This document shows, in pieces, positions 1-41,915 of a stretch of 41,915 bases of DNA. The stretch is from the IMG/VR virus record IMGVR_UViG_3300045806_000011, positions 1-41,915 of that record; one strand, written 5' to 3'. The notes under the pieces were generated by a model, which was not told the origin of the DNA, ran no database searches, and saw only the letters and a list, made by a program, of their open reading frames with translations. The translations under genes were made by a program, and so were the position numbers. This stretch comes from a virus. Position 1 is the first letter of the stretch, and the number at the start of each line of letters is the position of its first letter.

Positions 1-41
1 ATCCGCATTATCGCATGGCTGATATGTGCGTCACGATAGGC

Positions 42-104
42 CGCAAAATGTAGCATCCCCCGGCAGATCGGGCGCAAAATGTTGATTTTCCGGGTGGAAT
101 AGGG
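42..104. repeat. Degenerate 31-bp tandem repeat upstream of the first operon
   Basis: The sequence CGCAAAATGTAGCATC at 42-57 recurs as CGCAAAATGTTGATTT from 73. Each copy is followed by a C-rich stretch ending in CCGG (59-62 and 89-92) and then a GGG. The copies start 31 bp apart, about three helical turns. The spacing and the position just upstream of a -10 box suggest a pair of protein-binding sites, which is inference. Confidence 0.5.
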
Positions 105-123
105 TATACCCCTATCCTATAAT
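102..123 (+). promoter_or_regulatory. Candidate promoter with overlapping palindrome
   Basis: A perfect -10 hexamer TATAAT is at 118-123. Just upstream, GGGTATACCC at 102-111 is a perfect 10-bp palindrome. No good -35 hexamer sits 17 bp upstream, so the promoter may need an activator or be weak. A regulator bound at the palindrome would cover the spacer. It would drive the short genes beginning at 145 and probably the terminase operon. Confidence 0.45.
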
Positions 124-144
124 CCGCTGCAACGGAGCCATGAA

Positions 145-315
145 ATGCCGATCGTGACGCCTGAGTATATCGCCGCCGTGTGTGCGTATCTGCGCGGACG
201 GGGGTTGCCGAACGCTCCTGGTGACGCTCGGGCGTGGGTGCGACGGCTGGCCCGGCCGCTGTATCGGGGCGCGAGGGTGGATGCGTTGACAGTGCTCCGG
301 GGGCCGATGTCATGA
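145..315 (+). CDS. Small hypothetical protein (56 aa)
   Basis: This short basic protein begins MPIVTPEYIAAVCAYLRGRG and ends at a TGA that overlaps the ATG of the next gene (ATGA at 312-315), a usual sign of translational coupling. AACGGAG at 131-137 is a plausible ribosome binding site 7 bases before the start. The sequence is rich in Arg and Ala, with a Tyr/Trp-containing helix-forming stretch. I do not recognise a family. Its position ahead of the terminase genes is where phages often keep small accessory genes. Support comes from the overlap, the ribosome site and GC-rich third positions; function is unknown. Confidence 0.5.
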   Translation: MPIVTPEYIAAVCAYLRGRGLPNAPGDARAWVRRLARPLYRGARVDALTVLRGPMS

Positions 316-515
316 GCACCAGCAGTGCAACGCGCGTGACGCTCCTACGCCGCGAGACCGCGCGCTTGGCCGCCGAGAACGCGCGCCTCACAACTGATCT
401 CGCCGAGGCCCGCGATCTGCTCGACGCATTCCATGCGGGCTTCCAGCGCAAAATGCTTGACATTTCCGCGCGGTGCGGCGATATGCTCACACGGCACGTT
501 AACGTTGGAGCGTAA
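312..515 (+). CDS. Small coiled-coil protein (67 aa)
   Basis: The start ATG at 312 overlaps the previous stop by four bases. Residues 8-45 form a clear heptad-type amphipathic helix (RRETARLAAENARLTTDLAE), predicting a coiled coil, followed by a helical tail with two Cys-free turns and one Cys. An upstream in-frame start at 234 is possible but would overlap the preceding gene extensively, so the coupled ATG is preferred. No family is recognised. The protein probably forms dimers. The neighbourhood of tiny genes before the terminase offers no firmer clue to its role. Confidence 0.55.
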   Translation: MSTSSATRVTLLRRETARLAAENARLTTDLAEARDLLDAFHAGFQRKMLDISARCGDMLTRHVNVGA

Positions 516-519
516 CACC

Positions 520-702
520 ATGAGCGCACTCGGTTCCCCGGTTAAGGGCGGCACGAAAGCCCCCGCACAGTCCTCGGCCTCGCAGAACACCGCGACCGGC
601 TCCGGTAGCCGTCCAGGTGGCAAGTCGTCCCATCCGATCGCGACGACTGCTCCGAGCGATCCGCGCACGCTGGATCGTAGCCCGCCGGCCTGGCTGAAGT
701 AG
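520..702 (+). CDS. Small disordered Ser/Thr/Pro/Gly-rich protein (60 aa)
   Basis: The ATG at 520 lies 4 bases after the preceding stop, and TTGGAG at 505-510 can serve as the ribosome binding site. The product (MSALGSPVKGGTKAPAQSSA...) is almost entirely Gly, Ser, Thr, Pro, Ala and Lys with a short C-terminal PPAWLK, so it is probably disordered. No family is recognised. The same reading frame is open further upstream to 433, but that part overlaps the previous gene. Being short and low in complexity, it could be a spurious frame, but the spacing to its neighbour favours a real gene. Confidence 0.45.
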   Translation: MSALGSPVKGGTKAPAQSSASQNTATGSGSRPGGKSSHPIATTAPSDPRTLDRSPPAWLK

Positions 703-705
703 CGG

Positions 706-725
706 CTGTCTTCTATTTTAGACAG
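706..725 (+). promoter_or_regulatory. Inverted repeat before the terminase small subunit
   Basis: CTGTCT at 706-711 and AGACAG at 720-725 form a perfect 6-bp inverted repeat with an 8-base A/T-rich loop. It ends three bases before the first possible ATG (728) of the small terminase gene, so in RNA it would overlap the ribosome site GACAGGA. It lacks a following T-run, so it looks more like a translational or transcriptional operator than a terminator. Confidence 0.35.
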
Positions 726-727
726 GA

Positions 728-1024
728 ATGGACATGGCGAAGGGCCAAAAGACAGGCGGGCGCGCAGCCGGGACTCCTAACAAAGTCACGGCTGACATCA
801 AGGCGTTAGCGCAGTCGTTTGGCCCTGATGCCATCAGGAAACTGGCGCAGTTGTCGGGCCTCGCCGTTGACGATGACGGCAATCGGGTTCCAGCCGCAGA
901 GAGCGGCACCACGCAGGTTGCGGCACTCAAGGAGTTGCTCGACCGCGGCTACGGCAAGGCCAAGCAGGAGATCGAGCACTCCGGCGGCGCATTTGAAGCG
1001 CTACTCGCTCAACTCGGGGAATGA
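728..1024 (+). CDS. terS: Terminase small subunit-like protein
   Basis: This 98-residue protein begins with a basic tail and the stretch KTGGRAAGTPNKVT, a signature of many small phage proteins found directly before the large terminase and annotated as small terminase or DNA-packaging proteins. A helical middle and the ending TTQVAALKELLDRGYGKAKQ are also usual for that group. Small terminases recognise the packaging site and regulate the large subunit. The gene overlaps the terminase large subunit by four bases (ATGA at 1021-1024). ATG 734 is an alternative start two codons in and would place GACAGGA at a better distance. Assignment rests on motif plus position. Confidence 0.75.
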   Translation: MDMAKGQKTGGRAAGTPNKVTADIKALAQSFGPDAIRKLAQLSGLAVDDDGNRVPAAESGTTQVAALKELLDRGYGKAKQEIEHSGGAFEALLAQLGE

Positions 1025-2586
1025 GCGACGACGCTGCCGCACTGGCCGCACTGAAGCGTCTACGAGGCGATTTTCTCCACTACGCGCCGCTGGCCCTGAA
1101 GATCAAAGCCAAATCGGGTAAGATCGTCCCGCTCTCGCTCAACCGGGCGCAGCTCCACCTTCACCAGAAACTTGAAGATCAACTTCGCCGCACAGGCAAG
1201 GTCCGGGCGATAATCGGTAAAGGCCGGCAGACCGGCGGCAGCACATATATCGGCGGCCGATACTACCACAAGACGTCGATGCACCCAGGCGTCAACACTT
1301 TCATCATGACGCACGAGCAGGACGCCACGGATGCCCTGTTTGATATGGTGACACGGTTTCACGAGCACACGCCGTGCCAGCCGCACACCGGGGCGGCGAA
1401 CGCCAAAGAGTTGTATTTTGATCTGCTGGATAGCGGCTACAGCGTCGGCACAGCGGGCGCCAAGGCAACGGGTCGGTCGCGCACCATAAAACTTCTGCAC
1501 TGGTCCGAGGTGGCGTTCAGCCCCAACGCCAGCGGCCACAAGGCCGGCATCGTGCAGACCGTGCCGGATCTGCCTGGCACTGAGATCATCATGGAAAGCA
1601 CCGCCAACGGCCCGACCGGTGAGTTCTTCGAGAGTTGGCAGCAGGCCGAGGCGGGTATCGGCGATTACGAGGCGATCTTCATCCCGTGGTACTGGTCCGA
1701 CGAATACAGCCGCCCGGTTCCGCCTGATTTCGCGATGGATGACGAGGAACGCGAGTATCAAGGGCTTTACCGGCTGACAGCCGGCCAGATGGTGTGGCGT
1801 CGAGCAAAGATCGCCGAACTCAAAGACCCGAAACTGTTCAAGCAGGAATATCCCGCGTCCGCGAACGAAATGTTCCAGTCCACGGGGCGCAACAGCTACA
1901 TTGACCCTGAGTTGGTTCTGGCCGCACGCAAGCATACCGCCGAGGGCGTCGGCCCCCTGGTGGTCGGCGCCGACCCGGCGCGGTTCGGCGATGACCGCTT
2001 CTCGTGTGCATGGCGGCGCGGGCGCAAGGTCTCCAAGATCGAGAGCAGGACCAAAATCGGCACCGCCGAAGCGCTGGCGTGGTTGCGCGACATCATCGAT
2101 CGTGACAAGCCCGTCAAGATGTTCCTGGATGCCGGCGGCGGCGGTGATCGGCTGTTCGACATCCTCCAGTCGTGGGGCAAGCCGTATTCCGACGTCGCGA
2201 CCCTGGTGAATTTCGGCAGCAAGCCGCAGACCGAGTTTCTCATCAACGATGACGGCACCAAACGCGCGGGGCCGTTGAACCGACGTGCCGAGATGTGGAT
2301 GCGGTCTAAGGAGTGGCTTGAACAGGTCGGTGGCGCCGATTTGCCGGACAGCGACGGTTTGCAGTCCGATGCCGCAGCGCCGGGGTTTCACTACTCGACA
2401 TCTGACCAGCGCCTGGTGCTGGAGAGTAAGGAGCAGATCAGGGCGCGCGGCGTGCGGTCGCCTGACGAGTGGGATGCGGTGGCGTTGACGTTCGCAGAGC
2501 CGGTGATTGACCGACCCGACCGAGAGCGCCCCCGCCGCCCCCAACAACTATCCGCCACCCCGTCACACGGCTGGCTTGGCGCTTGA
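1021..2586 (+). CDS. terL: Terminase large subunit (ATPase-nuclease packaging motor)
   Basis: The 521-residue protein powers DNA translocation into the prohead and cuts the concatemer. The N-terminal ATPase has a Walker A-like GKGRQTGGST at residues 66-75, a Walker B-like LLHWSEVAF at 158-166 whose acidic residue is Glu163, and the coupling motif ESTANG at 192-197. The C-terminal RNase H-like nuclease shows the expected acidic residues: VVGADPARFGDD near 314-325, KMFLDAGGGGDR near 366-377 and DEWDAVALTF near 480. Length is normal for TerL. The start overlaps terS by four bases, and its stop lies within a strong promoter-like sequence for the next unit. Confidence 0.95.
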   Translation: MSDDAAALAALKRLRGDFLHYAPLALKIKAKSGKIVPLSLNRAQLHLHQKLEDQLRRTGKVRAIIGKGRQTGGSTYIGGRYYHKTSMHPGVNTFIMTHEQDATDALFDMVTRFHEHTPCQPHTGAANAKELYFDLLDSGYSVGTAGAKATGRSRTIKLLHWSEVAFSPNASGHKAGIVQTVPDLPGTEIIMESTANGPTGEFFESWQQAEAGIGDYEAIFIPWYWSDEYSRPVPPDFAMDDEEREYQGLYRLTAGQMVWRRAKIAELKDPKLFKQEYPASANEMFQSTGRNSYIDPELVLAARKHTAEGVGPLVVGADPARFGDDRFSCAWRRGRKVSKIESRTKIGTAEALAWLRDIIDRDKPVKMFLDAGGGGDRLFDILQSWGKPYSDVATLVNFGSKPQTEFLINDDGTKRAGPLNRRAEMWMRSKEWLEQVGGADLPDSDGLQSDAAAPGFHYSTSDQRLVLESKEQIRARGVRSPDEWDAVALTFAEPVIDRPDRERPRRPQQLSATPSHGWLGA

Positions 2587-2640
2587 GATGCCCGTTGTTT
2601 TACTGTATCATTCCTCGCATGATCCTCGGCCATCTCCGCT
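2583..2640 (+). promoter_or_regulatory. Promoter and divergent leader element after terL
   Basis: TTGAGA at 2583-2588 and TATCAT at 2606-2611 are separated by exactly 17 bases, five of six matches each to the sigma-70 consensus. The -35 hexamer contains the terL stop codon. Downstream, CATTCCTCGCATGATC and CGGCCATCTCC (to about 2637) align with the CATACCGGCATG..ATC..CCGGGCATCTC leader seen at 19205 and 37676, but the pairing bases are degraded. It probably starts a transcript covering the accessory genes from 2707. Confidence 0.6.
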
Positions 2641-2706
2641 ATGACCCCGCCGCCACCACGATCCGCCGAGCGAGAGAGGCGATCGAAACCGCAGAAAGGA
2701 ACCGCC

Positions 2707-2835
2707 ATGAAGCACCCATCCAAAGGCAAGCCGACGAAGCACCCGTTCCAGGGCAAGCCGCCCGGCGACACCGGGATCAACAAGCCGATCAAGCCGGCGC
2801 CGAAGCCGAAGAAGTCGGGCAAGGGTAAGGATTGA
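2707..2835 (+). CDS. Small Lys/Pro-rich basic protein (42 aa)
   Basis: The product MKHPSKGKPTKHPFQGKPPG... is made largely of Lys, Pro and Gly, with an internal duplication of the (K)HPxxGKP unit. GAAAGGA at 2694-2700 is a good ribosome binding site 6 bases before ATG 2707. The reading frame extends upstream to 2641 but without a better start. Such short basic proteins may bind nucleic acid; no family is recognised. It is the first gene after the promoter at 2583-2611, and its stop overlaps the next gene's TTG start. Confidence 0.5.
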   Translation: MKHPSKGKPTKHPFQGKPPGDTGINKPIKPAPKPKKSGKGKD

Positions 2836-3095
2836 GGCCTGAGCGATGCAATAGCTGGTGCGTGCCCGATAAGTCGGGTGTGTGCCGGTATTGCGGACAT
2901 CCCAAGGAGACGTTGATGGCTGACGAAGTGAAGATCTACGACATCGCGACCGATGATCGCCGTGCGGTCACACAGGCTGATATCGACCGGCTGACCGCGG
3001 TGGCGGCGGCGTATTCACTGCTGTGCGGGGACGTCGAGACGCGGAAGGCTGAGTTACACCGGCAATTGAAGGTGATCGCGGAGCGGGGGCGGTGA
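2832..3095 (+). CDS. Small protein with N-terminal zinc-binding-like cysteines
   Basis: Starting at TTG 2832 (overlapping the previous stop as TTGA, with AAGGG at 2821-2825 as ribosome site) gives 87 residues with RCNSWC and CRYCGH, four Cys and a His that could bind zinc. An internal ATG at 2916 has its own strong AAGGAG at 2904-2909 and would give a 59-residue protein (MADEVKIYDIATDDRR...) without the cysteines. Both forms could be made. The C-terminal part is a helical segment, DIDRLTAVAAAYSLLCGDVETRKAEL. No named family is recognised. Its stop overlaps the GTG of the following Ntn-hydrolase remnant. Confidence 0.55.
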   Translation: MRPERCNSWCVPDKSGVCRYCGHPKETLMADEVKIYDIATDDRRAVTQADIDRLTAVAAAYSLLCGDVETRKAELHRQLKVIAERGR

Positions 3096-3438
3096 CCGCC
3101 ATCGCCTACCGCGCCGGCATCATGGCTGCCGATAGCGTCGGCTGGACGTGCCACCAGGCGTCCGTTTCCGTCAGGTTCATTCCGAGTTCTTTGTGATCGG
3201 TAGCCCAACGGCGTTCATGATGGGCGCGATGCACGCGGGCGCATCGGCAGCGGAAGCCGTGCGTCTGGCGACGCTGCACACGGATAGCGCGGGCGGGACG
3301 GTGCAGGTCGAGCGACTGAATGCCGGCGACGTCATCGAGATACCGGCGGACGTTGATCCGCGGGCAATCTACCGCCCCGAGGCTGGCCTGCGCGGCTTCG
3401 TTCGCGGCTTCGTTCGGTATGGCGCCTGGTGCCCCTGA
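3092..3438 (+). pseudogene. Remnant of a phage Ntn-hydrolase (HslV/proteasome-like) protein
   Basis: A GTG at 3092 reads VTAIAYRAGIMAADSVGW, the exact opening of a widespread phage family of Ntn-hydrolase-like proteins (TTIAYRDGVMAADS type), but stops at 3196. In another frame, 3136-3438 reads SEFFVIGSPTAFMMGAMHAG followed by ASAAEAVRLATLHTDSAGGT, the usual C-terminal part of the same family. Intact members are roughly 160-200 residues. Here about 20 recognisable N-terminal and 60 C-terminal residues remain in different frames, so the middle seems deleted with a frameshift. A GTG at 3148 could still start the C-terminal piece (96 residues), but it has no good ribosome site. Confidence 0.6.
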
Positions 3439-3653
3439 CCACCTGGAGCCAGCTTCGCTACTATGACCCCGAGATAGACGCCGAGGCGGTGCGTATCTCG
3501 GGGTTCGATGGTCGAGGTGGCGAGTTCTGGCGCTCCGTTCCGCTCTGCGCCGCAGGCAAGTCCCGGCTGGAGCAGCGCAACGCCGTGCTGGATGAGATCG
3601 AGAACGCTATTGCTCTGGCCGATCGGGGCTTGCGCCAACCAGGGGAAGTTTGA
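3429..3653 (+). CDS. Small hypothetical protein (74 aa)
   Basis: A GTG at 3429 overlaps the end of the preceding remnant by 10 bases. The product, MPLTTWSQLRYYDPEIDAEA..., has a normal mixed composition, ends in a helix (EQRNAVLDEIENAIALADRG) and has GC-rich third positions. No family is recognised. It is the last gene before the conserved leader at 3704-3797, so it probably ends the transcript that starts near 2611. Other frames here are arginine-rich shadows and were not chosen. Confidence 0.5.
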   Translation: MPLTTWSQLRYYDPEIDAEAVRISGFDGRGGEFWRSVPLCAAGKSRLEQRNAVLDEIENAIALADRGLRQPGEV

Positions 3654-3703
3654 TTCACCTGCGCAGGCGTTGCGTGGCGGAGATGGAGTGCTCCGCTAAC
3701 TCG

Positions 3704-3797
3704 TTGCCTCAACCGACTGGTCCTGCTATACTAACTGACAACGCCAACCGGCTGGCCGTCTACGCCGGGCATCTCCACTACCCACCACGAGATGTCC
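3704..3797 (+). promoter_or_regulatory. Promoter plus start-codon-sequestering leader, copy 1
   Basis: TTGCCT (3704-3709), 17 bases, and TATACT (3727-3732, preceded by TGC as an extended -10) form a good promoter. Stem 1 pairs CCGGC 3748-3752 with GCCGG 3764-3768. Stem 2 pairs GGGCATCTC 3767-3775 with GAGATGTCC 3789-3797: nine pairs, one of them G-U, enclosing a 13-base loop. The ATG inside stem 2 (3792-3794) is the start of the next gene. The stems share bases 3767-3768 and cannot fully coexist. Confidence 0.65.
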
Positions 3798-4103
3798 ATG
3801 GCCAGCCGCTTTCTCGCCGACACCACCGCTCTATCCGGCCCGATAGACGCCGCATGCATCCCGGCGCCGCGTGACGATCCGCCGGAACAGATCAACGTCA
3901 CCGATCTCCCGCTGATCGCGGCCGACGCACTATCGCCGCTGCCCGATGGCATCGAGGCGCGGATATTCGGCGACGACACGATCATTCTCTGGTGGCCGGC
4001 GCAGAACGTCCATGTCAGCGTGCCGCTACTCGACCATGCCGCGCTGATCCCCGAGGCGCTGACGATGCTCGGCTGCGTCGCTGGCGCGCGTGAGGCCACA
4101 TGA
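3792..4103 (+). CDS. Hypothetical protein (103 aa) behind leader copy 1
   Basis: The ATG at 3792 lies within stem 2 of the conserved leader. A second in-frame ATG at 3798 is an alternative that would leave the stem as pure leader. No clear Shine-Dalgarno sequence precedes either. The product has no signal peptide or membrane segment. It contains ARIFGDDTIILWWPAQNVHV, a probable beta-strand pair, and ends in a helix. No family is recognised. The stop overlaps the next ATG by four bases (4100-4103), so it is probably co-translated with the zinc-ribbon protein and portal genes. Confidence 0.65.
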   Translation: MSMASRFLADTTALSGPIDAACIPAPRDDPPEQINVTDLPLIAADALSPLPDGIEARIFGDDTIILWWPAQNVHVSVPLLDHAALIPEALTMLGCVAGAREAT

Positions 4104-4345
4104 TGCCTCCGGCCTACCTACGCGGCCCCACTGATGTCCTGCCGTCCGTGCAGATACCCTACTGGTGCGCGGGTAAGGAGAGCTTCGATAGCGCCGTCCT
4201 GGCGTCCGAGGTGGCCCGCCGCAGCGGCAAGGGGCCGCGCGAGCATTACTGGTGCCGATCCTGCGGATCGTATCACGTCGGCACCCACAGGCGCGGCGCC
4301 GAAGCCGCGAAATTCGTTGTCGCCGAACTGGTTAGGTCGCGCTGA
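4100..4345 (+). CDS. Small zinc-ribbon-like protein
   Basis: This 81-residue protein has the pattern YWCAGKESFDSAVLASEVA and then, about 30 residues on, YWCRSCGSYHVG. The C-terminal CxxC plus His resembles the half zinc ribbon of many small phage and proteobacterial proteins that end in a YxCxxCGxWH motif. Those are usually uncharacterised, and a nucleic-acid-binding role is plausible but unproven. It overlaps the previous gene by four bases and the portal gene by one base (TGATG), so it is in a tight translational unit with the portal. Confidence 0.65.
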   Translation: MMPPAYLRGPTDVLPSVQIPYWCAGKESFDSAVLASEVARRSGKGPREHYWCRSCGSYHVGTHRRGAEAAKFVVAELVRSR

Positions 4346-6690
4346 TGGTTGACACTCCCGGCAAGCCGAAAGACGACGGCAAGATCAGGCTGCCGAAGGT
4401 CGATGCGGCGATGAACAAGCTCCGGCCCGCGCTGCCCAAGATCGATGACAAAGGCGCGCGGCTTGGCGCCCCGAAGGGCGAGGAAAAACGCCATCAGAAG
4501 ATACTCGCCCGCGCATTGAAGCGGTTCGACAAGGTGATTGCGGCAGAATCCGATAACCGCAAGGCCGGGCTTGATGATCGCAAGTTCAAGGCCGGCGACC
4601 AGTGGCCGAGCGAAGTCATCGCACAGCGCAATCTCGACAAGCGCCCCTGCCTGACGATCAACAAACTCCCGGTGTTCGTGCATCAGATCACGAACGATCA
4701 GAGACAGAACCGGCCGGCGATCGTGGTATCGCCCGTCGGCGACCGCGGCGACGTCGATGTCGCGAAGATGTATCGCGGCCTGATCCGGTTCATCGAGCGG
4801 GACTGCGCGGCCGATATCGCCTACGACACCGCGTTCAATGATGCGGTGACGATGGGATGGGGCTATTGGCGCGTGCTGACGGAGTGGGAGTCGCCGGATA
4901 GTTTCAACCTGGTGTTGGTCGTTCGCCGCATCCGCAACCCGTTCACGGTGTATCTCGACCCGAGCCACCAAGACCCGACCGGCGCCGATGCCAAGTGGGG
5001 ATTCATCACGGACATGGTTCCGCGCGATGAGTTCGAGGACAAGTATCCTGACGCCGACCCGATGCCGTTCGACAAGGCTGCGATCGGCGAGCAGGCGAAG
5101 AACTGGGCGACCAAGGACGAGATCAGGATCGCCGAGTATTTCGAGGTGGAATACAAGACGCGGACCCTTGTGGCGCTCGACAACGGACACGAAGGCTGGA
5201 AGGACGAACTCAGTGACGACACCCTCGCTGCGATTGAGCGCGGTGATCTGAACATTACCGACGAGCGCGAAAGCCGCGTGCCGAAGGTGATGTGGTATAA
5301 GATCACCGCGGTTGACGTGTTGGATGAACGGGAATGGATCGGGTCAACGATCCCCATCGTCAAGGTTGTCGGCGAGGAAGAAGACATCGAGGGCAAGGTC
5401 AAGTTGTCGGGCGTGATCCGGCACGCAAAAGACGCGCAACGGATGGTGAATTACTGGAAAACGGCAGAGACAGAGTTGATCGCGCTGGCACCGAAAGCGC
5501 CATTCATCGGCGAAGAAGGGCAGTTCGAGGGGCATGAAGACGAGTGGGCCAGCGCCAACGCCCGCTCTGTGCCGTTTCTTTCATACAAGGGGACGTCCTT
5601 CAACGGGCATCCGATCCCGGCGCCCCAACGTCAGGCGTTTGCAGGCGTCCCCGCCGGTGTCGTGAACGCCGCACAAGGCGCCGCCCAAGACATGATGGCC
5701 ACCACCGGCATCCGGTTCGACGCCACCCCGAATGAGCGCATGATCGATGAGAGCGGCAAGGCGATCCGCGAACTGCGGCGCTCGGGTGACATGGGCAGTT
5801 TCCACTTCATTGACAACCTGGCGCGTTCGCTGCGGCGCACGGGCGAGATCATGGTCGAGGCGATCCCGAAGGTTTACAGCGACGCCCGCACGCTGACGAT
5901 CTTGCGTGAGGACGACAAGGAAGAACAGGTCAAGATCGACCCGTCCCTGTCCAAGCCGACGGGGGAGATGCGCAAGCCGGACGGGAAGGTGATGCGGCTG
6001 TTCAACCCTAAGGTGGGCAAGTATGGCGTGACGGTGACGATCGGGCCGTCTTTCGCTACGAAGCGGATCGAGGCGAGTGAGAATATGATCTCGTTCGCCA
6101 AGGCGTTGCCGCAGACGGGCGCACTCATCGCTGATTTGATTGCGAAAAATCAGGACTGGCCTGGTGCAGAAGAGATTGCCGCGAGACTGGCGAAGACACT
6201 GCCGCCTGGCCTGTTGGCGCCAGACATGAAGGACGTTCCGCCGCAAGTTCAAGCGATCCTCCAGCAGCAGGATCAACAGGTCAAGGAGCTTGGCCAGAAG
6301 TTGCAGCAGGCGATGCTGGCGTTGAATGATAAGACACAGGACCGCGCGGCGGTTGTGGATGCGACGAACAAGCGTTTCGAGGCGGCGTTGATGAAGGTTG
6401 TCGCCGATACCGAGACGAAGATGGCTGCGATCGAGGAAAAATCACAGAGCAACTTCAATGCCCATATCGGCGCTCAGATCAAGGAACTCGGCGCCAACGT
6501 CGCGGGCCTGATCCAGTCCATCGAGCACCCGGCCAAGCCGCCCGACCAGCCGCAGCAGCAGGCCGCAGCGCCGAACCCCGGCGAACTCCCGCCCGAGGCC
6601 ATGCAACACCTATCCGACGGCCGGGCCACCACGTTCGGCAACGGCCAGAAGTGGACGCTCAAGGGCGGCAAACCGGCGAGGGTGGCATGA
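4345..6690 (+). CDS. P22-type portal protein
   Basis: The 781-residue protein forms the dodecameric ring at one capsid vertex through which DNA enters and leaves. After a basic, disordered N-terminus, residues 60-360 carry signatures of the P22 portal family: FKAGDQWP, LTINKLPVFVHQITNDQRQN, AFNDAVTMGWGYWRV, RNPFTVYLDP and EYF. The C-terminal 200 residues are helical and Gln/Ala-rich, consistent with the barrel of P22 portals, with a Pro-rich tail. P22 gp1 is 725 residues, so length fits. It lies directly upstream of scaffold and coat genes, as expected, and ends in ATGA shared with the next gene. Confidence 0.92.
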   Translation: MVDTPGKPKDDGKIRLPKVDAAMNKLRPALPKIDDKGARLGAPKGEEKRHQKILARALKRFDKVIAAESDNRKAGLDDRKFKAGDQWPSEVIAQRNLDKRPCLTINKLPVFVHQITNDQRQNRPAIVVSPVGDRGDVDVAKMYRGLIRFIERDCAADIAYDTAFNDAVTMGWGYWRVLTEWESPDSFNLVLVVRRIRNPFTVYLDPSHQDPTGADAKWGFITDMVPRDEFEDKYPDADPMPFDKAAIGEQAKNWATKDEIRIAEYFEVEYKTRTLVALDNGHEGWKDELSDDTLAAIERGDLNITDERESRVPKVMWYKITAVDVLDEREWIGSTIPIVKVVGEEEDIEGKVKLSGVIRHAKDAQRMVNYWKTAETELIALAPKAPFIGEEGQFEGHEDEWASANARSVPFLSYKGTSFNGHPIPAPQRQAFAGVPAGVVNAAQGAAQDMMATTGIRFDATPNERMIDESGKAIRELRRSGDMGSFHFIDNLARSLRRTGEIMVEAIPKVYSDARTLTILREDDKEEQVKIDPSLSKPTGEMRKPDGKVMRLFNPKVGKYGVTVTIGPSFATKRIEASENMISFAKALPQTGALIADLIAKNQDWPGAEEIAARLAKTLPPGLLAPDMKDVPPQVQAILQQQDQQVKELGQKLQQAMLALNDKTQDRAAVVDATNKRFEAALMKVVADTETKMAAIEEKSQSNFNAHIGAQIKELGANVAGLIQSIEHPAKPPDQPQQQAAAPNPGELPPEAMQHLSDGRATTFGNGQKWTLKGGKPARVA

Positions 6691-6920
6691 CCTGGAATCC
6701 CGTAGCCTTCGAGGACCATGACGAAGCCCCGGAACCCGCGGCACCCAAGCCGAAGCACGAACCGAAAGCGGCATCCGCCCTCCCGCTGCAACTCTCAGTT
6801 GGCGCGACGCCCGAACTGACCGAGGCAATGGCGCAGCTAACAGAGGCAATCGCCGGACTTATCAAACGCCTAGACGCCGTTCCTCAACCATCACACAAAG
6901 AAACATCGACAACCACTTGA
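6687..6920 (+). CDS. Small Pro/Ala-rich helical protein (77 aa)
   Basis: The ATG at 6687 overlaps the portal stop by four bases. The protein has an acidic, Pro/Ala/Lys-rich N-terminus (DEAPEPAAPKPKHEPKA) followed by a predicted helix, PELTEAMAQLTEAIAGLIKRLDAV, with heptad spacing. No family is recognised. Position between portal and scaffold suggests an accessory packaging or head-assembly factor, which is inference only. The promoter at 6917-6944 overlaps its last codons. Confidence 0.6.
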   Translation: MTWNPVAFEDHDEAPEPAAPKPKHEPKAASALPLQLSVGATPELTEAMAQLTEAIAGLIKRLDAVPQPSHKETSTTT

Positions 6921-6946
6921 CAACGCACAGCGTTGCCGTCTAATTA
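6917..6946 (+). promoter_or_regulatory. Promoter for the scaffold and coat genes
   Basis: A perfect -35 TTGACA at 6917-6922 is followed after 16 bases by TCTAAT (6939-6944, five of six) or after 18 bases by TAATTA. The spacer contains AACGCACAGCGTT, a short inverted repeat. Downstream, ATCCGGGGTTATCT (about 6957-6970) faintly resembles the TCCGGGCATCTC of the conserved leaders but lacks the matching partner. This is the best consensus promoter in the window and sits where heavy transcription of scaffold and coat is needed. Confidence 0.6.
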
Positions 6947-6974
6947 ACGGTCACGCATCCGGGGTTATCTGCAA

Positions 6975-8006
6975 ATGTCTCGTGGACCTGACATCTTGAT
7001 CCAGACGGCACCCCCGCTGTCTGCAACCAGCGATACGCCGCTCGGATCAGTGGAGGTCCCGCCGGTATCGGCGTCGGCCGACCCGACTGACATCGACAAC
7101 GGCGTGCCCAAGGAGATGTCCCCGGAAGCGCAGGCAGCCGCCCGCGCCGCGAAGGTGACGGACGCCACGCCGCCGGACCCGGATGCCATTGACGTTTCCG
7201 ATCTGTCGAAAGACCTGCCGGGCTATGCCGTCCGGGAGATCACCAAGGCGCGCAAGGCCGCCCGCGACAAGATCGCCGCCGAGACCGCCACCGCCACCAA
7301 GGATGCCGCAGACGCCCGCGCCGAAGCCGAGAAGGTTCGCGCCGAACTCGCGGAACTCCGCGCCAAAGCTGAAGCCGCACCGCCCGTCAAGGCTGAGGAA
7401 CCTGCCGCTGCTGCCGCCGAACCGCGGCCGACACGCGATGCGTTCGATGATCCCGACGCCTACGACACCGCGCTGACGGAATGGGCGGCCCGCGAGGGCG
7501 AGCGTAGGGCTTCCGAGAAGCTGGCGACCGAGACTGCCGCCAAGGCCGCGGAAGCCGCCAAGGCCACGCAGGATGCCGAGATCGCGCGCATCAATGCCGA
7601 TTGGGCTGGCAAGCGCGCCAAGGCCGCGGAAGCATACGCCGACTACGAGGCTGTTGCCGAGGGCGACCACACCGTATCGCCGCCGATGGCGCATACCATC
7701 ATCCTGGCGGAGAACGGCCCGGATGTCGCCTACTACCTCGGCAAGCACCCCGACGAATCCGCGCGCATCGCCGCGCTGGTGAACCCGGCGATGCAGATTT
7801 TCGAGATCGGCAAGTTGTCCGCGAAGCTCGCTGCGCAGCCCGTTCGGAATCCGCGTCCGAAGCCGCTGGAGCCGATCGGCACCAACGGCGCACCGGCTGA
7901 CACGTCCGGCCGTGAGCCGACGATGGATGAAGTGTATGCGCGGACGACGGCACGTATTGCCGCCACGCGCCGGCCGTTCCTGGAGGCGTCTCCGGGCCGG
8001 CACTGA
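6975..8006 (+). CDS. Putative scaffolding protein
   Basis: The 343-residue product sits between portal and coat, the P22 position for the scaffold that guides procapsid assembly and leaves before packaging. Residues about 85-215 are an Ala/Glu/Lys/Arg-rich coiled coil (AETATATKDAADARAEAEKV), preceded by an acidic, Pro-rich N-terminus. The C-terminal part has the segment YADYEAVAEGDHTVSPPMAH and the basic ending ARTTARIAATRRPFLEASPG; scaffold C-termini typically bind coat through basic residues. Sequence identity to P22 gp8 is not evident by eye, so the call depends on position, composition and length. Confidence 0.8.
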   Translation: MSRGPDILIQTAPPLSATSDTPLGSVEVPPVSASADPTDIDNGVPKEMSPEAQAAARAAKVTDATPPDPDAIDVSDLSKDLPGYAVREITKARKAARDKIAAETATATKDAADARAEAEKVRAELAELRAKAEAAPPVKAEEPAAAAAEPRPTRDAFDDPDAYDTALTEWAAREGERRASEKLATETAAKAAEAAKATQDAEIARINADWAGKRAKAAEAYADYEAVAEGDHTVSPPMAHTIILAENGPDVAYYLGKHPDESARIAALVNPAMQIFEIGKLSAKLAAQPVRNPRPKPLEPIGTNGAPADTSGREPTMDEVYARTTARIAATRRPFLEASPGRH

Positions 8007-8178
8007 ACCCGACTGACGCCAACCCGACCGGACGGGCAAATCCGGGCTGACTACCGCCTACCGCCTACCCACCGGCCAAGCCGGGTACGCACCGAGGCGC
8101 ATCTCGGGATGAAGGAAATCCGAACATGACCGCAACCACATAGTCGCTCCGAGTGCGGGGCGCACAGGAGCATAGACC
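8007..8178 (+). promoter_or_regulatory. Structured coat-gene leader
   Basis: This 172-base gap has no gene longer than a few codons and no convincing -10 box, so the coat gene is probably read from upstream. It contains several possible hairpins: CCGGC 8072-8076 with GCCGG 8080-8084, CGAG 8093-8096 with CTCG 8103-8106, and CATC 8100-8103 with GATG 8108-8111. The first resembles stem 1 of the conserved leaders. CAGGAG at 8166-8171 is the ribosome site for the coat gene. A structured leader could stabilise coat mRNA. Confidence 0.35.
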
Positions 8179-9363
8179 ATGGCCTCCAACGCCCTTCTCA
8201 CGCCCTCGATCGTTACCAAGGAAACCTTGGCGATCCTGGAGAACAACCTCGTCGCCGCCGGCAAGGTGAACCGCCAGTTCGAGAACCAGTTCGTCAAGAT
8301 CGGCACCACGCTGACGGTCCGCAAGCCGAACCGATTCAAGGTGACGACCGGCCCGGCGCTGCAAATCCAGGACATCAGCGAGCCGTCCACCTCGATCAGC
8401 ATCAGCAATCAGGCGCACGTCGATTTCCAGTTTTCCTCGCAGGAACTGACGCTCAGCGTCGAAGACTTCAGCGAGCGGTATTGCAAGCCGGCCGCCGTCG
8501 AACTCGCCAACTACATGGATTACGCTGTCCTCGGCCTGTTCAACCAGTTGTTCAATGTGGTTGGCACCCCCGGCACTGTCCCGGCGACGTTCTCCGCCCT
8601 CGGTGCGGTCGGGCAGCGCATGGACGAAGGCGCGGTGCCGCAGGAAGGCCGCGTGATGATCCTGAACCCGGCCGCTTACTGGTCGATGGCGAACGGTCTC
8701 GTCGGCTACTACGTCCAGTCGGTTTCGGCGCCCGCGTTGAAGGGCTTCCTGGCGAGCATCGCCAACTTCGAAATCTACCAGGACCAGAACATCCAGTCGC
8801 AAACTGTCGGCAACTACGCCGGCACTCCGGTTGTCAACGGCGCTTCGCAGACAGGCGCGTCGCTGATCACCAACGGCTGGTCCAGCTCGCTGCCGGGCCT
8901 GCTGAACGTCGGTGACGTGTTCACCGTCGCTGGCGTCTATGCGGTCAACCCGCGCAACCGCCAGTCCACCGGCTCGCTCCAGAACTTCCTGGTGCAGTCT
9001 ACCGCGGCGTCCGATGGCTCGGGCAACTCCACGCTGTCGATCTACCCGGCGATCACCACGAGCGGCGCGTATCAGACCGTCTCCGGCTCCCCTGCGAACG
9101 GCGCGGCCATCGTTGTGAAGGGCGCGGCGAATACGACCTACTTCCAGAACGTGGCGTTCGTGAAGGATGCCTTCGGCCTGGTGACGGTGCCGATGGAACT
9201 GCCGGGCGGTGTGGACTTCGCGGCTCGGGAGATGTTTCGCAATACGTCGATTCGGGTGTTGCGTGCCTATGACATCTTTAACGATGTCGCACCTGCTCGT
9301 TTGGACATCCTGTTTGGCCAGGCCGTGTTCTATCCCGAACTCGGCGCGCGTCTGACCAACTAG
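8179..9363 (+). CDS. Major capsid (coat) protein, P22 gp5-like
   Basis: The 394-residue protein is the shell subunit. Its opening, MASNALLTPSIVTKETLAIL, and the segments TVRKPNRFKV, FQFSSQELTLSVEDFSERY, RVMILNPAAYWSMA and KDAFGLVTVPMELP are characteristic of the P22 coat protein family (HK97 fold with an inserted domain). P22 coat is 430 residues, so the length is close. Residues 215-320, Ser/Gly/Thr-rich with SASDGSGNSTLSIYP-like strands, correspond to the later part where P22-like coats vary. CAGGAG at 8166-8171 precedes the ATG by seven bases. Followed by a strong hairpin at 9380-9403. Confidence 0.95.
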   Translation: MASNALLTPSIVTKETLAILENNLVAAGKVNRQFENQFVKIGTTLTVRKPNRFKVTTGPALQIQDISEPSTSISISNQAHVDFQFSSQELTLSVEDFSERYCKPAAVELANYMDYAVLGLFNQLFNVVGTPGTVPATFSALGAVGQRMDEGAVPQEGRVMILNPAAYWSMANGLVGYYVQSVSAPALKGFLASIANFEIYQDQNIQSQTVGNYAGTPVVNGASQTGASLITNGWSSSLPGLLNVGDVFTVAGVYAVNPRNRQSTGSLQNFLVQSTAASDGSGNSTLSIYPAITTSGAYQTVSGSPANGAAIVVKGAANTTYFQNVAFVKDAFGLVTVPMELPGGVDFAAREMFRNTSIRVLRAYDIFNDVAPARLDILFGQAVFYPELGARLTN

Positions 9364-9379
9364 CCTGTAACCCCTTGAT

Positions 9380-9403
9380 AGCTCGGCCTTAATTGGCCGG
9401 GCT
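9380..9403 (+). terminator. Hairpin after the coat gene (terminator or leader stem)
   Basis: AGCTCGGCC at 9380-9388 and GGCCGGGCT at 9395-9403 form a nine-base stem with one T-G wobble and a six-base TTAATT loop. No T-run follows (GTCATCGTG), so it may be an imperfect intrinsic terminator or a processing or stability element limiting read-through from the coat gene. Its GGGC also can pair with GCCC at 9440-9443 beside the next start, echoing the conserved leader design. Confidence 0.5.
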
Positions 9404-9437
9404 GTCATCGTGTCAACGACATAGCGTGACCGGATAA

Positions 9438-9749
9438 ATGCCCATGACCCCCCGCCAAAAACGCGCCTTCCGCAAGCAGTGGGACAGCCAGATCGAGCAG
9501 GAGCGCAACGGTGCCCCGCTCGACCCGGAAGTCGCGGCCCGCATGACCCGCCCCAAAGACGAAGACACCCTCTATCAAGTCAACGTCACCATGCGCTCCG
9601 ACCGCACCGTCCGGCCGTTCGGCCCGCGGATGATCCAGGAAGCTGCTGGCCTGTTCTGCGAGGCCATCAACAAGCAGATCGTGCTTGGCACTGAACGCAG
9701 TTTCATCAACGCCGTCGTCGTTCCCCTGACCATCATCCAAGGAGCCTAG
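9438..9749 (+). CDS. Hypothetical head-region protein (103 aa)
   Basis: The product begins MPMTPRQKRAFRKQWDSQIE with a very basic N-terminal helix and continues with a mixed alpha/beta part (DEDTLYQVNVTMRSDRTVRP). ATG 9438 and ATG 9444 are both possible; neither has a strong Shine-Dalgarno sequence. No signal peptide or membrane segment is seen. Placement right after the coat gene is typical for head-decoration or head-completion proteins, but I recognise no family. It is followed three bases later by the next gene with AAGGAG in front. Confidence 0.7.
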   Translation: MPMTPRQKRAFRKQWDSQIEQERNGAPLDPEVAARMTRPKDEDTLYQVNVTMRSDRTVRPFGPRMIQEAAGLFCEAINKQIVLGTERSFINAVVVPLTIIQGA

Positions 9750-9752
9750 ACC

Positions 9753-10043
9753 ATGCCTCTCACCACCACTTCCGCTGTCCGTCAGTTGTCCGACGGCAAC
9801 GGCCTTTCCGGCGGCCCTGGCAACCAACTCGGCATCAGCCCGGCCGACGAAATCGGTTTCTTCGGCGCCACTCCCGTTCAGCAGCCGGCCGCTCCGACCT
9901 CGCATAGCGTCACGACGACTGCTGCCGGTTCGACCACGACCGCGTTCGTGAACACCACGTTCCCCGGTGCGTCCGGATCGTCCGCCTACACCATCGGCGA
10001 CATCGTGACTGCCCTCAAGGCACTCGGCTTGCTGGCCGCGTAA
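9753..10043 (+). CDS. Putative head fibre or decoration protein (96 aa)
   Basis: The protein starts with a stretch seen in capsid-decorating proteins (MPLTTTSAVRQLSDGNGLSG), has a Thr/Ala/Ser-rich middle and ends GSSAYTIGDIVTALKALGLL. A terminal short helix of the YTxxDIVxALKxxGLL type is found in phage head-fibre and fibre-like proteins, where it may trimerise or attach. The matching role here is inference. CAAGGAG at 9738-9744 precedes the ATG. Its last base coincides with the first base of the next gene (TAATG). Confidence 0.65.
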   Translation: MPLTTTSAVRQLSDGNGLSGGPGNQLGISPADEIGFFGATPVQQPAAPTSHSVTTTAAGSTTTAFVNTTFPGASGSSAYTIGDIVTALKALGLLAA

Positions 10044-10390
10044 TGGCAATCGAGGACATCATCGCCAAGGCAATCGCCGATGGCGCACCGGAGGCGGAGG
10101 CAATGCCGGCCGCCCTCCGGGTCAAGGCGGCTTTGGGTGGCGCTGGTGTCCTCGTGGCACTGCCGCCGGCCTACAAGCCGAAGGAGTATCCGAAGTGGGT
10201 TGCTGGCAAGGTGGTCCGGAATGCCGATGAAGAGGCCGCGTTGACGGCTCCTGTTGTGGCGGAGGTTGTCGCTCCGGTTGTCGTGGCTCCGGTAGTCGTG
10301 CCGGAACCCGCGGTTGTCGTGCCGCCGGTTCTGGATGTCGTTATCCCGGCGCCGGCAGAAGCAGCGGAACCGCCTGTCGTCGCGCCGTAA
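10043..10390 (+). CDS. YPKW-motif protein with Val/Pro-rich tail (115 aa)
   Basis: Residues 47-72 contain YKPKEYPKWVAGKVVRNADEE, a short motif that recurs twice in the protein at 10639-11319 and appears in many phage head-region proteins as YPKW...VVxSAEEE. The rest (about residues 73-115) is a Val/Pro/Ala repeat (VVAPVVVAPVVVPEPAVVVP), probably an extended spacer. N-terminal residues 1-45 form a helical, Ala-rich segment. No enzymatic motif is present. The start overlaps the previous stop by one base. Likely a minor virion or assembly protein. Confidence 0.65.
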   Translation: MAIEDIIAKAIADGAPEAEAMPAALRVKAALGGAGVLVALPPAYKPKEYPKWVAGKVVRNADEEAALTAPVVAEVVAPVVVAPVVVPEPAVVVPPVLDVVIPAPAEAAEPPVVAP

Positions 10391-10402
10391 TGCGTGCGTT
10401 GT

Positions 10403-10432
10403 TCGGTGCCGTGTAGTAATATGCGGCACCGA
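10403..10432 (+). promoter_or_regulatory. Perfect 9-bp hairpin between head genes
   Basis: TCGGTGCCG at 10403-10411 pairs perfectly with CGGCACCGA at 10424-10432 around a 12-base A/T-rich loop. It lies in the 59-base gap before the small gene at 10450 and just ahead of the ribosome site AAGGAG (10438-10443). There is no following T-run. It may be a transcript-end, processing or stability element. Confidence 0.5.
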
Positions 10433-10449
10433 CAGCGAAGGAGACCTCC

Positions 10450-10638
10450 ATGCCTAAATCCAAATCCCGTCCCGTCGCGGTAGCGCCCGACACAAAGTGG
10501 CAGGCTCAGGACGCGCTTCACACACTGAAGCGGGCGCACGAGATCAAGAACGATCCGAAGCTAATGCACCACGTTCGCGAACACGCGAAACACGAAAAGG
10601 CCGCGTTGGCGAAGGTTATCGGGCGGGGTGGGAAGTAG
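10450..10638 (+). CDS. Small basic helical protein (62 aa)
   Basis: A strong AAGGAG at 10438-10443 lies six bases before ATG 10450. The product is rich in Lys, His and Arg, with helices such as KWQAQDALHTLKRAHEIKND and LMHHVREHAKHEKAALAKVI. No family is recognised. Histidine- and lysine-rich short proteins in head operons may bind DNA, but nothing here proves it. It is followed with no gap by the gene starting at 10639. Confidence 0.65.
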   Translation: MPKSKSRPVAVAPDTKWQAQDALHTLKRAHEIKNDPKLMHHVREHAKHEKAALAKVIGRGGK

Positions 10639-11319
10639 ATGGCTCTAATCATCCAACACCACGAATGCATCGTCCGCCCGGAGAAACCTGTGACCGAGCA
10701 CGCCGAATACCCCAAGCACATGACGCACCCCGGCTACGCGCCCGCGGTGGCCGCGCAGCCCATCCCCGGCGATCCACAGGGGCGATACACCCACGGGTCA
10801 TCCGAACGCTTCCCGGCCGTGCTGGTCAGCAATGCGGACGACGAGGAATATTACGCGGCCAAGGGCTATGTCAGTGTCGGCAAGTCCGATCCCGCCGCGT
10901 TTGCCCGTGCCGTTGCCGCCGCGCAACCGGCGCAGACCAACTACAAGCCTGTCGAGTATCCGAAGTGGGCGGGCGGCGTGCTGGTGAACAGCGCGGAAGA
11001 AGAAACTGCGGCACTCGCTGCCCGGCGCGGACAACTGGCGCCGCCGCCGGTTGATGCCGCGCCGGGTGCGGAACCCGCGCTGGTGACGTATGGCACTCCG
11101 GCGCCGCTCCCGACCGGCCCGTCTGAGGTTGACGTGTTGCGCGACGAGGTGGCGGGGAAGTTCGATGGCATGAACGCACAGCTTTCAGCGATCACCGCCA
11201 TGCTGGCAAAACTGACCGCGCCCGCCCCGATCACGGAACCTGAACCCGCTCCGGTTGCTGAAATTCCCGATTGGAAGCGCAAGCAGCAAGAGCGCAAGGC
11301 TTCCCGTTCCGCGGCCTGA
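10639..11319 (+). CDS. Protein with two YPKW/SAEEE-type motifs (226 aa)
   Basis: The ATG directly follows the previous stop. An N-terminal strand-rich segment ends in SSERFPAVLVSNADDEEYYA (residues 53-72), a degenerate copy of the motif, and residues 96-118 give the full form NYKPVEYPKWAGGVLVNSAE. The C-terminal 70 residues form a helical segment, EVDVLRDEVAGKFDGMNAQL, and end in a basic tail (DWKRKQQERKASRSAA). These motifs are common in phage head-region proteins of unknown function. It probably belongs with the 10043 protein as a minor structural or assembly factor. Confidence 0.7.
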   Translation: MALIIQHHECIVRPEKPVTEHAEYPKHMTHPGYAPAVAAQPIPGDPQGRYTHGSSERFPAVLVSNADDEEYYAAKGYVSVGKSDPAAFARAVAAAQPAQTNYKPVEYPKWAGGVLVNSAEEETAALAARRGQLAPPPVDAAPGAEPALVTYGTPAPLPTGPSEVDVLRDEVAGKFDGMNAQLSAITAMLAKLTAPAPITEPEPAPVAEIPDWKRKQQERKASRSAA

Positions 11320-11324
11320 TATGC

Positions 11325-11393
11325 TACACTAACGACATAGCGAACCGGCTCGCGACTTCGCCGGGTATCCCGAACGACTACCCGGAGATACCC
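11325..11393 (+). promoter_or_regulatory. Promoter plus leader, copy 2 (before the signal-peptide fibre)
   Basis: TGC then TACACT (11325-11330) forms an extended -10. Stem 1 pairs CCGGC 11345-11349 with GCCGG 11360-11364. Stem 2 pairs GGGTATC 11363-11369 with GATACCC 11387-11393. Against copies 1 and 5, the C-G pair of stem 2 has become T-A, a compensatory change. The base equivalent to ATG is ATA here, and the gene instead uses TTG 11396 just beyond the stem. CCGGGTA 11361-11367 with TACCCGG 11379-11385 is a competing hairpin. Confidence 0.6.
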
Positions 11394-11395
11394 CG

Positions 11396-13042
11396 TTGAA
11401 GTTCCGCGCCGCCGCACTGGCAACCCTGCTACCGTTCGCCGCCCTGGCGCAGACCGGCCAGCCGGTGCCATCGCACCCGATCAACACGACGTCGAGTTGT
11501 TCCTCCGCCACGCCGCAGAACTGCACAACCTGGACCCCGGCGCAATGGGTGCAGGCGTGGGCGTTCAAGCAGGATGTCGGTGGATCGATCACCACATCCA
11601 GCGTGACCATCGGTGGCGTCACGCTTCCGATGTCAACGTGGATTGGGTATCTGACCGGCACCACGAACCCGAACCCCGTTTCGTTCGACGGCGCGCTGTC
11701 CGGTGCGGGCATTACGTCGCTGTTTGCCTCGCCTCCCGCGATTGGCGGCGCATCCCCGGCGGCAGGCGCGTTCACTGCGCTATCAGCCTCCACGCTGGCC
11801 GTTATCGGCGCGATCACTGGAGACCTGACGGGCGCAACGATAACCCCAACGGGCGGTTCTCCGGCCTCTATGGCGGACATCGCGGCGATGGCAACAGGCG
11901 CGCTCCCGATTTCAGGCGGGACGCTGATTGGCGTTCTGGACCTGGCCGCTGATCCCGTATCAGCGATGGATGCAGCCACGAAGCAATACGTGGACTCGCA
12001 TATACTGGCGGGCGGGATGTCCTCGTCTGGCAGCACGATGACCGGCGCGCTTGACCTGGCAGCCGATCCGACGACCTCGCTACAGGCTGCCACGAAGCAT
12101 TACGTGGATTTGGAGACGACGCGCGCTGAGGCCGCAGAGGTGGCCGCAGCGGCGGTAGCGGTGAATGCGCCGTTCCGCAACCGGCTACACAACGGATCGT
12201 TTGAGGTTCAGCAGCGCGGGACATCGTTCTCCGTGACGACCGGCACGTCGGCCTACACGGCGGATCGTTGGCGGGTCTATTCGTCAGGCTTCACGACAAC
12301 CGCGGCGCTTAGTTCCGTAACGGGATACACCTCGCGCAAGGGGATCACCCTCTCCGGTTCAGTCCCGTCCGGCGGCAGCGTGAGCGCATTTGAGCGCATC
12401 GAGGCTGCGAACTCCTACGATCTTGTAGGGCAATCGGTCACGCTCTCGTTCAACGCGAAGGAGACACTATCGGCTGGAACCGGGACGTTCAGCGCGTGTC
12501 TTTCCTACCCGACCGCCGCTGATAATTGGGCCGGCTCGACGCAGATTGCGTGCTCTACATTCACGCCAACCGCCACACCAACAACCTATACCGCGACATT
12601 TGCGGCACTGCCGACGGGCGTCGCGAACGGCCTTAGTGTGACGCTCAGTGAAGCCCAAACGGTCGCCACCGGCACGTTGTCTTGGACAGTGACAAGCGTC
12701 CAACTCGAAGCCGGGCCAGCCGCGACGACGTTTGAGCGGCGTCCGTATAGCGTCGAGTTGGCGCTGTGCCAGCGGTATTATTGGGCATGGACCGGCTCCA
12801 TGCTTGCTTCCGGCCTTTCGGGAAACGGGTCAAGCTATACAATTGCCGGGACCGTCACTTTCCCCGCTGCGATGCGCGCGGTCCCCACGATCGCCCCGAC
12901 ATTCGGTGCGTCGAATGGGATCACGACATCCGGCATTTTAAGCAGCACACAGTATTCGACGCAGTTTTACGCAATTTCAAACGGGGTTACCGGATACTCA
13001 TCGATAACCCTTTCGGCGCTGACCGCAAGTTCGGACCTATAG
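11396..13042 (+). CDS. Tail fibre-like protein with N-terminal signal peptide
   Basis: Translation from TTG 11396 gives MKFRAAALATLLPFAALAQT, a textbook Sec signal with AxA cleavage before Gln. The 548-residue protein then shows two phage tail-fibre repeats (DPVSAMDAATKQYVDSHI and ADPTTSLQAATKHYVDLE at about 183-242) and a C-terminal receptor-binding-like module: NGSFEVQQRGTSF, YTADRW, VQLEAGPAATTFERRPYSVE and CQRYYW. Such modules resemble carbohydrate-binding fibre tips. Fibres act outside the cell on the virion, so a secretion signal is odd. It has its own promoter and sits unusually between head genes and the gp4-like adaptor. Confidence 0.8.
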   Translation: MKFRAAALATLLPFAALAQTGQPVPSHPINTTSSCSSATPQNCTTWTPAQWVQAWAFKQDVGGSITTSSVTIGGVTLPMSTWIGYLTGTTNPNPVSFDGALSGAGITSLFASPPAIGGASPAAGAFTALSASTLAVIGAITGDLTGATITPTGGSPASMADIAAMATGALPISGGTLIGVLDLAADPVSAMDAATKQYVDSHILAGGMSSSGSTMTGALDLAADPTTSLQAATKHYVDLETTRAEAAEVAAAAVAVNAPFRNRLHNGSFEVQQRGTSFSVTTGTSAYTADRWRVYSSGFTTTAALSSVTGYTSRKGITLSGSVPSGGSVSAFERIEAANSYDLVGQSVTLSFNAKETLSAGTGTFSACLSYPTAADNWAGSTQIACSTFTPTATPTTYTATFAALPTGVANGLSVTLSEAQTVATGTLSWTVTSVQLEAGPAATTFERRPYSVELALCQRYYWAWTGSMLASGLSGNGSSYTIAGTVTFPAAMRAVPTIAPTFGASNGITTSGILSSTQYSTQFYAISNGVTGYSSITLSALTASSDL

Positions 13043-13044
13043 CG

Positions 13045-13197
13045 GTGAACACTCCGTCAGCTTCCGCAGCCGGAACGTCCGTCGTAACTACATTCATTGC
13101 CTTCGCAAAGGCTCTTGGACTCGACGGCCTGACGCTGGATGAGATCACCGCGAACAACACGGGGACGTTCTCGGCAACGGCGGTAACGATTCCATGA
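13045..13197 (+). CDS. Small protein (50 aa) after the fibre
   Basis: A GTG at 13045, two bases after the fibre stop, opens a 50-residue product with normal composition (MNTPSASAAGTSVVTTFIAF and then LGLDGLTLDEITANNTGTFS). Its stop overlaps the ATG of the gp4-like gene by four bases (13194-13197), which supports it as a coupled real gene. The AKALGLDGLTLDEI segment is a short helix-turn, recalling the fibre-terminal helices seen at 10030. No family is recognised. A short in-frame extension of another frame reaches upstream to 12766 but lies inside the fibre gene and is arginine-rich. Confidence 0.5.
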   Translation: MNTPSASAAGTSVVTTFIAFAKALGLDGLTLDEITANNTGTFSATAVTIP

Positions 13198-13979
13198 CCG
13201 CGGGCATCGGCTCCTTTACCTTCGGCGCAACGGCATTCGGCGCGCAGTCCGTCACGGCGCTCGAGGTCATCCAGGACGCGCTTGAACTGCTCGGCGTCTA
13301 CGGGCCGGGCGACGCGATCTCCGGCGCCGATAGCGCGCGGGCGCTGTCCGTGATGAATGACATGCTCGATGTCTGGAGCAACGAGCCGTTGGCGTGCTTC
13401 GCCCATGCGACTCAGAGCTTTCCGCTCGCTGTCGGGCAACCGCAATACACCATCGGGCCGGGTGGCGATATGAACACCGTGCGCCCGATCAGGATCATTG
13501 ACGCAGCCGGCTCGGCTTACCTGACGGACGACGAAGGCAACCGCTACATGATGAATGTGGTGGATCAACTGACGTGGAACAATCAGACCACATCGATTGT
13601 CGATGCTGATCTGCCGACGACGTTGTTCTATGATCCGCAGTTTCCGCTCGGGATCATCAACATCTGGCCGACGCCGGACGTGGCTTATACCTGCTCGTTC
13701 ATGTCCTATCTGCCGCTGGCCGCGATCTCGCTGCTGTCCGGCGCGTTCTCGTTGCCGCCGGGCTACAAGCGGGCAATTACCACGAACCTTGCCGTTTGCC
13801 TGAAGCCATACTTCACCGGATCGCAACTTGATCCCGATGTGCGCGAGGAAGCCCGCGAGACCAAGGGCACCATCAAGCGGTCGAACATGCGGCCGGTTCG
13901 GTCGGTCTATGACCCGGAGTTGGTTGCGAGGGGGAGTTCTACTTACAACATTTACAGCGACGGCCGCGGCGGGCGATGA
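13194..13979 (+). CDS. Head-tail adaptor, P22 gp4-like (packaged-DNA stabilisation)
   Basis: The 261-residue protein carries VTALEVIQDALELLGVYGPG and SADSARALSVMNDMLDVWSNE-like text near residues 20-65, the typical N-terminal helical pattern of gp4-type adaptors that bind the portal after packaging, followed by the strand-rich QYTIGPGGDMN and RPIRIIDA motifs. P22 gp4 is 166 residues, so this is a longer member of the broader family. It lies directly before the gp10-like gene (ATGA overlap at 13976-13979), the same order as P22 gp4-gp10. Assignment is by motif and context. Confidence 0.75.
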   Translation: MTAGIGSFTFGATAFGAQSVTALEVIQDALELLGVYGPGDAISGADSARALSVMNDMLDVWSNEPLACFAHATQSFPLAVGQPQYTIGPGGDMNTVRPIRIIDAAGSAYLTDDEGNRYMMNVVDQLTWNNQTTSIVDADLPTTLFYDPQFPLGIINIWPTPDVAYTCSFMSYLPLAAISLLSGAFSLPPGYKRAITTNLAVCLKPYFTGSQLDPDVREEARETKGTIKRSNMRPVRSVYDPELVARGSSTYNIYSDGRGGR

Positions 13980-16201
13980 AATCCCCCATCCTCGGCGGCT
14001 TCTCCCGCGCCCGCTCAGGCGATCTTGCGTCCGGAGAAGCGTATAATTTATTCCTCGAAATCGTGGAATCCAAGGACGGCAAGGCCCCCGGCGCCCTCTA
14101 CAATACGGCCGGCCTCGATCTTGTCGGCACCCTCGGTTACGGCCCGATCCGTGGCGTCCACAAACTCGGCGACACGCTCTATGTCGTGTCCGGCCCGCAA
14201 GTCTGGTCTGTGACCGCCAACGGAACGCCAACGCTCTGCGGCAACATTGGACTTCGCAACACGCCGGTTTCGATGTTCGACAACGGCGCGCAGTGCATGA
14301 TTGTGGATGGTGTTGGCGCATGGCTCGTGCCGGGCGGCATCCCGTTGACCGGTGGAGCGATCGAAGCGACGGGCGGGCTGTATGCCGTCAACGACACCAT
14401 CACCTTAAGGCCCACGACCGGCGGCCAAAGCGCCTATCCGATCCTGACAGTGACAACTGTTTCCAATACCCCGGCGACAACGGTTTCGCTGCCGAACAAG
14501 GGGACGTCCTACGGCTCTGCGGCAAGCGCGGCGACAACCCCGATTGCGGGCAGTCCCGGCGCTGGAGCCGGGCTGAAAGTGAACATCGACGCAACGGCGT
14601 TCGGCCCGATCGCAGCCATCAACATCGCCGCTGGCGGCGCGGGCTATGCTGTCGGTAACACCGGCCTGATAATGACCGGCTCCAGCGATGCCGCCTACCT
14701 CGTGACTGCGGTTAGCGGCGGCGCCGTGACCGGGATCATGCTGACATCGCCCGGCACGGCGTACGCCACCTATGGCGGGGCGACCACGACGATAGGCCCC
14801 GGAGCACCGACGAACGCCGGATGGGGCTTAACGCTCAACATCACCGCAGCGGGTGGCCCGATCCTGTCGGCAGTCGTCGCGAACGGCGGGCAAGGCTACG
14901 CCGTCGGCAATATCGGATTCGTTTCCGGCGGGTCGGGCGATGCGACCTACCAAGTCACCGCCATCGGCACGAATGGCGCCGTGACCGGCTTCACCGTGAC
15001 GCAGGGCGGCGCGCTGCTGACGATGCCGCTATCGTTCAAGCAGCAATCGACGTCCGGTTCCGGCGCGAACTTCGAGTTATATGCCCCGACATTCGGCGCG
15101 TTTGTCGGGCTGGTTCCGATCACGGTGCCGTTCTCCGGCCCGATAATGGGCGCGATCAGTGACGGTTTCGGGTTGCTGATCTTCCTCGGCTCACAGAACA
15201 TAGCGATGTCGGATGAGCTGGACCTCTCGACGTGGGGCGCGCTGAATTACGACGTTGCCGACCAGTCGCCGGACAAGTGCATCTCGCTCGTGGTGATCCA
15301 TGACGAAGCCTATGTGCTGAAGGAAAAGAACACCGAAGTATGGGTGGATGGCGGCCTTGCGGGGTTTGCGTTCCAGCCGATGACCGGCGTTCACATGGAA
15401 TACGGCTGTGTCGCCGCGTTCTCGCCCGTGAAGATCGGGGAGCACCTGATCTGGCTATCCCGTAACGAGCAAGGCCAAGGGCTTGTCGTCAAGGCGTCTG
15501 CCTATCAGGTCGCGCCGATTTCGACGCAGGCGATGGTGGCGGAGTTCGATACCTACGCGCAGCTTGGCGATGCAATCGGCTACGCGCGGCAGCAGGGCGG
15601 CCACACGTTCTACGTCTTGACGTTCCCCGAAGCGGACCAGACGTGGTGCTACGACATGACCGCGAGCGATCTGGCGGGGTATCCCGTGTGGACCCGGTTG
15701 GCGTCGTTCTCGGCCGGCGCGTGGCATCGGCATTGGGGAAACTGCTTCACCCCGTGGGGTGGCTACGTGACCGGGCAGGCGACATCAGGCGGTGCCGGCG
15801 TCCTGGGCGACTACCGGAACGGCAACCTCTATGCGTTCAACCCCAACACGCTGACCGACAACGGCACGCAACGGCGCTGGCTCCGGCGGTGGCGGGCGTT
15901 GGCACAGGGCAGTATCGCGGCGAAGCGGTTCTCGTCGCTTGTGGTGGCGATGCAGACCGGCGCGGGTGTGAAGGCAGGATCGGCGCCGCAACTGGTGCTG
16001 CGCTGGTCCGACGACGGCGGGGCGACGTGGAGCGGCGAGCGGATCGTAGCGGCCGGCGCATTGGGCGCGACATCGCAGCGGATACGGTTCAACCGGCTCG
16101 GCTCGACCCGGCGGGTCGGCGGGAGCGATCGGATCTTCGAGTTGTCGTCCAGCGACCCATTTATGACGGCGCTGCTTGACGCGGATGTGGATGCGTCATG
16201 A
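13976..16201 (+). CDS. Tail adaptor, P22 gp10-like, with a Gly-rich inserted domain
   Basis: The N-terminal 125 residues (ESKDGKAPGALYNTAGLDLV, HKLGDTLYVVSG) and residues about 372-741 (AYVLKEKNTEVWVDGG, HMEYGCVAAFSPVKIGEHL, WLSRNEQGQG, RWSDDGGATWSGER) match the P22 gp10 stabilisation family that closes the portal channel under gp4. Residues about 129-371 are a Gly/Ala/Thr-rich beta domain with repeats such as INIAAGGAGYAVGNTGLIMT and VVANGGQGYAVGNIGFVSGG, absent from the 472-residue P22 protein. That insert probably accounts for the total of 741 residues. It may be an extra binding or decoration domain. Overlaps both neighbours by four bases. Confidence 0.8.
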   Translation: MKSPILGGFSRARSGDLASGEAYNLFLEIVESKDGKAPGALYNTAGLDLVGTLGYGPIRGVHKLGDTLYVVSGPQVWSVTANGTPTLCGNIGLRNTPVSMFDNGAQCMIVDGVGAWLVPGGIPLTGGAIEATGGLYAVNDTITLRPTTGGQSAYPILTVTTVSNTPATTVSLPNKGTSYGSAASAATTPIAGSPGAGAGLKVNIDATAFGPIAAINIAAGGAGYAVGNTGLIMTGSSDAAYLVTAVSGGAVTGIMLTSPGTAYATYGGATTTIGPGAPTNAGWGLTLNITAAGGPILSAVVANGGQGYAVGNIGFVSGGSGDATYQVTAIGTNGAVTGFTVTQGGALLTMPLSFKQQSTSGSGANFELYAPTFGAFVGLVPITVPFSGPIMGAISDGFGLLIFLGSQNIAMSDELDLSTWGALNYDVADQSPDKCISLVVIHDEAYVLKEKNTEVWVDGGLAGFAFQPMTGVHMEYGCVAAFSPVKIGEHLIWLSRNEQGQGLVVKASAYQVAPISTQAMVAEFDTYAQLGDAIGYARQQGGHTFYVLTFPEADQTWCYDMTASDLAGYPVWTRLASFSAGAWHRHWGNCFTPWGGYVTGQATSGGAGVLGDYRNGNLYAFNPNTLTDNGTQRRWLRRWRALAQGSIAAKRFSSLVVAMQTGAGVKAGSAPQLVLRWSDDGGATWSGERIVAAGALGATSQRIRFNRLGSTRRVGGSDRIFELSSSDPFMTALLDADVDAS

Positions 16202-18006
16202 GCAAGCCGACGCAAATACTGTCCCCGCGGCAGCCGATAGCTGATCCCAACGGTTTCATCACGCATGACTGGTATCGCTCGCTCAACGGCCTGTTCAGCA
16301 AACTCTCCGCCGGGGCATCGTCCGGCTCGGCAGCCGCATCCGCAAATTCCGCAAATTCCGCGACTTTGGCGCAGATCGCGGCGGGTGGTGAAAATGGGCT
16401 TCCGACATGGGGCGATCTGGTCGCCGCGATCCAGGCAACGGCGGCGTATGCGCAGAGCTTGACAACAATCACGCTACTGTCTGATCTGAGTGGACCGGGC
16501 AAGGTCGGCGAAATTTATCTCAACGAGGCCGACGGTAATCTCTACAAGTGGGTAGTCGTTGAGGGCAAGGGCTATTGGGTCTCTTACATCCTGACGCCGG
16601 AGCAGGCGAGCGCGCTGTCTGCGACGCAGATTGCGGCATTGAACCTCGCCACGATCGCCGGGCAGATCACCACAACGCAGATATCCAACAACGCCATCCA
16701 GACGCCGAATTTAGGGGCCGGGTGCGTCGAAGCGGGCAACCTGGCGGCCGGATCGGTGACGACTGCCGCGCTTGCCGTCGGGTCAAGCACCAATCTCTGT
16801 TGGAACTCCTGCATGGAGATCGGCAGCGACGGGTGGGCTGCCCAGTCGTCACAAACCATCACGGGGTGGGGCACTACCTACGAGGTTCCGGTACTCGACC
16901 CGACGTGGCGGCTTCCGGGCTTCGGTTCCGGGTATATCAACGTTGCGAATCCGCTGACGACATCGGATGTGATGTTGTTGGCATGGAGTCCGAACGGCAC
17001 GGACGCGACGCCGGTCAACGGCATACCAACAACGGCGGGCGCTATCGTGGAGGCGTCCGCTCAACTGATGCCGCACCGCTGCGGCGGGCGCGTTTTGCTG
17101 GAATGGCTGGATGCTACGGGCACGTTCATTTCCTGGGCGGTCGGCACGCGCGTTGTGCAGGCCGCGCCGGCGAACGGCAATGCGCTAACCAGTTACGGGC
17201 AAAGTTGGCTGTCTGCTACCGCTCCGACGAATGCGAAGTTCGTGGTTGCCTACGTGGAAGGCTTCAACGACGGCGCGGCAGACATCGCCGCAATCCTCGG
17301 CGCCGATCCATACCTGTTCTTCACCGAGTTTAGCGTAGGCCCCGGCGTGCCGAACTCGACAAGCCCGCAGCCGTGGTCACCGGGCGGCGTGTCCTCGATC
17401 TCCGGGGGGATGATTAAGACCCGCACACTCCAAGCGGATCGGTTGCTTGCGAACTCGATTACCGCAAACGAGATGGGGGCAAACTCGGTTGTGTTCGGCA
17501 CGGTGGCGGCGGGCGCGATCAAGTCGGCGCAGATCGCGGCGGGCGAAGTCTACGCCGTTAACCTTGCGTCCGACACCCTGATTACCTTGTCCGCGCAGAT
17601 CGGCAACGCGCTGATCCTGAACGCGCATATCGGGAATTTGCAGGTTGATAACCTGAAGATCGCGAACAATGCGGTGTCAACGTCGGCATCCGGTTCCGGC
17701 ACGGGCGGATCGGCGTCTATATCCATCACTTCGCGCGGTGGAATTGTCCAAATCATTGGACAAATGTTATATGACGGCACCAATTGGGCAACAAGCACGC
17801 AAATGACCCTATCAAGGAGCGGCACGGTGCTGCGGTCGTATAGCCCGGTATTCTATATCCCCGGCGGCACAAACCCGGTTCCCGCGGAGATAGTCTACTT
17901 GGACGCACCCGGAGCCGGAACATTCACCTATACGCTGTCGATCGCTAGTTACTGGCGCTACGGCTCCCCGAACGTCACCCTTATCGGTATGGCAATCGAC
18001 AAATGA
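16198..18006 (+). CDS. Tail fibre or tailspike protein (602 aa)
   Basis: The start overlaps the gp10-like stop (ATGA). The N-terminus, MSKPTQILSPRQPIADPNGF with HDWYRSLNGLFSKL, is a usual virion-attachment segment of podovirus fibres. Residues 130-195 and 405-500 contain repeats of the type ITTTQISNNAIQTPNLGAG and LLANSITANEMGANSVVFGT, seen in the central and C-terminal parts of host-specificity (J-like) and fibre proteins. The end has a beta-rich domain, ITSRGGIVQIIGQMLYDG. No pectate-lyase-like enzymatic motif is obvious. No signal peptide is present, in contrast to the fibre at 11396. Confidence 0.8.
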   Translation: MSKPTQILSPRQPIADPNGFITHDWYRSLNGLFSKLSAGASSGSAAASANSANSATLAQIAAGGENGLPTWGDLVAAIQATAAYAQSLTTITLLSDLSGPGKVGEIYLNEADGNLYKWVVVEGKGYWVSYILTPEQASALSATQIAALNLATIAGQITTTQISNNAIQTPNLGAGCVEAGNLAAGSVTTAALAVGSSTNLCWNSCMEIGSDGWAAQSSQTITGWGTTYEVPVLDPTWRLPGFGSGYINVANPLTTSDVMLLAWSPNGTDATPVNGIPTTAGAIVEASAQLMPHRCGGRVLLEWLDATGTFISWAVGTRVVQAAPANGNALTSYGQSWLSATAPTNAKFVVAYVEGFNDGAADIAAILGADPYLFFTEFSVGPGVPNSTSPQPWSPGGVSSISGGMIKTRTLQADRLLANSITANEMGANSVVFGTVAAGAIKSAQIAAGEVYAVNLASDTLITLSAQIGNALILNAHIGNLQVDNLKIANNAVSTSASGSGTGGSASISITSRGGIVQIIGQMLYDGTNWATSTQMTLSRSGTVLRSYSPVFYIPGGTNPVPAEIVYLDAPGAGTFTYTLSIASYWRYGSPNVTLIGMAIDK

Positions 18007-18635
18007 CACTATCGGCAGATTACATATCAGATCGCGATCAGGTTGCGATTGTTCAGTTGGATGGTTCCGGGAATATAATTCAGTCTGCCTTGGTCCCGTC
18101 TTCTGCGGCCGATCAGCACCTTGCCGGCGTCGCGGGGTCGATTGCGTTGACTGTAGCGGTAGCGACGGGGTTAAATCCATACGCACCGCAGACATATATC
18201 AACGGAACTGTTACAACAGTCGCCGCTCCAGTCGTGCCGCTTGCGACACTCCAAGCCACCGCGGCCACGCAGATTGATGCCGCCGCGGAAGCCGCCCGGC
18301 TTCTGTGGATCACCAACGGATGTGGTCAATCGTTGGAATACAACGCTCTGGAAGCCGAGACGGCTTCCGCTACGGCTGCGCCGGACCCGCTGGACCCGAC
18401 GGTGTATCCTTGGCTCGGAACGGAACTGGCGGCGCAGATCGCGGCGGGCAACACCACTATGACGCTGCGGCAAGTGGCCGCGATGAACGCCGCGCAGATC
18501 GCGGCATGGAAAGCTGCGGGCATTGCTATCCGGCAAACGCGGCGGACTGCGAAATTGCAGATTGCGGCGGCGCCCACCGCGGCGGCCATTGATGCGATTG
18601 TGGCGGGCGTGACGTGGCCGGCGGGTCCGTCTTGA
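18003..18635 (+). CDS. Tail-associated protein (210 aa)
   Basis: The ATG overlaps the fibre stop by four bases. Residues 80-115 (ATAATQIDAAAEAARLLWIT, then YNALEAETAS) and the later AAMNAAQIAAWKAAGIAIRQ pattern resemble phage proteins of the DUF4376/tail-fibre-associated type that sit after a fibre gene. Such proteins are thought to be fibre components or assembly factors; the evidence here is weak. The N-terminal 70 residues are beta-rich. No signal peptide or enzyme motif is visible. Confidence 0.65.
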   Translation: MTLSADYISDRDQVAIVQLDGSGNIIQSALVPSSAADQHLAGVAGSIALTVAVATGLNPYAPQTYINGTVTTVAAPVVPLATLQATAATQIDAAAEAARLLWITNGCGQSLEYNALEAETASATAAPDPLDPTVYPWLGTELAAQIAAGNTTMTLRQVAAMNAAQIAAWKAAGIAIRQTRRTAKLQIAAAPTAAAIDAIVAGVTWPAGPS

Positions 18636-19204
18636 CGATTATCTTGGCACTCCCACGCTGCCGCACGGCATGGCTGGCCCGCTTCCTCACATACCGCGAT
18701 TGGCACTGCGGCCATGACGTGTTGCCGCACATGCGAACGATGGCTGATGTCGCCGCATGGTTCGATCGACCTCGCACGAACACGGCCGAAACCGGCGCCG
18801 CGGCATGGTGGCGGCTGATCCCTTCTGGCGTCCGCATCGTCACGGTTCGGCGTCCGGTTGCCGAGGTGGCGGAAAGCCTTGCGCGCTTCGGGTTTGATCC
18901 CGCAATTACGATCGCCGGCCTGCGGCGCATGGACGCGAAGTTGGACCAGATCGAGCGGCGCGTGGCGGGTGTGCTTTCCGTGCGCTTCGCCGATTTGGCT
19001 CGTGAGGACGTTTGCGCTCGGGTGCTTGAGTCGTGCCTGCCATATCCGCACGACCATGCCTGGTGGGCATCCTTGGCGGATGTGAACGTGCAAGCCGACC
19101 TCCCGGCGATGGTGCGGTATTGTCACGAGCACGCCGCGGCGCTGAATGGATTGGCCGATGAGGCAATGGTTGCTTCTAAGGCACGGAAAGTGCTAATACA
19201 CTGA
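18632..19204 (+). CDS. Sulfotransferase-like P-loop protein
   Basis: From TTG 18632 (overlapping the previous stop as TTGA) the protein reads MTIILALPRCRTAWLARFLT. ALPRxRTAWL matches the phosphate-binding loop of sulfotransferase-type P-loop proteins, which also have a downstream RxxxxxxxS motif, here VTVRRPVAEVAESLARFG. The protein is short (about 190 residues) and lacks an obvious full substrate domain. Phages carry comparable small proteins near fibre genes, of unknown role. GTG 18614 is an alternative start six codons earlier. Catalysis of sulfate transfer is not shown; nucleotide binding is a reasonable guess. Confidence 0.65.
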   Translation: MTIILALPRCRTAWLARFLTYRDWHCGHDVLPHMRTMADVAAWFDRPRTNTAETGAAAWWRLIPSGVRIVTVRRPVAEVAESLARFGFDPAITIAGLRRMDAKLDQIERRVAGVLSVRFADLAREDVCARVLESCLPYPHDHAWWASLADVNVQADLPAMVRYCHEHAAALNGLADEAMVASKARKVLIH

Positions 19205-19267
19205 TCGACCATACCGGCATGGGACTTTCCGGGCATCTCTGGTTTTCGTGGAGTTGTCCGGATGCCT
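19197..19267 (+). promoter_or_regulatory. Promoter plus leader, copy 3 (before the ejection genes)
   Basis: TACACT (19197-19202) serves as a -10. Stem 1 is shorter here, CCGG 19214-19217 with CCGG 19229-19232. Stem 2 pairs GGGCATCT 19231-19238 with GGATGCCT 19260-19267 (eight pairs, two of them wobble). ATG 19262-19264 of the next gene lies in stem 2. GGAG at 19250-19253 is a good ribosome site located in the loop. This copy shares CGACCATACCGGCATGG with copy 5. Confidence 0.6.
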
Positions 19268-20104
19268 TTTGGCGCGATTCTAGCGGGTGGCCTGCTTTCC
19301 GGCGCCGGGTCTATATTTTCCGGACTGATGGGCAGTAATGCCGCGAAAGACGCCGCGAAAACGCAAGCGTCTGCGGAGACTGCGGCCACCAACGCCGAGC
19401 TTGGCATGTTCAACACGGCGCAATCGGATATCGCGCCATGGTTGTCGGGCGGACAGAACGCACTCGCCGCTCTGCAAAAGGCGCTTGGCATCGGGCCGGG
19501 AGGAACTGGCGCGACAAACCCTCTTCTGACGATGCTCGGCATCGGCGCGGACGGGAAGCCGACGGGCAGCGGCATTAACCCCGCCACATTCCAGGCGTCG
19601 CCCGGCTATCAGTTCCAGTTGCAGCAGGGCTTGAACGGAGTAACGAACTCGGCCGCGGCGGCGGGTGGATTGGGTGGAAACGCTCTGAAGGCGTTGCAGG
19701 GGTATGGCAGCGGCCTCGCGAACCAATCGTGGAGCCAATATCTCGGCAACGTCAACACTGGATGGCAGGGGCTGATCGGCAATCTGTCGGGGCTTTCCGG
19801 GCAAGGCGCGGGTGCCGCCGGCACGATGGGCAATCAGGCGCTTGCGACCGGCGGACAGATCGGTAGCAACGTCACCGGAGCGGGCGCGGCTGCGGCGGCG
19901 GGCACGATGGGCAGCACGAACGCGCTGGCGGGCGGGATCACAGGCGCGACGGGCGGGTTGAGTAATGCGGCGATGCTGTATGCGCTGATGAGCCAGGGCC
20001 AAACCGGCGCGCTGCCGACGGCAGCGCAGTTCAACACCGCAGCGCAGACCTCTCCATTCATGGCGTCCGGCGGATTGATGAACTATCAGCAGCCGGGCGG
20101 CTAA
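19262..20104 (+). CDS. Putative DNA-ejection (transfer) protein (280 aa)
   Basis: The N-terminus is a Gly-rich hydrophobic segment (ILAGGLLSGAGSIFSGLMGS) typical of podovirus internal proteins that insert into the host envelope. Residues 115-190 (SPGYQFQLQQGLNGVTNSAA, GLANQSWSQYLGNVNTGWQG) match the pattern of proteins annotated as DNA transfer protein in phages with T7-like or P22-like ejection sets. The rest is low-complexity Gly/Ala/Asn. The sequence has the right position after the tail genes and before another ejection protein. Pore formation is inferred from the family. Confidence 0.7.
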   Translation: MPFGAILAGGLLSGAGSIFSGLMGSNAAKDAAKTQASAETAATNAELGMFNTAQSDIAPWLSGGQNALAALQKALGIGPGGTGATNPLLTMLGIGADGKPTGSGINPATFQASPGYQFQLQQGLNGVTNSAAAAGGLGGNALKALQGYGSGLANQSWSQYLGNVNTGWQGLIGNLSGLSGQGAGAAGTMGNQALATGGQIGSNVTGAGAAAAAGTMGSTNALAGGITGATGGLSNAAMLYALMSQGQTGALPTAAQFNTAAQTSPFMASGGLMNYQQPGG

Positions 20105-20105
20105 T

Positions 20106-22124
20106 ATGGCAATCGACCCCGCGATCTCCCTCGGCTTCCAGCCGGCGCAACTCGGCCAGCAGTTCAATCCCGGCGCGACGGTCCAGGCCGCCAACAACCT
20201 CATGGCGTTCCAGCAGTCGATGCAGGCGCAGAAGTCCGCAAACGCCTTGCGCGGCATCCTGTCGCAGCCTGGCGCCGTGGATGGCACCGGCAACCCGTCC
20301 GACGACGCCATGAAGCAGATCATGGCCGTTGATCCCGGTATCGGTATGAAGTTCAAGCAAAACGCCTTGGTTGATCAGGAGCGGCAACTTCGGCTTGGTG
20401 TTTTGAAGACGGATGCGTTCGCCAAGAAGCAGGACATGATGGACGAGGGTTATGCCCCGTTGCTGGAAACCTACGAAGAAAGCATTAAGGCGGGCAAGAC
20501 GCCGGAAGCCGCGCTGGTTGAGGCACAGGATGGCTTGACCAAGGCGAATGAGCGGTTAATGCAGGGTGGGTTTCTGTCCGAAGATGAACAGAGGCGGTTG
20601 CCGACAAAGTTCGATCCGCTCCAGATGCGGCAGTATTTGGCTTCGTCGCAGCAAGTCCGGGACTGGCGGAAGGATCAGTTGCAGGAGAGGCGGCTCGACG
20701 CCACGATGCAGCACCAGCAAGATTTAGATCAGCGCGCCGACGACCGTGTGAACCGTGCCGGCTGGCAAGTCATGACCGACCCGACGGCGAAAGACAAGGA
20801 CGGCAACCCGGTCCAATATCGCTACAATGCGGGCACGGGGGAATCCACCACGCTCGCGGGCAACGAGCCGTATCATCCGGGCGGCGCGGCGAAGGTTGGC
20901 GTGGAGACAAAGGCACCCGCCGCCGGAAGTAGCGTGGCGGACAACCAATCCGTTGAAGCCGACATCAAGAAAGAACACCCGGACTGGAGCGCCGGACAGA
21001 TCGCGCTTGAGGCCAAGGCGCGCATCCGCTCTGCATCGGCGCCCAACCTTCCCGGCGATGCCCCGCTGACCGATGAGGCGATCAACTACGCCGCCGAAAT
21101 CTACCGCAAGACCGGCAACATGCCGTCGTTCGGCATGAGCAAATACGGCGCGTCCGATCGCAGGCGCATCATCAATCAGGCCGCGGGCAACGCTCGTGAT
21201 GCCGGGTCTGACGCTGGCGGCGATCTCGTTACCCGCGCCGTCATCACCGCCGACAAGGGCGCGCTCACCAAATTGACGGCGCAGAGGGCCGCCATCACCT
21301 CGTTTGAGGAAACCGCAGTCAAGAACGGCGATATCCTCGTTGATCTGGCGCAGAAGGTTGACAAGACCGGCGTTCCGGTTGTCGAGCGATGGTTGCGGGC
21401 CGGGCGGAAGTCCATTGAGGGCGACGTTGATGTGTCCAAGTTCGACGCTCAGTTGCAGCTCTACGGCACCGAAGTCGCGAAGATCATGACCAACCCGAAT
21501 CTGACGGGCGTGTTGTCGGATTCCGCGCGCAGGGAAGTCCAGGAGTTCTTGCCGAAGGGTGCCACTTACGAGCAGATCAAGGGCTTGCATGAACTGCTGA
21601 AGGGTGACTTCGGACGGCGGACGGACGCACTCAATAACGAGATTTCGTCCATCCGGACGGAAATGGGCGATGCGGCGGGCGCGGGGAAGAAGAAGGCCGA
21701 CGTCGAGACGCCAGCAAAGGCCGACGCTCCCGCGAAGGCGGCTCCGAGCACAAAGGAAATCCAGACGTTCGGCGCCACGCCGGCCGACATGGAAGCTATC
21801 TCCCAATTGCCAAAAGGCACGCGCTTCCGCGGTGCTGACGGCAAGACCTATGAAACGCATACAGACCCAAAGCCGAAATCAGCGGCGCAACCGCCCGAAG
21901 GCGGCCACCCGATCCCCGCAGATCGCGCCGGCGACAAGGACGGCACGACATACAACAACGGCCAATGGGTGAAGCGTGGCGGGTATGTGGTGCCGAACAC
22001 CGCGGCGGCGCCCGCGAAAGACGACCCGCTTGCCGCGGCACGGGCCGCCATCGCTGCCGGAGCCGACCGGGAGAAGGTGATCGCGCGATTGAAGCAGAAC
22101 AAGATTGATCCGGGGAATTTGTGA
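20106..22124 (+). CDS. Putative internal or ejection protein (672 aa)
   Basis: The ATG lies one base after the previous stop. The protein is long, mostly helical and highly charged. It opens with AISLGFQPAQLGQQFNPGAT, and its middle is rich in coiled coil (WRKDQLQERRLDATMQHQQD). The C-terminal third has KADVETPAKADAPAKAAP-type low-complexity linkers. Position between a membrane-inserting ejection protein and the giant polyvalent protein favours packaging into the virion and release with the DNA. A helical C-terminus, AIAAGADREKVIARLKQNKI, ends at a stop overlapping the giant gene's start. No enzymatic motif is recognised. Confidence 0.65.
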   Translation: MAIDPAISLGFQPAQLGQQFNPGATVQAANNLMAFQQSMQAQKSANALRGILSQPGAVDGTGNPSDDAMKQIMAVDPGIGMKFKQNALVDQERQLRLGVLKTDAFAKKQDMMDEGYAPLLETYEESIKAGKTPEAALVEAQDGLTKANERLMQGGFLSEDEQRRLPTKFDPLQMRQYLASSQQVRDWRKDQLQERRLDATMQHQQDLDQRADDRVNRAGWQVMTDPTAKDKDGNPVQYRYNAGTGESTTLAGNEPYHPGGAAKVGVETKAPAAGSSVADNQSVEADIKKEHPDWSAGQIALEAKARIRSASAPNLPGDAPLTDEAINYAAEIYRKTGNMPSFGMSKYGASDRRRIINQAAGNARDAGSDAGGDLVTRAVITADKGALTKLTAQRAAITSFEETAVKNGDILVDLAQKVDKTGVPVVERWLRAGRKSIEGDVDVSKFDAQLQLYGTEVAKIMTNPNLTGVLSDSARREVQEFLPKGATYEQIKGLHELLKGDFGRRTDALNNEISSIRTEMGDAAGAGKKKADVETPAKADAPAKAAPSTKEIQTFGATPADMEAISQLPKGTRFRGADGKTYETHTDPKPKSAAQPPEGGHPIPADRAGDKDGTTYNNGQWVKRGGYVVPNTAAAPAKDDPLAAARAAIAAGADREKVIARLKQNKIDPGNL

Positions 22125-25100
22125 TGCCGTTGGACTTTACCGACCTGATCCCGGACGCCGCTGACGACGAAGAAACCGGCCGCAAGTCATCGTTCACCCG
22201 CAATCAGGCATGGACAAAGCCGGGGCCTCGATCGTTCACCACCAAACTGCCGCCCGAGCAAGAGGCGAAGTTTCAGGCGTGGGTGAAGGACAACAAGGTT
22301 CCGTTCGAAGATGGTGAGACCGCCGACTACGATATGCGCGGCTACTGGAAGGCATCGCAGGACAAAACCGACTGGAAGCGGATGCAGAAGGCCGGGATGA
22401 TCCCCGCCGACCTGGACCCCGCCGGTACGAAGGTTGATCCGAACGACGGCAAGCCGCATTACCCCGATTACTGGAAGACGCCCTACCACGAGACGTTCTC
22501 GAACGAGAGCCAGTGGGCGGTTAAGGATAAGGCGCCGAAATGGACTGACGACGATAAGCTCGTCACGCCGGACGGCAAAGTGGTGTTCGATGATCGGGCG
22601 CGGAAGCCCGAGCCGTCGGCGCCGCTGTCGTTTGACGATCTGGTGCCGCAGAAGAAGGCCGCGCCGCCTGCGTTGGTGCCGGATACTCCGGGTGCTGCAT
22701 CGGCGCCGCCTGCGCCACCCGGAGCGCAACCATCCGGCCCCGACATGCTGACCCGCGCGACGAACGCCATTTTCGGCGACCCGACGAAGGGACCGCAACC
22801 CGACGCACTGACGCGGATAGGGAACGCCGCGGTATCCGGTGCGCGGGATGCGTGGAGCGCAAGCGGCCAGCCGAATCCGGAGACGGTTGCGGCGAACGCC
22901 AATGCAGATCGCGATTTCCCGACGTTGGCGCCCGCTATCCATGGCCTGAATTACCTCTACGACCAGTCCGGCCGGCCGCTTTCCGCAGCGTTTCGCGGCG
23001 CGCAGGCTGGCGTGGCGCAACTCGGAACCGAACTCGGATCACCGGCGCTTGGCCGCGACCTCGCCGCACTGCCGGAATCCTTGCCCGATCTGTCCCGCCC
23101 TGGTGCAGAACCTCCCCGGCCCGGCACATCGCTGACCGCGCCCGCGCGTCCGCCGGAACCGGGCGTTGCGCCTGGCGCTGGACCCGGCCCAACGCCACCC
23201 GCCCCCGCTCCCGCGCCGCTGACGTTCGCGCTACCCGCGCCCGAACCGAAGCCCGCCGCGCCGCCGGCAGAGGCACCCGCGGCGCCAACCAACCGCGTGA
23301 CCTACTTCGATCAGTCGCAGGGCGAATACGCCACCGGCACGCTGAAGGGGATGCGCCCCGACGGGATGGCCGTCGTTGACCGCGGCACCGGGGTCTACAT
23401 CTTCGTGCACCCCGGCTCGATCATTGACCAGCACGAGGCTGCGGCACCCGCCGAGCGTCCGACCAGTGCGGCACCGTCAGCGGGACCGACGCCCGCGGCT
23501 GAGACGCAGACCGCCACACTGCCGCCGTTGACGCCGGACGAGGCGCCGGTAGCGCCATCCAAGACGATCGACCTCGGCGGCAAATCACCATCCGACACGC
23601 TGAAGGACGGCAAGAACCCGCTGGAGCCATTCTTCCCGCGTGCGCCGACTGCGGACAATCCGCTGACGGTTGCGGAGATCGAGCAAGCCCGCGTTGCGGC
23701 ACAGGCGCACGTTGACGCGGAAGCCAAGAATGCGCGGGCCACGTTGGACGGCGACAAGCCCAACCCCTCCACCGCGCACGGCGGCCCGTGGACCGAGGCC
23801 GGCAAGAACGATGCCGGCGAGATGGTCTACAAGAACCCCGATGGCCGACATGCGGTGTTCGAGAACGGCATCCCGTGGGCGGAAGCGCCTGGCACGAGCG
23901 ACGACAAGCGGAAGAAACGCTACCAGATCGGGCCGGAAGGCAAGGCCGAACAGCCGACACAGACCGCAGACAAGCCAGCGGCGACCGAGCAACCTTCCCC
24001 GGTGACTACCGACGCGGCGAAGAAGCCGAAGAAGAAGCCCGGCACGACCGGCGCGACGTCGGTTGACGCGCCCGGATGGTCCTACGTTGGCGACAACGAG
24101 GACGGCCAGAAGGTCTACAAGGACCAGCGCGGCGTGCATTCCTACGTCAAGGATGGGATGCGGATCACCGAACCCGTGTCCATGAAGCCGGGCGCGAGCG
24201 GGATGGAAATCTCGGTTCCGGATGCGGACAGCAAGCCGACTGAGTTCCGCGTTGCGCCGGAGAAGGTTGTCCGTTCCGCCTCGCAGATCGCGGCAGAGGA
24301 CGGCGTTCCGTATCACGAGGCGCAGAAGATCAGGGATGCGGAGGCTGCGGAGGCGGAGAAGCCGGTTGAGTCGAAGGTTGAAACGGATGAGCGCGACCCG
24401 GACGGCCACACCACGCGCCCGTGGACTGCCAAGGACAAGGAAGACGCGGCGGGGCTGGTGAAAGCCTACGCGGATCATCCCGCCGTTGAGCGCGTGCGCA
24501 ATGCGGTGGAAGCCGGGGCGCCGGTTCTCGACATCGCGGGGAAGGGAAATCCGTTCACGCCTTGGGAAGTGCGGGCGCTGGCAGAGAATGGGGGGTGGAA
24601 GGCGAAGCCGAAGGATGAAGCCCCGGCAGATCGCACCTTCACACTGGACCCAGCAAAACTGACCGATGAACTGGCGGGCGCAACAGGCTTCTCGCGTGAG
24701 GCGGTTGCCCATGCGCGGCAGACGTTAGTGGATCACGGCGGCGACGTCCCGAAGACGCTCGGCTATCTCGACGCGGGCTACCTGAACGGCAAGATGCCGA
24801 TCGGGAAAGAGGCTGCGCAAGTCATCCGCGCGATGAAGCCTTCGATGGCGGATACCACCCCGGACCAAATCAAACCATCGGATAAGCCCGCCGGAGAAAA
24901 TCAGGCTGGCGGGGAGACGAAGGCAGCCGAACCGAAGCGCGCGGCGCCCAAGCAGGAAGCCACCCGCCCCGCCCGAACCGGGGATGCCCGACCGTCCTAC
25001 TGGATGAATGAGGGCGAGGTTGACGAAAACATCGACCGCTTCAAGAATCACCCGCTACTAGGGCAGGTGACGAACTGGCTCGGCGCTTACCGCGATGCGG

Positions 25101-28100
25101 TCAACGAGAATAGCGATGGCTGGGCGCATTTTGGCGCGAGCGTCGCCAAGCCTCTGATGGGCCTGATCCACCAGTCCGACCCGCGCAATAGCAACTACTG
25201 GACCAAGCACGGCGGGACGATTGAGGCGACCGAGGCCGAGATCAAGGCGGCGATTGCGCCGATCAAGGCGTTCGCCACCAAGCATAACCTGAATGTCCCT
25301 GCCGCACCCATTGCGGAGGCGAAGGGCAAGAAGCCCCGCGCCAAACGCACCCCAACCCCCACCATCCAGAAAATCGCCGACACCCACGGCGTAGATACGG
25401 ACGGCCTGACGACCGAGCAGATACTTGATGATGTCGTTGCATCCGCTCCGGAAGCCGCCATCAAGGCCGAGGTTGAGGCGCTTGTGGCGGATGCTGAGAC
25501 GGAGATGGAGGCGGCCGAGGATGAGGCGCGGGAGTGGATTGTTTACCATGGCACGCCGCATGATGTGGATCGGTTCTCGCTTGACAAGATCGGGACTGGC
25601 GAGGGCAATCAGGCGTTCGGGTATGGGTTGTATTTTGCGGAGAACGAGGGGGTTGCCCGATCGTATCGGGATCAGTTGTCGGGCGCTATGACACCTGAAA
25701 ATGCCGCCGCCTATCGCGCGGCGTCCGATCAATATGCCGACGCACGCAGAGAAGCCGAGGGTCTTGAAGACCTGATGGTGCATCATAGCCTTAACAAAGG
25801 CATGTCACCGGACCCCGGATGGGGCACGTTGGGAATGGAGCATCATCCCGACGTTATAAAGTTGTTTCAGCCAAAATTGGATGCGCTGCTTGCCAAGCAA
25901 GACGCTGCGACAAAAGCGATGGATGCTGCGATGTCAGCACCTCGCGCATCCGGCAACCTCTACACCGTCCGCATCGCCGTCAAGCCAGAGGAAATGCTTG
26001 ATTGGGATTCGACACTCAAAAACCAACCCGATCAGGTCCGCGAAAATCTCAAGAAGGTGGGCATTGGCCTTCCCATTGGAGGCGAGTGGGAGGAAGACCG
26101 GCCCGGAACGTGGTCCTACCGAGACAAGGATGGTAAGCCGCTGGCGCGCGTTCGGCGCAGTCAAAGCGGGAAATATTGGGCATCCGGCGGCAAGACGGAG
26201 ACGGGCGCCTACAGCTTAGACGAAGCCAAGGAAACGGCCGTTGCACTGTCCCGCGCTCTAATCGAAGGGGACGACCAGACGGGCGCGCAAATATACCACG
26301 AGGTGGTAAACAATATCGGCCTGATCCGCGAAGGCGCTGCCCAAAAAGCATCCGAGGCCCTTCACGCGGCCGGCGTCAAGGGCATCCGCTACTTTGACGC
26401 GGGCAGCCGCCGGGATGCCGAAGGCACCCGCAACGTCGTAATCTTCAACCCCGACGACATCGAGATCACCCACCGGAACGGCGAACCCGTCAAGCCGCAC
26501 GCGCCGACTGCGGCGGAAACGAAAGAGTTGACGCCGGAGCCGGCAATCACCGACATCTACCCCCGCCCGCAAGACCTAACCCCGGAAGCCGAAGCCGATG
26601 AGTTTCAACAGAACCAAGACGATGAAGATGCACAACAACGCGATGGCGGCGGCGAAGAACCCGGCGCTGCCGGAGCACATACAGGCGAAGTTCCGGAAGG
26701 TCGCGGAGAAGTCCGCGGCGGCGGTGGGGTTGATGGACGCGGTGGATCGCAAAGTGGCGCGGGACAAAAGCAACTCGGACGTGTAAAGAAGCCACAGGGG
26801 GTTGAGGATGGCCGAGGCGATGGACCCGTCAGTGGTGGCGTGGGTGAACAGGGAAGCGGCAAAACTGGCACATCAGGGGTGGGTGCCGGGAAGTCCGCGC
26901 GAAAGCGACCTAATCAAGCATTGGAGTCGTCATCGGCCGAAGATGCTGCACCAACTGGACGCGGCGAAGATGACGCAAAAGTTCGCGATGGTGCTGGAAC
27001 ACAAGCAGTATCAGGCGATGCGGCAGTACATCAAGGCGGGGATGCCTCCAACGGACGCGGACGAGCAGGCGACGAAGGAGTGGCTTCTGATGGAACCGGA
27101 AGCCGAGGACCAAAGCCCGCAACCATTCGGCCGAATTTCCACGTTGACGACCCCGAACGACTGATCGGCGGCACGCCGAAGGTCCGCTTCGCCAGGAACC
27201 GCGCCGCACTGGAAGCCCTCGAAGCGATTGAGCAGGACCAGCGCGATCCGACGCCCGAAGAACTGGAGGCAATGGCCGGTTATATCGGGTGGGGATCGTT
27301 CGGTCAGGATCTATTCCAAGGCACGTTTGAGCGGCAGATGTCGCGTCCCGGCTGGGATGCCGAGGGCAAGTGGCTCCGCGAACAGCTTGGCAAAGAGGCA
27401 TGGGAATCAGCGCAGCGGTCGATCATCAACGCCCATTACACTGATCCGCCCACAGTCATGGCCATGTGGGACATGGTTCGCCAAATGGGCTTCAAAGGCG
27501 GGCGCGTCCTGGAACCGTCGATGGGTATCGGCAACTTTTTCGGTATGATGCCGCGCGACCTGATGGCGAAAAGCACGCTGACCGGGATCGAACTGGACCG
27601 CGTAACGGGCGCTATGGCGAAGCATCTGTATCCAGATGCTGGTATCCACATCAAGGGCTACCAGGACAGCAAGACGCCCGACAATTTCTATGATCTTGTC
27701 ATTGGGAACTGGCCGTTCGCCGCCGGAAGCCCGCCGGATCGGCGATACGACAAACTTAGCCCGACGCTGCATGACTACTTCTTTCTGAAGGCGCTGGACC
27801 AGACCCGTCCGGGCGGCCTTGTGGTGGGCATCACGTCATCCGGCACAATGGACAAAGCCGGCCGCGCCGCGCGCCTGGAGATGGCGAAGAAAGGCGAATT
27901 GCTGGCCGCCTTCCGCCTGCCGTCCGGCGCGTTTGAGAAATATGCCGGGACCAGCGTGGTGACGGACATTATCATCCTGCGGAAACGCGCCGAACCGGCC
28001 GCGAATGTGACGGAAGAACCGTGGATCAATGCCACGGACATGGACACGCCATACGGGCAGGCTATCCGCGTCAACGACTACTTTCAGAACCGGCCCGACG

Positions 28101-31100
28101 CAGTTCTGGGGCAACTCGATTTCGGCCACGGCACCACGCAGGGCCGGGCGGGCATGATCGTTCATCGGCCCGACAATCTGCTGACCCGGCTGCAAGGACT
28201 TGCCGCGCGACTGCCGGAGGACGGCTATCAGCCCGTGATCCGCGGCAAGGAGCCTCGCTTCCTCATCAACAACACAACCGACCGCCAGGGTAGCGTCACC
28301 ATCGGCGATGACGGCAAGCTCTATCAGGTCCAAGGCGAACGGCTGGCGCTGCTGGAGGATGTGCATAAGGGCATGAAGGCCGGCACGGCGAAGATACAGA
28401 AGGCGCGTGAAGATCAAGTCCGCCGCATGGTCGGGATGCGCAAGGCTTACGGCGCACTGATCGACGCGGAGCGCGACGGCAAACCGGAAGCCGAGACGCT
28501 ACGCAAGGCGCTGGCAAAGCAGTATGGCGAGTTCAAGGATCAGCACGGCACGATTGGCGAATCGGACGGCTTGAAGGTTCTCCGGCTCATCAAAGACCCG
28601 GCACACCCCGCGCTTCAATCGCTGGAACGGCCGGACGGTGAACCGTCCCGCATCCTGACGGAACCAACCATCCGGTCCAAGCGATCGCTCGATAAGCCAT
28701 CGGTCGCCGAAGCCTATGTGCTGGCCCGGAATGAGCAGGCCAACTTCGATATGGATCGCGTTGCCGAATTGGCGAAGACGACGCGCGAAAAGGCAGAGGC
28801 ACATCTACTCGAAACCGGCGCGGTGCTGCGGGCGCCCGGCAGCAGCTTCGAGCCTGCCGACATCTATCTGTCCGGCAACGTCAGGCGGAAGTTGCTGGAG
28901 GCCAAGGAGGCGCTTGCCAACGGCGAGGATATGCAGGCGTCCATCGACGCGCTGACGAAGGCACTGCCGCCGACGGTGCCATACTATCAGGTGGAGGCGA
29001 AACTCGGCGCTCCGTGGGTAGGTGATGCTGCTTATAAGGCGTTCATCGGCGATCTGTTGGGGCTGTCGCCAGAGGATCGCAACGACATCCATGTACGGTT
29101 CGCCGGAAGCCGCTGGAAGGTGACGTTCGCCGCTCAGTACCTCAACCACAAGCCCGAAGCCACGTCGGTATGGGGGCATCACAAATACCCCTTCAACAAA
29201 CTCATCATGGCGGCGATGGGCAACAACGTCGTCCAGATCAAATCAAAGAACGATGACGGCGACAATGTTTTTGATCCAAAACTGACGGAGGAAGTGAACG
29301 CCAAAATCCAGGCGTTGCGCGAGAAGTTCCAGGATTGGGCATGGCAAGACCCGGAGCGGAAGATTGCCTTTGAGGCCGCCTACAACGATGTGATGAACGC
29401 GATTGCCAAGCCGCAGTTTGATGGCTCGTTCATGGACATGTCGGGCATGGCGCTGCGGCGTGGTGATGACCCGTTCTCGCTGCGCCGACACCAGATCAAC
29501 GCCATTTGGCGAGGCGTGATCCAGGGACGCGGCCTGTTCGCCCATGAGGTCGGGACCGGGAAGACCTACACGATGGGCGGTATCGCCGTCGAAGGGCGCC
29601 GGTATGGCGTGTTCCGCAAGCCGCTGATCTTCGCGCACAACGCCAACAGCGCGTCAGTTGCCAAGGAGATCGGCGACATGTATCCGGGCGGCAAGTTCCT
29701 CTACATCGACAATCTGGCGCCCGATGTCATCGCCACGACGCTGCACCGGATCGCCAACGAGGATTGGGACGCGGTTGTCATGCCGCACAGCCTGATTGAC
29801 CGCATGGCGCTCACGCGGGAGACGCTACACGAACTGGCGGCCGAGCAAATCGCCGAATTGGAGAATGAGGCGATCGAGGCGGCGAAGGAAGACGGCATCA
29901 ACCTGACGCCCCAGATGATGGACGACGACGAGGCAATGAAGAAGGTTCGCAGCGTCACCGCGAAACAGTTGGTGAAGCAGCGGCAGAACATCCTGGACAA
30001 CATCGAGAAGCAGGGGAATCGGAGTTCAAAGGAAGGCGCGGTTTCGTTTGAGAAGTTGGGCGTTGATGCGATCGTCGTGGACGAGGCCCATGAGTTCAAA
30101 AAGCCCCCGATCGCTACTAGAATGCAACTAAAAGGTCTGAATACTCAAACCAGTAACCGCTCTATCGCGTTGAATTTCCTCACGCAATACGTGAAGAAAC
30201 AGAACGCGGGGAAGGGCGTCTATCTGTTCACCGGCACGCCGGTAACGAACAGTCTGAACGAAATCTTCAACATGTCCCGATACTTCATGGATGACCGCAT
30301 GGGGCAGAGTGGCATCAAGGATTGGGATACGTGGTTCAACACGTTCGCCGACGCGATGACGGATGTGGAGTTGACCGCGGCAGGAACCTACGAACCGGTC
30401 AAGCGGCTGTCCGCTTTCGTCAACGTGGATGAGTTGGTCCGCATGATGTCGGAATACACCGACGTTGTGCAGGCCAAGGAAATGCCCGAGTTTGTGCCGC
30501 GCGCCACAAAATCAGGGAAGACCCTGGCCTCGCCTGATTTGACGCCGGATGAAATGGACTACCTCACCAATGGTCGGATGGAGAACCCGGAAGGGCGGCC
30601 ATACAAAAAGGTGGTGACGGACGTTGGCGAGATGTCGCCCGATCAGAAGGACATCCTGGCGACACTGCGGGAGCGGAGCGAGTATTTTAAGAACGCTTCG
30701 CGCAAAGAGCGTAAGGAGATGATGCTGAAGGGCGATGAGCGAACGCCAATCCGGGTTGAGACGGATGCGGCCAATGCCAGCCTTGACGCCCGGATGTATG
30801 ATGAGGAAGCGCCGGACTTCGATGGTGGCAAGGCCACGCGCGTCGTCAAGAACGTGATGAAGCACTACGCCGAGGACAAGGCGGCACAGGTGATCTTCGT
30901 TGATCGCGGCGACAATCCTGGCGTCCGGTCTAATTTCGTCCTGATGCAAGACCTCATAAAGAAGCTGGTGGATGGTGGCGTTCCCCGCGGCGAGATCGCC
31001 ATCGTTGGCGGCGGCATGGACGCCAAGAAGAAAAAGGAAGTCGCCGACGCGATGAACAGCGGCAAAATCCGCGTCGTCATCGGGAAAAGCAGCACGCTCG

Positions 31101-32575
31101 GTGTTGGCGTGAATATGCAGCGGTATTTGCGCGCCATGCACCATCTGGACGCGCCGTGGCGTCCTGGCGATCTGGAGCAGCGCAACGGACGCGGCGAGCG
31201 GCAGGGCAACGAGTGGAATACCGTCCTTGAATATCGCTACGTCACCGAGGGCATCGACGGGCGCCGCTGGCAGGTTTTGACCAGCAAGGACAAGTTTATC
31301 AAGCAGTTCATCGGCGCCTTCAACGACGATAGCGGCAAGCGCATCGGCAACATCGAGGGGGATGCGGCGGATATCTCCGACGACGAGGATATCATGCAGA
31401 CGCTTTCCGCAGCGGCCGGCGATCCTCGCATCATGTTGCGCGCTAAATACAAGGCCGACGTTGAGCGGATGGAGCGCCGCGAGCGGATGCACACAGTCGG
31501 TCAGGCCGAGGCTGTCCAGCGGGCACGGCAACTGCGGAGTAACCTGGAGCACTATTCGGCCAGTGCCGATCGTATTGGCGGGCTGGCGAAGATATGGGCG
31601 GCGTCCGTTGACCGCATGGAAGCGGCGGCGCGCGAGGCAAAGGATACACACCGCTGGTATGAGGCAACGGTTGACGGCAAGGAGTTGCGCCTCGGTGCCG
31701 AAATCCAAGAGGCGATTGACGCCAAGGTTCGCGGCTTGGTTCGCGGCGAGGAAACAGAGATCGCCACGGTTGGCGGCTTCAAGGTCATTGCCGATTGGCG
31801 GTCGCGGTATGCGGCGGAACCGAACTACAGCGTTGCCGATGCCGACGGGAACGATGTCGCCCCGCTCACCGGGCCGGGCATCAGGTTCATCGCCAATGCC
31901 TTGAACCGACTTCGCGGAGAAAGCGAGAATTACATTCAGATGGCGAGCGAGGCGAAGGCGTCAATCCCGGCGATGGACGCGGCCGGCAAGCAGGATTTCC
32001 CGCAGCAGGGCAAATTGGACAAACTTCGTCAGCAATTCAGCCGCCTGGAAAGCGACCTCCAATCAAACCCGATCCCGCCGCCATCTTGGCTGCGGCACGG
32101 AGCGGCGATCGACAGCGACATCTACGTTGACGGAAAGCCGCGCACGGTGCGTGGGCACCGGATGGATGACGATTACTATCTCGTCACCGACGAAGGCGAA
32201 GTGCCGTATATGGACGCCAAGGACGTGAACGGCCTGCCGATCTACGAGGCGCACCCGGCGCCGGAAGGCGTGGAACAGATGCGGTTCCGGCGCGACTTCG
32301 GAGAAGATGACGGCGGCACGGCGCTTCGCGACGACGTTGCCTTCGCTGTTCGGTTGAGTAGCGATCATTCTACCCACGAGTTCGAGCGCGGATATGAAGC
32401 CAAGCCCGAAGACGCCGTGGAGTCCGAGTATCGGAAGGGGCGCCATTGGGTAAGGGTTGCGCCGCCGAAGGGGGAGAAGTGGAGCCGCGATCAGGCGATA
32501 GATGCTGCGATCCGTGATGCGTTCCCGAAAGAGAAGGCGGCCAAGAAACCAAATCCTAGCCCCGCACCAAAATAA
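22124..32575 (+). CDS. Giant polyvalent protein: ART, N6-methylase-like and SNF2-like helicase (DarB-like)
   Basis: About 3,483 residues; GTG 22121 is an alternative start. N-terminal 1-700: virion-protein-like segments (PYHETFSNESQWA near 121) and a duplicated module (GPWTEAGKNDAGEMVYKNPD near 553, PGWSYVGDNEDGQKVYKDQR near 650). About 1140-1445: ADP-ribosyltransferase of the polyvalent type (VYHGTPHDVDRFS, FGYGLYFAEN, ASEALHAAGVKGIRYFDAGS). About 1487-1680: low-complexity linker. About 1690-1900: methylase with VLEPSMGIGNFFG and an NPPF-like GNWPF. About 2450-3050: helicase with Walker A HEVGTGKT, DEAH, TGTP and QRNGRGERQGN. Such proteins (for example P1 DarB) enter with phage DNA and counter host restriction. 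Two other genes overlap the linker. Confidence 0.85.
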   Translation: MPLDFTDLIPDAADDEETGRKSSFTRNQAWTKPGPRSFTTKLPPEQEAKFQAWVKDNKVPFEDGETADYDMRGYWKASQDKTDWKRMQKAGMIPADLDPAGTKVDPNDGKPHYPDYWKTPYHETFSNESQWAVKDKAPKWTDDDKLVTPDGKVVFDDRARKPEPSAPLSFDDLVPQKKAAPPALVPDTPGAASAPPAPPGAQPSGPDMLTRATNAIFGDPTKGPQPDALTRIGNAAVSGARDAWSASGQPNPETVAANANADRDFPTLAPAIHGLNYLYDQSGRPLSAAFRGAQAGVAQLGTELGSPALGRDLAALPESLPDLSRPGAEPPRPGTSLTAPARPPEPGVAPGAGPGPTPPAPAPAPLTFALPAPEPKPAAPPAEAPAAPTNRVTYFDQSQGEYATGTLKGMRPDGMAVVDRGTGVYIFVHPGSIIDQHEAAAPAERPTSAAPSAGPTPAAETQTATLPPLTPDEAPVAPSKTIDLGGKSPSDTLKDGKNPLEPFFPRAPTADNPLTVAEIEQARVAAQAHVDAEAKNARATLDGDKPNPSTAHGGPWTEAGKNDAGEMVYKNPDGRHAVFENGIPWAEAPGTSDDKRKKRYQIGPEGKAEQPTQTADKPAATEQPSPVTTDAAKKPKKKPGTTGATSVDAPGWSYVGDNEDGQKVYKDQRGVHSYVKDGMRITEPVSMKPGASGMEISVPDADSKPTEFRVAPEKVVRSASQIAAEDGVPYHEAQKIRDAEAAEAEKPVESKVETDERDPDGHTTRPWTAKDKEDAAGLVKAYADHPAVERVRNAVEAGAPVLDIAGKGNPFTPWEVRALAENGGWKAKPKDEAPADRTFTLDPAKLTDELAGATGFSREAVAHARQTLVDHGGDVPKTLGYLDAGYLNGKMPIGKEAAQVIRAMKPSMADTTPDQIKPSDKPAGENQAGGETKAAEPKRAAPKQEATRPARTGDARPSYWMNEGEVDENIDRFKNHPLLGQVTNWLGAYRDAVNENSDGWAHFGASVAKPLMGLIHQSDPRNSNYWTKHGGTIEATEAEIKAAIAPIKAFATKHNLNVPAAPIAEAKGKKPRAKRTPTPTIQKIADTHGVDTDGLTTEQILDDVVASAPEAAIKAEVEALVADAETEMEAAEDEAREWIVYHGTPHDVDRFSLDKIGTGEGNQAFGYGLYFAENEGVARSYRDQLSGAMTPENAAAYRAASDQYADARREAEGLEDLMVHHSLNKGMSPDPGWGTLGMEHHPDVIKLFQPKLDALLAKQDAATKAMDAAMSAPRASGNLYTVRIAVKPEEMLDWDSTLKNQPDQVRENLKKVGIGLPIGGEWEEDRPGTWSYRDKDGKPLARVRRSQSGKYWASGGKTETGAYSLDEAKETAVALSRALIEGDDQTGAQIYHEVVNNIGLIREGAAQKASEALHAAGVKGIRYFDAGSRRDAEGTRNVVIFNPDDIEITHRNGEPVKPHAPTAAETKELTPEPAITDIYPRPQDLTPEAEADEFQQNQDDEDAQQRDGGGEEPGAAGAHTGEVPEGRGEVRGGGGVDGRGGSQSGAGQKQLGRVKKPQGVEDGRGDGPVSGGVGEQGSGKTGTSGVGAGKSARKRPNQALESSSAEDAAPTGRGEDDAKVRDGAGTQAVSGDAAVHQGGDASNGRGRAGDEGVASDGTGSRGPKPATIRPNFHVDDPERLIGGTPKVRFARNRAALEALEAIEQDQRDPTPEELEAMAGYIGWGSFGQDLFQGTFERQMSRPGWDAEGKWLREQLGKEAWESAQRSIINAHYTDPPTVMAMWDMVRQMGFKGGRVLEPSMGIGNFFGMMPRDLMAKSTLTGIELDRVTGAMAKHLYPDAGIHIKGYQDSKTPDNFYDLVIGNWPFAAGSPPDRRYDKLSPTLHDYFFLKALDQTRPGGLVVGITSSGTMDKAGRAARLEMAKKGELLAAFRLPSGAFEKYAGTSVVTDIIILRKRAEPAANVTEEPWINATDMDTPYGQAIRVNDYFQNRPDAVLGQLDFGHGTTQGRAGMIVHRPDNLLTRLQGLAARLPEDGYQPVIRGKEPRFLINNTTDRQGSVTIGDDGKLYQVQGERLALLEDVHKGMKAGTAKIQKAREDQVRRMVGMRKAYGALIDAERDGKPEAETLRKALAKQYGEFKDQHGTIGESDGLKVLRLIKDPAHPALQSLERPDGEPSRILTEPTIRSKRSLDKPSVAEAYVLARNEQANFDMDRVAELAKTTREKAEAHLLETGAVLRAPGSSFEPADIYLSGNVRRKLLEAKEALANGEDMQASIDALTKALPPTVPYYQVEAKLGAPWVGDAAYKAFIGDLLGLSPEDRNDIHVRFAGSRWKVTFAAQYLNHKPEATSVWGHHKYPFNKLIMAAMGNNVVQIKSKNDDGDNVFDPKLTEEVNAKIQALREKFQDWAWQDPERKIAFEAAYNDVMNAIAKPQFDGSFMDMSGMALRRGDDPFSLRRHQINAIWRGVIQGRGLFAHEVGTGKTYTMGGIAVEGRRYGVFRKPLIFAHNANSASVAKEIGDMYPGGKFLYIDNLAPDVIATTLHRIANEDWDAVVMPHSLIDRMALTRETLHELAAEQIAELENEAIEAAKEDGINLTPQMMDDDEAMKKVRSVTAKQLVKQRQNILDNIEKQGNRSSKEGAVSFEKLGVDAIVVDEAHEFKKPPIATRMQLKGLNTQTSNRSIALNFLTQYVKKQNAGKGVYLFTGTPVTNSLNEIFNMSRYFMDDRMGQSGIKDWDTWFNTFADAMTDVELTAAGTYEPVKRLSAFVNVDELVRMMSEYTDVVQAKEMPEFVPRATKSGKTLASPDLTPDEMDYLTNGRMENPEGRPYKKVVTDVGEMSPDQKDILATLRERSEYFKNASRKERKEMMLKGDERTPIRVETDAANASLDARMYDEEAPDFDGGKATRVVKNVMKHYAEDKAAQVIFVDRGDNPGVRSNFVLMQDLIKKLVDGGVPRGEIAIVGGGMDAKKKKEVADAMNSGKIRVVIGKSSTLGVGVNMQRYLRAMHHLDAPWRPGDLEQRNGRGERQGNEWNTVLEYRYVTEGIDGRRWQVLTSKDKFIKQFIGAFNDDSGKRIGNIEGDAADISDDEDIMQTLSAAAGDPRIMLRAKYKADVERMERRERMHTVGQAEAVQRARQLRSNLEHYSASADRIGGLAKIWAASVDRMEAAAREAKDTHRWYEATVDGKELRLGAEIQEAIDAKVRGLVRGEETEIATVGGFKVIADWRSRYAAEPNYSVADADGNDVAPLTGPGIRFIANALNRLRGESENYIQMASEAKASIPAMDAAGKQDFPQQGKLDKLRQQFSRLESDLQSNPIPPPSWLRHGAAIDSDIYVDGKPRTVRGHRMDDDYYLVTDEGEVPYMDAKDVNGLPIYEAHPAPEGVEQMRFRRDFGEDDGGTALRDDVAFAVRLSSDHSTHEFERGYEAKPEDAVESEYRKGRHWVRVAPPKGEKWSRDQAIDAAIRDAFPKEKAAKKPNPSPAPK
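26598..26786 (+). CDS. Overprinted small basic protein inside the giant gene (62 aa)
   Basis: In a different frame from the giant gene, ATG 26598 to TAA 26786 encodes a normal-looking helical basic protein (MSFNRTKTMKMHNNAMAAAK, then ALPEHIQAKFRKVAEKSAA). By hand count, 56 of 62 codons end in G or C, while the giant frame over the same bases has only 25 of 63, so this frame looks like the older or stronger coding one. In the giant protein the same bases make a Gly/Asp/Gln-rich linker. The ribosome site is weak (CCGGAAGCCG). No family is recognised. Confidence 0.7.
   Translation: MSFNRTKTMKMHNNAMAAAKNPALPEHIQAKFRKVAEKSAAAVGLMDAVDRKVARDKSNSDV
26808..27164 (+). CDS. Second overprinted protein inside the giant gene (118 aa)
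   Basis: ATG 26808 lies 21 bases after the previous stop in the same frame, preceded by the G-rich ribosome-site-like AGGGGGTTGAGG (26796-26807). The product is an ordinary helical protein (DPSVVAWVNREAAKLAHQGW, SDLIKHWSRHRPKMLHQL, AMRQYIKAGMPPTDADEQAT). About 90 of 118 codons end in G or C by hand count. It ends at 27164, almost exactly where the methylase part of the giant protein becomes recognisable. Function unknown. It is either a real nested gene or an ancestral gene that the giant frame now reads through. Confidence 0.75.
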   Translation: MAEAMDPSVVAWVNREAAKLAHQGWVPGSPRESDLIKHWSRHRPKMLHQLDAAKMTQKFAMVLEHKQYQAMRQYIKAGMPPTDADEQATKEWLLMEPEAEDQSPQPFGRISTLTTPND

Positions 32576-32579
32576 CCGC

Positions 32580-32655
32580 TATACTCCCCACACACCCAAC
32601 CGGCTGGTGACGACGCCGGGCATAGCCTCACCTCCCCATCCGGTGAAACATGCCC
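32580..32655 (+). promoter_or_regulatory. Promoter plus leader, copy 4 (before the second polyvalent gene)
   Basis: TATACT (32580-32585) is the -10; no good -35 is visible. Stem 1 pairs CCGGC 32600-32604 with GCCGG 32615-32619. Stem 2 pairs GGGCAT 32618-32623 with ATGCCC 32650-32655, and the ATG is the gene's start. GGTGA (32642-32646) is a ribosome site inside the loop. The stems overlap at 32618-32619, as in the other copies. Confidence 0.65.
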
Positions 32656-35391
32656 GCGCTCACTTTCGACGACATGGTATCCCGCTGGAAAGCCCGAGGT
32701 TACTCGGATGCCGGCGCGCGTGGCATGGCCGACAACATGACCCGCGAGTCCGGCGGCGATCCTGGCGTCATCGGTGACAACGGATCATCCCTCGGCCTGT
32801 TCCAGCATCACGGCCCACGCAAGGCGGCACTCGAAGCCTACGCCAAGGAGCGCGGCAAGCCCGCGACCGACCCGGATGTGCAGATCGACTTCGCTGACCG
32901 GGAATTGCGGACGCAATACCCGAAACTCCGCGCGCAACTGGCGACGTCGGACAACCGCGGCGCATCCGAGGATGCGTTCAAACGCACGTTCGAACGGCCG
33001 GCATCCATCATGTGGGAGAACAACCCCCGCACTGCTACGGACAAATACCGGTTCTCCGACTATGCGCTGAACGAGCACGCCAAGCGCAAGAATACCGACA
33101 TCCTCTACATGCCGCCGCAGGACTATTTGGACCTGTCGCCGGAACTGGAGGGTAAGCCGTTCGAATCCCCGTCCGGGCGGTCCATCAAGGCATCCGTGGA
33201 CCGCGGCGACGAGATCGAGAGCATCCCGACGCTCACCGTGGACAATGGCAAGGTCACGGAGCAGGACGGCCGGCACCGGGCGCTATTGGCTCAGGAACAC
33301 GGCATCGACGCGATCCCGGTTGCCGTGAAGGGCGAGGTGCCCAACGAGATCGAGGGCATGTCCGGCAAGGTGGTGCCGCAACCGAAGTCGCTGTGGCGGC
33401 GCGCGGCGGATATGGTTGTCCCGAGTGCCGAAGCGGCGGAACCTGCCAACCCCTACGCGGCATTCGCTTCCCCGGTTGATGGTGAGGCGCCGAAGCCGGC
33501 CGACAACCCGTATGCGGCGTTCGCCGCGCCGGTTGATGGCGAGAATCCGGCGGAAGCGAAGGCGGAACCGGACAAATCCGCCGGATCTGGCGCCCCCAAC
33601 GATCCAGCGTTGCCCTACCCCGACGAGCCGGGCGTGCATCGCGGCTCCATTATGCCATTCGCATCTGATGACAAGGGCGACGTCATCAAGAGCACCGAAG
33701 GGTGGACCGCCGGGCTTCCCAAACTCTACATGCCTGAGATGTTCCGCGCCCCGATCCGTGGTGCGGTGGCGGGCGGACAAGAGGCGCTTGGCGAGCGTCC
33801 GGTAGATGATCCAGCAGTCCGATCCGACATCTTTGCTGCCGCATCATTCGGTGCAGGCGCAGCGCCCGCTGGCATCGTCAAGGAGGTTGTAGCCAAGGGC
33901 GGCGAGTTCCGCCCGATGTATGAGTTCGTGTCGCGCGTTGTCGGCGGCGACATCTCGAAGAACGACGCGGCGCTCCGCATCGTGGCGCGCATGGAACAGG
34001 ACGCCAAGGCGGGCGGCCCGACCGCGCAAGACATGCTCGACCTCATGAACGCCACGCCGGACAAGCCTCTCGTGCTTGGCGACGTCGTTGGCGAGAACGG
34101 GCTTGCCTACCTCGGGAAACTCGGCCGGTCGCCTGGAGAAAGCCGGGAGATCATCACCAAAGGCCTGAATGACCGCGATATGGGCGCCGGCACGCGGCTG
34201 GCGGGGGATGTGGACAAGTCAATCGCGACGGGTTCGGCGGACACCGTATCGCAAGAACTGATCCAGTTACGGAAGAAAGCCGCCCGCCCATTCTACGACG
34301 CGGCATATGAGCGTCATCCAATCAATCCCGATGAGATGAAGCCTGAAGGCTCTATCGGCTCCATGCTGACCCGTCCGTCGATGCGCTCCGGCATGGCGAA
34401 CGCGCGGAAGATCGCGGCAGAGGAAGGTGTCGATGTGGGTGCGCTTGGCATCGATCTGGATGCCGAAGGGGTGCCGTTTTACAGCAAGGTTCCGACCTGG
34501 CGGACGCTCGATTACGTCAAGCGCGGGCTTGATGATGTGGTCGAGCAATACCGCGACAAGACGACCGGAAAACTGGTCTTGGACACCTATGGGAACGCGG
34601 CGCAGTCAACGCGAGGCGCCTACAGAGACGTTCTGCGCAATCTCAATCCTGATTACGCCAAGGCGCTTGACGCCTATTCGGGGCCGAGCGCGTCGAAGGA
34701 CGCGATGAAGGCGGGGCAAGACTTCCTTCGCCGCCGGCCGGAAGAGATTTCCCGCCGGATCAGCGAACTCTCTCCAGGCGACAAGGAGTTTTACAAGCTC
34801 GGCGCAGCGGACGCGCTACGAACCGCGCTGGCAAAAAAGAGCGTCGGAGCCGACGAGACGAAGGCGATCATCAACAGCCAATACATGCGCGACCAACTCC
34901 GCCCGCTATTCGACAACAACGACGCCTATGAGCGGTTCGTGAAGTCGGTCGAGGCCGAGGGGCGGATGTTCGGCACGCGGTATAGCGCGCTGGGCAATTC
35001 ACGCACGGCGGCGCGTGAGGCGGAAGATCAGTCGCCGGAGGTAGCCGCCCTCGCCAATGCCGCCCGCGGCGCTGGCGCGGCGCTGTCCCATAACCCGCTC
35101 AATGCGATCTGGAGTGCGCTGAAGGCCGGCGAGTCCCTGAATGCGCTGCGCAACCCCGCGATTAACGCGGATGCGGCGCGGCTGATGATGTCGCCGCTCA
35201 ACACACCAGCGACGGCGGGACGGCTGAACGCGCTGAAGGACTTTATGAACACCCTGCCGACGACGCGAAACTATTTGGCGCGGTATGCGGGGCCTTCGTC
35301 GGCAATGTCAACGCCAGCAACCGCAATAGCGGGCAACGCCTTGGCTGGGCGCAATTCCAATATGACGCCTTGGCCTGGGAGCAACCAATGA
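32650..35391 (+). CDS. Second polyvalent protein: tail-lysozyme-like plus ParB-like domains
   Basis: The 913-residue protein begins with a phage tail-lysozyme-like domain: NMTRESGGDPGVIGDNGSSL and GLFQHHG at 29-55, with Glu33 in the expected catalytic position. Residues about 155-235 form a ParB-like fold (SIPTLTVDNGKVTEQDGRHR, ALLAQEHGIDAIPVAVKGE). Residues 267-300 hold a duplicated NPYAAFA(S/A)PVDGE linker. The remaining 600 residues are helical with no recognised fold. Such composite proteins, packaged and ejected, could open peptidoglycan and act on DNA in the new host. It is transcribed from its own conserved leader. Confidence 0.75.
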   Translation: MPALTFDDMVSRWKARGYSDAGARGMADNMTRESGGDPGVIGDNGSSLGLFQHHGPRKAALEAYAKERGKPATDPDVQIDFADRELRTQYPKLRAQLATSDNRGASEDAFKRTFERPASIMWENNPRTATDKYRFSDYALNEHAKRKNTDILYMPPQDYLDLSPELEGKPFESPSGRSIKASVDRGDEIESIPTLTVDNGKVTEQDGRHRALLAQEHGIDAIPVAVKGEVPNEIEGMSGKVVPQPKSLWRRAADMVVPSAEAAEPANPYAAFASPVDGEAPKPADNPYAAFAAPVDGENPAEAKAEPDKSAGSGAPNDPALPYPDEPGVHRGSIMPFASDDKGDVIKSTEGWTAGLPKLYMPEMFRAPIRGAVAGGQEALGERPVDDPAVRSDIFAAASFGAGAAPAGIVKEVVAKGGEFRPMYEFVSRVVGGDISKNDAALRIVARMEQDAKAGGPTAQDMLDLMNATPDKPLVLGDVVGENGLAYLGKLGRSPGESREIITKGLNDRDMGAGTRLAGDVDKSIATGSADTVSQELIQLRKKAARPFYDAAYERHPINPDEMKPEGSIGSMLTRPSMRSGMANARKIAAEEGVDVGALGIDLDAEGVPFYSKVPTWRTLDYVKRGLDDVVEQYRDKTTGKLVLDTYGNAAQSTRGAYRDVLRNLNPDYAKALDAYSGPSASKDAMKAGQDFLRRRPEEISRRISELSPGDKEFYKLGAADALRTALAKKSVGADETKAIINSQYMRDQLRPLFDNNDAYERFVKSVEAEGRMFGTRYSALGNSRTAAREAEDQSPEVAALANAARGAGAALSHNPLNAIWSALKAGESLNALRNPAINADAARLMMSPLNTPATAGRLNALKDFMNTLPTTRNYLARYAGPSSAMSTPATAIAGNALAGRNSNMTPWPGSNQ

Positions 35392-35540
35392 CGACGGCAC
35401 AGCACGCGGGCGAAGTCCGCCACGATCATGTCAACGAGACGAAAGACAGGCTTCATGCCGAGACCGATCGCGATGGCGCCGGGTGCGGCGACAATCAGCA
35501 TAGCCACCCAATTCGGCCAAATCATAGAGCCATTCCATCC

Positions 35541-35918
35541 ATGTATTCGACCCGCATCATAATTGAAGCCGTCCCGCCTGACGAGATGCGCCTACCGGCG
35601 TATCGACAGGAGGGCTTTGGCGACTGGTATGTGGAACCTGGGACTGGTGACATCCGGATCAAAATAGCCGCAGCCGATGTATGGGATCAAGAAGAAGCGT
35701 TCTTGGTGGCCCTTCACGAATTGATCGAGGCCCGGTTGTGCAGCAAATCGGGCGTCGTCCAGGGCGCGGTGGACAACTTCGATGCGGCGTTCACTGGCGA
35801 GGGCGAGCCGGGTGATGATCCGGCTGCGCCGTATCGGGTGCAGCACCGGCAGGCGTGCATGGTCGAGCACATGATGGCGCTGTTTCTTGGGATTACGGAT
35901 TACGGGAGGGTTGAGTGA
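35541..35918 (+). CDS. Zincin-like small protein with HELIEA motif (125 aa)
   Basis: ATG 35541 gives MYSTRIIIEAVPPDEMRLPA and a beta-rich N-terminus, then EEAFLVALHELIEARLCSKS, a HExxE-like helix that could bind zinc, and later AACMVEHMMALFLGI-like His-bearing text near the end. The frame is open upstream to ATG 35388, but residues encoded there are His/Asp/Arg-rich and atypical, so the shorter start is preferred. A protease or a metal-binding regulator is possible; no activity is proven. The stop overlaps the GTG/ATG region of the ATP-grasp gene (35915-35918). Confidence 0.65.
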   Translation: MYSTRIIIEAVPPDEMRLPAYRQEGFGDWYVEPGTGDIRIKIAAADVWDQEEAFLVALHELIEARLCSKSGVVQGAVDNFDAAFTGEGEPGDDPAAPYRVQHRQACMVEHMMALFLGITDYGRVE

Positions 35919-37240
35919 AAGTTCTGATTCTGGATAGCGACCACGTGGGCCTCGACTTCGCTATGCGCGCGGTCGCATCCGGGCATCAGGTCAAACTCTT
36001 CCGCTATTCCAAGAAGCCGACACGCTACGGCGAGGGCTTCAATGGCATCGAACTGGTGGACGAATGGAAGCCTCACATGGCTTGGGCCAAGGACGGCCTG
36101 ATCTTCGTGACGTCAAACAACCGATACCTGACGGAGATCGACCGCTACCGCGAGTTCGGATACAAGAATATCTTCGGCCCGACCGTTGCGTCCGCCCGGC
36201 TGGAGATCAACCGCGAGGCTGGCATGAACGCCATGCGGACGATCGGAATTGAGGTTCCGCCGTTCGAGACCTTCGATAGTCTGGAGGCGGCCGAGACGTT
36301 CGCGCGCAAGTCCGACCGCGCGTGGGTCTTCAAACCGATGGGCGACGAAGAGGACAAATCGCTGACCTACGTGTCCAGCGATCCCGCCGACTTGGTGGGG
36401 TGGCTCCGTCGGCAGATCGGCCTTGGAAAGAAGCTCAAGGGCAAGGCGATGCTTCAGGAGAAGGTGGACCGCCTGGCGGAGATTGGCGTTTCGGGTTGGA
36501 TGGGTCCGGAAGGCTTTCTTCCGGGGCGCTACCAGTCCTGCTACGAACACAAGCCTCTCATGTCGGGTGACATCGGCCCGGCGACCGGCGAGCAAGGCAC
36601 CGTCATGCAATATTGCGAGACTGACAAACTCGCAACCGACATGCTCTTGCCTCTCGAGCCGATTCTTCGCACGCTCGGGCACCGCGGGGACTTCTCAGTC
36701 GGCGCGATGGTGGATACCAAGGGAAACGCGCACTTCCTGGAGTTCACCGCGCGCTGCGGATATCCCGCCTGGTGGATACAGGCGGCATCGCATCATGGCG
36801 ACCCGGTGAAGTGGATGAAAGATTTGCTCGATGGCAAGGACTCGCTCCGTGTCTCAAACGACGTTGCTATTGGCGTCGTGATGGCGCAACCGAACTATCC
36901 GTATGACAATGCGCCGCCGGAAATGACCGAAGGCATCCCTATCCATGGCGCCGAAGCCGCGTTGCCGGACATCCGGCTTGTCGAGGCGATGATGGGAAAA
37001 GGCCCCGTGATGGAAAACGGCAAGGTTGTGGATCGCCCGACCTACCAAACTGCCGGCGAATACGTGCTGGTGGCTACGGGCCTCGGCAAAACCGTCACCA
37101 AGGCGCGCGAGAAAGTCTACAAGACCGTCAAGTCTATCCATTTCCCGAACCGGATGTATCGAGACGACATCGGCGAAAAGGTAATCCCCGCGCTGCCGGC
37201 GCTCAAAAAACACGGCTACGCGCTAGATATGAACGCCTAA
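35915..37240 (+). CDS. PurD-like ATP-grasp enzyme
   Basis: The 441-residue protein matches phosphoribosylamine-glycine ligase-type ATP-grasp enzymes. The N-terminal Rossmann-like part (MKVLILDSDHVGLDFAMRAV) is followed by NIFGPTVASARLEINREAGM, the ATP-binding VFKPMGDEEDKSLTYVSSDP near 139-158 and the metal-site region HFLEFTARCGYPAWWIQ near 273-289. Classical PurD has EFNARFGDPE there, so the Asn metal ligand appears replaced by Thr. PurD makes glycinamide ribotide in purine synthesis, but phage homologues may do other amide-forming chemistry. It follows the zincin-like gene with a GTGA overlap and is not near other purine genes. Confidence 0.75.
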   Translation: MKVLILDSDHVGLDFAMRAVASGHQVKLFRYSKKPTRYGEGFNGIELVDEWKPHMAWAKDGLIFVTSNNRYLTEIDRYREFGYKNIFGPTVASARLEINREAGMNAMRTIGIEVPPFETFDSLEAAETFARKSDRAWVFKPMGDEEDKSLTYVSSDPADLVGWLRRQIGLGKKLKGKAMLQEKVDRLAEIGVSGWMGPEGFLPGRYQSCYEHKPLMSGDIGPATGEQGTVMQYCETDKLATDMLLPLEPILRTLGHRGDFSVGAMVDTKGNAHFLEFTARCGYPAWWIQAASHHGDPVKWMKDLLDGKDSLRVSNDVAIGVVMAQPNYPYDNAPPEMTEGIPIHGAEAALPDIRLVEAMMGKGPVMENGKVVDRPTYQTAGEYVLVATGLGKTVTKAREKVYKTVKSIHFPNRMYRDDIGEKVIPALPALKKHGYALDMNA

Positions 37241-37250
37241 AGGAACCCCC

Positions 37251-37637
37251 ATGCGCCGCATCCTCCTATCCCTCGCTCTGGCCCTCGCCACCACGCAAGC
37301 CCAAGCCCAATCCTCCATCCAGTCCCAATCCTCCGTCGCGATCGAAGGCAACCACATCTTCTGCCAAGCGCCGTGCAGCCTCGCAACCGCCGTGGTCACG
37401 TCCGGCACATCGGCGGGTTTCTTCCTGATATTCGATGCTTCGGCGGACCCGGCGAACGGAACCGGGCAGCAGCCGCGCTACTGCTTCCCGATGTCGGCGA
37501 ACTCCGGGAACAACTTCGTGTGGCAGCTTCCGTCACGCTTCCTGAATGGCGTGGTGTTCGTTTTTTCGACGGGCGCGAACTGCACCACAAAGACGGAAAG
37601 CGCGACGGCGTTCTTCACCGCGCAGGTAACGCCGTAG
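37251..37637 (+). CDS. Signal-peptide protein, Cys-containing (128 aa)
   Basis: AAGGAA (37240-37245) precedes ATG 37251. The protein opens with MRRILLSLALALATTQAQAQ, a Sec signal with cleavage after AQA. The mature part has four Cys (IFCQAPC, RYCFP and NCTTKTESATAF) and beta-rich segments, with SRFLNGVVFVFSTG near the C-terminus, found in other phage proteins of unknown function. Cys pairs would suit disulfide formation in the periplasm. No enzyme motif is seen. It lies directly before the collar-domain fibre unit. Confidence 0.7.
   Translation: MRRILLSLALALATTQAQAQSSIQSQSSVAIEGNHIFCQAPCSLATAVVTSGTSAGFFLIFDASADPANGTGQQPRYCFPMSANSGNNFVWQLPSRFLNGVVFVFSTGANCTTKTESATAFFTAQVTP

Positions 37638-41915: not shown

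Follow-up and report, generated by a model that had tools for sequence, protein, structure and literature searches.

Evidence for a conserved small gene nested in the linker of a giant DarB-like phage gene

Introduction

DarB-like polyvalent proteins (phrog_10089), among them DarB of phage P1, have been reported (Iyer 2017, PMC5512222) in a paper from whose main text the word 'overlap' is absent. In P1, small helper proteins place DarB in the capsid (PMC9024508), and Ulx, which is encoded beside darB, appears in a table of the same paper with the entry 'Aids DarB localization'. Nested overlapping genes are also known from phages, an example being Rz1 inside Rz of lambda (PMC9409062).

Here we analyzed a virus sequence of 41,915 bases, hereafter the window, which is the whole source record and carries terminase, portal, scaffold, tail-fibre and head-closure genes. 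Its giant gene belongs to the DarB-like polyvalent group and very probably contains a small gene in another frame of its linker. The arrangement would resemble the lambda pair in that a complete gene lies within another one, in a different frame and with its own start. Rz1 is a spanin lipoprotein, whereas the protein nested here is a predicted helical bundle, and the outer frame, unlike that of Rz, appears to be a linker under no amino-acid constraint within a giant antirestriction protein. P1 DarB differs from the giant protein of the window in having no long upstream half. Ulx and the small protein are both small and encoded with a darB-type gene, and they possibly do the same kind of job, but ulx follows darB as a gene of its own and is not nested.

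Results

The giant gene of the window (positions 22121 to 32575, plus strand) encodes 3484 aa with an ART-like domain, a methylase and an SNF2-type helicase. Pfam ART-PolyVal was matched at about 25538 to 25684, and a weak RES-like tail reaches about 26470. The methylase part begins at 27161 (PHROG 10089, that is phrog_10089, E 8e-153; its start spans 27161 to 28500 on the plus strand), and the helicase domains were recognized as Helicase_C (2.4e-6) and ResIII (7.2e-5). As in a DarB-like gene, the methylase part is followed by an SF2 helicase. The Gly/Asp/Ala-rich linker at 26590 to 27160 (plus strand) is stop-free and contains 45 Gly; its entropy of 3.52 bits is below the giant-gene median of 3.98, in agreement with the open, low-complexity frame noticed in a preliminary description of this DNA, and its amino acids appear unconstrained as measured in relatives.

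The preliminary description had placed two small ORFs over this linker, and we recovered both at the same coordinates, 26598 to 26786 (62 aa) and 26808 to 27164 (118 aa). They lie on the plus strand, wholly within the giant ORF and offset from it by +1, and the giant frame is free of stops across both. The G/C content at third positions, which had been counted by hand, was reproduced at 0.90 for the first ORF and 0.76 for the second, against 0.41 and 0.43 for the giant frame over the same bases. The codon scores in the +1 frame were 0.356 and 0.200, respectively, while none of 514 open +1 windows taken from the rest of the giant gene exceeded 0.014. The second ORF is preceded by a Shine-Dalgarno region at 26788 to 26807 (gggggttgagg, plus strand), whose duplex energy of -10.1 kcal/mol bears out the strong ribosome site assigned to it earlier; the site of the first ORF is weak (-3.5 kcal/mol).

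The preliminary description had also argued that a giant frame kept free of stops over both ORFs indicates their expression. When synonymous codons were redrawn using the window's own codon usage, the giant frame was open by chance with P 0.05 given the first small protein and P 0.025 given the second, and the +1 frame was open by chance with P 0.84 and 0.54, respectively, given the giant protein. In this single sequence the argument is therefore weak, and the double openness is only suggestive of genes; the codon scores are more telling than the openness statistics. For the second ORF, both frames are maintained in relatives, as described below.

The first ORF is coding-like, and we found no homologue of it in scans of viral contigs or among the collected loci, including 31 ART-region loci examined by translated search. 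We judge the chance that it is a second overprinted gene to be slightly better than even. Of the two overprinted genes claimed earlier, only the second proved to be conserved in frame and place.

When viral contigs were scanned with each small protein by itself, no relatives came up, and a profile search was needed. A translated search with the second small protein matched solely the Pseudomonas phages USP_18 and USP_25 (35.9% identity, E 7e-6), and the USP_25 match sits in the +1 frame of an annotated giant gene of 4899 aa. Among giants collected through their methylase part, all 13 carry a +1 ORF of about 100 codons at the same place; a 150-aa partial match without a readable linker was dropped from this set. 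In the alignment of the small proteins, Trp, Gly, Asp and Ala columns are invariant and conservation extends along the whole length. A profile built from 25 relatives, with the window excluded, found the ORF at 26808 to 27164 with 69.7 bits (E 1.1e-19), and this ORF likewise immediately precedes the methylase part, in +1 relative to a DarB-like giant frame that is open.

A search by the small protein alone imposes no selection for an open giant frame. It returned 20 viral loci and 7 genome loci, duplicated contigs being kept (12 of the 20 repeat earlier loci, and L036 is a repeat of L021). The small gene is overprinted at 20 of the 20 viral loci, 12 of which were already in the methylase-derived set and 8 of which were new, and at 4 of the 7 genome loci, so that 12 of the 15 new loci have the same +1 arrangement. 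The three genome loci lacking it are a tRNA-side relic in Rhodoblastus (L037) and fragments in Skermanella (L038 and L039). In samples of genomes, the profile was positive in 1 of 396, 2 of 397 and 3 of 299, tallies that include already-known carriers; the new copies (L102 and L105) are both overprinted in +1. Neither this family, group A, nor the group B family described below was matched in plasmids.

In the Rhodoblastus locus (L037:5968-6345) the small gene stands alone beside tRNA-Thr with no adjacent methylase, and the giant frame has two stops. Its small frame looks constrained when compared with its second copy, L088 (NN/SN 0.36), and the locus is either a relic or a rescued gene. In the Skermanella locus at a contig end (L038:5692-6592), the small protein is in frame with the following polyvalent-type domain.

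An ORF at the same place and in the same frame was also found in PEp14, Itty13, SopranoGao, Atu_ph08, POI1126, VvAW1 and a Microcystis phage (group B). The group A profile matched these ORFs weakly (E 1e-4 to 0.012), the group B profile matched the small protein of the window (E 1.5e-4), and the profile-profile comparison of the two groups gave a probability of 94.8 (E 5.5e-8). Lessieviruses (group C) also have a +1 ORF, which hhalign compared with groups A and B at a probability of 11 (E 0.0027). By protein similarity alone, the profiles of these two further groups collected 74 loci (duplicated contigs, among them IMG/VR copies of named phages, were again kept), of which 73 are overprinted in +1; the sole exception, L112, looks like a broken prophage remnant. 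Counted together, nested small ORFs of this kind occur in about 100 phage contigs: 27 belong to group A, and the two other profiles contribute the 73 overprinted loci.

Among 22 phage records examined out of 101, plus USP_25, a +1 ORF is present in 17 of the 22: 11 of the A/B family including PBC5, four Lessieviruses, Y7 and 8P. Four DarB-like genes from the human gut (L046 and L095 to L097) have no such ORF, which indicates that a methylase giant can dispense with the small gene. The one remaining record, that of Dolichospermum phage Dfl-JY45 (L098), is ambiguous: its DarB-like gene has a different long +1 ORF near the N-terminal end, within the roughly 900 bases that precede position 2501. 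None of the annotated records examined lists the small ORF as a gene of its own, and we found no paper on this overlap in the open-access literature; the family has been unlisted so far because the gene lies wholly within another gene.

PBC5 (L045:1635-1943 and L100) carries the small protein as the C-terminal end of orf33, its upstream half, and both are read in one frame. This C-terminus (phrog_938 positions 2084-2185) is homologous to group B, whose small proteins were matched solely by phrog_938. PBC5 differs in that the methylase is a separate gene, the frame of which stays open across the small protein, and the arrangement is either a real split or an old sequencing error. A stand-alone small gene between separate intact upstream and methylase genes, which the preliminary description had proposed to look for, was not found among related phages, and the copies without a full giant gene are only relics or fragments (L037, L112, L038 and L039) and PBC5. 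As a candidate stand-alone homologue, P1 ulx was rejected: it lies downstream of darB and no profile matched it, the three small-family profiles giving E 0.66, 0.17 and 0.37 for Ulx in a three-protein database.

The earlier description had further claimed that the small ORFs fill the space between the end of the ART domain and the start of the methylase domain. This holds roughly in the window, and relatives agree on the methylase side, the small gene being constant beside the methylase part. On the ART side the claim does not hold generally, as the preceding domain varies and relatives have other sequences there.

The small starts in relatives have strong ribosome sites, with a mean of -6.2 kcal/mol for 38 starts against -2.3 kcal/mol for 3354 control ATGs (p 5.6e-15). 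The predicted structure has five helices, with a mean pLDDT of 78.7 for the small protein of the window and 79.5 for one relative. Foldseek against PDB gave a best E of 5.4 and no match at E <=0.001, and the best VIA-align Z of 6.0, to 2apl, means little when the model is helical. Q8W6J4, the best structural match, is perhaps PBC5 orf33, an identity that we infer. Sequence searches of PDB with the small protein gave nothing convincing, 14 family members had no match above chance in Pfam, PHROGs and NCBIfam, and weak TnpV matches fell below the Pfam cut-off.

Constraint on each frame was measured in relatives, since we found nothing closely related to the copy in the window, which is absent from the pairs. 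In all 20 pairs, divergence within the overlap peaks at position 3 of the small codons, which is position 1 of the giant codons; downstream, in the methylase part, it peaks at giant position 3, again in 20 of 20. Pooled over seven pairs without shared sequences, dNN/dSN of the small frame was 0.37 [0.29-0.48] and dNN/dNS of the giant frame over the small gene was 1.35 [1.09-1.71]. Eleven pairs were also considered singly. In groups B and C the small-frame ratios were 0.08-0.55, and in some of these pairs the giant-frame ratio was also below 1 (0.21-0.89), so that the giant linker may be under weak constraint there.

Where a small codon ends in a pyrimidine and AA, AG or GA follows, a T as that last base stops the giant frame. 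Such codons are absent from the small frame in the group A set (0 of 296 versus 137 of 495 elsewhere) and in the other groups (0 of 768 versus 380 of 1534 elsewhere). As the sequences compared are related, p-values from such comparisons overstate independence. From the divergence ratios and the absence of giant stops, selection appears to preserve the amino acids of the small frame and, in the giant frame there, only its openness. The comparison of synonymous and nonsynonymous change in each frame, suggested in the preliminary description, thus found constraint on both frames in relatives, on amino acids in the small frame and against stops in the giant one. Because relatives conserve the protein, its place and its frame, the ORF at 26808 to 27164 is very probably a genuine coding gene that overlaps the giant's linker in +1.

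Discussion

The order in which linker and small gene arose is a question of origin, and either answer is compatible with a nested gene. If the linker came first, the small gene would have been added later, de novo, by overprinting, and we hold this to be a serious possibility, if somewhat short of an even chance. The small gene is almost never seen without the giant (73 of 74 loci, and 20 of 20 viral loci from the group A search), and the gut DarB-like genes have the linker and no small gene. On the other hand, the codon usage of the small frame is nearer to that of the rest of the giant gene than is the usage of the linker's own giant frame at 32 of 38 loci. An overlapping frame whose usage is nearer to its surroundings is taken as the older one, so this result favors a native small frame and a later fusion, and an origin of the giant gene by reading through an intervening gene is plausible. 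Given that gut phages lack the ORF and that no true stand-alone copies were found, either order of origin is possible.

A wider proposal, which we consider rather unlikely though worth stating, is that in proteobacterial and cyanobacterial phages the DarB-type giants arose by read-through across an unrelated gene that was intact and in another frame, and that would have survived as an obligate partner, for example in capsid loading. If so, one stretch of DNA would encode the linker together with its own escort. The giant frame there would be neutral read-through, and fusion through a gene would be a new route to very large proteins. It is now testable whether fusion across an intervening gene can give rise to giant polyvalent proteins.

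The small protein might instead be the tail of a frameshift product, made by slippage from the upstream half of the giant into +1. The constant +1 frame would suit such a mechanism, as would PBC5, in which the upstream half and the small protein share a frame. However, the open stretch of small frame ahead of the start is a single codon in L026 and two codons in L043, L049, L093 and L099, and 15 of 38 loci have at most nine open codons there, hardly room for a slip site; the strong ribosome sites also speak for initiation at the small starts, and we consider frameshifting very unlikely. Even less probable is that the small ORF merely controls translation of the giant, internal initiation slowing or splitting it and the protein being irrelevant: strong ribosome sites within the giant gene are what this would require, but the protein is conserved over its length with its invariant Trp, Gly, Asp and Ala, and nonsynonymous change is suppressed. 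A non-coding +1 ORF that merely results from the G/C-rich, low-complexity make-up of the linker can practically be dismissed, for although its openness in one sequence is expected by chance given the giant protein (P 0.54-0.84), small-frame amino acids are conserved over distant phages under purifying selection and behind ribosome sites, and it is the giant frame that shows no restraint on amino-acid change.

If the ORF is a nested gene, its translation would begin at an internal site of the giant mRNA, or of the operon mRNA, and yield a helical protein of about 100 aa in addition to the giant protein, while the giant frame over it would serve as a flexible linker needing only openness. The small protein might help to place the giant in the virion, or hold it inactive until injection. 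As the small gene stays by the methylase part and small helpers place DarB in P1, we tentatively suggest, by analogy with Ulx and below an even chance, that it encodes a partner dedicated to the methylase-helicase giant. Knockout and proteomic studies of DarB-like giants have so far been interpreted without this protein, and changes to the linker would affect two proteins. The locus would also be an unusually clean natural example of overlapping frames under different constraint, on amino acids in one and solely against stops in the other.

Annotations around two of these giants were also noted. In the record of Pseudomonas phage Itty13 (L044), the annotated genes and the DarB-like giant frame are on different strands; this frame has no stop anywhere in the locus, and the record seems to be mis-annotated there. 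In the JC1 record, terminators are annotated on the opposite strand inside the DarB-like gene (L091:141-186 and 4780-4820).
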